NCBI GenBank assembly: GCA_031213475.1
Contig: JARUPZ010000025.1
Span: 8,256,656-8,320,655, forward strand
DNA length: 64,000 nt
Origin: Nereocystis luetkeana
Taxonomy: Eukaryota > Sar > Phaeophyceae > Laminariales > Laminariaceae
Direction of reading: 5' to 3'
This document shows positions 1 to 64,000 of this stretch, piece after piece. The first letter of the stretch is position 1. Each line of letters begins with the position of its first letter. Both the position numbers and the translations under genes were made by a program. The notes under the pieces are model-generated. The model was not told where the DNA came from, ran no database searches, and was given only the letters and a program-made list of their open reading frames with translations.

Positions 1-420
1 CGACACCAGCCAGAATATTCTGCGGGTGCGCCGGGATACCACATATTTCCTGGAGTACTGGCCCGTTTTGACAATAATGCGAATGGCCATGCCGAGACTC
101 TACTGGCAGTGCGTCGCAGATCCGGAGCGTGGGTGGCCGCTATTTTGAATAACGTATTTATTTGCGACATACGTGTCGCAAATAATGACGTTTTGCGGGT
201 CCGCCACGATGCCAGATATCACCTCTAGTCTTGGCCCATTTCCTCCATGAGATAGCTTCAATAATGATGCCCTGCACCATGCCAACATATCCCGAACGGT
301 GCGCAGCCAATCTGAGGTTGGTCGTGCCGCGAACGTGGTGGGATGTCGCAAAATACCCCCTTAGTCGTGACTCCGTGTCGCAATTCAGAATTCACGACAC
401 CGGTGTCGCAAATTTGGCAT
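1..420. repeat. Degenerate tandem repeat, about 177-bp period
   Basis: Two diverged units are visible: TGCGGGTGCGCCGGGATACC near 20 realigns with TGCGGGTCCGCCACGATGCC near 195, and both are followed by a TGGCCC(G/A)TTT segment and an AATAATG. A palindrome lies at 160-183 (arms ATTTGCGACA and TGTCGCAAAT, centre TACG), and the core GTGTCGCAA recurs near 376 and 406. Short open frames on both strands here look like chance. The period is read by eye and is approximate. Confidence 0.4.
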
Positions 421-1060
421 TAATTACCTTATAGGTTTGGCCGTAGTGTGCTATACCCCTCCTCTCGTAGCAGGGGTACTGTGTCGTGTTGCCTCTCTTT
501 CGACTGTCATTGTTGTTGTGTTATGATTGTTGCCATGGAAGCTATATTCACCTGAATTACAGTGTGATCACAATTTATTTGCTTCTCGGCATTCGGCGCC
601 ATGCAATGAAGTGTTTTTTTATTCCTCTCTGATCAGGCGGATCACCTGATACTCCGACCCCGACATTCAAATCAGCAGTGGGAGGTACGCTCCACACGCA
701 CACGCTCTCTTTTTCAAATTCAAGCTCCGGGTTTGTTTCTGCTGTTAAGAGAACCTCTAGTTTAAGCATAGCGCAAGTCTGGCCTGCACTCCTCTCGCGG
801 GGACGAAACACTTGGAATTAGCGTCAAATTTAGGTGCATATGCAGCTGTGTAGTACTCAAAGGGTTAATATGCCCAGTCGACATTGGGATCCGTGACAAA
901 GACTTGGACAGAGTTAAACTCGGTTGACGAAGACGTACTCCAAGTTCACAAACACCGCAAATATATGTAGTTTTTCTTTCGATGATTTTTTGTCTTTTTT
1001 TGTTTTAGGGTGCACATTCAACAAACAAGCCGGATTTGTTCTTGGTGTTATTTGTTTGCA
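421..1060. other. No recognisable feature
   Basis: Mixed-composition sequence with short open frames on both strands. None has a recognisable domain or plausible composition. A T-rich run near 985-1005 precedes the LINE remnant. I see no gene here. Confidence 0.5.
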
Positions 1061-1065
1061 AGTGA

Positions 1066-1978
1066 CATCGAAGCGGCAGGCCAGAGGCATAAGCAGACGA
1101 CCCAGTTATTATACGTAGGCGGCGTTATCCACGAAAACGCTGCGCTCTCGCTCGAAATCGACCGACGGATCCGCCTCATGCGAGCATGCCTCAAACGGTT
1201 CGGCCCGGAGTTGTATGATAGGACGACCGCCTCCCTTAGCCTTAAAGTCCGAATGCTGAAGGCCGAGGTGATTGAGACCCTGCTGTACGGGTGTGTGACG
1301 TGGACCCTAAGAGCGGAACACTTTACCAAGCTTCGAACGGCTCACCACCAAGTCCTGTTGCGAGTCATCGGCTTCCAGCGCCGAATTCGTACTGACCATG
1401 CCACCCTCTCGTACGCGAAGGCCCTCAAGATGACACGTTGCGAGAGCATCGAAACGACCATTCGTAAACGGCGGCTCTTCTTCGCGGGGGGCGTGGCACG
1501 GCAAAGCAAGGAGCGATTACCCAGTCGGGTAATAGTCGGGACGATAGCTGGTGGGGAAAACCCGAGACCAGGCGGACAGTGTAAGACTTCGCATAGATGC
1601 ATAGTCGAAGACCTTAGGGAGTTCCGAGCCACCGAAGGGTCAACGGAAGTTGTCCCCTTGGTGTTTGGAGTTGAGACCGCGTAGTGGTCCACTGCAGCCT
1701 AAAAGGCGGGGAAGTGGTACCGGGGGATCCTTGAAGCAGCCGAACGGTTCATGGTGAGGTGGCACGAGGCTGAGGCTGAGATGAGTAGGCAGCGCCACGC
1801 TTCCGCCGTGGATGGTGTCCAGGGGAACGGGGGTGGAGGGGGCAACAGGAGAAGTGGCAGAAAGCCCGACCAAGGGAATGCGAAGAGGGGGGGGAACAGG
1901 AGGGGTAGAAGGGAAACGGCGGTAGACGAAAGTAGGAAGGAGATGGCAGACAGGGTAGCAAGGCACCAAGTCGACTAG
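1066..1978 (+). pseudogene. Non-LTR retrotransposon (LINE) reverse transcriptase, C-terminal part, decayed
   Basis: The frame reads AAGQRHKQTTQLLYVGG, then KVRMLKAEVIETLLYGC, TWTLR, KLRTAHHQVLLRVIGFQRR and ESIETTIRKRRLFFAG. This is the characteristic region downstream of the polymerase core in LINE-type endonuclease/reverse transcriptases (the LYGCETWTL block, then the RRLRWLGH-like block). The catalytic YxDD part is absent, so the copy is 5'-truncated, which is usual for target-primed insertion. Two stops interrupt the same frame: TAG at 1682-1684 and a TAA about 20 bases later. The frame then resumes (YRGILEAAERFMVRWHEAEAE) and ends in a Gly/Arg-rich tail at 1978. A matching tail (GNRRSGRKPDQGN) occurs on the minus strand near 63,700. 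The class is clear; the clade is not. Confidence 0.82.
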
Positions 1979-2333
1979 AAAGTAGAACATGGCCATACTA
2001 CTAGAGCTCCCAACTGGTGCAGCTGGTTCGAACGTGGTCTTCCCTTGTCTTCTCTTTTTGTTTTGTTTTTTTTCCTTTCTTGCGCTGACTCTCCGTCAGT
2101 TTCATTTTATTTTGTTTTCTCTTCCTTTTCTGATTGATAAGCCGTACTGAAGGAGCCGTGTAGCGTGGTTGGATGGCGAACCTGCTCTGCTCGTTTCGTA
2201 TTGTCTGACGCCAAGGGGCTGGGCATAGTTGACGAACGCAGGGCGGAGACGGCAGTCCGGGTAGCAAGGTACCAGGCGATTAGCAAGGAGAACCTGGCTA
2301 TACTACTCGTACCACAAACTGCTGCCGCCACCT

Positions 2334-2846
2334 GGAAGGTGCTTTGGGCTTTGGTCTGCCTGTTATTTCCCTTTTGTTTTTTTTTCTTTTGTTATTTTTT
2401 TCCTTGGTTCTTTGTCCTACTCTGTTTACAAGCAGTGGTAAGCCGGTCGCCCCGGTGGTTCAAGTGGTTAACCTCGAATTCTGCTTGTGTGTTTGAGTCC
2501 TGGGTTCGAGCCCCAGGTGGGTCGGACATTTGAAATTATTTGCAAAAATTAAAATTAAAAGGATTCAATTGATCAGAGCGCCTTGCAGCGTGGGTAGGCA
2601 CAATTCAATGCGAGTCGACGAGGGAAGAAAAGGCTGAAATCTTCTCGCGATAAAAATGAAGGCACGTACCGTAGCGGGAAGGGCGTAGAAGAGCCTGCTA
2701 TGTGACCCCGGATCTGAGTTACGAGTTGGAAGGAGAGAGAGAAGAAGATGTGCGAAGATAATAAATGGGATAAGAAAAAAAAACAAAAAAAAGTGGTGTT
2801 TTTTGTTATTATTTTTTTTTGCCAGCTCGTTCTTTTTCAAGTGTTG
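2334..2846 (+). mobile_element. Insertion in the LINE tail carrying a tRNA-derived SINE
   Basis: This block is missing from the right-hand LINE tail. It is bounded by a 7-bp direct repeat GCCACCT (2327-2333 and 2847-2853), which looks like a target-site duplication. Inside lies a tRNA-like head at about 2446-2524 with a B box GGTTCGAGCCC at 2503-2513 and an A-box-like TGGTTCAAGTGGTTA near 2456. The body follows (ACGAGGGAAGAAAAGGC, then GTGACCCCGGATCTGAGTTA) and then an A-rich stretch near 2775-2795. The first 110 bp and the last 50 bp are T-rich and unexplained, so this may be a SINE nested in something else. Confidence 0.6.
2446..2524 (+). other. tRNA-like SINE head (not a functional tRNA)
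   Basis: The D-arm-like GGTGGTTCAAGTGGTTAACC is followed by a T-arm with stem CTGGG/CCCAG around loop TTCGAGC. The anticodon arm does not form a clean 5-bp stem and the acceptor ends pair poorly. The sequence continues straight into the SINE body and A-rich tail. It probably serves as an internal RNA polymerase III promoter. Confidence 0.55.
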
Positions 2847-3187
2847 GCCACCTCGCCTGCGGGGGGGGGGGCACGACAGATTGTTTCTTCTAGTTTTTGC
2901 TTTCATGTTTTTCCTTTTTCTCTTTCGATTTGTCTACTTTGTTTTTGTTTTCTCTTTGATTGTTTCTTTTCGTTTCACTATTTCATAGATTGCGTATGTC
3001 GTGCCTGTCGTATTTAGTATGATGACATGGCTTTGCATCGCCCACTGCAGTGCGTACTGCACACGTGGCAACGTAGAATCTCTGTGGCGTAGCTTCGTGA
3101 CCACAGAACTTGAATCTCTTCTAGGATTGGAGAATCGGCACGGACACTGGTTGTGCTGGATGTCGACGGGTAGAAAGAACGGTTTAA

Positions 3188-3276
3188 CCCCTTTAGAACC
3201 GCAGTCCCGTTTTGGGGACAAACCACTCAAATTTCGAGTAGTTTGTCCCCAAAACGGGACTGGGGCTCTAAAGGGG
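3188..3276. mobile_element. 89-bp palindromic element flanked by TTAA
   Basis: The left arm 3188-3228 and right arm 3236-3276 are 41 nt each and pair at 38 positions around a 7-nt loop (AAATTTC). Both ends are flanked by TTAA (3184-3187 and 3277-3280). Terminal sequence is CCCCTTTAGA and its complement. The right-hand LINE tail and the fragment at 34.7 kb lack it at the same place (GAACGG followed by a short TATAG, then TGTGAAGAAC in the right copy), so the unfilled site is visible. TTAA duplication and CCC-starting ends are typical of piggyBac-type elements. The element itself encodes nothing. Confidence 0.78.
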
Positions 3277-3289
3277 TTAATGTGAAGAA

Positions 3290-4930
3290 CACACACACAA
3301 GTGATGCGGGATGGTACACTATACCAGGTGATCGTTAGTCGTTAGTACCGTTGTCTTTACGTACTGGCGCTGTACTACTTGATTGTTTGTCTTCTCCCAT
3401 CGAGATGCATTTTTGTGACAGCCTGCTTCGTGACCGCAGGCAGGACTTCAGAGAAATGAGCTATAGTTAGCAGCAGGGCTCGCTACGGTGATCTTACGGC
3501 GGTAAAACCACGACCATTGGTAAACTATACGTTACCGTGATAAATCGCAACTACGGTCCCCATCCAAACCGTTACCAAGCACATCACGTTCGCTCGTTCT
3601 CCCATCAAAATCGTCACCGAGAAAACCATGTTGTCCCATTCCTATCCAAACAATTGCCGTGGAAATGTCGGTATTTCTGTGGTTTCTCGTTACGCACCAA
3701 CCAAATATCGTGCAAAAGTACAGTTCCCAATTACCGTACAGCAACATAAAGTGAATTACCGCAAACACCTCATTTCGACATGTAAATCTAAACCAGTGGG
3801 TTAGGCCCTCATTTTTTATATAGACTAGCCTCAGGTTTCATTTCTCTCCTGATGACTTTTGTATATCGATTTTATGATATTTTTTTACTTAATTTTTCCC
3901 CGTTCTGAGTGTTTTTTTCTTGACTGGAAAACTTGTTATTTTTTCGGGCTGTGGTACAGCAGTATGGACGGCATAGAATAGCCGCAACCACGACCACAGC
4001 CGTTGACGCCAACGCGAGCGCGCAGAATGGCAGGGAAGAGGGGGGGGGCGAAAGGGGGACGAGGGGGAATCGGGGGGGGGGGGGGGGAGGCGGTCTGCCC
4101 AACAGACTGAAGCCTGGGTATGGCCATCATCGTCATGATGCACTCCCTGCTTTGGGACCCAAGTAACTAGCATGGTGCCACCTGGGCAACTTTGCGTGTC
4201 TGTATGCTCCAGTGCCTGCCTTTCGTATTTTCTTTCCCCCCCGCCCGTGATAATCATTTTGTTGTCTCTTCTTTTTTTTCATATTTCTTTCATTCCCGTT
4301 TGTACCTCTTTGTGTCTCTGTTAGTATGGTCCGTTTTGCCTTTTTTGCGTTTTGCTATCTGCTTCTGTTTTTGTTTTGTTTTGTTTTTGCTTCGGTTCAT
4401 TTTCGTTTTTAGGTTTATGTCTTCTATTGATAGTCTCCTTTTGCTTCCCTGGTGGCCGCAGTGGTGGAGTGCGTATGCTTGTTTTTTGTTTTTGCCTCTG
4501 TTTTACTACCGAGGTATTTCTTCCACTCCAGAGTTATTGGAGCCTGTCCTGCGACCACGGACTGCATTGTATTGTGAGTTAATAATGTGAGAACAACAAC
4601 AAACAACGACAAGTATGCCTGGTCCATGTGGGTCAAAGTCAGGTACATACTAAAACCAAGTAAAAAATGCCCGCCACGGGCGGGGCTTGGCCCATGAAAA
4701 TCCAATTAATTAGGAAACATGTGCCAAAAAAACATTTAATTTAGCTTGTGGCCTCCACAATCAGAATTGTTTCATTTTTCAGGGTTGCTGTTGTTGTTGT
4801 TCTTCTCACCGTACGTAAAATCGGTAATATATAATAGGTACCACCAGCTCCACCTGGACCCGTAGAGAGTCGCCCATCACCCCGTGGTGGCTGGATACCG
4901 TGGGAAACGATACCAACCTAAGAAGGGCAT
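3290..4930. other. Gene-free stretch with T-rich and G-run tracts
   Basis: No supported coding frame. The stretch includes a G-run of about 13 near 4074-4087 in a Gly/Arg-like shadow, a T-rich tract 4260-4430 rich in TTTTGTTTT, and a GC-rich hairpin-like GCCCGCCACGGGCGGGGC near 4668. The motif AAAACCAAGTAAAAAA near 4652 resembles sequence near 36,270, hinting at another dispersed repeat. Confidence 0.45.
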
Positions 4931-4934
4931 ATAC

Positions 4935-5275
4935 TATAAGGATTACCCTGGGCTGGGTAATCGATCGATCCTTCACTCCTATAGCTCAGTAGGTAACACC
5001 TTTACATTTGACGTCATCCAGGTCACGGGTTCGACCCTCATTTCGAACGTATATTAAATATATAGAAACGCTTGCGCGTGCCTAAAAACTAAAAACACAT
5101 CATCTCCCTGGTTCCCCAGGTAACGAGCCGAAGCGGGTAGGTCAGTGTACAAACGTATACGGTTCCGACGCCCCAAAGATCCCGCCGTTCATGGGGAGGG
5201 GGGGTGCTATAAGGATTACCCTGGGCTGGGTAATCGATCGGTCGTTTACCCCTATAGCTCAATAAGTTTCACCTT
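4935..5275 (+). repeat. Duplicated hairpin plus tRNA-like D-arm block
   Basis: About 65 bp at 4935-5000 recur at 5211-5275. Each copy has a perfect 8-bp hairpin (GATTACCC, loop TGGGCT, GGGTAATC), then TCGATCG, then CCTATAGCTCAGTAGGT or its diverged form, which is a tRNA A-box/D-arm. The first copy continues to a B box (GGGTTCGACCC near 5028). The second breaks off after the D-arm. Neither makes a complete cloverleaf. These look like remnants of a tRNA-derived SINE with a conserved upstream hairpin. Confidence 0.55.
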
Positions 5276-5456
5276 CACACATATATATTGAGGGGGGCCC
5301 TTGATATGTATAGTAGTGTGATCTCATTGAAAACTCAGTTCCTCGAGCCCAGAAAAGAAAAGAATGAAAGTTCTGTGTTCACAAAACTTCGCCCACGGTA
5401 TGCGTTGTTATTTATGTACCAGGTATGCAGTAAAGCATAGATAGCAGACACAGCAA

Positions 5457-5575
5457 TGCCGAAGGCACGTACCGTAGCGGGAAGGGGGGAGAAGAGCCTG
5501 CTATGTGACCCCGGATCTGAGTTACGAGTTGGAAGGAGAGAGAGAAGAAGATGTGCGAAGATAATGAATGGGATG

Positions 5576-5604
<29 letters not shown>
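5457..5604 (+). mobile_element. 5'-truncated SINE copy with poly(A) tail
   Basis: It starts at GAAGGCACGTACCGTAGCGG and follows the SINE body at 2666-2770 almost base for base (GTGACCCCGGATCTGAGTTA, then GAAGATGTGCGAAGATAAT). It ends in an uninterrupted run of nearly thirty A. It lacks the tRNA head. The A tail fixes the 3' end and the + orientation of the family. Confidence 0.75.
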
Positions 5605-5607
<3 letters not shown>

Positions 5608-5699
5608 ATGTTTTCAGAATGGTTGCATTATGCACTCCAGTACCTGGTAAACTTTACTATGAAGTATAATAACGTCCGTTTGGAGATGAAAGAAGTTAA

Positions 5700-6660
5700 T
5701 CCAGCGGAACTCTAGTTAACGCCCCCGTTGGCACTTTAGCTGCCCCCGGATTCCGGGGGCAACGAAATATTTGGGGGCACGTGGAGCGTCTCCGGAAATA
5801 GCGACATGAAGCACACCACCCCAAGTTTCCAGGAGGGCCGTAACATACTAGAATTGTCCGGGGATTGTCTAAGGTATCTGCTGCCGCCGTGTCTGTATGA
5901 GTCCGCCGGCCATCGCTTCTAGCCCGATGTAAAGACGAGTTCATGTTCTTGATACGAATAATCTCTCCAACGTGGCGCTCGAGCTAAACGTTCCTCCAAA
6001 AATAGACAACGTGAAGCACTTCACCTCGAGCGATCACGGCAACCTTGGGATAGTCGACCTGTCTCAATGTTTTCTACCGCATCTGCTGCGGTCGGTGGGA
6101 GTACTACTTGCGCCAGTTATTGCTTCTCGCCCGATATATACATTAGGTTATCGTGTTATCAATAATATTCATGAGCTCTCTAGGCCCTTTTCGGGGGGTA
6201 TACTAACCCAAACGTGCTCCAAAAATGGGCGCCACGAAACGCTCCACCACGACCGATCACGACGATCGTAAGATGCCACACGCTCACATAGCATACGTCA
6301 TAAACTTCGCGCAAACCAGACCAACAATGCCTGTAGTACCTGGCAGTTCGGCGATTTACATGTGCATCAAGGTTCTCGTGATGTATGGCATGCTCGCAAT
6401 ACCTGGTACGCGCTCAGCAGAGATCATGAAGAATGATAACACGATCACACAAGTACATCTCACGAGACGCGATGGCAGGCGGGAAAACTGCGCCGGCCGC
6501 GGCAGAAGCCACCGTAGACGACTTGTAGACAGGCCCATCGTTCTACGATCGTCGTGATCGGTCTTAATATCGTGCTTCGTTAAATCTATATTTCGGAGGC
6601 ACATTTAGATTAGACTAAGTGTGCCCCCAAACATTGCCCGGAGTGATCATGGGTAGAAAG
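5700..6660. repeat. Degenerate repeats with a 20-bp perfect inverted pair
   Basis: GACCGATCACGACGATCGTA at 6251-6270 and its exact reverse complement at 6544-6563 bracket about 310 bp. Outside them, CTCCAAAAA(T/A) blocks near 5990 and 6215 with GAGCGATCACGG/GACCGATCACGA suggest an older tandem unit of about 230 bp. No target-site duplication is visible next to the 20-bp arms. This may be a small transposon or just an inverted duplicate. Confidence 0.45.
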
Positions 6661-6663
6661 AGC

Positions 6664-9500
6664 ACCAATCAGTCTGCACACCCGGTGAGTAGCCATAACA
6701 AGTGGAACTGTTGCACGTGACGCGGTAATTGATGCCATAGACACCCCCCAGATAGGTCTAGTGCCCTACGAAATTGAATGTCGTGATCGCTCGAGGTTGC
6801 GTGCTCTTTGCCGTCTTATTTCGAACGTATTATGTGCCCCTAAAAGGGACTAGAAGGATCATAGGAACGAAGAACACGAAGACATTTATTTATACATCGG
6901 GATCTACTGCACACACCATGACAGCAAGCACCGTGGACAACCTCATAAAGGATCCGGTATGCAAAAGCCGATGCCATTGCGCCCTTGGTATCGTGGTATT
7001 TATTTCCGAGGACTTTCTAGGTTTTTGTACCCCCAATTCCTGTGGCGCAACGAAAAAAAACGCCCCCCGGGGGCGTCACTACCCAACATTGCCCCGGGAG
7101 ATATTTACGGTGTCCTTCTGTTGTTTGTGTAAAGAGAAACAAGGAAAATACACGAAAGCAATGTATATACGAAGTACATCTGTATATTCGGTCCTTGAAC
7201 CCGGTACTCGTGAGGACTCGATCATTATCGCCACCAGGTGCCCCTGACACTGGCGAGACTCAGCCATTTCAACTCCCAACTGATCTTAGGACCCGCAGAA
7301 CTCCGTGATTGCAGTCTCCCGGTACCCTGGAGCCTGGTTCCTGCAAGCGGACCGGTTCTGGGGAGTCATTGAGTGAATCAGGAGGCCAGATATCGGTATT
7401 CTGAAAACTTACGATTGCTGGTGTGATTTTGTCCCATACTTTGTGAGTTTTTGTGTATGATATCAGGAGTTTTCTTCTGTTCTACAGTAAGGTGGCTCAA
7501 ATCTTCTTCTTGGCTTGTTTTACTGACCTCTTTCGTCCATGATACGCCGGTATTTCACTCACGTGTTTGCCGCGGGTAATTTGCGATGACTATGTTTTCG
7601 CAGTCTTACAGTGTCTGTGATCTGGAATTGTACCCCTGCCCGTACTCGCGGCCGACGAATATTCGAGGAATCCGGGGAACCAAACTCCTGATACTCTCGA
7701 GTATTTCGGGCTATTTTAGGCGAGCACCCGGGTACCCGGCAAGACGACGAGTACCCGGGTGCCTGTCTAACCGACGTGTACTCGGGTTCGCACATTTTAC
7801 TAGCAGACTGTTGTTTGAAGAGACATATTACACATAATTTGATAATTATCCTGGACGAGAAACGCTTGAGTAAAATGTGGATCCTCGAAGTCCACATCAT
7901 ACTTGTGGACGATGGAGAAACGAGAAGGACAAAATAACACTCAGAAAGCAGAGTGAGCAGAGTGGGTGCTTGACGTTGGTGCCTCGACTTCTACTACTAC
8001 TGTCGACTGCAACCATGGTTTTGAACACTACAATATCCGATGGGCTATATGCTGCTCTTGGAAGGATGTAGCAGTTCTGAACGATGAGGAACGATCCTTG
8101 TCAGCTCTATAGTATCTTCGTGATATATTTTACGTACAACTCTCCTCGCAGAAGATATATTATAGTAGAACTAAGTGTTTTGTGCTGTCAACGGTTCGTG
8201 ATCGCTCCGCTTCTGTTGTACGTAGTACGCAACATATAGTTTAAAGGCATTGCCTGCTATGTTGGGCTATGAAGTTATATTATGAATAAACCCTCTACTC
8301 AGCATTGATCACGACAGCAGAATGCTTATTTCATAACACTGCCCCTCAATGGAAGTCGTGTGCGCCAAATAATGCCCATGCATCAGGAGTTAAATAGGAG
8401 CTTTGTCAACCCTCGAGAATATTGTCAGTGCGACGGCGAACTGAGCCCAACGGTACATACTTGGTATTTTGCTCGTTCATAAAACGTAAACTACAGAGAT
8501 AAAATGTAAGGCGCTGACCTTTAACCTCTGTGACTTATTCGAAATATATGAGAATATCTGATATACGACGGTATTATTGGCTTGCAGTTGCCAGGGTTAT
8601 TGCTCCAAATAGCGTCTCAAACCGCCATTAAGAAGTTGATCGTGTTGAGAATGTTCTGTAAAGGAGCTTGGCTGCCCCGATGTGTACTTTCGATGGCCCT
8701 GAAATTACCCGCGCAAGTCGTTCGGCGCTGTAGATGAGGTCGTACAGGGTGTCGTCAACAACAAAGGCATGATATATGGCGAATTTGGAATCTGGTGGCC
8801 ATGAGGGTTACCACTGTTTCGTGTCCATGTGATGAGGTCCGTTGTGCTTGTTCCGTGTCTCGATCGGCTGGAGACGTCACTTCGGTACTCGACGAAACGT
8901 TGATCAATCCGACGGTTATGTTGTACAACGTCGTTACGATGCATCAGCTGTCTACGTTTTCTAAAAATAACGACGAGACACTTTAAGTCGTGGACGAGCA
9001 ACGCGAAATCGCTGCAGTAGGTCGAATCAGTACGATTAAATCGAGTAGGCGTAGCTGGGCTGTACGCGTCCACCATATCGTTCATGAACAGTAGAGTCGA
9101 CGAATATAATGGCCTTGACGCTGTTGGGGTTTCTCTGTGTTCCAAGGACGATGTCGTAGGCATGGAGCTACTTCAAGCTTTTCATTCCCGGTTTCGAATG
9201 CGCCTTCTTTCAAGGCTTTGCGAACGATATTCGGATCACGATCACTCTCTTTCCCCGTGACGGCGCTCCAGCTAGATGGTGAGCATGGTTGTTGTTCCAG
9301 ATCGCATTGCCTGCACGCGTCCTGTTCGGTCGTTGAAGCACGTCACAGCAGGTCCTATGCGCATGGAAGCCTGTCTTGTCCTTAGCTCGTATGTGCGCCT
9401 CCTTCTAGGGCCACCCCTCCAGCGAGTATGTTTCCAAGGGTCTCGTGGTCCACCTTGGATGATGGTCTAGAGCGGTGTACCAACGGATATTACCCTTTGG
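6664..9500. other. No supported gene
   Basis: Open frames are short, overlap on both strands and show no domain. The notable point structure is a palindromic pair GCACCCGGGTAC at 7724-7735 and GTACCCGGGTGC at 7751-7762 (perfect 12-bp arms, 15-nt spacer). A GC-rich CCCCCGGGGG lies near 7063. Confidence 0.4.
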
Positions 9501-9518
9501 TAGTGTCCGGCTGGTGGC

Positions 9519-9716
9519 TTATCTCCGCTCATCTAGCCTACGGTTCGTGATTTCGCGAAGCCTTGTAAAAACGTCGGCCAGCTCCGCACTACTCGGGGCT
9601 TGGGAGATTCGAATTGTGCTGTCGATGGTGTTGATGAGGCGGAGGCATGAAGTATAGTCCCGAATGCCCCTGAACAGGGTATGTACTATCCTCGTTTTAT
9701 CACCGCAGTGACTGTT
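9519..9716 (-). pseudogene. Short coding-like frame, unknown
   Basis: On the minus strand a frame between two TAA stops (9717-9719 upstream, 9519-9521 downstream) reads RGIRDYTSCLRLINT and then QAPSSAELADVFTRLRE and ITNRRLDERR. The balanced composition stands out from the surrounding noise. It has no ATG. It could be an internal exon or a retroelement fragment. I do not recognise it, and chance cannot be excluded over 65 codons. Confidence 0.2.
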
Positions 9717-11399
9717 TTAGTGAGAGTCGGTTGTGGTCCAATTCAACCAGCTACATATCGGTGCTGATATATGATAATGGTACGAATTGGAAGTATCTGG
9801 TGCAGGCTAATCGTTTCGGTTTCTGTGCGCGTAGTAAAGTGAAAAGGCCGTCCAAAAAGAGCTGCCTAGAAGGGCGTCATCATCCCGTGCCATCCATCGT
9901 TATGTTGGATGAATGTTATTCCTCACACCTTCCGGCTCGAGACATACGGCTGACAAGCCGCGGAGTGCTTAGCGCGTAGATGAAACACCTAAACGGGGTA
10001 GTATCGCGGCATCGAATCGTTGCGCAGAGGAATGCCGACGCCACGCTCTCTCGTTACTAACGTTGCCTCACACCTATGCCTAACATGTTGCGGTGTATCT
10101 CGCACAATTCACACCGCGTGCTCGACGGTCAATAAACGTATCTGGTTTTGGAAACTGTCGCGCACACGTTTAAGATGAAGTCGGTGTAATTTCCCAATCC
10201 GAGATGACCGGAGTGACCGAACATCACTTTTGGAATTGAGACGGGCGAGTCCAAAAATGAAACAAGCAGCTACGAGTTGGTCGATCCACATACATGTTGC
10301 CAGACACGAACGCCGCTCTCCGTAAATACTTGAATGCCACATATTGGATATCATACTGACCGCCATGAACAGCGAATGAGAATGGCATAGCCATTGTTCA
10401 AGTGGGGGTACCAGAGCGCTAGCGGCGAAAAGATGCCTCGACCGACCACGGAGCAGTATCAGCTAGGGGTTTTCGTGGGAAAGAGCGATATATATGCGTT
10501 TACGTACTTGATATACCATACATTTATGAACGAGCCGGTTCCAGGTACTCGAAAGCATGCCTGTAAACCATTTCGCGCAACTATTGTAAGATCCAACTGC
10601 AAAGAAAAGGGCAAACGCCATGTCATGTTTAACGCGAAAGGTTGCTGCTATGCTGAAACTAAGGCACTGCCGGGCAACTACGAAATACACATGTCTTCCG
10701 CACCAGAGTATAAATGTTCACGCCGTTGCTCAGAGATAGATCCTGCAATTTTGTGCGCGTTATCTGTGAACCCTTGTCGACCCCTTGACGAAGGGTGGCT
10801 TCTTTACACGGTTGTCGTTTTAATAGTGGTTTGTCCGGACTCTTGAGGCCCAAACATCCAAAACAAAAACAAAACCAAACATATATATGGCGAAAACAAC
10901 ACGGGTTGACAAAGGCTCCTAGAGCGCTCCTCCTGTGCAACCATTCCTGGCGTACCTTCCAAAGACGGCGTGAACTTCCGACTCTGGCTGAGTTGATAGG
11001 ATTCGGCTTGAACCAGCGTGTACAACTAGGCTATATATAGTTGACGCGTCGCATATTTCGCTCCATGTAATCGTGCCGTATCGTTCGTGTTTCAATCATA
11101 ACTAAATAATTCACTATGGCATTGGAGTTTCGTTCGTTTTTGAGCAATTTTGTATTTATCAACGAATAAGTTGAATGTTCGTTCGTTTCAAAAGCACTTA
11201 GGGCCCACTTATGGAGGACATTCAAGTTTTCGAATTCGATTTTTTTTTCTTCTATTTTTATTTGCATCGGATTTTCTGAAGAGTGAATCAATCACCAAGC
11301 AGGCGTTCTGAAGGGAATCGCAAAAACCAATTTGAGTGAAAAGTCCTTTGGGACTTTTTTCGTGTGTTTGTTTCTAATTTCAACTTGAGCTTCCCCTCA

Positions 11400-12720
11400 G
11401 GCAAACGTGGGGGTCCCGTCGCACCCGGGATGAATAGGGTTCCATACCCGGATTATGATGATTTTGTGCATCTACAACTTCGACGAGCCGGGGACGAAAA
11501 ACATTGTTCCTCTGACGAATACCGCCGCACACGTTGTGGAACCCCTACAACGCGGACGGATCACTGATTTCCTGGGGCTCGTGCGGCCAGCGCCACTCCG
11601 GAAGTATAAGGCCCCACCCCCGGATACAGAAAACATTTTATGTTGGAACAACTTCACCAACCCGCGAACGAAACCGGGATTCCCCGGTTCGAACGCACCG
11701 ATCTCTCATTCACTGTAGGTCGCTGCACGCGCGGAGGATGGGATTCCATCCAAAGGTTGAAAACCCACCCATACATTTATAACTGTGGCCTACCGTGGAC
11801 GAAACAGTGACCCCTCGGATTGATACGGCCCCGCTCGATGTGGAGACTCCAACTTCGCTGGACCATCGATGATCGGCTGGGTTTGGTCGAGCCTGATCGC
11901 CGATTGCCTCGGATTCGTGTTGCAAACAAGAGGGCGACAACGGCGATTCCCCGGGTCGATAATCACCCGCACGATGTGGAATTCCGAACCCCACTGGATG
12001 CTCGCTGATTGCCTGGGTTTCAAGGAGCCCGCGCCACCCGGGGAGGATGACATTTCACCCGCGGATCACAACCATACATTTACTAATCCAATCCACGGGG
12101 GACAAAAACAGCGGTACTGCAGGATCGATACCGCCGCCCACGTTGCGGAAACTCCAACCCTTCCCAGACCGTCGGGTCGCTGATTGGCTGTGGTTTGCAT
12201 ATCCAGCGCCATCCGGGGAGAGTACAACCCCATCCCCGGATCATAAACCATTCCATACATCTACAACTCTACATACGGGGGATGAAGACACTGGTTCTCC
12301 GGGTCGGTACCATCCCCCACGGGGTTGAAATTCTCAGACCACTGGCTGATTGTTGATTGGCCGGGGTCCCGGGGACGCGTGGAGCCAGCGTTGCCACGGA
12401 AGATAGGGTGCAATTGCCGGGTCAGACACCCTATTCTATAAATCTGCGACCCCGACGAATCGGGCACGAAAACGGTGGTCACCCTGGTCGACATTCCCCC
12501 CCATTGTGTGGAAACTCCGACTATACTGGCTGGATACTGATTGTCATGGGTTCATGAAGTTAGCGACACCCGACACGTATAAGATCCCATCCGCGGGAGA
12601 AATGTGTTTTATTCATATACAACCCAACGTAATCGAGCATGAATGTGGTTATCTAATATCGACCCACACGATGTGGAAACCTCACTCTGGCCACAGCATT
12701 GTTGCATTGTGGTCGTGAAG
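11400..12720. repeat. Decayed satellite-like array, about 170-bp period
   Basis: A landmark of the form CACRNTGTGGAAACTCC recurs near 11,531, 11,838, 11,973, 12,141, 12,317, 12,505 and 12,669. The last five intervals are about 135 to 190 bp, and the first is about double that. Other parts repeat in the same order: CCCCGGAT(C/A)(A/C)..A, CCATACAT(C/T)TA, GGGGGA(C/T)(G/A)AA.AC, TGATTG.CTG.G(T/G)TT. The many open frames across it on both strands arise from this repetition and are not genes. Confidence 0.62.
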
Positions 12721-12813
12721 CCGGCGGGCCCCACCCGCTGCGGGCAGGAAGGTCCCGCGAGTTCATTAGTCATGAGCTAAAAGATCTAATACAAAATATG
12801 ATGTATTTATAAG

Positions 12814-12903
12814 CCGAACATGAATCACTATCAACGACCTTCGCTTGTCGCGATCCAACCGAACATGAATCACTATCAACGACCTTCGCTTGTCGCGGTC
12901 CAA
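12814..12903. repeat. 45-bp tandem duplication (2 copies)
   Basis: CCGAACATGAATCACTATCA begins at 12,814 and again at 12,859. The units are identical through CGACCTTCGCTTGTCGCG and differ at one A/G. The near identity indicates a recent slip or duplication. Confidence 0.95.
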
Positions 12904-12909
12904 TTTAAA

Positions 12910-13675
12910 AATTGGTCTGCGCGAGTCAAGCCGATTTTCTCGTGTCTTCCTATGTACTGGTAGGACATGAGGCACGTGCTACGATAGGGGTAGCACTGTT
13001 TAGCCAGCGTAAATATGTCTAATCTATCTGTCGAATTAACCCAATATCGCGGGACTACCACGACTGTAGTGTTCTACGGCATTATTCGCGACTCGCTTGG
13101 AATTTGGGGGTTATTCATCAGTTGCGCTTTTAGTTTCTTGCTTTTAGTTCTCCACTGAGGCATACAGTTCTTCAAGACAAGTGCAGAGCATCATGAATAG
13201 TGGGCACTGCGTCTACCGTAGCGCACGCGTGATCACCTATTAACATTGTGAAGCTGGGCGAACGTTCGACTGAATAACAGGCTGTTACTGTTTTGACGGC
13301 TAGTCGTAGTTATTTGGTATGCCGGCTTGCATCGATCTCAAGGGAAATATCAATAGACCAAGCGAAGCGAGTCTCAAAAATGCCCGCCCAGATGGTGGAG
13401 GGGCCGCCGTAGCTGGAAAATGACGGGTCTAGATATATCGCAACAATGATGGCAACACTTCCGACGTCGATTGAACCGTTCGTAACAATCGGGTGAATCG
13501 ACTGCATTATTTAGCCATATACATTTCAGTACGCCGCCGAAGCACGTAAATTGGTTCCGCAACGTTTGACTCAAGTCCCTCGACGCCATTTGCAGTTACA
13601 TCGCGCCGCTAAAAGTAGTGAGGCTCACTACCCCCTCGCAATTCTTGTCGCCCGCGCGTGTTTCTATCGTGTACT
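12910..13675. other. No recognisable feature
   Basis: Short frames on both strands without domain or composition support. No repeat or RNA structure is evident by eye. Confidence 0.4.
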
Positions 13676-13678
13676 TAG

Positions 13679-14392
13679 TTGGTGGGTTACCAGGTACCGG
13701 ATGTCAACGACGAAGCGAAGAAGATTATCGACACGTTTCGGAAAAGTTTCTTCTCGGGGAATAGGTGGGTCGCGACATGCATTACGTTTTTCGTTCCAAT
13801 CGAAGACTGCTTGCTTGACCGACGCGACATCGAGAAACTCCGAGCCTCTACATCAGAGGATTTTGTGACCGCCACGCCTAAACCAATGCCAGCCTACATC
13901 AAGGGCTCCTCCGTGAATCGTGCGCAGTTCAAGTGCGTGTTTAGGAGGCATGAAAAGAGCTACCGGCTTTGCAAAAAAGTCGCGGTCTCTTTCGACGGAA
14001 CGATTTACAGGGCGACCGACGCCGAGATAGAAGCAGCACTGGAGAAGGAGAAACATGCGCCTTCAACTGATGCAGCCACCTACGTGAAGGCTGTACAGGA
14101 GATCCGCCGGCAGCAGGAAATCGCGAGGGCCCTCCAAAGTGACAGTGGTTGAAACACTAGCGAGCACTTGAGCGCGTCATGTGTTCCTGTCGTTGTTGAA
14201 TCATATAACGCAGACGAAGCGAAGCGGCGGACTGAGGTGGTTGTGCTGGGGTCCGCGTTCAAAGTTGAAGAATTGGGGCTCGCTGTCTCAACACTGAAAT
14301 GTCGCGACCAAAGCGCCTGTTTCGAGAGTAGGGATGGTCATACCTTGTACTGGCACAGGGCAATCGGGAAGCACGTCGGTTTGTGGTGATTC
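13679..14392 (+). pseudogene. Possible gene or exon with one in-frame TGA, unknown function
   Basis: A frame opens directly after TAG (13,676-13,678) and stays open to a single TGA at about 14,150. It then continues open in the same frame to a stop near 14,390. Before the stop it reads DEAKKIIDTFRKSFFSGNRW, AQFKCVFRRHEKSYRLCKKV and ATYVKAVQEIRRQQEIARAL. After it comes YNADEAKRRTEVVVLGSAF and KVEELGLAVSTLKC. Composition is protein-like on both sides, with charged helical segments and no low complexity. There is no ATG at the beginning, but CAG before GTACCGGAT near 13,692 could be a splice acceptor. It may be a decayed gene, an internal exon, or (less likely) a recoded TGA. No family recognised. 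Confidence 0.35.
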
Positions 14393-14399
14393 TGAGTAT

Positions 14400-15655
14400 T
14401 TGGATTGTGATCGCAATTAATTGTTTGATTTTTGTTGATGCAGATCTGAAGCATAGCAGCAAGGCAGCATTCAGAGGTGGAGGTAGCACTGCATGTGTGT
14501 GTCACAAGCGACATCATCCGGTCTTTAGGCATGGAAGTCGCGTTTGTTGTTGTACAGCACGCCGGCCGGCCGATACGGTCAATACCCTTGAGCAACGGTA
14601 GGAGTAAGGCATCTTTACTTCACCAGTGAGGCTGATGGCGCTCGTGCAACATATAGTACGCCTATAGCAGCAGTATGTTGGTGGCGTAGGGTGTTGCTTC
14701 TATGTTGTCTTACTACGTTTGACTCCAGTGCACTTGGCGGGCTTGTCCTTTAATTGCTGCATAGTGTGTGATAAGTTTGTCCTTAGTGAGTGGGCAAATA
14801 GTGTTCAGATATTTAGGTCGTCCGTATCATACTATATATACCAAACACACGTTGCCTGGGGTACAATAGCTCAGGTTCTCTGTTACAAGACACCAGTTGT
14901 CGGCAGGGAGCTTGTACTTGGTCTTGTTATGGCTTCACAAGCTAGCAGTTCGTGATCTTTGTATGCCATCACTGTCGCAGCCTCACGAAGGTATTTAGTT
15001 GCAAAATTGGCTATTGGTTGTTTCTTCCTTCCTCTCCGTAGATAGAAGCGGCATACGTACTCCTAATTTGTTCCGAACATCGGTATCTTTGAAACTGGAA
15101 TATATATGCTCGTGATGTGAAGCGTGCTTTGATAAAGATGTTACTTATTTGGGCGTTGAATTTCTTCCGACTAGCGCGGTGTCTCAATTGATGACTCCCC
15201 ACAATCATCGTGGAACCCGAGGTACCTGGTGCGGTTTGCTTGGTCCTTCATTATACAACTCGGTGGTAGAGTTGTGCATTGGGATTATACTCGAATGCTT
15301 ATGGGACTGCTTGTATGGTGGCGTATATAGAGCCCCTTAAGTGTGGAGCGTCGTAAACATCAGGGGCTACCCCTGTCTTTGCATGGGTGCTATGCTGCTT
15401 TCAGGTTATAGCGCCCTTATGAAGGCTGTATTGTCACGTCGAGTGGTATAGAAAGGTAAATGCCCGAGCGCGAGACCATCACCTTCGCATTATGAGGATG
15501 GGTTACTGTAGTAAGGGCATTCTGATGATGTGTTGCTGTAGTAGGGTGTTCAAAGGTGGTGGGAGGCCGACTAGGTCCGACGACGCTCACACCTTGCAAT
15601 GTGTTTCACAGCTCTCGCGTTTCGGCGCGCGTTTTTCGTCGCCGCTGTTCATCCA
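14400..15655. other. No supported gene
   Basis: Only weak local repetition, for example GTTACTGTAGTAAGGGCATT near 15,501 against GTTGCTGTAGTAGGGTGTTC near 15,531. Nothing else recognised. Confidence 0.4.
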
Positions 15656-15659
15656 CATA

Positions 15660-16110
15660 AATACATACTGCATGCTGGCCGCAAACTGTTTTGGGCAGAG
15701 TCTTTACAGTTAATCCCAGGTCAACCTTTCACGTTGGGGAAGGTCGTTGCAATTCTCGCGGAATCCCTTCGAGTCAATAATCTCCAGCAGGTGACCGGGA
15801 ATATTCACATGTGGGCCCTGAGACACGCATTTATTTTTGGAACATATCTAGGATCACGTGTTGTGGTATGTCACTTCATTTTCCCTGGAGAACAAGGCGC
15901 AGAAACACTTCGGCTCACTCTCTGGGGTAGTTGCTCGCAGGCAGTTTTTTGCCGTTTCCTTGCAGCGTCCCTTCGACTCAACAGCCTACAGCACACGGCC
16001 AAGACAGAGTCGTTTGCATATGCCCTCTCCAACACGAAAACTCGGTAGTAATTGTTTTCCCCTGGTTCCGGGTATGTCGCTTCACCCTTCCCTAAAGAAT
16101 ATGACGCGCA
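15660..16110 (+). repeat. Degenerate tandem repeat, about 205-bp period
   Basis: TCCCTTCGAGTCAATAATCT near 15,766 realigns with TCCCTTCGACTCAACAGCCT near 15,970. TATGTCACTTCATTTTCCCT near 15,868 realigns with TATGTCGCTTCACCCTTCCC near 16,073. An open frame of about 149 codons spans it and shows the same internal repeat in its amino acids, so I read that frame as a by-product of the array. Confidence 0.5.
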
Positions 16111-16119
16111 GGTTTTTAC

Positions 16120-17335
16120 ATCGCATCTACCACCATTTACTCCTGTTCTGGACTTGAGACGAGAGTGATCTTGTTACTGAGATGGGTTGGCGGTTGGCGT
16201 ACGAGGTGTGAGCAGATCCATGATATATATCTTCCTGCTGAGCACGGTTAATTTCGTCGCAAACCCCTTTGCAGCATGTTGAAATTTGAACCCCGGATGA
16301 TATGGGCTGGGTAGGTCTGTGCTACGCAATTGAGACTTGTTGTGTTGCGAAACATCTCTCATTAGCCGCGTTTACCACGAGGTGTGACTCGGGCTTCCCT
16401 GATATACCTTCGGGAGCGCACTTCGATGATTTCCCCCAGCAGTCGGTGTTGATACAAGTTGTTGACATCTTCTGTGGTCGTTTCACACTTCTTCTTCTGT
16501 GCCGTAAGTGAAGGTTACTCTGGGCACCCAGATCCTTAACGATGTCCGCTGTGTTTTCCTTTGTCCTGTACATATCAAAATATCAAAACATTCAATTGTG
16601 AAAAGGATACATTTGAAAGCGTCCGTGAAGCGCAACATACGGGACGGAACAATGGGAGGGGTCTTCGTGGGTGGGGCCGGGCCCGGGCGGTTGGTCGGCC
16701 CGTGAGGCGTTCAAGTCACGAGCTGAAGCCCGGCCCGGCACATACATGGGGTTTTTACACGACGGACCCCTGAACCGGCCCGGCACGTAGATGTACCAAT
16801 TGGCAAACCCGTCCTGTTAATTTATGAGACACCAGCGAGATGTAGCTTTCATGTCGGGTCTGGCAAAAGTATTTTACTGCAGAGTTTGTCAAATCCATCG
16901 AAAAATCGAATCGAGTTTGACGAGACCAATCCAGTTTGACCAGACAGAGAGGTTTAGGGAAGCCTACCGTCAGCGAGGAACGCAAAGTGGGGCTGTGTCG
17001 TCGACTACCTCGGAGACAAGACCGAGCGGAAGAGAACAAGCCTCGAAGAACAGCTGCCGAAGCAGCAGCAGCAGCAGTGCAAACTACACTGGTTTTCACA
17101 GCGTAGACCGTCGTCTGTTCTTCAAACACCTCAAGGCCGCTGCCGTCTAAGTCAGATTCTCCCGCTGCACCTCCGACAGCACGCGATGATCGTCAAATGA
17201 GCCAGGGAATCATCTTCGTTCATGACTTCGATGGCGCCATTGCCGCCGCTGGCCCATGCGAGAGATTACACCGCTACAGTGAATCTTCCCACCCGAGAGA
17301 CGCTCGATAATGATCTCCCCCTCCTATCTGTGCCG
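16120..17335. other. No confident gene; GC-rich and AGC-repeat patches
   Basis: 16,670-16,790 contains repeated CCGGCCCGGCAC and a GGGCCGGGCCCGGGC tract. 17,060-17,085 is an AGC run, read as Ser on + and Ala on -. Frames of about 108 codons (+) and 124 codons (-) overlap each other here. Neither is convincing. Confidence 0.4.
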
Positions 17336-17340
17336 CCAAT

Positions 17341-17735
17341 AACAGACAAATCGGAAAAATGGGAACGAAGCCTAAAATGAGAACAAAGCCGTATCTCCAG
17401 AACCATGTGGTGCATCAGAGAACCAAAATGATCTTGCGAAACCCCTTGGCCAGCCCTGTGAGAGGAGCTCGTCAGAACGGTCATGCTCCATCTCGTGCCT
17501 TCGGGTGGGCGCAAAAAACGATATACGGTGGCTCTATTGTGATTTCTCTAGATGCTGGCTACCGCGGCGATGCCGAGGACTTCCAGCCTGAGCGACAGCT
17601 CATTCGAAGGCTGCTGTACAGCCCCACAGGACTGTCAACGTTTTTTCTTGGAGTTGTACACAATTGGTTTGCTTTCTAAAAAAAAACGTCCGTTCCCATT
17701 TTTTGTTTCGTTCCCATTTTTCCGTTTTGTCTGTT
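17341..17735. mobile_element. 395-bp MITE-like element with terminal inverted repeats
   Basis: The left end AACAGACAAATCGGAAAAAT GGGAACGAAG mirrors the right end CTTCGTTCCC-like ATTTTTCCGTTTTGTCTGTT, an inverted repeat of about 30 bp with few mismatches. Directly outside are CAAT (17,337-17,340) and CAAT (17,736-17,739), a candidate 4-bp target-site duplication. A partial extra GTTCCCATTTTT sits inside the right arm. No transposase is encoded, so this is a non-autonomous element. Superfamily not assigned. Confidence 0.7.
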
Positions 17736-17739
17736 CAAT

Positions 17740-18570
17740 GGCAACTGGCCGCTGGCGGCGGCACGCCCTCGTTGACCCTTGCCAATACGCGCCTTGTGGG
17801 GTTATATTCGCGTGTTTGTAGATATATATTATTCTGTGTTATTACATTGAACATTTTGAACGATAGATCTCCGATAGAGTGGAGGCCGTATTTTAGTACG
17901 AAGTCTATCCAACCTGCCATTAATTTTTTCCCTACACACGGTTGGAATATGCCATGTTGGCACAGGTGAGGCCAGAAGCCAGTAGCCAGATAATTAGGAG
18001 CACTTCTCACTGGTCGGCCCGCGGGTGACCACCGGCAAAACACGTCGATATATGCCGGGTTACGGTGTGTCTTGAGCTCTACTATATGGCAGAAAGGTTT
18101 TGATTCCAAGCCGATATGCGTCCAGCTGCGAATTCACATTGCGAACACGCTTGCGGTTCTGTCAGAAACGATTGCTGGTAAGCTTCCTATGGAGGTACCC
18201 GCACAAGAACCGATCAGTCGGTGTCTCGTCCTTAAACTGTAAAGTTCTCCTGCCCAAGTGGTGCGTAGGCCTACACATATATAGCCTGTCATCTCGCAAT
18301 ACGCACGTTCCTACCACGTTTTGCCTTTGTTTTGTCAGCTACTACAAAGTCGTTTTATTTTTCAGTAGTCCCAACATATCACGCACAAAAACTGGCGAAG
18401 AAAGAGAAGCGAAAACCATCAGAGGATACATTGTCTACGCGCCCAGAATGGACACATGCGTACACTCTTTGCAGGTCGTCTTGTTAACCCCGATACAATC
18501 ACCCAGGGGGGGCACCGACACACATACTGTGGATAATTGCAACCCGTAACAATGCGCGGTCGACGTATTA
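17740..18570. other. No supported gene
   Basis: Short overlapping frames only. Nothing recognised. Confidence 0.4.
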
Positions 18571-18688
18571 CTTGCACACGCAACGCAGCTTGCAAGGACG
18601 AGTTTCACATGCACGCCGCCTGTATGTGCCTTGCACACGCAACGCAGCTTGCAAGGACGAGTTTCACATGCACGCCGTCTGTATGTGC
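18571..18688. repeat. 59-bp tandem duplication (2 copies)
   Basis: CTTGCACACGCAACGCAGCT starts at 18,571 and at 18,630. The units are identical apart from a C/T in CACGCCG(C/T)CTG. Confidence 0.95.
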
Positions 18689-18699
18689 CTGGCGACACA

Positions 18700-21075
18700 C
18701 AAAACATAGGAGATTGAGGCTTGAGCATAAATTAATTGCAAGGGATATTCACATGTTCTTGGATACCTTTTTGAGGTATAGTCCATGCAGGTGCAAAAAC
18801 AAAACATTCCCTCAGCACCATGTACACGTTTTCTCCAGCTTAGGAGCATACCGTAGTTATGACACCCAAAGACGCTTCCAAAACACCGACAGTCATGCGG
18901 AGATGATGCTAGAGTTTTCCATTGTGTCCGGGTGTTGTTGACTTTTTACCGCCGATAAAACAGAAACAAGTATCTCATATGCAAACTGGAGATGGTGTTT
19001 TCGAAAGCCATTGCTTAGTGCGGAGTTTGACAGCTCTTGTCGTCCGTCAGGTGGGTATGTCTTCCGTTGGTAAGTACGACACAAAACTTAAAGAAGAAAC
19101 AGGCCGAACACCGGGTGCGACCGCCACACGATGACCATCCCTATAAAAATCACCCACACAATCGAGACAACAGGAGGGGCTGTATACGCTTCCCCCCATC
19201 GTTCTACAGGTAGAATTTGTTCTACCTTAGAGTAATTTTACAAAAACACCAGGATGCCGCGATTTTCACGGTTTTAAGAGCAATGGTTAATCTGTTTCGT
19301 AGCTGAGTTTGGTCTGGTTTTGTCATGCGTTTTGGGTGACGACACTTCCATAACTTTTTGTATTTTATTGTAAGGGTTTTGGAACATATTTTCTCGGTTG
19401 TATTTTATCCCCTCAGCACTTGCGATCGTGACCGAGGTCGTCTTAGTTTTCACTTCATTCAGCGTGCTTCAAAAAAAGGTGTCTGCCTAAATCAAGTAGA
19501 CGTATTGCCCTGCACGGACCAGAGAGTGCGAGGTTTGGGCGAGATATGTTCGTTGTACCAGGTACCTTGATAGCTTCATAGCCTAAACATATTCGGAGCA
19601 GAGCTCGTTCGCTGACGACCGTGTCGAGAAGACCGAACGAAATCCTCGCATATCCGTTGGAGTGGGCACAGGCACCGAAACAAATGTTCAACAAAAATGA
19701 AGGACGCGGTAGATTGGAAGAGCATGCGGCAAGTAAAACCCGTCCTTACTTGAAATCCGTCGGACGGCTAGTGCGGGCCGTGTCTACTGCAGTTACACGT
19801 CGATCGCATGTCGAGAATCTGTCGAACAGACGAGAAAATAGACGAGTTTCTTGTGGAAAGGAGTAACAATGTATCGGGCGTGATCAATCGCCCAGCCTCG
19901 GATATGCGGACGCATGATATCTACTCGGAGTTCTGCCTGGCTACGGAATACATTGCCTTCTAAGGTGGGCTGGCTCACCTAGTCGGGTCAACCGAAGGAG
20001 AGCAGAATATACTTAAAGCGACAATGACAAGGGTCATCCATGAGGCAATGTTGTTTTGAGTATCAGGGAACGATGCGTATACATGTGTATTCGTGGAAGT
20101 TCTTGTATTGCTTTTGGAGTCGCGAGTACATTTTGCCACAAATGCAGGCAAGGCTGCAAGCCATGTGATACGTGCGGTGATTGTCGGAAAGAAACAAAAT
20201 CCCCGCCCGTCTCGTGCACGAGTAGTAATTTTCTGCCTGATTGAAACACCTTGTACCGGTAAAAAAAACGAAAAAACAACAGCAGAGCTTCTCTTTCAGC
20301 CTCGTACGCCGCCTGCCCCTCTCGCGACCACCTCGCCACCGATTCGGTCCGGGTAAAGCTTTTCTTACTATCTGCCACAGATAGCCCCGTCGCCCGCCTC
20401 GCGTTAAGCCCAGTGCTCACCGTGGCCGTCCTTCGCCAGCTCGAAAATGTTGTTGCTCAGACTGGCTACCTCCCTCTGTGATTTTCAGCCCGGCCGCAAA
20501 AATAAGCACCGCTTAATCATTATCTTGCAATCCCAAGCGAACCTTAAATACTGGTACGCACTATTTCCAAAATCACAATTGGAGGCCAGACAGAGCCCAT
20601 TCATGCATCCCTCGTTTCTCGAGGCACACGCGACGCCTAGGCATGAAAGCGGCGAACGCGCTCCTTGCAACCCCCCCCTCTACCCGCCAGCACCCGCTGA
20701 CACCCGCGACGGCGCCGGGCTCACCCACGGTGCCGCGCTCGGAGTACTCGCACGCACACGAAGCGAGCGAAGAAAAAAGGAACGAAAGGAACGAAAGTGC
20801 CAGGAGGGATGGAGAAAATAAAGCCCCGCTGGAAAGGTCCGCCAAGTAATAAAGGGAGGCGGTTCCCAAGTGGGAGCTCTGAGAGGCCAGGGATGTACCA
20901 ACCGAGCACGCTGAGAGAGTGAGATATCTAGAAATATTTATATGTATTTTCTCGACGATTTGGGTCGAGCTCAGTTGTGATGGGGAGTCGGGCCGGACGA
21001 AGTTAATCGAAATGTGATCAAGTATCAGGAGCAAGCTATTTGGGTCGATCCAAAGTTAGTTGTGGTGGATATAGT
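18700..21075. other. No confident gene
   Basis: Several open frames of 60 to 150 codons overlap on opposite strands. Around 20,640-20,850 a Pro/Ala-rich stretch followed by a charged one (HEASEEKRNERNESARRDGE) is compositionally suggestive, but there is no domain and no start or splice evidence. Confidence 0.35.
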
Positions 21076-21079
21076 CGGT

Positions 21080-21340
21080 ACCGATGGAGCTTGGATGCAG
21101 CTTAGGGTTGTAGAAGAGAACGGAAATAGTACATATTGAGATTGAAGACAGAGCAAAGACAACAAACGGAGTATTGCAGACAAATCATAGAGAGGTAAGT
21201 AGACATATAGAAGGGAGATAGACCTTGTGCATAGGTTTCGTTAGTTTCCGGGGATTTCTTATTTCGGCAATGAATTGAGTGATCAACAACGTCGAAACTC
21301 ATGCTGCACATTGTCGGATAGCAACGATAATGCTATAGGA
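21080..21340 (+). repeat. Dispersed repeat E, copy 1
   Basis: GATGGAGCTTGGATGCAGCTTAGG near its start and GAGTGATCAACAACGTCGAA, GCTGCACATTGTCGGATAGC near its end are matched in order by 50,780-51,010 (GATGGAGCTTGGATGCGACTT, AAGTGATCAACATTGAAGCT, GCTGCACAATACCATCGGAT). Direct orientation, diverged, non-coding. Confidence 0.6.
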
Positions 21341-21729
21341 ATAGTCGGTCCCGACGAAATATATCGGATTTCGACATGCGAAAGTCACAATTTGGATTTC
21401 TCGACTTCCACTAATAATAAGAAGAGCGGATATTGAGAACCTCACGTATTTACTGTCATTGAAATGACTCGGAAATGTCGAAGACCAACAAGCGACAGGA
21501 ATATCCTAGACCAGGATTATGTGGTGGGCCGCCTGGTATTATGTACGTTGATAAAGTCCCGCATGTCTTCCTACTTGTTTGATAGATGTGCTGATAAAGG
21601 CCTAACTACCATTCTTTTACTTCCATCCATAGACTGGAAAGTAAAAATGATTGAAATGTATCTGTATATGTTATGCACCCTTACACTGCCTTACGGTACA
21701 ACAGAGTATAGCGCGTCACATCGAGCCAT

Positions 21730-21958
21730 CCCACGGTAGGGGTGCACCAGAAGTTCCTGAGCCCCTCACATTAGGAGCTCAATATCTCACCCGATACCAA
21801 AATTGGAAGATTTTATTGCCCCACCCGACCAGAACTTTAATGCGCCGGTCCTAAAACGAATACACGAAAAATATGTTCACCCTCACAGCAGGTTCCTCAC
21901 TTAGGGAACTCAATCGGTCAGAACCTTTTGGCCCAAAACGTGGAACCCCTACCGTGGG
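21730..21958. mobile_element. MITE family M, copy A
   Basis: It begins CCCACGGTAGGGGTG and ends with the inverted form CCCCTACCGTGGG. The internal landmark TAGGAGCTCAATATCTCACC is shared with the other copies. Length 229 bp, no coding capacity, no clean target duplication. Copies B to F lie at 43.1, 57.8, 44.5, 45.6 and 49.7 kb. Confidence 0.7.
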
Positions 21959-22133
21959 GTGACTCCATCCTAGAAGCATCTCATTGGCCACCTTTCCCAC
22001 GTGTGTGTTTTCGGTTAATTGATAGTATGTCCCAGGTATATCACATTATTTTAACAATTATGTTCTCGGTCGTCTCGCGGCCGTGAAAATTTCTCACACC
22101 ATGCCAACTACCCAAACATTACTCAGTCCTGTT

Positions 22134-22532
22134 TGACTACGCTTGCTGCTTAACGTGACCTATTTAACCACGCGACGTGCCCCTATGGCGTAGATTGAGG
22201 AGACAAGATAAAATACCCGTACAATAAACCAAACACAACACACACCAGGTTGGGTCACATCCGTTCTGTCAGAGACCCCACCACATAAACCACACACAGG
22301 AGGTAAGCCGCACCAAGATTGTCACCGGCTGCACCACTCACATATAGATGCAGTATCGTTATCATCAAAGCCCGGGTCGTAAAAAATACATCAGCGACCG
22401 CTCCCGGAGGAGTGGTTTCACCCCTCCAGCCACGAGGCATACTAAATACCGCCCCGATACATGAAACACCTCTCATAAGATGAAACCCCCGAAACCCGCA
22501 GACCTGTATCAAGCTACCGCATACCACAGACA
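22134..22532 (-). repeat. 3' LTR of the copia element
   Basis: 399 bp. It matches 28,677-29,090 over its length, including ACGCTTGCTG, the CCACGCG.CGTGCCCCTATGG block, CAATAAACCAAACACAACAC and GCTACCGCATACCACA. It differs by substitutions and by small indels in the middle third. Confidence 0.9.
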
Positions 22533-22574
22533 GCCCCCCTATTCGGTGCGCGATACGATAGGTCCCGAATATAA

Positions 22575-22735
22575 TATCTCCAATTGCCAGGTAAAACGGC
22601 AAGTCCCAAATTCCATAAGGTAAAACGGCAACCCCAAATTCCATAATTTATCATCGCCAAGGTAAAACGGAAATCCCAAGTTCCACCCTTCAGAATTGCC
22701 AACGTAAAACGGCAATCCCGATACCAAATTTCTCA
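22575..22735. repeat. Short tandem repeats next to the 3' LTR
   Basis: GGTAAAACGGCAA followed by a CCCAAATTCCA-like segment occurs about four times at irregular spacing (about 30 to 60 bp) between the end of pol and the LTR. Non-coding. Confidence 0.7.
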
Positions 22736-23270
22736 ATCTCGATTCCAGAATAGACCTCCTAAAATATATCAAGACAGTAACTATGAAAAGGGGAAAAATC
22801 CAACAAACGTAAGTATGTTGGTAAACCTTTCAAACAAAATCAATAATACCGTCTTCACATAGATATTGTACCGCCCGATAGCATCGGCCCCCTTGTTGTG
22901 CACTCTGAAAGAGCAGAACAACAGAATGTCTCTGATGTAGGACATCTCAAATCGAACTATAATAGCCCCCCAGCTATAAATTGGTGTTCACACCGGGAGC
23001 ATGTCAAAGTCAAGAACATACTGCTGCTAAATTTAAAAGTATTATGGATACTAGTAATTTTGGGTCCCCTGTACGTTGTGCATACTTAACCAATAGCCAA
23101 CGGGTACGGCACGACTCATCAAGACCATCGGCATACCCTGTTGGCGGGTGAACGTTGCTCAACGCATGAGTACATCCCAATACTTCCTTCAGTTCTCTAA
23201 AATTAACTCTGCTCCGTTCTCATCACCCAATACCTCAAAATATGCGGAACCAATAAATAAATTAAAGAAA

Positions 23271-23930
23271 TCACCACAAATTCATCACAAAGTTGCGGTG
23301 AAAACGAAACGCTTCCGTGTGCAAAGGCCCAGTGAGGAAATCAGCATGCTGCAATGACGACGATACGTGGACAACCTCGAACTCCGCCTTAGCAACACGT
23401 TCCGGAAGGAAGTGATGACAGACATCAACGTGCTTACTGTTCGAAGTGGTCACAAGGCTTTTCGCTGAATGTAACGCCCCCTTGTTATCCTCCTTCACCG
23501 TGGTACATCCAACATCGCGGTCCGGAAAAATAAACCTCTAGAGATACCGCATGAAAACCATCTCGCGGACACCGGTGGCCATCGCCGCATACTCTTCTTC
23601 CGTGGACGAAAGGGTAATGGGTTTCTGCGCCCTAAAGTAGAACGATACACAGGCACCAGCGCACATGACAACTCCACCAGAGACCGACCTCCGGTAATTG
23701 GCCTCGTACGAGTAGTCCGCATCTACGTCCAACTCCAGCTGAAGTCCATTACTCAGACCCCTCTGGAAGGTAATACCGTACGTTTTAGTAGATTTGATGT
23801 ACATAAGGATGTGCAACGCTGCCTGCCAATGCAACAACTTTGGTGCTGCAGAGTAGCTTGCCACCGCCCGAACCGCGATAAGGATGTCCGGGCGGGTCTG
23901 GTTCGCCAGCCACATCAAATGCCCTACCAA
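23271..23930 (-). pseudogene. Copia RNase H domain, frameshifted
   Basis: Reads MVGHLMWLANQTRPDI, YIKSTKTYGITF, then the RNase H signature DADYSYEANYRRSVSGGVV and TLSSTEEEYAAM. After a frame change it reads KEDNKGALHSAKSL, KHVDVCHHFLPE and QHADFLTGPLH, the standard copia C-terminus. It ends at a stop at 23,271. The frame change lies near 23,530. Confidence 0.88.
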
Positions 23931-24002
23931 TGACCGAAAGGCTCATCAACGTTTGGTTCATCCTGGTCAAACACCTCAAGCGTTAGGCCAACCACAGCAG
24001 TA

Positions 24003-24968
24003 ATGCACTTGCCGCGAGTGACTCCAAACTTCGCTACGGTGCTTTCAGCGAAAGCCTGCTGTGATATCGTCAATGTCCCTGCATCCCAGTCTCGAGAGGT
24101 TCTTGATAGGAACGAACTGGTTCAGGTCCTCACACAATTGGTCACACCTACTCTTACGCCCCATCGCAAAATATATCTTCCACGTGCACAACTATTACGA
24201 TAGAAACGGCCCTCGCCTCCACAGAACGCATGGCACACGCATCAGCATCACACTGCTCAAACCCAAGACCCCTCATACCACGTACCAAGAGATGATGTCA
24301 TTGCCGCGACGCCTGCTTCAAACCATACAGGCTGCGAAAAACTTGACCACCTTACCGGACATGTAGACGTCCTCGCTTAGCTTTGATTGGATAAACGCCT
24401 ACTCGGCATCAAAACGGCATAAATCCAATCCCAACTCACACGCGATAGCAGCGAGCAAACGAATGCTCGCAACGGATGGGAACGATGAATAAGTCTCAAA
24501 ATAATCAACTCCTTCACGCTGTCCAAAGCCCCGCGCTACCAACCTGACCTTTGCCCGTACCACTCTGCCAAATTTGTTAACCTTCCAAGAATAAATCCAC
24601 TTAGCAGAGATCACGTTGATTCCGTTTCGTTGCTGAGTGCCTCTACCCTTCTCGCCCACCACAGCACCGAACGTCCTCGCGCGGTGCAGACCGTCAAACT
24701 CAGTGTCCATGGCGTGAAACCACACGTCTCCGTGTTCATCCTCGCACGCTTCGCGATATGAGTCGGGCGTTACCAACTCACTCGCAAGGCATGAAGGCAG
24801 TTCAGGGGCGGGCAGTAGCGGCGAAGACTGGTCGGCGATGACCATGGCGATAGTCTCCCGCGCAGCTAGCATCGGAACGACGCCATGCCGCGTACCCAGG
24901 CCCCCCTGCTGCCGCGACGCCGACCGCGTCACCGCCGGTGATACCCGCGTTTGCTGCTGTTGCTGCAC
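24003..24968 (-). pseudogene. Copia reverse transcriptase, broken
   Basis: ISAKWIYSWKVNKFGRVVRA, KVRLVARGFGQREGVDYFET and FPSVASIRLLAAIACELGLD are the conserved first half of copia RT, then FDAE and a stop at 24,399. Past the stop the homology goes on in pieces (AFIQSKLSEDVYM, then VHVEDIF where YVDD is expected), so the catalytic motif is altered. A Gln/Pro-rich linker upstream has another stop near 24,985. Confidence 0.88.
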
Positions 24969-25383
24969 CGGCGCCTACGACACAGTAGGCGGAGGTGTTG
25001 GCGAGACGTCTGGCGATGCAACGGTTGCGGGCGCCGCAGGGGGAAGGAACACGGGCAAGGCCTCTGTCGGTGCAACGGTCGCTGATATCGGCTCCTGCTG
25101 CTGCGGTGCGGACGACGCAGCCGGTAGGGACGTGGGCGAAGACTCTGGCATTACACCAGTCGATGGCGTCGACGGCTAGTTCCACACCTCGAAGCCCCGC
25201 GGTGCTTGCGGTTGCTGAGCTGGGTCACCGACAAGCCCCCCCTTGGCCGGTGACGGGGACCCGGCTAGCGCGATCCCTCCTTCGAACGGCGCGCGCCGAT
25301 AGCCCCACGTCACATCGGTCGAGTAGCTCGCGATGCTGGATGGCAACAGCATTATCTTGTTGCAATCCGAGGCGTGGTCGTTA

Positions 25384-26330
25384 TTATCTTGTGCAACCCG
25401 AGGCGTGGCCCCGGAGTTCGGGTAGAAGCATGGCTCGCCCTTCGGCTCTGACGTACTTGTGGCGTCCCGGCATCGTGTATGGAAACACCGGGCCCCTGTA
25501 AGGCCTCTCGTGGAACTTCTCGAACGAGCACATCATATCGGGCTTTTCATCTACTATCGCCATAAGGTTGAGCGCGTCGCACATCCACGTCTATGCTTCC
25601 GGCCACGTGCGATCGTAGTTGAGCGCCTTGGCCGGAAACTCCACGCCATCGAACATGGTCTGGAACTCCAAGAATGCGGCCTGACCTCCTTCGGCAAAAG
25701 ACCTAGCTTCCGCTCCACCCGCCCGTTGCACTTCGGACCGTAGACCGAGATGGACTCGCGGCGGATATTGTTCTCGGCCATCAGCCTTTGGAACTCGGTG
25801 TCAGTGAATTCGGAGGCGTTATCCGTGCGAAGGCATCAGGCTTCCCGTGGGCATTTACGGCCGCCAGGAAAGTGCGGAAACCGAGGGTGACGGTGGCCGC
25901 GCAATTGTCCGGCAGAAATACCTGGCCAGCCCATGTTGGTGGCGTCGTCGACGATAATCAAACAGTACCGAGCGCCGCCTGATGACGTCGGCGTGGGTCC
26001 TGCGAGGTCGGTAAACAGGTACTGCATCTGCTTCTCAGCACGGCACTAAGTGGATTTTGCAATGGCATTGCTGATCCCCTTCCCCCCCGCGCATTCGTCG
26101 CAATACCCCAAAACGTCCCATCACCTTGATGCCCACGTGACGAGCAGCCTCACGTAAAACGGAATCGTGGGCGTGGCAAAGAGAACAGTGCAGGTCGTTG
26201 ACGTCTATCCGTCTCTGCCCACCAGGCCTCAACACTGCTGCAGCAAGTGCGGGGGATTTCCCGTTCCTCGCTACCCGAGTGGCCTCTACGTAGTCACCGA
26301 ACTTCTCCTTGCAAAAAAACATTCGTCATT
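25384..26330 (-). pseudogene. Copia integrase with pre-integrase zinc motif, frameshifted
   Basis: A His/Cys segment (VNDLHCSLCHAHDSVLREA) is the GAG-pre-integrase zinc finger. It is followed after a frame change by MQYLFTDLAGPTPTSSGGAR and YCLIIVDDATNM, the start of the DDE core. A further frame holds ISVYGPKCNGRVERKLG with the third catalytic Glu. LNLMAIVDEKPDMMCSFEKF follows as the usual C-terminal part. At least two frameshifts separate these blocks. Confidence 0.85.
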
Positions 26331-26391
26331 TAGGCATGTGCGCCCCGTTGTGGTCAAGGGTAATGGCGGGTCCCTATTAAATCACGTTGAA

Positions 26392-26949
26392 CTAGCAAAG
26401 GTCGAAAGGGACCTCAGGCACACACGCCACATTCCTCAGAGTCACTGCTACGTCCCCAGCACAGTGCACCACTAGATCGACAAAACCGAAAAACTCTACC
26501 TCCATTTTCTTTCCATCGTCTACGATCAAAATCTTCTCATCGGGGGTAGGGGGTCTTTTGTTGTACAATAATGCACAATCACCAGTGCAATGGATTGACA
26601 CAGCACTATCTCCAATCAGAAACTTACTCCCAGGCCTTGTTGGCCTCACAAGACCATTACCAACAGAAAGAACATGCCACTTGCCTAAAGACGTCAAATG
26701 CTCCACGAAGAGCGTGGGCCACTTGATCTGCTGCTCGCTGCTGGACGTCGCTTGGCTTTCGATAGTCGAGGAAAGCGGTCCGCCCTCGTAAGCTCCCCCG
26801 GCTACTCCACTTCCCGGCTCTGCCTGACCTTGCACTCCGCCGCCCACACCACCCCCGCCCACACCGCCCCCGCCCCATTTTGGTTCGCCGCAGCCCACAC
26901 CGCCCCCGTCCCATTGCTGTACGCCTCCGCCCACACCGCTCCCGTCCAA
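26392..26949 (-). pseudogene. Copia aspartic protease region
   Basis: FLIGDSAVSIHCTGD stands where copia proteases have the (L/I)DSG(A/C)(S/T)xHxxG active site, and LRNVACVPEVPFDLC is the usual NVLYVPxxxxNLLS segment. The glycine after Asp-Ser is replaced, so the copy is probably inactive. A Gly-rich, repetitive linker (GGGVGGGGVGGGV) precedes it. Confidence 0.75.
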
Positions 26950-27119
26950 TTCGTCGCAGTGGATTACGAAGCCGGTTTGGTGCTGGGGTTAACCTCCCAG
27001 TGGTGGTGGTGCGCTGCGGTAGTGGTCCTGAGGGGCCGGAGGGCTATACGGAGGGTCCGCGACAATGTTTGCATGCGTACGGGTGGGCGAAGCAGTGCTG
27101 CATTGCCTGACCATACGAC

Positions 27120-27317
27120 CGAAAGCGTCACAAGTGCTGGTGACCGCCCAAAAAGCGTTCGGCGCTCGACAAATCGCGAATTATGCCCGAGAGCACCACA
27201 CCGATCATACTTGCACACTCCCCTCATCGATGCTCCTGGAGGCGGAGGTGAGTCTGGCTGATACCACCCACCTCCGGTGTTGCCTGCCCCACCAGCGCCC
27301 CCCGGCCTCTGCGGCTG

Positions 27318-27354
<37 letters not shown>

Positions 27355-27477
27355 GGCTGAGGTGGGCGCTGATGCTGGTAGCTATGGCCTCCACCCCCAC
27401 GCTGCTGCTGCTGGTCTCCCCCCAGCTGTCGCTGCTGCTGCTGCTGCTGCCGCTGTGACCCGGCGCCTCCATACTGC

Positions 27478-27514
<37 letters not shown>

Positions 27515-27582
27515 GCTCCTGCTGCTGCTGCTGCTGCCGCTCCTGCTGCTGCCGCTCCTGCTGCTGCGGTCGCAGCTGTCAA

Positions 27583-27616
<34 letters not shown>

Positions 27617-28624
27617 ACTGCTGTGGCCCGCCGCCTCCGTATGTTCCCTGAAAACCCCTACCAACGGCGAGGGCGTGGGGATCCGCCAACGGCGCTGGAG
27701 CCATTGACATGACTGCTGCTAACTTCCGCTCTTCCAACTCCTTCGTCTTGCAGTTAGCGTGGGAGGTGCGGATGTTTTCCTCCATGTCCGATCGCGTGAT
27801 ACCGGGCCGAAGCAAACTTGTGCGCTGCTCCACGTCGTAAATCTCGGACGGAAGACGACGTGAGAGTATGCGAGTAACTTCGCGGTCCGACTTGTGGATA
27901 CCTAATGCGGACACCACATTGGGTTGCCCCTCGGCACGGGTGAAGAACAGCTTGGGGTCCTCATCCCCCTGCATTCCAATATTCTCGAACTCTTTTCCGA
28001 GATGATCCCTCTCGGCATCACCCTGTGACTGATACCAATCCATCACAGCCTTCCACACTCCCTCCACCGACCCAGCGGCATGCATGCGTTCCTCCACAGG
28101 CTGTCCTTGCATGGCTTCCAAAACAAATTCCCATGCCTTCTCGCACTTCTCGACTCTCTGCTGCCCATGGGGATAAATCGACCGGTTTCGCTCCTCCGTC
28201 TCTCCTAAGCCTTCGGCTATCCGGATAGGGTCGCTTGTGGGCTCAAGCGCCCTGATCAGACCCCGCGCCGTCAAAACGATTGGAATCTGTGTGACCACAT
28301 GTGCAGTTGACTACGCCCATCAAACTTGGGTACCCGCATGCTATTTTGCGACGACAAGATGAGCGCCGGGGGAGTCTGGTGACGGTAGTCTGCCCCCGGC
28401 ACAGGCTGCCCAACACTTGCCTGCTGCATGGGCCGCCCGCTCCTCCCAGCGGTACCCTCCTGAGCCGCTGTCTCGGCGGACATCCTTAACGCTTTCTCCG
28501 TTGCCACCGTCGCGTCCCGCTCAGCCACTGTCGCGTCTCGGTCAGCCAACGTCGCGTCTCGCTCAGCCAGATTAGTCGACACCTCCGCAAGTCGCTGCCG
28601 AAGCAGCTCGATCTCTTCGCCCAT
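27120..28624 (-). pseudogene. Copia Gag, frameshifted, with Gln tract and decayed zinc knuckle
   Basis: Starts with a coiled-coil-like heptad segment (MGEEIELLRQRLAEVSTNLA, then repeats of ERDATVA/DRDATLA) and MRVPKFDGRSQLHMW. After a frame change near 28,280 it gives the Gag core (WEFVLEAMQGQP, VWKAVMDWYQSQGDAERDHL, TRILSRRLPSEIYDVE). CAG triplets then form a Gln-rich tract. Further on, CKYDRCGALGHNSRF recalls a CCHC knuckle with its last Cys lost. Confidence 0.8.
27315..27655. repeat. CTG/CAG triplet tracts inside Gag
   Basis: Interrupted runs of CTG on +, the longest near 27,316-27,350, 27,475-27,535 and 27,585-27,615, with CCG and TGCCGCTC interruptions. Open frames of poly-Ala (+ and -) or poly-Ser (-) across here are shadows; the Gag frame reads Gln. 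Confidence 0.9.
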
Positions 28625-28676
28625 AGCAACAAACCTCCAGCAAACTCTGGGCCCGGAAACCCACGATAATCGTATT

Positions 28677-29090
28677 TGAATACGCTTGCTGTATCACGTG
28701 GCCTATGTAACCACGCGGCGTGCCCCTATGGCGTAGGTCTAGGAGACAAGATAAAATACTCGTACAATAAACCAAACACAACACACACCAGGTTGGGCCA
28801 ATACCGTTCTGTCAAGAGACCCCACCACATAAACCACACACACGAAGTAAGCCGCACCAAGATTGTCACCGGCTGCACCACTCATATATAGATAGGCAGT
28901 ATCGTTATCATCAAAGTCCGGGTCGTATCATCACCATCAGCGGCTACACCCTGAGCAGCAGCTCCACCCCTCCAGCCACGAGGCATACTACATGATGCCC
29001 CCGATGCAAAATACGAAAACCCACAATATATTAAACCCCGAACATCCGCAGACCTGTACCAGGTACCAAGCTACCGCATACCACAAACAA
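28677..29090 (-). repeat. 5' LTR of the copia element
   Basis: 414 bp, TG...CA ends, matched to the 3' LTR. CAATAAACC and TATATAGATA segments are shared. This is the upstream LTR for the minus-strand element. Confidence 0.9.
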
Positions 29091-29830
29091 CTCCCAATAT
29101 CCGCGCTTGGTTGAAACATTGTGATTTTCGCATATCATATCTTCTTCCGTCGGGCCTTACTACTCAAATTGCTCGCTCATTCTCTATATCCTTTGCTGGG
29201 CCCGACTGACTCAACACAAGGTACCTCGACCCAAGTCGTCCAGAAGCTACACAAATACCTGGTATATCCTTGTTCTTCGTCAAAGTTTAACTCTTCGTTC
29301 TACGAACATCATATCTTCTGTGACGACAGGGATGGCATCCAGACACACCCTCCGTCGAAGTTATACCTGAATACGGGGATCGGAAAGCGACAGATTCGGC
29401 CCTTCGAATCCGACGATATACAAAGTCTAACCCTTCAACACAAAACCAGAAGAAAGCACGTGCCACAACGCCATTTTGTTGCCTATCGTACCAACTCTCC
29501 CAAGTATCCAACCGCCAACTCCCAACCTGAACACGTACGTCGTAGCTGATTCGCGGACGAAAAAAAGAAGGAAAAAACACGCCAAAACTCCTCCGACTCG
29601 TTATCCGATAAACCAACATCGAGGTCGTCCCCGCTCTACTTTCGGTATGTCTCCCTCTGTCTGACTGCGGGCGATGTCTGTCTGGTGCACTATGCGCATA
29701 CTCGTACAATATTCAAAGGTATATGGAGACGGCATTGCAGGGGGTTCATGATTAGAAATATTTCCCCGGATAGCGAAGTTACCTTCCACCGGTAGTTACC
29801 GGTACCGGGGTGGTACTGCTTTACATTCCA
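29091..29830. other. No supported gene
   Basis: Two frames of about 140 codons lie antisense to each other (29,121-29,549 and 29,287-29,709). Neither has a domain, and one must be a shadow. Probably non-coding flank of the copia element. Confidence 0.4.
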
Positions 29831-29834
29831 CGAC

Positions 29835-29882
29835 AAAAAGCAGAAGAAGAAGAAGGAGAAGAAGAAGAAGAAGAAGAAGAAA
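29835..29882. repeat. GAA-type triplet microsatellite
   Basis: AGAAGAAGAAGAAGGAGAAG and further AGA units, purine-only on +, immediately before an AT-rich spacer and the AAC tract. Confidence 0.9.
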
Positions 29883-29934
29883 CAACCCGGAGCTGAGCGA
29901 ATAAATTACTATTAATATTTCTTGCAGGACACCA

Positions 29935-30095
29935 CCAGCACCAACATCAACATCAACATTAACAAAAGCAACGGCACTAACAACAAAAATAACAACAATA
30001 GCAACAACAACTTTAACAACTTTAACAACAACAACAATAACAACAACAACAATAATAACAACAACAACTTTAACAAAAGCAACACCAACACCAAC

Positions 30096-30146
<51 letters not shown>

Positions 30147-30175
30147 GCAATAACAACAACTACTACTACTACTCC
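29935..30175. repeat. AAC-type triplet microsatellite fused to the Penelope-like RT frame
   Basis: About 240 bp of AAC with ATC, TTT, AAT and ACC interruptions, purest near 30,097-30,147. On the minus strand the RT frame runs without a stop into poly-Val and then poly-Leu encoded by this tract. The Asn/Thr frame on + is its shadow. Confidence 0.92.
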
Positions 30176-30179
30176 AAGA

Positions 30180-31960
30180 ACAAAATCATGCCCAACTACA
30201 TTGGCTATTCCTTCTGTTGTAGTCCCACAACATGCTGTGATACCTCTAAACGCTGGCTGTGCCTTGTGTAGTTTAGGCATCAAGTACCGTATTATTGGTA
30301 GTTTAAAAGTTGGTTTCACAGATAATTTTCCAGATCCAGGGTCTTTGACGTGGGCTTTAGGGATTGGTAGGTATTCCGATTCCAGGAATTCTACCTGACG
30401 TTCGTTAATACTTGTCTTAATCGCTGATAGGGGTTCGCCCTCTATACGTTCATATATATCCCGAACCATTCAATTCCGCTGTGGCAACTCTTGTATAACA
30501 TGCTTTGCACATCACACATAATAAGCAGTTTGCTGCTTTGTCTATTTTTCTTATCACGACATCCCGGTGTGCGCGTTTGAAAGCTTTACCGGCTGCATCA
30601 AAGTTGATATTGCCTGTAATAGGGCGTGCCTCGCCTTTGTCTTGAGCAGATTCTATTAATAGCAGTCTCTTTATTTCATCGAATAACGCGTTCTTCCAAT
30701 CTATAAGGTCCACCGAGTGAATACCTAGTTCCGAACAAGTATCGGAAGCGTGACTTTCAATCGCGTCCAACAAGCACTCTAAGAAGGTTTTGTCGTTTTC
30801 ATCTAGATTCCTGGCAAAGTATGGTCTAAACCCTGCTTGCAATTTCAGTACGGCTTCTGCGTCAATATCCTTCAGGCATGAGATGTCAGTAGTTAGCACA
30901 CAGTGTTACCCATATTTGATGCACACAGCGTACTTTGACCAAAACGGTTCCGCGCAAATACAACTATATTGTTGGTCTTCATCCCTTCCTACTTTGGTGG
31001 TGTTCAGAAAGGAGTAACCCATCGTGTCGCCATACGTGAAGCATGGGACTGACTTAATATTGCATTCCCGAAATGCTCGACAGGAGGACGGGATGTGGCT
31101 CAGTATATTAGGGCGCATAAGCAGCCCACGTAAAGGGACTCCATTTGAAATCTCACTAGTGAATCCCGTAACAATAAGTTTGGGGATTTTTCGTTCCTTG
31201 ATTTCTGGTGGCGGGAACGGTTTCAAGGAGTGTCTTCTCAGAACATTGAAGGCTTGTTGTACATTCCTAGGGATCCCTTGTTGTCCAACATGTTTGATCA
31301 TTCGAAGCAGGGTTTTGGGGGCTAACTTGGAGATGTATGTTTCCACCAAATAAATGTGGTCTATAGTTAACTAACCCTGTAAAGTAATCTATCCTACGTT
31401 TCCAATCCCGGGACGAAAAGGTTTTTAGGCCTTGGTATCCAGCATTTATTTTCGTCACCCGTACACCATGTCTAGACCGTTTCACTGGTCTAGCATCAAA
31501 TCCATGTGATGGTATATGTGGGTAAACATGGTTTCGCTTTTTCTCTACGTGTGTTATAACCCTCAAGAAATGTACTTAATCTATGAATCCATGAATTCTC
31601 TCTGGCAATCCTATGATCTTGAATCAAGTTGAAGTTTAAAACACAGGGAAAGAATCTGGGGAATTCCTCTAGGATCACTATCGCAAATCTGGAGTCATCC
31701 ATCATATTAGCTTTACCTAGAATGTCTCCGGAATGGCTATGCTCCTGGAATCTAACGTACAGGCTCTTACATGTACGTCCAACATATGTCTTCCCGTTTC
31801 TAAGATTGACTATGGCATAAATAAATGTGACATATATATGTTATCTCTTGCTAATGGGGTACGTCTTAAAGAGCCTGGCTTTATAAGCCACTCAGGAATT
31901 AATTGGTCTTCCCTGTTTTTGTCGACAATTGGCTCCTGGGGGGATTTTTCCTCTACACTT
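30180..31960 (-). pseudogene. Penelope-like retroelement with N-terminal GIY-YIG endonuclease, 3'-truncated
   Basis: Read on the minus strand, the order is: a GIY-YIG nuclease (31,830 to 31,575), a Cys-rich connector (CNIKSVPC, YSCICAEPFWSKYAVC), then the start of a Penelope-type RT: VVIRKIDKAANCLLCVMCKA, ERIEGEPLSAIKTSINE and RYLMPKLHKAQPAFRGITA. The homology stops at about 30,180 in the microsatellite, so the catalytic RT half is missing. Frame changes occur near 31,835, 31,560, 31,300 and 30,460, and one in-frame TAA is at 30,906-30,908. A nuclease ahead of the RT is the permuted order reported for Chlamys/Naiad-type Penelope-like elements. Class is fairly sure; subfamily is inference. Confidence 0.78.
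31575..31830 (-). pseudogene. GIY-YIG endonuclease domain of the Penelope-like element
   Basis: FIYAIVNLRNGKTYVGRT (YVG at about 31,775-31,789) matches the GIY...YVG core. SLYVRFQEHSHSG supplies the following Arg and His. IVILEEFP and ARENSWIHRLSTF match the later E/N-containing helices. All key positions appear present, and the frame is open over about 85 codons. The upstream frame LRRTPLARDNIY joins only across a shift at a short TA run. Confidence 0.75.
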
Positions 31961-31969
31961 TTTACCCTT

Positions 31970-32190
31970 CTCTAACCACGCACCCCTAATCCTCCATATT
32001 TTCCTTAACTGAGGGTGATTGGAGAGAAGTTGAGAGAGGGTATTCTTGGCATCAGTGTTTTTATGTTATACTAGTTGTACATCACCAGATGGAGTCCTAG
32101 ATGCCGTGGAAGTCGCACTTAGTCCTTCCGTTGACCATGCAGGCGGAGATTGATGGATAGCATGGTATTATATGAATGTGTGGTATTATT
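31970..32190. other. No recognisable feature
   Basis: Flank of the Penelope-like element. Nothing recognised. Confidence 0.4.
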
Positions 32191-32196
32191 GTAAAA

Positions 32197-32400
32197 AACG
32201 GGGGGGTTCCGTGGGGGCTGGGGGGTGGGGGGCGGAGAGAGGGGGGGGGGGGTTAGACGGGATGTTAGAGGGGGGGGGGGGGGGGGTACTCGATAGGAGA
32301 GATGTACTCGATCTCATGCATGGCCGTAGTCGGGGGGGGGGGCGGGGGATTAGGGGATAGGGGCGGGAGTGGGGGGGGGTTAGACGGGGTGTTCAAGAAT
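32197..32400 (+). repeat. G-run cluster, strong G-quadruplex potential
   Basis: At least eight runs of six or more G on +, up to about 16 near 32,272-32,287. A GGGTTAGACGGG(A/G)TGTT block recurs at 32,250 and 32,377, so the tract is also a loose tandem repeat. Gly- and Pro-rich frames here are by-products. Confidence 0.85.
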
Positions 32401-32904
32401 AGATCTGGGAAAATCAACAAGTCTTGAAATCCGCCTCGCCACGTTGGCAGGCCTAGTGAGTCCAAATATTCTGGGGGGCATTGTAAAGAACAACCCCAGT
32501 GGTGCGTGCTTCCGGAGAATCGCATATTATAAATGGGTTAGACATATATATATGTCGCCATTTCCCTCCACCAAAAAATCGGGTCGCTTGGGCTACCTCG
32601 TGGGGCCGACTCCAAGGGCTTGATAATTTTATTACATTATGAAATACGTCAGAAATACATTTTTTTTTACTTTTGAACTTCGCGTTCCCATTGCAATTTG
32701 GCATAGGTCTAATTATAAGGTTTCCCCGTAAAAAAAGAAAGTCGGGAAGATCGTCGTCTCGCTAAAAGAAAGTCGCCTCGAGATTACGCCGCTAAATTAT
32801 ACCAGGGTACCTGGTACGTAAAAATTCAAAAACCTAAACATTTTACCACGACGTAAAAATCTGACGAGAGGTACTTTTACGGCATATTTATTTTCGTCGT
32901 GAGG

Positions 32905-33582
32905 ATGAACAGCTGCGAACAGACCGCAGCCAGGCCATCCCCATCTCCTAGCCTTGGCATCCCTCATCTCGTGCGCTGTAAGCAATCCACAGCAGCAGCA
33001 GTGTACCACGACGACTATACCGCTTCAACGTGTGGCCGCCCGGCACCGCGGGAGATAGATACTGCTTTCTGTCTGTGTGAAACCCATAAACTACAGCTCT
33101 GCGCTGATCGCATGTTGAGTTTGTTGTCGACGAGAGGAAACTTGTCCTCGGGTGCACGTAGCAAGGGGCATGCAACCACGCCAACAGCGAGCGCAAAAGA
33201 CATCCCCTTTGCACTGGTGCCCCGCCGAGCCGAGACCATCGTCAAGGCTGTGGAGAGCCGCAGCATGTCGGACTGGGGGTCGAGGGGGGTGGCGTTGGGC
33301 CTGTGAGGGCGACCGGGAGCAACAGCTCTCCAGTCAGTGCGTCTGGAAGATAGCTTTGGCTCGCTGGGACGCTCACCGGAGTTGGAATTTGTGGGCTCGA
33401 GAGGTGGGGGAGCTGCTGCTGTGGTTGGAGGTTCGAGCGGGGTGGAGGAGGCAGATGAAAAGCACGAGGATGATGAGCAGGGGGGGGGAATACCCAGGCG
33501 GCGGTACTGCAGCAGGTTGTGCTTGTGGTTGTATGTAGCGGGTCATTCGGAGCATATATATGGCCTTCGTACGAGATGATGT
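32905..33582 (+). CDS. Candidate gene with one in-frame TGA, unknown
   Basis: From ATG at 32,905 the frame runs 134 codons to TGA at 33,304-33,306 (AKDIPFALVPRRAETIVKAV, ESRSMSDWGSRGVALGL). It then stays open in the same frame to about 33,580, with an acidic stretch (GVEEADEKHEDDEQGGG). The stop follows G-rich sequence where a miscounted base or a short intron is possible. A longer frame lies antisense (33,242-33,955), which weakens both. No domain is recognised. Confidence 0.27.
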
Positions 33583-34084
33583 ACGAAGAAGCAGGACGGA
33601 GGATCGCTCCATATGATTGAAGCTTGCTGTCCAGATACGAGTGTTTTATATCACTACAGTAGTAATACCAGGTATGACACCTAGTCTGTTTGCTGTATGT
33701 ACTCGTACGTCCGGCAACTGCTGCTGTACGAGCTTCAGGCATACATGCAGTAATCAACACACACGTGATTGGACCCACGAATGGAAGGGGTGTACAACAA
33801 CAGTTTAGCGCCAATTGATAAGCGGAGGTTTTAGTTCTTGCGGGTTCATGCTTTGTATCTGGTAGGTGATGAGAGTATGAGGAATGCGCAATCGGCACAG
33901 GAAAAATAATACCTGGTAGATGAAAAAGCGGGCCGAGCGTCGAGATCTCCATCATTTCCGCAGACTACTCGCCAAACTGTGGTTCAAACGTCACGGCGAA
34001 CTTCGCGACGATTAATTTTGCCGGAAAATAACTGATACGACGTTCTTTCGCGACGTTTTTTTGTATTTTACGGGGAAACCCCCT

Positions 34085-34440
34085 ATTGGCCCAGCCATGT
34101 TTACCTGCACACGTTGCCGCATCTACTGTTGTAGCTCGACCAACTCTGGACGAGCTCCAACCGCACCAACACGATAAGGTTTCGTTTGTTTGTGTGTGCG
34201 TCCACAGAGCGCGCCGGGACTGGCATTGGTGCCATGTGTGCCTTGAGCGCGGTGGACAAACGTGGCCGAAAACAATGTTGAATAACACACGATGACACAG
34301 TGACGCAGCAGTGACACACACAAACAGGAAAGCTACGAGACAGGCACCCTACTCTCGTCCGACGAGGATGCCTTTTTCCTTGGAAAACCAAGAAAAAAAG
34401 CCTCGCGCTTCATTACTAGTAATTGGTGGTAATGAGGCGC
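34085..34440 (+). repeat. Dispersed repeat G, copy 1
   Basis: CACACGTTGCCGCA, GTGTGTGCGT, GCGCCGGGACTGG, GAGCGCGGTGG and ACAGGCACCCTACTCTCG recur in order at 35,978-36,320 in the same orientation. The unit is about 340 bp and diverged. Its end contains TTTTTCCTTGGAAAACCAAG, a short foldback. Confidence 0.7.
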
Positions 34441-34715
34441 GACCTCGGTAATACCTGCAGTAGTCATATCTGCGATGCATGATGCTGGGCGCATACGGAT
34501 TATTGTGTATTGTGCTGAACGAACGAACACGAAGGAATATCTACCACGTACGACTACTGTACTACTGTACGCCGTCGTGGGTGCATCTCAATAATTTTCG
34601 TAAATGTTCTTGGCCTCCCCTGGCTCTTGATATGAAGAAGTACTGGATTTGGTCGTGTGTATCCTGGTTTCCATCTCGAAATCCGGCATAATAATTTGAA
34701 GACGAAATCTGCACT

Positions 34716-34815
34716 GCTGTACCACAGAACTTGTATCTCTCATCAGGGATTGAGGAATCGGCACGGACACTGCTGTGGTGCTGGATGTCGACGGGTAGAA
34801 AGAGTCAAGAACACA
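34716..34815 (+). mobile_element. Fragment of the LINE 3' end
   Basis: ACCACAGAACTTGTATCTCT, GGAATCGGCACGGACACTG and GGATGTCGACGGGTAGAAAG follow the terminal part of the LINE tail at 3098-3178. It then passes to AAGAACACACAAC without the TTAA element. This makes a second unfilled site. Confidence 0.7.
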
Positions 34816-34869
34816 CAACACTCGACATGTTTTGTCCAGCAGAGTGGTTTCTGGTTGAAATTCAGCACA

Positions 34870-35560
34870 ATAAAAATCTGCATCTCACATGTTTTGTCCA
34901 ACAGAAAGAAGAGCTTATTTTTCTCAACAGGTGTCACCACAACTTTACTTGGACTGATGTACGACATCTACAGCAGCACAGTAGTGCGCCTCCCGCACCA
35001 TAACAGCAGCAGCAGCACCAGTAGCAGTAGGTCACACGAGGCCAGGGTCAGCGTCGCCGTACGCTCGGCTTGTCGGTCTAACCCTTGCACCCTTTGTACG
35101 CGTACATATACACACCCGTACTGTAGTACGTACCCTGCACTCGTTTTTTTTAATGTTTCCTGCTTCCCACCTCGAAAGTCGGCATAATATTTTCGAGACG
35201 ACAACACGAACATGGCATGCCCAAAAAAAGAGCTTCTCGTAGCAGGTGCCACAACTACTGCTGCTGTGCAACATCTACATCAGAGCTTCTCCAGCAGCAA
35301 AACAACAGCAGCAGTAGCAGTAGGATCCACGAGGCCAGGGTCAGCGTCGCAGTACGCTCGGCTTCTGCCCTTTGTACACCGTACTCGATGTTGTGTGTGT
35401 GGTTCCTGATTCCACCCTCATAATTTGAAGACGAAATATCCACAACCTCTGATACGACATACGTGTATCCAACAGAGGTTCTCGTAGCAGGTGCCACCAC
35501 TACTACTGACTGCTGTACAACTACAGCAGATCTTCTCCTGTTTCTCCATCCCCTCGTCAG
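34870..35560 (+). repeat. Tandem duplication, about 294-bp unit
   Basis: CACGAGGCCAGGGTCAGCGT begins at 35,035 and at 35,329. Each is preceded by GCAGTAGCAGTAGG-like triplets and followed by ACGCTCGGCTT and CCTTTGTAC. A third, partial unit (CTCGTAGCAGGTGCCACCAC, TAATTTGAAGACGAAAT) occupies 35,420-35,550. Confidence 0.8.
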
Positions 35561-35726
35561 TTACTAGTAGGAGGGTAGCCCTGACAATATCACTTGCAGC
35601 ACATGGCCCGAACGTTGCTGTGGACAGACAGGCGAAGTCTGCCTATGACTACTCGTAGTTGGGTGTCGTTAGTTATTACCAGGGACGTACGTAGGTAGAA
35701 GAAAGAGCTAAAAAAACAAAGCCGTC

Positions 35727-35947
35727 TGCCTGCCGTGGACAGGCCCAGTCTGCCTGCTCTTGAGTGCTGCGGACAGGCTCAATCTTCCTGCTGTGGATAG
35801 GCCCAGTCTGCCTGCTGTGGACAGGCCCAGTCTGCCTGCTGTGGACAGGCCCAGTCTGCCTGCTGTGGACAAGCATAGTCTGCCTGCTGTGGGCAGGCAC
35901 AGTGTGCATGCTGTGGACAGGCGCAGCCTGCCTGCTGTTGGCACAGG
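35727..35947 (+). repeat. 24-bp minisatellite
   Basis: Unit CTGTGGACAGGCCCAGTCTGCCTG, about eight to nine copies; the central three are identical and the edge copies diverge. Being a multiple of three, it keeps frames open on both strands and creates octapeptide repeats that should not be taken for a gene without transcript support. Confidence 0.95.
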
Positions 35948-35977
35948 CACAAAAACCGGTTTGATTTTGTATTTTGA

Positions 35978-36320
35978 ACACGGCCCAGCACAGACGTGCC
36001 TACACACGTTGCCGCACCTAGCTCGACAAACTGTGAACGATTTTCCACCCCACCAGGATGAGAAAGTGTCTTGCGTGTGTGTGCGTGCACAGAGCCCGCC
36101 GGGACTGGATTTGGTGGCGTGTGCGTCGAGCGCGGTGGTGAAAGGTGGACCAAAAAAATGTTGAATCCACACACCAACTCACACACACACACACACACAT
36201 ACAGAAAAAATCAAAACAGGCACCCTACCCTCGTACCCGAGCCGTTATGAAGAGGCTTTTTTTTCCTCGGTTAAAAACCAAGTAAAAAAAGGCTCGCTTC
36301 GCTCGCTCGCCTCATTATAA
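35978..36320 (+). repeat. Dispersed repeat G, copy 2
   Basis: Partner of 34,085-34,440. It carries a CA dinucleotide run at about 36,178-36,199 where copy 1 has ACACACACAAACAGG. Confidence 0.7.
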
Positions 36321-36355
36321 TGGGATTGACTAGGAGTCAACCCTAGTCAATCCCA
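36321..36355. repeat. Perfect 14-bp hairpin
   Basis: TGGGATTGACTAGG (36,321-36,334), loop AGTCAAC, CCTAGTCAATCCCA (36,342-36,355). ATTATAA and CCCCATTATTA lie outside, suggesting longer but imperfect arms. It sits at the end of repeat G copy 2. Confidence 0.85.
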
Positions 36356-36374
36356 CTGCCCCATTATTAGTCGT

Positions 36375-37740
36375 ATTTAGTAGCAAGCTTCTGGGCATTT
36401 TATTTTCATGCTGTGCTTCTAGCCCAGCAAAAACGCACAGCACACGGGACAGGTCTGCAGTAACATGCAGCAGGAGCAGCTCTGCAGCAACAACAGCGCA
36501 TATATATCACCGCCATACAATTCGAACCTCTAGCCCAAGTACAACCCGCCTCTCGGTGCGGTATGAACTCGCAGCCATCACCTGCAACAGCAGCAATGTC
36601 GGCGGCTTTGAGGAGCATCCAGCACTCGTGACTCAACCGACAGCCTCTTCTCGTAGGAACTGGAAATGATCGACCACAGTATTTTCCAGTCTCACGATTC
36701 GCGCTCGCGCCCCTCATTATAATATTATTTGGTAGCAAGCTTCTTGGCATTTTATTTTCATGCTTGTTGTTGCACATCCTGGCCCAGCAAAAACGCACAG
36801 TACACGGCACAGCTTTGCAGCAGCATACGGCAGGAGCAGCCACACAGCTCTGCAGCAACAGCGCATATATAGCACTGACATACAATCAGAACCTTGAGTC
36901 CAAGTACAACCCGCTTCTCGGTGGCACACAAACATGAACGGGGGTAAAAGGTCGTCAACAAGCGGCCAGAGAGCTGACAACGCTCTGTTAGTCGATGAAA
37001 AACGTGTCGGTTGAGGTAAACGACAGTTAGTCCAGAGATCTCTGTACCTGCAAAATATATTAGAGATCCCCAACAAGCAGTTCCGCAACGACAGCATTTC
37101 CGATGTATTTTCAACGGCGGGGTTATTAGAGTACCGAAATATGTGACGAGGATCGCAGAGAGAAAAAAAACATGACAGAGGGGAGGCACACACACATAAA
37201 AGGGGATAAGAGATCCCCAACAAGCGGTCAGAGAGCTGAGGACGCTCTGTTGGCCAATGAAAATCATGTCGTCGGTTGTTTACTACAAGGTATCAAACGG
37301 CCGATTGACAAGAAATCGCCGTACTGCGAAATATTAGAGATCTCTCAAGGAATGCTCTTGTGTACTTTTCGTGTTGGAACAGCAGTATCTATGTTATTTC
37401 GTGCTCTGTCGCCCTGAAGGCGTATGCTCTTGTGCACTTGGCGTGTTTTCAACAGCGAGGTTATTAGAGTACCGAAATATGCGACGAGTGTGCTCAGTTG
37501 CCCTGAAGGAATACTCATGTTTGTGTACTTGTGGTGTTGTGGCGCGTCGCGCGCACGCATGCTCTTGTGTACTTGTTGTGTTGAAACAGCAGTATGGTAT
37601 CTATACTCGTTCCTGCTCTGTCGCGCAGGAGGCGTATACTCTTGTGCACTTGACGCTATATCTATTCTCGTTCTAGCTCTGTCGGCTCTGTCGCCCTGAA
37701 GGCATATGCTCCTGTGCACTAGACACTCTGCCATCGCTCG
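36375..37740 (+). repeat. Nested local duplications
   Basis: 36,375-36,570 (TAGCAAGCTTCTGGGCATTT, CAGCAAAAACGCACAG, AGTACAACCCGC) recurs at 36,724-36,930, offset about 349. CAAC(A/G)GCG(A/G)GGTTATTAGA near 37,110 recurs near 37,450, offset about 341. ACAAGCGGCCAGAGAGCTGA near 36,967 recurs near 37,217. CTCTTGTGTACTTG-like elements recur many times in 37,350-37,740. The offsets near 345 bp suggest an original tandem unit, later scrambled. Confidence 0.65.
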
Positions 37741-38109
37741 TCATACCATAAGAGATCCTCAACACGCGTTTTGGTACAGCAGTACCATATCTAACGAGCG
37801 ATGGCACGCTCTTGTGTACTCGTGGTGTTGGTGCAGCAGTATGATATCTATACATTTGTGTTATTGAGTACCTGTGGCAGCAGCATAGCCCTGAAGGCAT
37901 AAGATGTGCACTTGACGCCTGGCCGTCGTTGCTCGTCGCGCGCTCGCATGCTCTAAGACTTTGTGTATGTTGGTACGATTTTATATACTGTTGGTATGGT
38001 ATAATGGTACGGTTTGATATGCTATACGGAAACAAATGTTAACATAGTATGATGGCAGGTTTTGATATGCTATTATGAAAAACACACAGTATGTTTATAT
38101 GGTATAGGG

Positions 38110-38395
38110 TAGGTTTGTCCGTAGACGAGGTACCGGCCTCCGCAAACGAAGTAACGGACAAAGCAGGGTTTATTGGTAGAGAGAATGTGGCATGTCTGTA
38201 TCGGGAACTGGGATAGATCAAGTTTGGTTGGAAGGGAAGGCCTCGCACGCAGTCCTTCCAAGCAAAGCACCGAGCGTAGGTCAGCATCCTCACGCCGGGC
38301 ACGAGCAAGCACGAGGTCCTGTGACGAGCACGGGCAGACGTGAGGTAATCGCTGTATGTCGATCCAAGCCAGGAATTAGTGCCTTATTTTCCGCC
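38110..38395 (-). repeat. Dispersed repeat H, copy 1
   Basis: Reverse complement of 61,890-62,110: GTAGGTTTGTCCGTAGACGA, AACGAAGTAACGGACAAAGC, TTTATTGGTAGAGAGAATG, TGTCGATCCAAGCCAGGAAT. This copy holds about 75 extra bases (38,241-38,316, CTCGCACGCAGTCC to CAAGCACGAG) not present in the partner. Possibly a solo LTR or retroelement UTR; no defining ends seen. Confidence 0.75.
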
Positions 38396-38559
38396 GCCCC
38401 ACCCCCCCAAATTTGTTTTTTAGAAAAACACAGTAGTATGTGGTATGGTGTGTTGGCGGTATGGCACGATGGTACGGTGTTGTGGATGTATTATATGGCT
38501 AAATTTTGCCTGAAGGGCACAGTAGTACATTATTAGTCAATACTCTAGCCTACTCATGA

Positions 38560-39440
38560 AAAGCTATGCGTCGCTGAAATACCTTACTTTGACGAACACA
38601 GTCGTACAGCAGTAAATTGTCCAGGTATGTAATGAACGTTTAACACTTCGGCCCAATAACACAGAGAGAGGTCCTTACTCAGACGAATACAGCAGTCAAA
38701 TGGCCGGATATTTAAGGAGCGTTCAATAGTTCGACCCAACAAACGCAGCTGTCCTTTCTTTGACGGACGCAGTCATGCAGGAGTAAATGGCCGGGAATTT
38801 CAATACTTCGGCCCAATAACACAGCGGTGCTTACGATATCGGACACAGCAGTCGTGCAGCAGTCAATATTTCCAGCCGACTCGTGAAAAGCTATGCGTGG
38901 CAACAAGACGCAAGGACACGCTGCTCGACGGACACACTGCCATATGACACGAAGGAATGCACACGATCGTCCAATAACAAGCTCTGTGGAAGGTAGAGTG
39001 GATTCACAGCTCCTGTGTTGCTGTTATGCCACATGGCAACTGCCAGCTACCACCACAATGTAACACGGCGGCGCATGCATACATGTGTCTGTATGTATGA
39101 GCCAGATAGAGTCGTACAGCAGTAAATGGCCGGATATTCAAGGAGCGTTCAACAGTTCGGACCAATAACACGGATATCCTTACTTTGAAGGACACAGTCG
39201 TGCAGACAGTCGTGCAGCAGTAAATGGCCGGGAATTTAATGAGCGTTTAACACTTCGGCCCAACAACGCAGCAGTATTTACTATATCGGACACAGCAGTC
39301 GCACAGCCGTCAGTATTTCCAGCCGATTCATGAAAGGCTATGCGTTGCTGCAAGACACAAGGACACGCTGCTCGACGCACACACTGCCGGTGGGCCCGAA
39401 GGAATGAACGCGATCGTCCAAGCACAAGCGAGAGGTTGGG
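38560..39440 (+). repeat. Higher-order tandem repeat with subunits of about 80 to 95 bp
   Basis: The subunit CAGTCGT(A/G)CAGCAGTAAATGG, CCGGGAATTTAATGAGCGTT and TTCGGCCCAATAACAC recurs about seven times. The larger block ending TCATGAAA(A/G)GCTATGCGT, AAGGACACGCTGCTCGACG and GAA(T/C)G..CACGATCGTCCAA occurs at about 38,850-38,985 and 39,310-39,425. So short units were amplified and then the group was duplicated. Confidence 0.8.
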
Positions 39441-39449
39441 ATACACTCA

Positions 39450-40190
39450 AACTGCTAATTCAACCTCAAAACTTGATACAGCGTGCGCAAAAAAAGGCGA
39501 CGAAAAACGTGCCAGAGACTACTTTAGTGCCAGTGTTGTTCACCTGAATTGGGATTTCCTCCCTATCCTTTCCGTGTTCACACCAATGGGCCCCTGCTCT
39601 CTGTCGCCGTTCGGGATCCACCCATCGTGCACGCTTGCTCCCCCCCCTCGCCCCACCTCCACACCTGCGACGACTGGCGTGGGTTCAGCGCTGAGAGCAT
39701 ACCGCCTGGTGTTGCACTACTTCTACATTGATTATACTCGTAGGGCTGCAGGTGTACATACCGCTCTGAACGGAAATATAGTTATTTTTTCGTATACATA
39801 TTAATGTGCACACGCTACCTATATTTCTGTTCAGAACGGTGACGGGTAATATTCGAACTCTACCGAGTACCAGGTATAGTTGTTGCTGCTGTGGGGAAAA
39901 GTTTACGAATACAGAGAAAAAGCCCAAGCGTGTACGGTGCAGGCAATAGGGATCCATCCTGCTCTGGTAGTAGCGCACCAAGAGGTCGAGTCCGTACAGC
40001 AGTACAGCTTGTACCAGGTAAGTACTGCAGTACCTACCTGGTACCTGGTAGGTCAGAGGGAAAACCTACAGCATTGCTGCAGCAGTGCTCGACGTACATA
40101 CTCTGTATTCATCGCCACCCTAGCACAACAACACGACACTACAGAAGTAGCAGGGACCTGGTATGGTGCATAGACGTCTCCCCTATTCGT
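39450..40190. other. No supported gene
   Basis: Short frames only. It includes a dense patch of the TACCAGGTA/TACCTGGTA motif (39,866-40,050). Confidence 0.4.
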
Positions 40191-40198
40191 TTAAAAAG

Positions 40199-40270
40199 GA
40201 TAGACCACTGAGCTATTCAATCAGCGCTGATTGAGTAGCTCAGTGGTCTATCCTAGCTCAGTGGTCTATC
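40199..40270. repeat. Mirror-image tRNA D-arm hairpin, copy 1
   Basis: 40,199-40,252 is a 54-bp palindrome without a loop (one mismatch). Its right half reads GCTGATTGAGTAGCTCAGTG GTCTATC, containing the canonical tRNA A-box TAGCTCAGTGGT. CTAGCTCAGTGGTCTATC then repeats, followed by TTTTATATTT. Confidence 0.85.
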
Positions 40271-40426
40271 TTTTATATTTTATAAAATTATGAAATACGT
40301 CAGCTGTGAGTTCGACTGATTATATGGTTGGTACTCAACTTTGCATGCTGCGTAGTATGTCTCGTCTATATCGCATTTTTATGCTTCGAACAGAAGAAGT
40401 ACCTTTGGGCTGTTCCTTTATAAAGA

Positions 40427-40490
40427 ATAGACCACTGAGCTACTCACTCCGCGCTGACTGAGTAGCTCAGTGGTCTATCTTTTATATTTC
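40427..40490. repeat. Mirror-image tRNA D-arm hairpin, copy 2
   Basis: ATAGACCACTGAGCTACTCA... and ...TGAGTAGCTCAGTGGTCTAT form the arms (40,427-40,478). The centre differs from copy 1 (CTCCGCGCTGAC), but the same CTTTTATATTT follows. The two copies are about 228 bp apart. Confidence 0.85.
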
Positions 40491-41013
40491 GAACATCCCC
40501 CGTTGTATCCGTCCTGGAGGCGAGCTGATGGCGCTCCATTATTAGGTCAGTCTCCCCCCCAGCGACGAAGTTCCGCCTGCCGCAGGCTTTCATACTGCGG
40601 CGGCCAGGGACTATCTCCGTCGCCATCTCAGCTGATTACCCACGCTGTGGAGATAAAGCAACTCGATCACCAGTAGCTTGCTCAGCCCTGCTTTACCCTA
40701 AGGGGGGGAGGGGGGGGTGGGGATGTTAGTGGTATTGGATATTACGTTGGTATGGTATACGGGAAAAACACCGTAAGTGGTATGGTATGTGTTGACGGTA
40801 TGGGACGGGCAAAACACAGTATATGGTATGGTACGTTTGCGGTATGGTACCATGGTACGGTGTCGTGGATGTATTATATAGCTAATTTTGCCTGGTGGTA
40901 TAGTATGTTTCAGCATATAAGGTCTGTAAGGGTCGAATACGTCGTGCGAATATCATCTGTGACGAGCTTATATATCGACCATTGGAAAGTGTTCGAAAAT
41001 ATAAACCTTCCGG

Positions 41014-41041
41014 ACAGACAGACAGACAGACAGATAGACAG
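41014..41041. repeat. GACA microsatellite
   Basis: ACAGACAGACAGACAGACAG ATAGACAG. Unremarkable. Confidence 0.9.
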
Positions 41042-41932
41042 ATTCGGATGCACCAAAACAGAGACTCAGTTCTACAAATACGACAGGAGGTTGTGAGAGT
41101 GGCGCTCATGTTAAATTTTAGCTTTTATTTCCATCTTCTTGGCATCGTGTGCAGGACGAGCTTTGGGATCCAGATCTTCTAGTGATCGTATTGCCTGGTA
41201 GGACGTTTGAGACGGAACAAAGAGCTGTAGGATCAAATTGCGCCACTCGCTAGCCTGCCTACAGAAATCACGAACATCACCTCTCGCGCTACTGGGCCAC
41301 CCTCTCCAATCTCACAGGTGTGTGCATACTGTGTTTTTCATGTATCAAGAGCAAAAGAGGCCAAGAACACGTAGGGTAGTGAGATTCACCAAAACAAACG
41401 TACGAACTCATGTACTGGAGCGTCAAGATCTGCTGCAACATTTACAGGGAGTATCTCGAGCAATTTCCAGTGTGTTGGTGTGCCCGTTACGTTTCAGCTG
41501 TTGTAAACCAACTTTCGATTGTCTTGTGTACCCCGACCTTCGCGTGTCGATCTGCTCTTCCAGTGTACAAAATGGCACAAGTAGTATCGTCTCGTCGAAC
41601 CGGGTAGCATCCTAGCATCCAGGGGAGTCACCGGCCAGTACGCGTACTCAATCGCTAGGGAAATAATGGAAAACGCGCGAACGGTTCAAGCAGCTTACAA
41701 AGTTTAGTATCGATCGATCTGCCGATCGGTTGAACCCACAGCTGAAGTACTTTTTTAGTTTTTTATTTAACTGAGAATTGTGCCACGTACAGCTGTCGCA
41801 ATCTGAAGCAAGCATTCGCATAATGGTTGAAGAGTACGCGTTGAAGCAACATCGAACAAGCATTATAAAGCAAGGATTTGAGGGAAAAAACGATCAACTT
41901 TTAAATTAAAGATCAACAATAGAACGGCGTCT

Positions 41933-42095
41933 TCAACCCTTTAACGCCGCTTTGTACCTGTCGCGAAGCCCCACCAATGTCCGAGTCGCGGATTCAAACT
42001 TGTCCGAGGAAATCATTGTGGGGTAGGCGGTCTCGATCGTACTAAACACCATCACCGACATGACACCCGCATGGTTAAGGGCACACCGCTGGTAA
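41933..42095 (-). CDS. Possible terminal exon, unknown
   Basis: On the minus strand, after TTACCAG (candidate acceptor near 42,095), a frame reads RCALNHAGVMSVMVFSTIET, AYPTMISSDKFESATRTLV and GLRDRYKAALKG, then TGA at 41,933-41,935. Codon third positions are mostly G or C and the composition is protein-like. At only about 53 codons this could be chance. No family recognised. Confidence 0.25.
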
Positions 42096-42289
42096 GTTCA
42101 CACCGCTTGCAAACAAACAATGCCTACCCGTTAGCCAAGTTTGGCAAATTCTGTAAACGCCAAGTTTGTGGAAATCGACCACGTTCAGGTCCCTTAATCA
42201 ATGATAAAGGACACCAATAGGCCGGTCTCCTGCGCTGTCGGTGTATAGGTAAATCATGCTCCCGAGAAAGTTGTGGGAGCTTCCACAGA

Positions 42290-42955
42290 AGCCGTGAAAG
42301 TTTCACAGAACTAAAAAAAGGTTCAATGGAAGTCGTGGAAGCTTCCACCACTTCCATGGAAATCGTGGAAGCTAGTACTACTTCCATCGGAGCGATGGAA
42401 GCTTCCGTGGAAGTCGTGGAATCTCATCTAAGGTTTCATGGAAATAGCGAAAGCTTCCACGAGCTTCCATGGAAGTAGTGGAAGCTTCCATGGAAGTGGT
42501 GGAAGGTTCCAGAAGTTTCAATGGAAGTGCTGGAAGCCCTCTTTGGAAGAAGTGGAAGCTTCCACAAGCTTCCATGGAAGTCGTGAAAAGTTGACTCAAA
42601 CTGAATACTCCACTTCTTCGATGGAAGCTCGCACGAGTTTCTATGGAAATAGGCCATGAAATTTTCCGTGGAAATCCGTAGAAGAGGTGATGATTGAAGC
42701 TTCCATGGAAGCAGCCCGAAGCTTCTAGGGGAATTGATTCCGTGGTAGTACTCCAGACTTCCCGCGGAAGCTTCCACAACTTAAATATCAGGCGTCTATG
42801 GAAGTTTTCATCGCTTTCATCGAATATTCCACAGCTTTCGTGGAAGCTTCCATCACTTCCACCACAGCTTCGTGGAATCTTCCATCACTTTCACCACAGC
42901 TTTCGTGGAAGCTTCCGTGGAAGTGGTGGAAGCTTCCGTGGAAGTTATAAAAAAC
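42290..42955. repeat. Palindrome-rich minisatellite (TTCCATGGAAG / GGAAGCTTCC)
   Basis: Built from alternating GTGGAAGCTTCCA and TTCCATGGAAGT(A/C/G)GTGGAA words, nearly self-complementary, with spacings of about 9 to 30 bp. On both strands all frames stay open for long stretches and encode W/S/F/H-rich repeats (FHGSxGSFHG-like). I take these frames as by-products. Confidence 0.9.
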
Positions 42956-42999
42956 GATAATGCAGGAGACCGGGAAAACATCGACATTTTAAGGTCGTC

Positions 43000-43080
43000 A
43001 CTCTACCCATCTCAAATCCTTTCAAATCCTCTAGAGTTCTCTCAAGTCCTCTCTACATCTCTCAAGTCCTCTCAACGAGC
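43000..43080. repeat. CTCTCAAGTCCT minisatellite
   Basis: TCAAATCCTTTCAAATCCTC, then CTCTCAAGTCCTCTC twice. Short and imperfect. Confidence 0.75.
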
Positions 43081-43084
43081 AATG

Positions 43085-43336
43085 CCACGGTAGGAGGGAT
43101 ACCCTGTTTTCTGCGCTCCCCACATGAGGAGCTTAAATGTCTCACCCGAAAAATATCCTCGAAGAGGTTCGCTCTCGCAACCCGGCAATGAGTTATATGC
43201 GCTGCAAGTGGTCCTAAACTAATCATACTTCTGTAGTAAACGTGTTATGCTAACCAGTATTGTACAGTAGTTGCTCACGTGGGGAGCTCAGCCGAAAAAC
43301 AACTATCGGACCAAAAAGTGCAACCCCTACTGTGGG
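43085..43336. mobile_element. MITE family M, copy B
   Basis: Left CCACGGTAGGAGG, right CCCCTACTGTGGG, internal ATGAGGAGCTTAAATGTCTC, and GTTGCTCACGTGGGGAGCTC before the right end. 252 bp. The sequence outside reads AGCAATG on the left and ATG on the right, like copy C. Confidence 0.7.
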
Positions 43337-43494
43337 ATGTCCTACCCCGTCTTCTCCACACCCCTCTAAGACTCTCTTAAGTCCCAAAACACGTACTTGC
43401 GACTTTATCGCTCGTACCGGAATATGCACCCCTTTGAAGTCCCGCGGCATACACAAACAACGCTGCTACCGTTGCTGCTACGGCTTTACGATTT

Positions 43495-43878
43495 ATCATG
43501 CAAAAACATCACCATCTGCAGAGCATATCTTGTTTTGTGTTCCGAGTTTCCCATACCATGAATTATATTCGTCCTTCTTGCCCTTGTTCCCTCTCAGTCG
43601 TAACTCAGAGGTGGGGTCGCATTGCAGCCTCCTCTCTCTCCCCCCCCCCACTAAGGTACGTCCCTAGCATTATAATAGCCCAAAGGATTGAGCGCTTTCT
43701 TCCCTCGTCGGGTCGCGTCTTATTGTTTCTGCCCACGTACCCACGCTAGTAGACGCTTTCGACACCTGATGCCATTTGAGAAAAAAAATGTCTATACCTA
43801 GGGAGACTCGAACCCCAAGACATGAACCCTAGTATTAGTAATCGAGGATAACCACTAGACCGCCGGGGCCATGTACGC
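43495..43878 (-). mobile_element. Full-length copy of the tRNA-headed SINE
   Basis: On the minus strand: head GGCCCCGGCGGTCTAGTGGTTA (A box at 43,847-43,859, B box GGTTCGAGTCT at 43,804-43,814). Next come AGCGTGGGTACGTGG, ACGAGGGAAGAAAGCGC, and CGACCCCACCTCTGAGTTACGACT. Head and body are in the same order as at 2446-2790, which shows they form one unit of roughly 350 to 380 bp. The 3' end near 43,495 is diffuse and no A tail is left. Confidence 0.7.
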
Positions 43879-43913
43879 CACAACGTTGCTACCGAAGCAA
43901 CGCCGCAATAGAT

Positions 43914-44215
43914 TTCTTCTCTCGAAGCAAGAACAGCACGCATCGAGGATACGCATGTAATATCTACTGCTGTATACTAGTGTACTCAACACTTATTAAT
44001 AGGAGGTTCAATCAGCCAACGGGTTCTTCTGCTGAAGAATATAGTGCGTGGCGAGGACACGCTACATCTATACCACTCAACTCAAAGGAGGTTCAATCTT
44101 CAAACAGCCGCTTCTTCTCTCCAAGCTAGAACAGCATGCCATGCGGCGAGGACACACCCTATATATACCACGTATGCTACTTAACACAAAGGACGTTCAA
44201 TGTTCGTGCTACGGT
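43914..44215 (+). repeat. Degenerate minisatellite, about 90-110 bp
   Basis: Unit (T/C)TTCTTCTCTC.AAGC.AGAA, GGCGAGGACAC.CTA, CTCAACACAAAGGAGGTTCAAT, with starts near 43,914, 44,023 and 44,113. The same unit reappears at 45,090-45,260. Confidence 0.65.
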
Positions 44216-44540
44216 CAACGTAACACCTAACTTTTAGTAAGCTTCCTCATTTGACGAGCTTTATGCCATTATTACGAGGGACCATAGTAGTCAGGACCCA
44301 TGATATACACAAAAAGCTGTGTATAGCAGTATTTTTATCAAGAATGTATGGTCATGATTGCTAGGTTCCCCCGTTAGAATATTTCAACCAAAGACAAACA
44401 CGGATTCTGAGAAAAACTGAACGTGCAGCCAGAATAATCCCAGAGCCTTAAGCAGTAGGTGTTGCATCAAAACATATTTGTATGGTACTAACGGGATTCC
44501 GAAGATGTTGGGCTAAGGAGCCCGGCTAGTCGGAACTATT

Positions 44541-44791
44541 GGCGCATGCTAAGGTAGAGAGAGGTGAACCACTTTTTTCTGGGGTTCTTTACTTGAGGAG
44601 CTGAATACCTCCCACTTAAAGCCCTCGGAAGAAAAGGGATTGTGCAAACCCATTGAACAATACCATGGCCCACGTACACAAAAGGTCATTTTGCAAAAAA
44701 CAAAATGGCTTTCCGACGATTTTGGGTTAAGGAGCCCCGTCATTCAGAACCCAAAAGTAGCCAAAATGCGCCCCCTTTATCGTAGCACGCC
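44541..44791. mobile_element. MITE family M, diverged copy D
   Basis: Left GGCGCATGCTAAGGTAGAG, GGTGAACCAC and TTGAGGAGCTGAATACCTCC. Right CCCCCTTTATCGTAGCACGCC. The ends are inverted and resemble copies A to C with GCTA in place of CCAC. Confidence 0.55.
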
Positions 44792-45089
44792 TCTATTTTG
44801 GTCAAACGGTGTCACCCCCATTATGCCACGCGTCAACACCAGGTACAAATCGGAACTGAACATGGCGTGTAAACACAGGGGGGTACGTGGTTTTTGGTTC
44901 CGTTGTGGGATCTGTCTACTTTGCCCCCCCGAAATGGTATGCGGCAAGAACACCGTATACCTACCGCTGTCCCGTTCAACATACACCGGGAGGTTCCCGG
45001 TTTCAACGGGTTACTCTTTTAAATTAAGAATAGCCCGCGGCGAGGGTACGGCATACCACTACCCGACATGATGAAAGAAGCTCGCTGCT

Positions 45090-45285
45090 TCAACGTCTTT
45101 TTGTCTCGAAGCGAGAATATAGTGTACCTGACGAGGACAAGGTATACCTACTACCTGGTACTCAATATCAAGGAGAACCTCAATCGTCCAACGGCTTCTT
45201 CTCTCGAGGCGAGAAACCTAACGTACACGGCGAGCCTACGCTCTACCGATACTACTCGTAGACATTCCAAGACCGCCTTACCTCA
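45090..45285 (+). repeat. Second block of the 90-110 bp minisatellite
   Basis: TTTTTGTCTCGAAGCGAGAA near 45,099 and CTTCTTCTCTCGAGGCGAGA near 45,199, each followed by a (G/A)CGAG.(A/C)(T/C)A.G segment. It matches the units at 43,914-44,215 and lies between MITE copies D and E. Confidence 0.6.
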
Positions 45286-45591
45286 GCCCCGACGAACCTG
45301 CCCCAGACGTAAAACGCGGCGCGTACGACTATTATATATACTACCACCGCGCTCATATGTTGAAGCAGAAAACCCCCAGACATCAGGCATATCACGATGT
45401 AAATCATCTACAGTACATCTTGCATTTGCTGTTTTGACAAATTGTGCAAGAATCGCACCGAAACAGATCCCGCCGGCCAAACGAATGCGCAATAAGGAGC
45501 TTTGCCAAACAGATCCCCCCCCGGAAAACATGATTCACAGTGCCGCAGATCGTGCACATCATGTCAATCAAGAGGGAAACTTATTTTGATG

Positions 45592-45838
45592 TACCGTGCG
45601 GTAGTGGGGGTGCACCTACTTCTTTCTGGTGCTCCTCCTCCCTTGAAGATGTATCTAATACCTAACTCAAAAGCTTATTTTGAGGGAGTAGAAAGGTGCC
45701 AACCCGATGGTCTGGGTGCACAACGAATACGTTGTAACATCCGAACGGTCTTCCGACGAGGCAATGGTTGAGGAGAAACGTATTTGCCAACCATTGTATT
45801 GTTTCTTGCCACAATGTGTTACCTCTATCGTAGCACGG
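45592..45838. mobile_element. MITE family M, diverged copy E
   Basis: Left CGTGCGGTAGTGGGGGTGCACC, right ACCTCTATCGTAGCACGG. About 247 bp. TTGAAGATGTATCTAATACC replaces the GAGGAGCTnAATACCTC landmark. Confidence 0.5.
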
Positions 45839-45839
45839 G

Positions 45840-46268
45840 TCCTTCCGGAAAAATCTAGATCATGAAATGGGGGACCTGGTCTGTCCGTTCCCGCTGTATG
45901 AAAACATGGTCATTCGTCGAGACAGACGCGCGCACACCAGCACGTGGAGATGGCTCACTTCACGAGACCTCGGACTGGGCAAGCTCTGCCTGGATTATCC
46001 ACGCAAGTAACATATTTGCGAGCTATGAGGTGTAACTAAACTGCAGTACAGGACACCTTGCACTGTATCCCACTGGCTTCGTAGATACTACCGTAGGAAA
46101 ACGATCACTACAGCAAGAGAAAACATGCGGGAAAGTACAGGAATCTCAAGAATTCGGGAGCCGTCGAACTAAATTTTAGGTACAACGCACCCTCCGGCAC
46201 CGACGGAATCTCAGTCTGGGCCAGCAATGGTGTACCGGTATTTTATAGTGGGTAGATCCGGCGCAGGT
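45840..46268. other. 3' flank of the membrane-protein gene; nothing recognised
   Basis: No frame or repeat of note. It may hold the 3' UTR of the minus-strand gene at 46,269-47,681; no definite polyadenylation signal recognised. Confidence 0.35.
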
Positions 46269-47681
46269 CTAAACCACAGCCCGTGCAAGGCCCTCCACAG
46301 CAGCATTCGGCGCCAAACTTCCGAAGGCGGAGAGCAATTCTCCGAACACCCCCCCTATGCCTACGAGAAAGACTGACGCCAGTCCAAACCCTCCAGCACG
46401 GTACGACCATATCGCGCCCTGCACCTGCCAAAAAACGTGCAGGAACGGCCCTTTGGTCAGTATGCTGCTGTGTATCCTCTTCCTAGCTGCGGCGCAGCAC
46501 CTGTCTGTGGTCCTCGTCGGCGAGCCGCACGAAAAAATCAAGATGATTCCCGAGACCGCCAGCATCCCCGAGCCGCCCAGCATCATCAAACTCCCGGAGA
46601 GTAGCAGATATAGTTCCAACCCCGAACCCCCCTGACCCTTGCAAGAGGAGTTGTACGAGTGGTACACGCTTGCCAAGCCGCCAAAGATGTAAATCGTCGC
46701 CCACGAGAAGGGCGCCAAGAAATTCACGATAATCGAAGCTCCGCAGTGCCGCAGGTCGTCGGGGGGTACCTTGTGGACGGACTTGATATCCAGCGGCGAC
46801 CGGTAGATGACGGACAGGGCGATGGTGGAGAGAATCTCGACCCAAAACCCGAACACAAGCGTGAACATTGTATAAACGTACGTCGTGGTCGCGTCGGATG
46901 CTATCGCCTCCCCGAGGTTGTCGGTGTCCTGCCAGTCGTCGTCGCCCACAAACTCGTCAAAGCAGATGCTGAGCTTCGACATCTCGTATATGACGATGAC
47001 GGCGGACAGCAGGTTTCCGACGACGAACATTCCCCACTTTAACCTGCGCACCTCTGCCTCGACGAGCTCCTCGTTACGGCCCGACCTCTCCTCCCCCGAC
47101 CCCGTCGCACCGTTCGACGCGTGTCGTACCCCGTTGTGCTCCTCGTAGCTCGGCCGTCGTGCCGCATCAGCAGAGCTTCTGCTGCTATGCCCCTCATAGC
47201 TTGGCCGTCGTGCACCGTCAGCAGAGCTTCTACTGCTGTGCTCCTCGTAGCTCGGCGGGCGAGGGTCGAACGCTGGTAGATGGGGCGGAGGATTTTTTTT
47301 GCGGGGTGGCAGAGGGGGCGGTATCTTCCGTTGGGGTGGAGGGTGCGATAGACCTTGGCTTGGTGGCACAGCATTGCCCCCAGACCTACTCCGAGTTGAA
47401 GAGTTCACCGAGTAGACGCTCCCGGTACAGTCGACGGGGGCAGCCCGCTCCACATAGTCTTGGTAGCTTGGCAGCCCCGAAGCAGCATCGTCCACGTGTT
47501 CCTCGTAACTGGGCGGTACCGGAGCAGCATCGCTCTTTACTTGGTGTTGGTTTGGTGCGGGGATACCGTTGGCTGCGTGGCAAAAGGACGGTGAAGAAAA
47601 GGTGGAAGAGGAGGCGTAGGTATGGGGGGCGTGGGCGGGCGCGTGCCGTGTTTCAAGCCGTGCTACGGGGTAGCGGTTCAC
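46269..47681 (-). CDS. Multi-pass membrane protein with Pro-rich, PPSY-repeat N-terminus
   Basis: The longest open frame of the window (470 codons). Residues 1-205 are Pro/Ser-rich and probably disordered. They include PPSYEEH at 56 and 142, related (L/R)PSY sites at 70, 159 and 176, a 17-residue repeat PPSYEEHSSRSSADGAR (142-190), and a proline stretch PPPLPPRKKNPPP (121-133). PPxY motifs bind WW domains, and PPLPPRK suits SH3-type binding. Hydrophobic segments follow at about 216-233, 268-293, 314-340, 357-384 and 428-455. C394-C395 and a basic ARKRIH stretch lie between the last two. The frame begins with GTG, not ATG. A strong splice acceptor (pyrimidine-rich tract ending CACGCAG, cut at about 47,572) suggests this is a downstream exon. 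No in-phase first exon was identified. Family unknown; membrane location inferred. Confidence 0.65.
   Translation of the reverse strand: MNRYPVARLETRHAPAHAPHTYASSSTFSSPSFCHAANGIPAPNQHQVKSDAAPVPPSYEEHVDDAASGLPSYQDYVERAAPVDCTGSVYSVNSSTRSRSGGNAVPPSQGLSHPPPQRKIPPPLPPRKKNPPPHLPAFDPRPPSYEEHSSRSSADGARRPSYEGHSSRSSADAARRPSYEEHNGVRHASNGATGSGEERSGRNEELVEAEVRRLKWGMFVVGNLLSAVIVIYEMSKLSICFDEFVGDDDWQDTDNLGEAIASDATTTYVYTMFTLVFGFWVEILSTIALSVIYRSPLDIKSVHKVPPDDLRHCGASIIVNFLAPFSWATIYIFGGLASVYHSYNSSCKGQGGSGLELYLLLSGSLMMLGGSGMLAVSGIILIFSCGSPTRTTDRCCAAARKRIHSSILTKGPFLHVFWQVQGAIWSYRAGGFGLASVFLVGIGGVFGELLSAFGSLAPNAAVEGLARAVV
47573..47625 (-). other. Candidate 3' splice acceptor
   Basis: On the minus strand CTCCTCTTCCACCTTTTCTT, then CACCGTCC, TTTTGCCACGCAG. 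A long pyrimidine tract followed by CAG lies within the first 36 codons of the frame, upstream of every PPSY motif. If used, the exon starts at 47,572. Confidence 0.45.
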
Positions 47682-47789
47682 GCTGTTTTATTTACCCCCA
47701 ACCGTTCTGACTGACGGGGCTCATCAACCATTGCACCATTGCAGCTGAGTCCTAAGCAACCATTCCTCTCGAATAGATAAATCACGATC

Positions 47790-47882
47790 TACGATTGATC
47801 ATCTGGATCTCAACCTGCCGTTCTGAGGTGCTGTGCAGGACCTGTACTACTGTCACAGTAGTACAGATCCAACCCAGGGAAA
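47790..47882 (+). repeat. Dispersed repeat F copy 1, with 25-bp palindrome
   Basis: GATCTCAACCTGCCGTTCTGAGG, GTGCAGGACCTGTACTACTG, and GATCCAACCCAGG align with 51,055-51,140. Within it CTGTACTACTGT C ACAGTAGTACAG (47,842-47,866) is a perfect palindrome with a one-base centre. It lies about 160 bp beyond the 5' edge of the membrane-protein frame. Confidence 0.55.
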
Positions 47883-47889
47883 CGTGTCC

Positions 47890-49735
47890 GAGAAGATGCA
47901 GTAATGTACATGTGCTCACTCGGCAACGTGAGCTAGATGATGTACATCAGGGATGTATCTGCCCGGACCGATCTAGATAATCGAGCGGGAATCGATTATC
48001 TGCTCTGGGGTGGGAAAACTGCACCTTGGATCCGATGCGGATTTCCCAGTACGATTCAAAAGGTGCGTACATTGTAGCCCAAGCGATTGGTTGTCGGGTT
48101 TCTTCACCGTAGATTGGCTTTTGATCGTCAAAGACGGTTGTTGGGTGAGGTATAGAGCTGCTGCAGTGAGGAGCCTCAGAAAACGTTAGGAGATGTGACC
48201 CCCGCCGTGGCACGCGCTTTTCATTCATGACGGGGGTTGAGGCGCCAGCAGGATAAGAGCGTGGTGAGAATCAGTAGGGGGTTCCCTAGTACGGCCAGAG
48301 AACGTCCTCTTCGAGATATACACCTGGTATTACTCAGGTGGTCATTGCATCCTATAGACTATGGTGGCATCCAGAGCAGTCACTGGCGTAGACCAGAGGA
48401 CGAAGGCAGTGAGCGCGCGATCGGTGCATCACTTAGCTTGCAAAGTAGAATCTCGCCCTATCGGCAAAGCTCACAGCTGACGTGTTTTTCATGTGTGTTG
48501 TAACCTCTTTGGGACTCCGAGATAGCGACGAAAACAATTAAAATGTTGGTGTTATCGAGCATGTACGAGCAGCGTGGACGCCCAGGTGTACGAGCAAGGT
48601 CATGTTACCCCCGTGGCACAAGAGTCCCTGCATTGTAACTCGGACACCAATTGGTACCCTCTTTCAATCACGCAGCGGCAGCGGCCGTTGCTATCTCCAA
48701 TTTTAGTCGTCAATTTCTCCCTTTGAAGTTCCAAGAGGGTTAAGTCAATGAACGTATCCAGCGTAACTATAAATAGCGTTGCGGCAGTAATATTTCTACC
48801 GGATATCGGACAACGGGACAGCATTTGATGCGGTAGCAGAAAGAAGAAGGGCGTCAGCCAGTAAACGGTATAGCAGGAGTGTTTGACGCCATTTTCGGGC
48901 CAAGGGGAAACCTTCCACAAAAATCGCCGTGTGTCGGCATCGCTGATTGGTCGAAGCACCCCTCTACCAAAATATTATTACAGACATCAGCGCACGCCGG
49001 CATCTATTTGCTCGGGTCGGTTTTCATCGTTACATGGCGCAGGGCTCGCCGTGCGTGCAAAACACCGATCGACACTCCCAAAAACGTCAACAACCTCCGT
49101 CACCCTTATAACCAAACTAAACATGCCCCACGCGGAGCAATAACATACAACCAACATCAGAGTAATATAGGGAATAGAGACAAGCCACGTTGGTTGGGTC
49201 ATCTGCTTCGGTATGTCGGGGCACGTTGGTCTCGTCCGCGCCTTCCAATGCCCACAAACCCGCTGAACCTCGTGGTTAGCTAGACAAGTATAGCAGCTGC
49301 GAAATCATCTACCAGGTACACCATGTGATGCTAGTAAATACGCGCATTACAGTACCGTGGCCTCGCGGACGTATGCATAGAGAATTATACTAAAAACTGG
49401 GCAAAAATGTAGTACCTGGTGAGTATGTAGCAGTAGTGAGGGGGTTGTACTGCGTGTATCACCTTCCAAATAAACCCTACGAACTCCTTGCCATGTGGAT
49501 ACTTTTCAATGCTCTTCTCGATTGCCCACTTGGTAATTGCTGCTGCTCCGTCTGGGGCATACTGTAGTGCCCGTCTACAAAAGGAAACCGGTCGAACAAA
49601 CTAGCCCTCTGTTCTTCGTCCGGGTAGGGTGTGCTCTCGTAGTTCAAATATGTCACACGTGGCCGGGAGCCCCCCCCCTCTTTGACAATGTGGGCTTAAA
49701 AACATAATTATGGAGAAATTGAAAGCTGTACATAT
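47890..49735. other. No supported gene
   Basis: Short overlapping frames on both strands. No domain, RNA or repeat identified apart from scattered TACCAGGTA motifs near 48,320 and 49,309. Confidence 0.35.
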
Positions 49736-49739
49736 ACAC

Positions 49740-50001
49740 GTGCTAAGGTAGAGCTGCACCAATTTCTTCTGAGGTTGCTGACTTGACCTTAATGAGCCCT
49801 ATACCTCTCCCAAAACAACTGGTTTTGAAAAATCAAAGTGCAACCTGGTGGAAATTCCGTCATGTCTTAGGTGAAAAAACAATCATATCGCAGAAAAAGA
49901 ATGACATTCGGACGATTTTGGGTAAAAAAAAGCACCCCTCTCTTTGTTCAGAAAATATGTTGTCCAAAAAATGCTACGAGTACACTCCCCCTATCGCAGC
50001 A
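49740..50001. mobile_element. MITE family M, diverged copy F
   Basis: Left GTGCTAAGGTAGAGCTGCAC, right CACTCCCCCTATCGCAGC. The CATTCGGACGATTTTGGGT segment near 49,905 matches CCGACGATTTTGGGTTAAGG in copy D. Confidence 0.5.
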
Positions 50002-50779
50002 AGCGTCTTCCATATCACACCAATAGCCGCACAGAATTGAGAGATTGCCGACATTTTATGGGGTTTGCTACGGCACATTGTTGTGGGGGCATTGAACAAT
50101 GTACCAAACTCCACAAGGTGCCTGCCGAAAAAATCTAAAATCGGCACGCCCAACGGTCGGTGGGCTTTATCGTTCAATGTCTCCACACGGATTGTTCTAC
50201 GCCCACCCTGTGCGAGGGGATAGAGGGTCCCGGCCGACTGTGATGTCGAGATATCTTGGGTTGACGAAAGCACGTCCTCACGGGAACAAGAACAGAGGCC
50301 ATATTTCTTCGGCAGATTTCCTTTCGGAGAGGAAGGATATCTAGAAAGCGGGCCTGGACCTATTACCAAGCAGGCAGCCAAAACAGAGCATCGAAGGGTA
50401 TCGCAGAATACCGCAGAGTATCGCAGAGTAGACGCATGGCAAAAAAAACAAATCGGGAGATTCGTTTGGAGGATGATACTGCGCAATCCGAACATTATGC
50501 CAATCAGGTGCAAGCACGGCGGTCTGTTCGTAACGTCAAACTCGTACCGGACGGTGCGGCTGGTAGTCAGCGCCGTAGGGGAGGGGGGGGGAGGATCGAT
50601 GGGTAGGAAGGAGGCCGTAAAGGAACGTCTACTACTCCAATTATATCGGTGACCACACAGGTCGCCATTAGGAGGAGGGCGTCGCGATTCAAGCTCCAAC
50701 CTAGGGAACGCCAGGATGGAAGAAGGGGCGTGGAGGGGGTGACTAGGTTGGGGTGACAGACCCACACTAATATCGCGGG

Positions 50780-51140
50780 GATGGAGCTTGGATGCGACTT
50801 AAGATTTAGAATAGAAAATAAGAGTAGGTAATGAGAAGGACGGAGCAAGGGAAAAATAAGCATCAGCTGTAGATAGAGCTCAAGCCGGAAGTAAGCGTTA
50901 GACTCAGAGCATTAAGCTCCTGTTGTTTCCGTGATATTCTTCTCTCGGAATGTCGTTAAGTGATCAACATTGAAGCTGCTGCACAATACCATCGGATGCC
51001 AAGAATAATAACGACAACAACAACCAAAATGATAGCCTCAGATAAGATCAGATCGCGATCTAAACAGTCTAATCCTAACCTCCCGTTACGAGGTGTCGCG
51101 CAGGATACTGTCGCATGCACAATGGTGCAGGCCCAACTCA
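50780..51140 (+). repeat. Dispersed repeats E (copy 2) and F (copy 2), adjacent
   Basis: 50,780-51,010 matches 21,080-21,340 (GATGGAGCTTGGATGC, AAGTGATCAACATTGAAGCT). 51,055-51,140 matches 47,790-47,882 (CTAACCTCCCGTTACGAGGT, GCAGGATACTGT). Their adjacency here suggests E and F may be parts of one larger element. Confidence 0.55.
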
Positions 51141-51379
51141 GGCACCCAGTAGAGTTCTCAATGTAGTAGAAAAAGGTTCACAATATTATGTTACCGCATC
51201 AGCCGCAGCAGCAGTCGGTAGTATCGAGCGACGTTATGTGAGGGTGTTAACGGAAGTCTTTCCACCATAACATACATCAAACGAATGACGTATACCAGGC
51301 ATGATCGATAACACGCTGGCTTAATATTAATGTGTAGCTCGTGTGCAATGTATGTAGTGACACAAGTTAGCTGATAACG

Positions 51380-52500
51380 TACACCCCCAATCTAACATCA
51401 ACAATATGTTACTGCCGTGTTAGCTCGTACGTGCGAGCGCACAGATTACGCTATAGATGGATAACGTACTGTATTGTAGATAGATAACATACTGGCGGGG
51501 TTTCCAGAAAAAACGTGAGGCATTTTTTGCAGGGATCCCTCCTAAATATCCCCTGTTTAGGTGTTTTTAAAATATAGAGGCGTTTTTTTACCGGGGATAC
51601 CATACATTTTTGTAGGCATCCCCCTCTGGGATGTCGGCGAAGAAATTGGATAACACGGCTACGTTATGTTACTCCTGCGCGCCTCTTTATCACTAACACA
51701 GGTAACACATATTAGATCTCGGGAAGATCCAAAGGGTAAGGTATTAATATTAATAGTAACATTACGTTAGAGCGACTTCGGCCCCAACGGTAACTCAGTA
51801 ATATATTATAGATCCGGATTGAGTTTTAGGGTAACACGGTAACGGAATGTTACAATCAGATCTTTACTGAACGGAAACACCGTAACATAATGTTAGAGAG
51901 ACCTCCGCATTTAGGCTAACATCCTAACGTAATGTTTTGCGTGGGCCGGCTAAGACTGTAACGCATCTAACGTACGTTAAGTGTTACGTTATCCGAGCCT
52001 AAGGCAATCAGATGGGGGGTCCAGAAAACGAAGTGTAATAGTAGTAGTGCTGGCGAACATACATACGGTAAAACGTAATGTTAGGGGGTGTTTATAACAC
52101 TCCTCCAAAGTAAAGGGTAACACTATGATGATGTTAGTGTGTTGTGTCTAACGCTGCGTCGACAGTAACTTTATTCTATCGTGTTAGTAAATATGCGGAT
52201 ATCGATCTGGACATGCTAAGAGTGATAACGTGCGTGTTTGGTCAAAGCCTAACCCTGTACTACAGCAGTGTTAGTTCAAGGACTGATCACGGCATGACTA
52301 CATGATGTTACTCTACCAGAGGTGGACGAGATCGGGCGGAAACATATCGTTAAGGCGTGTGCACGTTCGTGAGTTTCCAGTTAGCACTGTATTACCGTGA
52401 TCGCTCCTCCTCCAGTGCTGACACACTATGTTAGTACGTTACCACGTTCCTGTGTTAGACCCCATAACGTAGATAAGTGTTACGTTATCCGAGGTGTGGT
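51380..52500. repeat. Degenerate repeat built on TAACGTAATGTTA
   Basis: TAACGTAATGTTT, TAACATAATGTTAG, TAACGGAATGTTAC, AAACGTAATGTTAG and GTAACATTACGTTAG occur at intervals of roughly 50 to 70 bp, often with a GATC-containing spacer. GTTACGTTATCCGAG occurs twice, near 51,984 and 52,482. Practically no open frames. Confidence 0.65.
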
Positions 52501-52789
52501 AAATACATACTGGCAAATTTCTGGGGTTACTATTCTCCATAAAAAAGCGGGAAAACAAAACAGGCCCCTGCTTGGCTCTCCTGGTCCCACCCGGGCCTGA
52601 TCCCACCTGCATGTATATGATCCTATTCGGCACCCTGCTCCCACCCACAAGGCACAGATATACGAATATTAATACTAAAATATACTTAGCTCTCCGCAGG
52701 AGCCGCCGGAGGCCATGCGCGCGAAGCGCGATCGAGTCGTAAACGGTCAGAAAGTAAGTGTCGATCGGTCGAAAATCGTGCAACAATGC

Positions 52790-52812
52790 AACGCAAAAAA
52801 AAAAAAAAAAAA
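52790..52812. repeat. A-run (about 19)
   Basis: Homopolymer in CGCAAAA...AAACGTCG. It could be the tail of a retroposon, but no matching body was recognised upstream. Confidence 0.6.
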
Positions 52813-53017
52813 CGTCGCAACCCAAGAATTGGATCTGGCATCAAAACAACGGTGCCCCGGGCACCATTCATTGATGATGCTGTGCACGGCTCGGCTCCAG
52901 AAAGCATGCATCATGCAGATAAGAATCTACCGTATGTATGTATAAATAGCTGCCCTTGGAGATCTAAATCGTTATTTTTATGATCCGATTATCTGTCCGA
53001 GATATGAACCGTGTTAA

Positions 53018-53105
53018 CCCTTCTAGGACTACAGTCCCGTTTGGGGGGCAAACTGCTGTGAATTTGAGTGGTGTGTCCCCAGTACGGGGCTGCAGTGCTA
53101 ACATG
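53018..53105. mobile_element. Second copy of the TTAA palindromic element, decayed
   Basis: TTAA at 53,014-53,017, then CCCTTCTAGGACTACAGTCC CG and GGGG.CAAACTGCT. The opposite arm GTGTGTCCCCAGTACGGGGC TGCAGTGCTAAC follows. Sequence and order match 3188-3276, with loss of several bases at the right end. It confirms a family. Confidence 0.6.
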
Positions 53106-53466
53106 CAACAAACCACTCATCACATAGCACCAACGTCACACTCTTCGCTCTTCGGGGCGCCCTCCGTCCAAGGATTTTTCCGAGAACATGATGTGGAGTA
53201 CTGCTGTAGGCAGCCATGCATTTTCATTCTCAATCCGACTTCTTTTTTTTTTGTCTAGCCCGCTGCGGTTTGACTTTTTACCCAAACATCTACCAGGCAC
53301 ATGCTATTGTCAGGTAGTAGGCTTCCGGGCGCGAGATTTGAACTGGTTGCGCCGTTGCGTTACAGCTCACATATACTCGTATATACTCAAGAATACTATC
53401 ATAGAGTAATAATGCGTCTGGGTTTCTTCGGCAAGGCTGTGCTGGAGACTCTCTCAAGTCAGGGGT

Positions 53467-53820
53467 GTGTATCGGTGTTTTTACTTGTTGTCCCGCAACC
53501 AACTATCCTCCTGGATCCCGAGAAACAAAACCGAGGTTGGAAAAAATAATTTTATTGAAGAAGATGTCCGAGAAGTAGCTGGTTCCGCCGCAACGAAAAA
53601 CCAAAACGCTGTTGCTGCTGAATCAGATGGAGAGGAGCTGGAAGCTGGAGCACGACTGTGTGTCGACGGTGGGAGGTCAGCCGGTTCGAAACACACCGCA
53701 CAGACGGCACTTCTACCACGGCAAAGTGCCGGTCAGGCCTGGGGCGAAAGGACTATTACTGCAAGTAGTAACAGACACAGATTTGCCTCTTGTTTGCCAA
53801 ATGCACAATGCACAAAATAA
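53467..53820 (+). CDS. Weak candidate exon, unknown
   Basis: The frame contains NNFIEEDVREVAGSAATKNQ, NAVAAESDGEELEAGARL and then Ser/Ala-rich sequence. The acidic, Ala-rich composition is protein-like. There is no domain, and a Ser/Ala/Pro frame lies antisense. I include it only as a prompt for transcript mapping. Confidence 0.18.
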   Translation: MYRCFYLLSRNQLSSWIPRNKTEVGKNNFIEEDVREVAGSAATKNQNAVAAESDGEELEAGARLCVDGGRSAGSKHTAQTALLPRQSAGQAWGERTITASSNRHRFASCLPNAQCTK

Positions 53821-54099
53821 AGCAACAATTCGTGAGGCACCAAACCTCGAGTCTGCGTATTCATCTTTCCCACAGGTAGGTCCATGGTGCATGTTTATGA
53901 CCTTACATACATCAAATACTCGTAGAGTAAACATCCCCGAGGGTCAGCTTTGGTTGCTGTCATGCTTCGATGAATGTTCTGTCGCCGATCAGTATCACGA
54001 GGATCGTGCTGTATGGGTTCCAGGAATGAATGTGTGTGGGTGTCTGGGAACGTACAGCAGCTACCGGTGGTAGTTTGACTGTTCCTACTGCACGTACGT

Positions 54100-56570
54100 A
54101 CGACGACATTGATTGTTGACCTATTGATGAAAGCGCAAGTATACGGCACGGCTGGCCCGATTCACACCGCCGCACAAACCTCAGATTGTCAAAGGGAATA
54201 TATATGCGAACTGTGTCAAACTCCGTACCTACAGCGTGTATACCTCATTCCCCGTCTAGCACCTTACACCTTGTGAAAGCAAGGGAGCTGTGTGCGTACA
54301 CTTCTCCACTACTATTAATATTAATAGTGCGTGCCTACACTTCTCCACGCTACAATGTTGACAGGAACGATAACCAATATGTCTGCTGGGTGTTCGGAGT
54401 AATGACATGAAATGTGCTGTTTGTACCTACCTGGCAAATGTGATAGATTGGTGATGGAATGGGTGCGATGAGCGACGTCTTTCTGTCCCGAGGAACACTA
54501 ATAAGGTGCTGTACAGGACTGGTGGTGGCGTGGGTACGAGAGTGATTCCGCCAACACAACATGTAGCACCACCGCCGAGCCGAAGCTATGCCCGGCGGGC
54601 TGCAGGAAAGAATGGGCTTTCTGGAGACGTAAAAACAACATCCTTTATTGTTTACAGGCAGTAATCAACAACAGCAACAACAACAACCACGACGACGAGG
54701 ACGACCACCACAGATAACAGAGCAACAGGAAAAACAACCAAAGAAACAGCATCTATCTACTGCATACCAGGTACATGCGAACCAGGTGCACATACCTGTA
54801 CCGGCACCAAGTACCAGGTGTGTACGAGTGCATCTAACCTGTACCAGGTATCTGACACCGTCGTGAACACCAACAACAAACACCACAGTAGTATCACACA
54901 TACATTTACTGCTGTACATACGTTCTGGCCACGAACGCCAAATCCATGAAGACCAGCATCATCATCGTTTTTCATTCGACCAATCAGCCATCACCAGCGC
55001 AAGGCAATCAGGCGGATGAATCAGTCGAGAGTCCCAGCTCACCAGTTATTCCCTCAAAAAAGCTTGGCATCGTGTGCAAAGACTTGCTTTAGAGCGCGGA
55101 CGAAGCGGTGGAACCAAAAGAAGAGGGTGAGGCCTTCTTGGAGTCATCCACGGCTCATGGATTGTCGAGTCCCCGCGCTTGGCTTGCCAGCACTCTGGTC
55201 CTGACCTGTGCCTGTCTCGTTGCTCGCGTAGCAAGCCCACTCCGACGTGTAGGGCAGCCTTCACAAAGAAAACGCCGAAGCAGTCGCGAGTCGAGAGAGA
55301 GATGCGGATTGGAGCTGGTGGTGTGGTCTGGGGCATGTGGTTGTGTGTTCCTCAGCACTGCTGTGTGAAACGTACTCGTACGGTGAACGAGATTGGAAAG
55401 ATATTATTTGCCCCTGCTGCTGTTGCAGCTGCTGCTGCTCCGTGCAGCTGCACCCTCGTACGCCTGTTATATTTTCTTGGCAATTTATTTGCAATTGCTT
55501 CATGATCGCAGATATTTATCGCAAAGAAAGGCAATAAAATACCTGGTACACGAAAAAGTATCTTTCGTATAATAATACGATAGAAACAGAGCCGCTCGCC
55601 CCGCCATAAACCAACAGCCATACGAACAATATTTAATAAAAGATACCTACAGCAGTACACCCTCCTCCCTCCTCCCCCTCCTTCCCCCTCTCCATCCCTC
55701 CTCTTCCTGCATCCCCCTTGTCACTTCCCACCCGAACCCCCACCTCCTCACGCCCCCCACTATACCATTCCATTCCATCCCATCCCATCCTGGGGTAGAT
55801 AAAAAGCAGAGTAGTCGGAATAATAGCAGCAGACAGACGTCGTTCGTGTGACGAAAGATACTGTACCGAGATATACATGCACATACAGCAGTAGTAGAGA
55901 TTTATCGCATCAGACAGGTCACGATCTACTCCTCCTGCTGTACTGTACCGGTAGATCTTATGTGTGCTGTAGATCACATGCTTGCCGTTATGAGCAAAAA
56001 GTGAGACGTTATGCAAAAAGACGTGATATCTATATTTAGATCCAATACTTCGCCGTTATTACGACATACCTGGTACTTCGTACATAATTCATTGTGTTGT
56101 GTAAAAAGAACCCGTATATCATCATCATGCAGATCCCACCCGGCAAGGGTCACGCCATGTATGTGCAGGAGCGCCCTGCAAAAAACTTTTGTGCAGGGCG
56201 TGTTTCGTCAGTTTCAACCTTGCACGCCGGCCCAGACCAACCCAACCCCAGGCCTGACCCGAACCCGAACCCCGACCCCAACCCTTTGGGCGGCTCGAGA
56301 TCGGCAGGGGCAGTCACGCGACTCCGCCGCGTGTGGTCGCGTTTTTTTTTAATACGCCAAGCGGCCGAAAGATCCGCCTAGGTCAGTAAGACCCCCACCC
56401 AGCATAACGTTTTGTGCAGGACGCTCCGGCACATAGATCGAGTCGACCGGCAAGCATGTGAGAAATAGACCCGTGTCATACAGGCCCAACCCGGCATACG
56501 ATCTACAGTAGATTCCGCAGATCATCATGCAGATCAATACGCCCCGACAAATCTAGATCATCAAATTGGG
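54100..56570. other. No supported gene
   Basis: CAA/ACG triplet patches near 54,665-54,715, a CTG patch near 55,415-55,440, and a pyrimidine-rich tract 55,665-55,790. There is a hairpin CGCCCTGCA (56,172-56,180) with TGCAGGGCG (56,192-56,200). TACCAGGTA motifs cluster at 54,768-54,850. No frame is convincing. Confidence 0.4.
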
Positions 56571-56574
56571 ATCT

Positions 56575-56775
56575 GATCTGATCTGACTCGACGAAGGGAG
56601 AAGGTGCTGAACAATTTTCTCGCGATACTATTGCAAGGCACGTGGGGGGGCGGGGGGGGGGGGCTGGGCTACTTGGTGACCCCGGATCTGCGTTACGACT
56701 AGGAGGAAGCAGGAGCAACAAGCGCGAAATCAATGGATGAGATGGAGACAAAATCGAAACAAAACAGAACGAAAC
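56575..56775 (+). mobile_element. SINE fragment, diverged
   Basis: ACTCGACGAAGGGAGAAGG, TTCTCGCGATA, GCAAGGCACGT, GTGACCCCGGATCTGCGTTA, GACTAGGAGGAAGCAGGAG and AATGGATGAGATGGAGACAA follow the body order at 2615-2775. A G-run replaces part of the middle. Without the tRNA head. Confidence 0.6.
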
Positions 56776-57804
56776 GGATGAGCATGTGCCGTTTCGAGAG
56801 GACATCTTGTTCGTTGGCCTCTTCCTCTCGGTGCACCTTTGGTCAATCATGTCCTCCACTGTTTTTGCCTTCCTATTACCACTGGTAGCGTATACCTGGT
56901 ACTGTAGTCGACTACGGTCGTCGCCCCTCGATAGTGCCCAGGTGTCGTGTCAGACGGCAATGCTGTACCTCTACTAAAGTCGGAACCCGAATATTCTGTA
57001 GGACGGCGTCCTAGAAAGCTATTTTCACCGCGCGCACTAAAAAACTGGGGCCTCGCCCTAAAGGGGGCGCACTATCGCGGGATCACCACTTCTACTGCTG
57101 TACCATGCATCAATTATCTCACGGAGTTCAGGGTGTTCATGGGTCTACGGCTACTACGTACAGCAGCAATACGAGACACCTAAAATATACCAGGTATACA
57201 ACAACCAGTACGTATACTGTACAGAAGTCGCAAGGAACAGGAATGCCAGCCCACCCTGTGGGTTTCTTTTCGGCAAATGATGTGTACAATCCTTAAAGTA
57301 TACTCGCAGCATACAACCGCTCCCGAAGTTCTTCTTGTTTTCCTGCGAATGTCAACGAGCTTTTCTGTGTTACTACAACACTCTGTAGTTTGTGTTTCTT
57401 AGGTTAGCCTAAATTTGGTGTCCTGTCCGCATGTATGTGGTGCGGGGCGCGCGGCTCCTGAGTGAAGACAGCAGCCCGCAGGAGGCAAGCACTTACTGTA
57501 GCCGCCGGCAGCTTCGTATGTGTGGATTCTTCACCTACCTCCGAAGGGCTTTGGATGCATGGCGTCCCAGGCCAGTAACTGTCGTGTTGATCATATTGGT
57601 GCTGTCCATGAATGAGGACAATATGTATATGGAGAAGGGGAAAAGCAGGATCTGGAGAGGTGGAGAAGTGTACAGGGTGTGCGAGGAGCACGCTTGTCTC
57701 AACTCGTAGACCAAAACAAAACAACAAGAGCGCCCTCCTATCTGTCGCACGATACGACCAAAAGCGAACCCGACGACCCTGGACCCAAACCCCTCGGAGC
57801 AATG

Positions 57805-58039
57805 CCACGGTGGGGGTGGTGCCTTATTTTTTTCTGTGTATCACCCGAAACATGGCTTGGAGGAAGTTTGTTCACGAAACACGAAAAAAACAATTGCGGT
57901 AGACTAAGTCCGAAAATTATTAAACTGCCGTAAGTGCAAGTATCATACTAACCGATATTACACTAATAGTTGCTCATCTGAGGATCTCAACCGGTCAGAA
58001 AGTATTGAGGTTACAAGGTGCAGCCTCTACCGCCGTGGG
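57805..58039. mobile_element. MITE family M, copy C
   Basis: Left AGCAATGCCACGGTGGGGGTGG, right GTGCAGCCTCTACCGCCGTG GG then ATG. GTTGCTCATCTGAGGATCTC and AACCGGTCAGAAA near the right end agree with copies A and B. 235 bp. Confidence 0.65.
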
Positions 58040-58299
58040 ATGAGTTCTCGGTTTGTTCAGCTAGGGTTCCCACCGAGATCCTATTCGGAACTTTCCACGT
58101 ACGAAAACGACAAGATTGCGCCCCTCATATCTGCTAAAAAAATCGATACATACGTGATATTTAACAGGGTGCACTGTGCTTGTACTGTCGTAGCATATAT
58201 ATATGTGCTGGTGCTGTGCCCTACTCGCTTCAGGCGACTGTGGAGCCGATCAGCAAATCGGTATAAGCTATTGATTACTGCTGGATAGCAAGGTAACTC

Positions 58300-59440
58300 T
58301 TAGTACGACCCCTGGGTGGAGGCAGCATAGACAATCTTGCTGTATTCAACAATCAAAATCGAATTGTCCAATAACTAATTACTGAAGTACATACGTACGT
58401 AATTCGATATTGTGTGGTGCTTACTCTAAAGCGCAAGTGTCTACTTTGTTGTATCTTCTCGAAATCCCAAATTATCGCTACTTTGTCGGTGTACTTGCCT
58501 GCTCTACTTTATACCCCTATACATTGTACGTGCGCATCCGTTCTACACCTCAACACAGTTCTGTTAGTCCTTTGAAGTGTGCCTCACCGAAATCAGTTGT
58601 TCTTGCTCTGCTTATGGCGGGTGGCCCGTCCTTCTATACCCAACGCAACAACACGCTGAACATGGAGAAAGAAAAAAGCAGTGGCAGGTCTGAAGGATAA
58701 ACGAGTGTGCAAACCGCAAAAAGATAGTACACATGTCTCAGAACCCGAGCGGGTTTCACTATGCATGTACCAGACGGATGTACTCGGTACCATACTAATT
58801 TGTACGCCAATACTGGGACGCCGTTGTTATCCGTACGTAGCTTTTACTTCTGAAAGAATACCAGTGGGATCACAGTACTACTGGCATAGCTTACTTCTGG
58901 GTCACGTTATATGCTTTCATGGTGTTGTACCACCCAAAGGGTAGATGGTCAAATGATTCCTGGTTTGTTTGTGCTATAGAGGGGCAAGATGTGTCACCGC
59001 AAAAACTCACAGCTCTATCTCCAGAATAGATACTGCTTCGAGGGTCTGTTTGTTGGCCAAGGAAACAAATCCCTACAACATATCAAGATCAATTTCGTGG
59101 GTTCAAGTCTCACCGAGTGCATGCTCGTGCCTTTTTCTTGCAAAAAAAGGAATTGATTTTAGCGGAGAGCGCAAGAGCGTGAGTTAGCTACATTCGATGA
59201 AAATAGACGAGCAGTGGGAATGCTGAACCCTATATGCGCGACAAAGAATAAAGGCACACGTGCCGGGGGGGAGAAGGGTGGACACCTGTAACCACGGCTT
59301 GTCCAGAAGCTCGTTGAGGGTAAAACCTCCCACGAGTAAGGCTGGAAAGTAGAAGTGATGCTGAAAAACAAAAAAAAATGTTTCATCTCACAGACCAACC
59401 CCACCCCTTACAAAGAAAACGTGTAGTGGTACTACGAACC
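58300..59440. other. No supported gene
   Basis: A lone B-box-like GGGTTCAAGTCTC near 59,100 has no matching A box or cloverleaf. Otherwise nothing recognised. Confidence 0.4.
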
Positions 59441-60330
59441 AAATATTGCCGTCAAACCGGTGGGATCCCAGGTGAGGTAGATATCTCACTGGCGATGCAG
59501 AGATGATATTTGTGCAGGGATCCAAGAGAGGGTGGTCGCCCAGAGCCAAATACTCATGATGTTCACTGACTCCAGAATGAATGCTCCGGCGCAGCCCTAA
59601 AGATAATTTCTAGCAACCCCAAGAAGAGAGATGTTCCGGCAGCTCTACAAAGTATGAATGATGTCCAACGACGCTAGAAGCGATGTTCCAGCACAGTCGT
59701 AAACGATCATGATGTCCAGCGACCACAGAAACAACGTGAACAATCGATGATGATGTGGCACTTCTAGAAGCCGTTTTCTTTGGCCATTCCAAAATGTTGC
59801 TGTGGACTGATCCCGAAAGACAGTTCGGCGACCCCACGATGTTACTATGGCGGCGACTCCGGCAATCCGGCAGCCCTATCGAGCCGCAATGCTGTACGTA
59901 GAAATTTCCAAAATCGGGATCTCCGACAGCCCTATCAAACAGCAATGATGAACGTAGCGATTCTCAAAGTCGGAACCGGCAGCCTTACCGAATCGCAGTG
60001 CTGTACGTAGCGATTCCCACGATTGTCTTTGTTGCAATTCCACGCGCTTCTGCTTGCATACCCCGTGAAACGGTGACCCAGTGTTGAAAGCGAACCTTGG
60101 TGACGATACCCCAGCGGCTTCCGTATGTTTGATGACGCTGTAGTCCGCTTCCGGAGGAATGCTATTCGGCAACCGCACGAACCATATGTGGAGATTCCTA
60201 AGAAGACGGCGTGCCGGCATTCCCACATGATGAGCGACCTCGGGCGATACGATGCTCCAGCGATCCACGACGATGATGATAGTGACGATCCCAGACAGTG
60301 ACGACGTTGCGCCATCGATCCTACCGTCAA
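59440..60330. repeat. Degenerate tandem repeat, about 55-bp unit
   Basis: Clearest at 59,868, 59,923 and 59,976: (G/A)CAGCC(C/T)TA(T/C)C.A, GCA(A/G)TG(C/A)TG(T/A)ACGTAG, GATT(C/T)(T/C)CA. More diverged words (GATGTTCCAGCA, GATGTCCAGCGAC) extend to both sides. The frames of 110 to 140 codons on the minus strand are repeat by-products. Confidence 0.6.
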
Positions 60331-60750
60331 CGATTCTCTTAGCTGGGTGTTCACTCTACCAACTACAGCAGAAGCTCACATCGTAATGGTCAACGAACTT
60401 GATGACCGGCGTATAGTCGTGTATCTCCCCTCCTATTGTTCTTGGCGCGCACGGCGCAGTCGCCCCCGCACAATCTCGTCCACCCTCATCGCCTGTATCC
60501 TAAAAGTCAGCCTAGACTGGCCTGTCGTCAATACAACTCTCCTCGTGGCGTCGATAATGTTGCCGGTGATGGTGTAGTTATGCATTTTCGCAGTCCTGGT
60601 ACTCGGAACTCGAACGCTTTGTCTTATTATGCAGGAGTGCAATTTGTTCTTAATTGTCGCCCACAGTAGCGGTACCATCTCCATTGTGCACCGACTCAAT
60701 TTAGTCTACAGCCACAACATCATATTTGGTACATGTAGCATTTCGTCTCG

Positions 60751-60955
60751 TTTTCGTCCCTTTCCTTGTACCCCAGGGCTGATTATACAGTGCCCCTCGC
60801 ATTCCTGTTTTATCACGTTTATGGAAACCCCCGTCCACGCGTATACGAAACAATTTGCTCTCCTTTTCGTCCCTTTTCTTGTACCCCGGGCTGATTACTG
60901 ATTATACAGTGCCCATCGCATTCCTGTGTAATCACGTTTATGAAAACCCCGACCT
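60751..60955 (+). repeat. 113-bp tandem duplication
   Basis: TTTTCGTCCCTTTCCTTGTA at 60,751 and TTTTCGTCCCTTTTCTTGTA at 60,864. Both continue GGGCTGATTA, TATACAGTGCCC, TCGCATTCCTGT and ATCACGTTTATG. The second copy has an internal ATTACTG repeat. Confidence 0.9.
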
Positions 60956-61034
60956 GTCTGTCTGTGCTGCTGTGCTGCGTGTTATTTTCTATTATCATTA
61001 TTATTAGTCTCATTATTATGGCGGCCTATACTCC

Positions 61035-61240
61035 GGCATGTTTCCATGAGTATCATGCCCAGAGCTAGTAACGAGGCTGCGTCTCCGCAGCAAACAACAC
61101 CGTGTCGGTCTTGCGACGGCATGTTTCCATCGCATACAGCAGTACTGCTGTCTCCACCGACTTAAATTATACTACCAACAGTAGTGGCCATTACTTCGAA
61201 CTGTTTCCATGAGTATCATGTCCAGAACTTGTGCTTGCCT
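61035..61240 (+). repeat. Direct repeat, about 160-bp offset
   Basis: GTTTCCATGAGTATCATG occurs near 61,040 and 61,202, followed by (C/T)CCAGA(G/A)CT.GT. A third GTTTCCAT lies near 61,124. Short and imperfect. Confidence 0.6.
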
Positions 61241-61889
61241 TCTCGGTCGCGTTAAAAAGCGGACTGACTGTACACAGCAGTACACAAGCGTCCTGGGACC
61301 TCCCCAAACCTACCTGGGTGATCTGGTGGTCTGGGGTGTATGTTGTGGGATGTGTTCATAGATCAATACGTACGAGGTACCAGGTATCAGTATGCGTTTT
61401 TTTTCGTTTTTTTTCGTTTTTTTTGTTTTTTGCTCTCTCGTACACTGGCGCGCCCGTTGTCTCCACCATGCGTCCTCCCTCTGCCGCCTTCAGGAATGTA
61501 TCATAGCGTCTTTTCGATGCGCATGTATGCACCTCGAGACAAAGACCCGCGTCGCGCTGCTTCCCACCCGTACAGCCACGTCTATGCTCGTGCTCTCGTG
61601 TGAGCGGGTGCCCCAACCCGTACGGGTTCTTTCTTCTCTAAAAGGGCCGCCTCCCGTTACTGGGACGCGGTCGCCGCTCCCACTCATCGTTTCTTCGCCT
61701 ATCGTTAGATAGCACTTTATCGTCAGTCGACAATCACTACACATGACATACCGTGCGTTTTTTTTTTTTTTTGGGAACTCGCTGAATCAAGTCCTCGCAC
61801 CAAATCCCCCCCGATCACCAAAGTCGCGTCAGCTCGCCCCCGCCCTCAGTACGTGGTCCCAGCCGGGCCGGAGTAGAGACGGGAGGAAA

Positions 61890-62110
61890 GGGAAAATAAG
61901 GCACTAATTCCTGGCTTGGATCGACATACCAGCGATTACCTCACGTCTGCCCGTGCTCGTCACAGGACACTTCCCTTCCAACCAAACTTGCTCTATCCCA
62001 GTTCCCGATACGGACATGCCACATTCTCTCTACCAATAAACCCTGCTTTGTCCGTTACTTCGTTTGCGGAGGCCGTTACCTCGTCTACGGCCAAACCTAC
62101 CCTTTTGTCG
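61890..62110 (+). repeat. Dispersed repeat H, copy 2
   Basis: Inverted partner of 38,110-38,395, without its 75-base extra segment: CTAATTCCTGGCTTGGATCG ACAT, CACGTCTGCCCGTGCTCGTC, AATAAACCCTGCTTTGTCCG and CTCGTCTACGGCCAAACCTA. Confidence 0.75.
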
Positions 62111-62114
62111 GTAT

Positions 62115-62860
62115 AGCAGTAGTAGGACGATCCCGCGAAGCTCGTAGCGAGACCCGGTAGAAACAAAAAAACGTAGCAGCAGGAGCAGCTCCAGATGATG
62201 ATGACTTTGGAAGCCCTACCGGGAAGAAGATGTGGTTGTTCGTATTAGCACGAGCAGCTGCAGAGAGATTATGCACATATTAGAAGTGCAGCGAAGAAAC
62301 TCGCAGCAGAGCTGTGCTACACGGGTACGTAACAGCTCAGGCCTCAGGCGTATTCGTCACGTACGTGCGGTACCCGATAGACCGCAGTTCTACGTGAGGC
62401 ATCAAACGCGTCGAGGCTCTTGACTTGTTAGCGAAGTGTCCACATGTGACATTGACATTTGTTGTGAACATTGCTAATCCTGAAGCTTGGTTCGAGCCGC
62501 TGCTTGTCGGGCTCGTGACCTTCGCTCAGGAGAATGGAGTAAACGGTGAAATTGTGGGCCTAGATGAAGAAGACGAAATACAGGACGAAAGGAAAAAAGG
62601 TTAGAAGCGAAGTGGGTGCAGTCAAGCTCGGCAAAATGCATGCTCTAGGGCTACTGTAGGTGTACCCTATACCAGGTATACTTTACTGGTCGACCGACAG
62701 CAAAGTTTTATCATGACTGTTCGTGGGTACGGGCCAGCTATTATAGACGTTCTCCATGCTATTGCTATTTGAAAATGTCCCGACGACCGACGACTGACGG
62801 GTAATGCATACTAACATTTTCACTGCTGTGGTTACATTACACGTTGATCTCTGTACCAGT
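62115..62860. other. No supported gene
   Basis: No feature recognised beyond a TACCAGGTATAC motif near 62,669. Confidence 0.35.
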
Positions 62861-62880
62861 CAGTGTGTGTGTTCTTCACA

Positions 62881-63775
62881 CTATACCGTTCTTTCTACCC
62901 GTCGACACCCAGCACAACCAGTGTCCGTGCCGATTCTTCAATTCTACTAGGAGAGAGACAACGTCTGTGGTCACGAAGCTACGCCACAGAGGCACTACGT
63001 TGCCACGTACCTGGTACCAGGTATACAATAAGCACCGTGGGCAATGCAATGTCATGTCATGTTACTGGATACGACAGGCACGACATACACATTATATTGG
63101 ATAGGGAAACGAAAGGAAAAAATCAAAGAGAAAACAAAAACAAAGAAGACAAATCCAAAGAGAAAAAGAAAAAAGAAAAAATGAAGAAACATACTGTCGT
63201 GCCCCGCCCGAAATGGATGTGGCAGCAATTTGTGGTACGAGTAGCAAAGCCAGGTTTTCCCTGCTAGTCCGCCTGGTACCTTGCTACCCTGACTACCGAC
63301 TGCCGTCTCCGTCCTGTGTTCATCAACTATGCCCAGCCCCTCGGCGTCAGACAATACGAAACAAGCAAAGCAGGCTCGTCATCCACGCACGCCACACGAC
63401 TCCTTCAATAAGGCTTATCCAATCAAAGAAAGGAAAAGAAAGAAATAAAATGAAATGCACAGAGGATCAGCGCAAGGAAGAAAAAAACAAAAAGAAGAGA
63501 AGACAAAGGAAGACCACGTTCGAACCAGCTGCACCAGTTGGTGGCACGAGTAGTATAGTCATGTTCTATTTCCTAGTCGGCCTGGTGCCTTGCTACCCTG
63601 TCTGCCCTCTCCTTCCTACTTTTGTCCGCCGCAGTTTCCCTTCTACCCCTCCTGTCCCCCCCCCCTCGGTATTCCCTTGGTCGGGTTTTCTGCCACTCCT
63701 CCTGTTGCCTCCCCTCCCCCTATTTTTTTCAGGTTGGGTTGGCGTCGGTTGGCAACGACACTGTAAAACATGCCG
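62881..63775 (-). mobile_element. Second LINE tail (5'-truncated), inverted relative to the first
   Basis: On the minus strand it starts inside the Gly/Arg-rich end of the LINE protein (NRRSGRKPDQGN near 63,700), passes its stop, and follows the long tail to CGACGGGTAGAAAGAACGG at 62,881. It lacks both the insertion of 2334-2846 and the TTAA element, so it preserves both target sites. Only about 60 codons of the protein remain. Confidence 0.75.
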
Positions 63776-64000
63776 CTCACTACGTGAGCTAGACAACCAG
63801 GGTACCGTTTTTTTTGTTTTTTTTTTTGCGGTCGCCCACAGCTGGTTGTCGAGTTAGATGATTTGTGAGAGGTAAAGAACCTTTACTCCGCACAATTGGG
63901 AATGATCGTATCACGTAGTGTTCAAGGTAAGGCACCCAAAAGGCAGTTACATATAGTACTCCCATTGCTGTCTCTGAGAATGCCTACACCGGAAATTAAA
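63776..64000. other. Window edge, no feature
   Basis: A T-rich run near 63,808-63,828 and otherwise unassigned sequence. Confidence 0.35.

What the first reader, a model, noticed from the sequence alone, without database searches (positions are those of the whole stretch)
30180..31960. Penelope-like element with the GIY-YIG nuclease in front of the RT
Seen: on the minus strand a GIY-YIG domain (IYAIVNLRNGKTYVGRT) comes first, then a Cys-rich connector, then Penelope-type RT motifs (KIDKAANC, LMPKLHK). Known: classical Penelope/Athena elements carry GIY-YIG after the RT, while the Chlamys/Naiad group has the permuted order. Inference: this copy belongs to, or near, the permuted group. Its CxxxxxxC and C-x-C connector motifs may be characteristic of a new lineage.
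Basis: partly seen in the sequence, partly recalled or inferred. Interest (0 to 1): 0.75.

Follow-up and report, generated by a model that had tools for sequence, protein, structure and literature searches.

The report
Decayed alga retrotransposon, nuclease-first order
This is a broken, old copy of a jumping gene of the Penelope type in which the DNA-cutting part comes before the copying part, a rare but already described arrangement, here in a genome that is probably a brown alga's.

Summary
On the minus strand an open GIY-YIG frame (window 31496-31840; PF01541, E 5.4e-9) is followed by a connector with a C-x-C motif and the start of a Penelope-type RT, which breaks off at about 30195 near a (TTG)n microsatellite. 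The host genome (465 Mb) holds at least 10 loci of this family; 4 keep the nuclease, and in all 4 it precedes the connector. The longest copy (L006) runs nuclease, connector, RT, 3' UTR, with no GIY-YIG found after the RT. Other copies supply RT motifs B and C (FIDD, CIDD, YIDD). So this is one nuclease-first element; two separate insertions are rejected. No complete copy was found among the 10. The host is probably a brown alga (EsV-1-7 repeats; the controls hold no known eukaryote). Nuclease-first PLEs (Chlamys/Naiad) are known, and Chlamys is in print for Ectocarpus (passages). C-x-C fits that clade as I recall it and does not mark a new lineage. No RT tree could be built, and no library recognised the RT. 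New member of a known kind.

The parts
30195..32652 (-). Extent of the decayed nuclease-first Penelope-like copy in the window, 5' end at the higher coordinate
   Evidence: 91.3% DNA identity to L006 over 30195-32024 and 76.6% over 32040-32652
31850..32652 (-). 5' leader, with C-rich tracts, shared with L006, L007 and L008
   Evidence: DNA alignment of four copies and blastn
31496..31840 (-). GIY-YIG endonuclease frame (114 aa), no Cys between the GIY and YIG strands
   Evidence: Pfam PF01541 E 5.4e-9; weak alignment with I-TevI, E 0.019; structure prediction of the single sequence failed (mean pLDDT 37.8)
30906..31575 (-). Connector in two frames (31575-31267 and 31370-30906)
   Evidence: open frames; similar to L006, L007 and L008; no Pfam hit
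30954..30962 (-). C-x-C motif (CIC) of the connector
   Evidence: sequence; motif pattern found in all 5 copies that hold this region: window copy (as L001), L006, L007, L008, L019
30450..30905 (-). RT N-terminal region with RT1-like motif KIDKAANC (about 30525-30548)
   Evidence: motif assignment recalled
30195..30469 (-). RT2a-like region with LMPKLHK (30263-30283); the copy ends here
   Evidence: 90.8% identical to the L006 RT piece over 76 aa
29942..30160 (.). (CAA)n/(TTG)n microsatellite, about 35 bp beyond the truncated 3' side
   Evidence: Tandem Repeats Finder

Best explanation
A dead, 3'-truncated copy of a low-copy family of N-terminal-endonuclease Penelope-like retrotransposons (Chlamys-like), probably in a brown alga. 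Shown: the order nuclease, C-x-C connector, RT in one element; several copies at different sites; a 5' leader, a long 3' UTR with repeats of about 100-bp spacing and an AATAAA near the 3' end; each copy truncated, interrupted or frame-broken. Inferred from the known families: when alive, the GIY-YIG domain nicked target DNA and the telomerase-related RT copied the element's RNA from the free 3' end (target-primed reverse transcription). The window copy lost its 3' half and ends near a (TTG)n tract, most likely by a deletion after insertion.
For: GIY-YIG by Pfam. Same order in window, L006, L007 and L008. L006 carries KVDKA, MPKLHK, motif A DFVAMYNNIP, FLDMEI, YDKRD and RFPH in order, and no Pfam family matched three frames downstream, 5300-3000. 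Motif B SGIFMGTAPAPDLAN and motif C FIDD in L036; the same motif B and CIDD in L037; YIDD in L026. C-x-C in 5 of 5 copies holding the region. No hammerhead. Host: EsV-1-7 repeats, 150 of 150 scored over cut-off out of 1718 candidates. Chlamys PLEs are printed for Ectocarpus (passages).
Against: No profile or solved-structure library recognised the RT: Pfam, PHROGs, NCBIfam, PADLOC, PDB. The RT call rests on motifs read by eye and recalled, from several broken copies. L006 itself reads FIEN at motif C and has lost part of motif B. No RT tree was possible. No single copy holds the nuclease plus an intact RT. No pseudo-LTR was found in L006. The definition of the clade is recalled, since its paper is not held.
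Confidence: 0.86

Rival explanations
1. A canonical C-terminal-nuclease PLE whose pieces were rearranged, or a GIY-YIG piece and an RT piece brought together by two insertions.
For: The copies are fragmented and frame-broken, and inserts of other elements are common.
Against: The same junctions recur at different sites: window and L006 share nuclease to RT2a, L007 and L008 share nuclease to RT N-terminus. A search with the window nuclease over the frames (30 aa or more) of 12 sources found it only in window, L006, L007 and L008. Genome-wide Pfam search gives 4 GIY-YIG hits, 2 of this family; the other two (L046, L047) show no match to this family's pieces beyond chance (E 0.26 or more). A quite different RT beside them was not looked for.
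Confidence: 0.03
2. A separate, divergent lineage of nuclease-first PLE, outside both Chlamys and Naiad.
For: RT pieces are missed by every profile library tried. No relative confirmed in viral or prokaryote contigs, though few are expected there.
Against: The nuclease lacks the Cys pair and the connector has C-x-C, as recalled for Chlamys; Chlamys elements are already known from a brown alga. Short decayed pieces are hard for profiles in any case.
Confidence: 0.2
3. A host gene made from a PLE (domesticated), kept for its nuclease.
For: The window nuclease frame is open over 114 aa with the expected conserved residues, while the nucleases of L006, L007 and L008 are broken. Most dN/dS values are below 1 (20 of 25).
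Against: The frame breaks directly after it. Values below 1 are also seen in the connector and RT pieces and fit divergence of working elements before decay; in the nuclease they are 0.88, 0.34, 1.06 and 0.56. Expression was not tested.
Confidence: 0.02

Closest known systems
Chlamys PLEs (N-terminal GIY-YIG; Craig et al. 2021, recalled; Ectocarpus PLE/Chlamys, PMC12477816, passages seen)
   Same: Nuclease before RT, C-x-C linker, no Cys pair in the nuclease, no hammerhead (all as recalled for Chlamys); a brown-algal host
   Different: At least 10 decayed loci found here, against 3 families and 4782 copies (27 intact) in Ectocarpus; relation to the Ectocarpus families untested
Naiad PLEs (animals; recalled)
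   Same: Nuclease-first order and C-x-C linker
   Different: Naiad nucleases carry a CCHH Zn-finger motif (recalled); this one has no Cys at that place
Canonical Penelope/Poseidon, Neptune, Nematis, Hydra PLEs
   Same: GIY-YIG and telomerase-related RT in one element
   Different: Nuclease after the RT (Penelope/Poseidon: PMC11167929, passages; the others recalled); here it comes first
Endonuclease-less PLEs such as Athena or Coprina (recalled)
   Same: PLE-type RT motifs
   Different: They lack GIY-YIG

Membership tests
N-terminal-endonuclease PLE (Chlamys/Naiad clade) | GIY-YIG domain N-terminal to the RT in one element | tested here: met
   4 of 4 nuclease-bearing loci have it before the connector; RT2a follows in window and L006, later RT motifs in L006 alone
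N-terminal-endonuclease PLE (Chlamys/Naiad clade) | Linker with C-x-C motif (definition recalled) | tested here: met
   5 of 5 copies that hold the region
N-terminal-endonuclease PLE (Chlamys/Naiad clade) | RT with motifs 1, 2a, A, B, C, D/E of PLE type | tested here: met
   Seen across several broken copies, not in one; motif definitions recalled; profile libraries miss it
N-terminal-endonuclease PLE (Chlamys/Naiad clade) | RT groups with the clade in a tree | not testable with these tools
   No eukaryotic PLE references held
N-terminal-endonuclease PLE (Chlamys/Naiad clade) | Insertion-in-fingers domain in the RT (recalled) | not tested
   No reference alignment at hand; the copies are broken in the RT
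N-terminal-endonuclease PLE (Chlamys/Naiad clade) | No canonical hammerhead ribozyme (recalled) | tested here: met
   Rfam: no match at gathering in 6 sources; no hammerhead up to E 1 in L007 400-1900 and L006 3000-8300
N-terminal-endonuclease PLE (Chlamys/Naiad clade) | Pseudo-LTRs or tandem arrangement (recalled) | tested here: inconclusive
   None in L006 3000-9000 at 25 nt or more; copies are truncated or decayed
N-terminal-endonuclease PLE (Chlamys/Naiad clade) | Insertion bias for microsatellites (recalled) | tested here: inconclusive
   Window copy ends about 35 bp from (TTG)n at a truncation; L006 and L036 stop matching near a TA-rich run; targets of the other copies not worked out
Chlamys | Nuclease lacks the CCHH motif (recalled) | tested here: met
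   No Cys between GIY and YIG strands in 4 of 4 copies
Canonical C-terminal-nuclease PLE | GIY-YIG after the RT | tested here: not met
   None after the RT in L006 nor in the other fetched loci searched

The most novel reading that the evidence does not exclude
The family is a distinct, deeply diverged stramenopile branch of nuclease-first PLEs, neither Chlamys nor Naiad, nearly extinct in this alga; its RT is far enough from described retroelements that every profile library tried misses it.
Probability: 0.18. Interest if true: 0.45.

Novelty: new member of a known kind. Interest (0 to 1): 0.27.

Why it matters
It probably adds a second brown-algal record to the short list of PLEs in stramenopiles: the Ectocarpus paper says PLEs had not been reported in TSAR before (passages). 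If the host is itself an Ectocarpus relative, the gain is smaller. The nuclease-first order is shared across a decayed, low-copy family, which bears on how old the permuted architecture is and whether it reached brown algae by descent or by transfer. It does not by itself change the picture of PLEs.

Tried and rejected
Two separate insertions, or a C-terminal nuclease: rejected, see the rivals. RT tree: not possible, no PLE references held. Attempts to fetch relatives: viral contigs with an RT piece (2 pattern matches, 0 confirmed), with the nuclease (4 matches, 0 confirmed), with the L037 RT frame (none), with a recalled YDKRDDF pattern (one match, L021, unrelated by its frames); genome contigs (and 20 matches, 0 confirmed). 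RT against Pfam, PHROGs, NCBIfam, PADLOC and PDB: only weak, unrelated names; the PDB hits were pentatricopeptide proteins over about 25 residues (E down to 8.2e-6) with no stretch passing on its own, and I take them as chance. Rows dropped: C27 (35%, E 0.006) and C32 (E 0.245) are left out of the locus count; the RT1 row was read off-frame and one row had no synonymous change, and both are left out of the 25. Structure prediction of the nuclease finished only with mean pLDDT 37.8 from a single sequence: useless, so no fold search was made. The ribosomal RNA search for the host gave no answer. The clade's founding paper is not held.

Full report
What is there. On the minus strand of the window the 114-aa open frame 31496-31840 is a GIY-YIG nuclease (PF01541, E 5.4e-9). 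It aligns weakly with two chains of the I-TevI nuclease domain (mutants, as I recall; E 0.019 and 0.051), with Y8, Y19, R30, E81 and N96 at conserved places (their roles are recalled). A single-sequence structure prediction was useless (mean pLDDT 37.8). Downstream in the same sense come two connector frames (31575-31267 and 31370-30906) with C-I-C at 30962-30954, then KIDKAANC (about 30548-30525) and LMPKLHK (30283-30263). The copy stops at about 30195, some 35 bp before a (TTG)n tract. At least three frame changes and one in-frame stop make it a pseudogene. Pfam finds nothing in the connector or RT frames.

One element, not two. The window lies in an unnamed 465-Mb genome of 1987 contigs. 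Searches with the nuclease, the RT N-terminal region, two RT pieces and the RT C-terminal region give 10 loci: C25 (window), C3 (L006), C19 (L007), C4 (L008), C39 (L019), C14 (L020), C31 (L026), C1 at 2.38 Mb (L035), C1 at 10.68 Mb (L036) and C40 (L037 and L038). The tool states that such counts are lower bounds. Two weak places, on C27 and C32, are left out. The two C40 pieces are counted as one copy: an insert of about 6.2 kb, which begins and ends with the same 19-bp terminus in inverted orientation, splits it. Four of the 10 loci keep the nuclease, and in all four it precedes the connector and the RT N-terminus. Window and L006 are 91.3% identical over 1852 bp from the nuclease side into the RT, and share the 5' leader at 76.6%. 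Next to the PLE they also share a 1.4-kb repeat, but in opposite orientation relative to it; the remaining flank matches are short. I take them as separate insertions.

The RT. L006 is the longest copy: nuclease (7250-6908, -), connector, then KVDKA, MPKLHK, DFVAMYNNIP, FLDMEI, YDKRD and RFPH in order, and a 3' UTR with direct repeats of 78 and 40 nt spaced 93-107 bp. Similarity between L006 and L036 runs on to L006 3159, with an AATAAA shortly before the end in both. No Pfam family matched three frames of L006 5300-3000. A search with the window nuclease over the frames (30 aa or more) of 12 sources found it only in window, L006, L007 and L008. L006 has lost part of motif B and reads FIEN at motif C. 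L036 reads SGIFMGTAPAPDLAN and FIDD, L037 the same motif B and CIDD in one 213-aa open frame, and L026 YIDD. These are the palm motifs of a reverse transcriptase as I know them. In 3000 dinucleotide shuffles of each of three stretches no more than one motif in order was ever reached, against 6 in L006, 5 in L026 and 2 in the window. The motif expressions were recalled and partly tuned after seeing the sequences, so this control is weak. Against this reading, no library recognised the RT (Pfam; PHROGs 52; NCBIfam 103; PADLOC 104; PDB 26, 82, 105, 113).

Connector and nuclease motifs. C-x-C is present in all 5 copies that hold the region (window copy, L006, L007, L008, L019). Between the GIY and YIG strands none of the 4 nuclease copies has a Cys.

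The host. EsV-1-7 repeats (PF19114) gave 1718 candidates, of which 150 were scored and all 150 passed the cut-off; 0 of 14 control genomes had any. The 12 control genomes named are bacteria and archaea, and I know of no eukaryote among the 14, so the control does not set brown algae apart from other eukaryotes. The expansion of this family in brown algae is recalled; on that basis the host is probably a brown alga. Its species is unknown. Genome-wide, Pfam GIY-YIG gives 4 hits: window, L006, and two others (L046, L047) without a match to this family's pieces beyond chance; L047 looks like UvrC by reading.

Decay. Of 25 usable pairwise comparisons of window pieces with other copies, 20 give dN/dS below 1: nuclease 3 of 4 (0.34 to 1.06), the connector and RT N-terminal pieces 17 of 21 (0.27 to 2.04). 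The pieces are short, overlap and partly lie in shifted frames, so single values are noisy. The pattern fits copies that diverged while the protein still worked and decayed later; no formal test was made. No complete copy was found among the 10 loci.

What is known. The Ectocarpus TE paper (PMC12477816, passages) lists PLE/Chlamys with 3 families, 4782 copies, 27 of them intact, and says PLEs had not been reported in TSAR before. PMC11167929 (passages) describes the canonical PLEs of the Penelope/Poseidon clade as RT then C-terminal GIY-YIG and cites Craig et al. 2021, whose title names a clade with permuted domains. That paper is not held. What I say of its content (C-x-C linker, CCHH motif absent in Chlamys, insertion-in-fingers domain, microsatellite bias, no hammerhead) is recalled. 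Of the papers listed by the searches for brown-algal, stramenopile or kelp PLE reports (4, 4 and 0 papers), only the Ectocarpus paper is on the subject by title and abstract start.

How it worked. Inferred from the family: the nuclease nicks the target and the RT copies the element RNA from the nick. The window copy cannot do so, since it lacks the RT from motif A on. Whether the (TTG)n tract was the target or only lies near a later deletion cannot be told from one truncated end.

Verdict. The connector motifs do not mark a new lineage on the evidence here. A new member of a known kind, modest interest.

Noticed in passing
window 40288-40380; L007 429-669; L006 8045-8129; window 32606-32652; L037 6912-7172: A module of about 250 bp upstream of the PLE 5' leader in L007 (85.6% to L037 over 250 bp), present in part before the leader in L006 and the window copy, also occurs alone at window 40288-40380 and inside the RT of L037. 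Either a small mobile repeat or a PLE-derived leader that moves by itself.
   Followed up: partly
L037 7890 to L038 4232; L007 3370: Two PLE copies are cut by inserts with the same terminus TGTGAAGATATGGCCGAGG; at C40 the other end is its reverse complement, about 6.2 kb away, with TTTC on both sides.
   Followed up: partly
window 32714-34085: A 1.4-kb repeat, 88.7% identical to L006 96-1474, lies near the PLE in both loci but in opposite orientation relative to it.
   Followed up: no
window 24402-28310: Remains of a Copia-type retrotransposon on the minus strand (RVT_2 E 2.9e-11; gag and Pol_BBD below cut-off).
   Followed up: no
L007 5265-9899; L008 1979-3700: By reading of the frames only: a Gypsy-like polyprotein in L007 and a LINE-like RT in L008 near the PLE copies.
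   Followed up: no
L006 4012-4251: The 3' UTR of the family holds direct repeats of 40 and 78 nt spaced 93-107 bp, with matching stretches in L035 and L036.
   Followed up: partly
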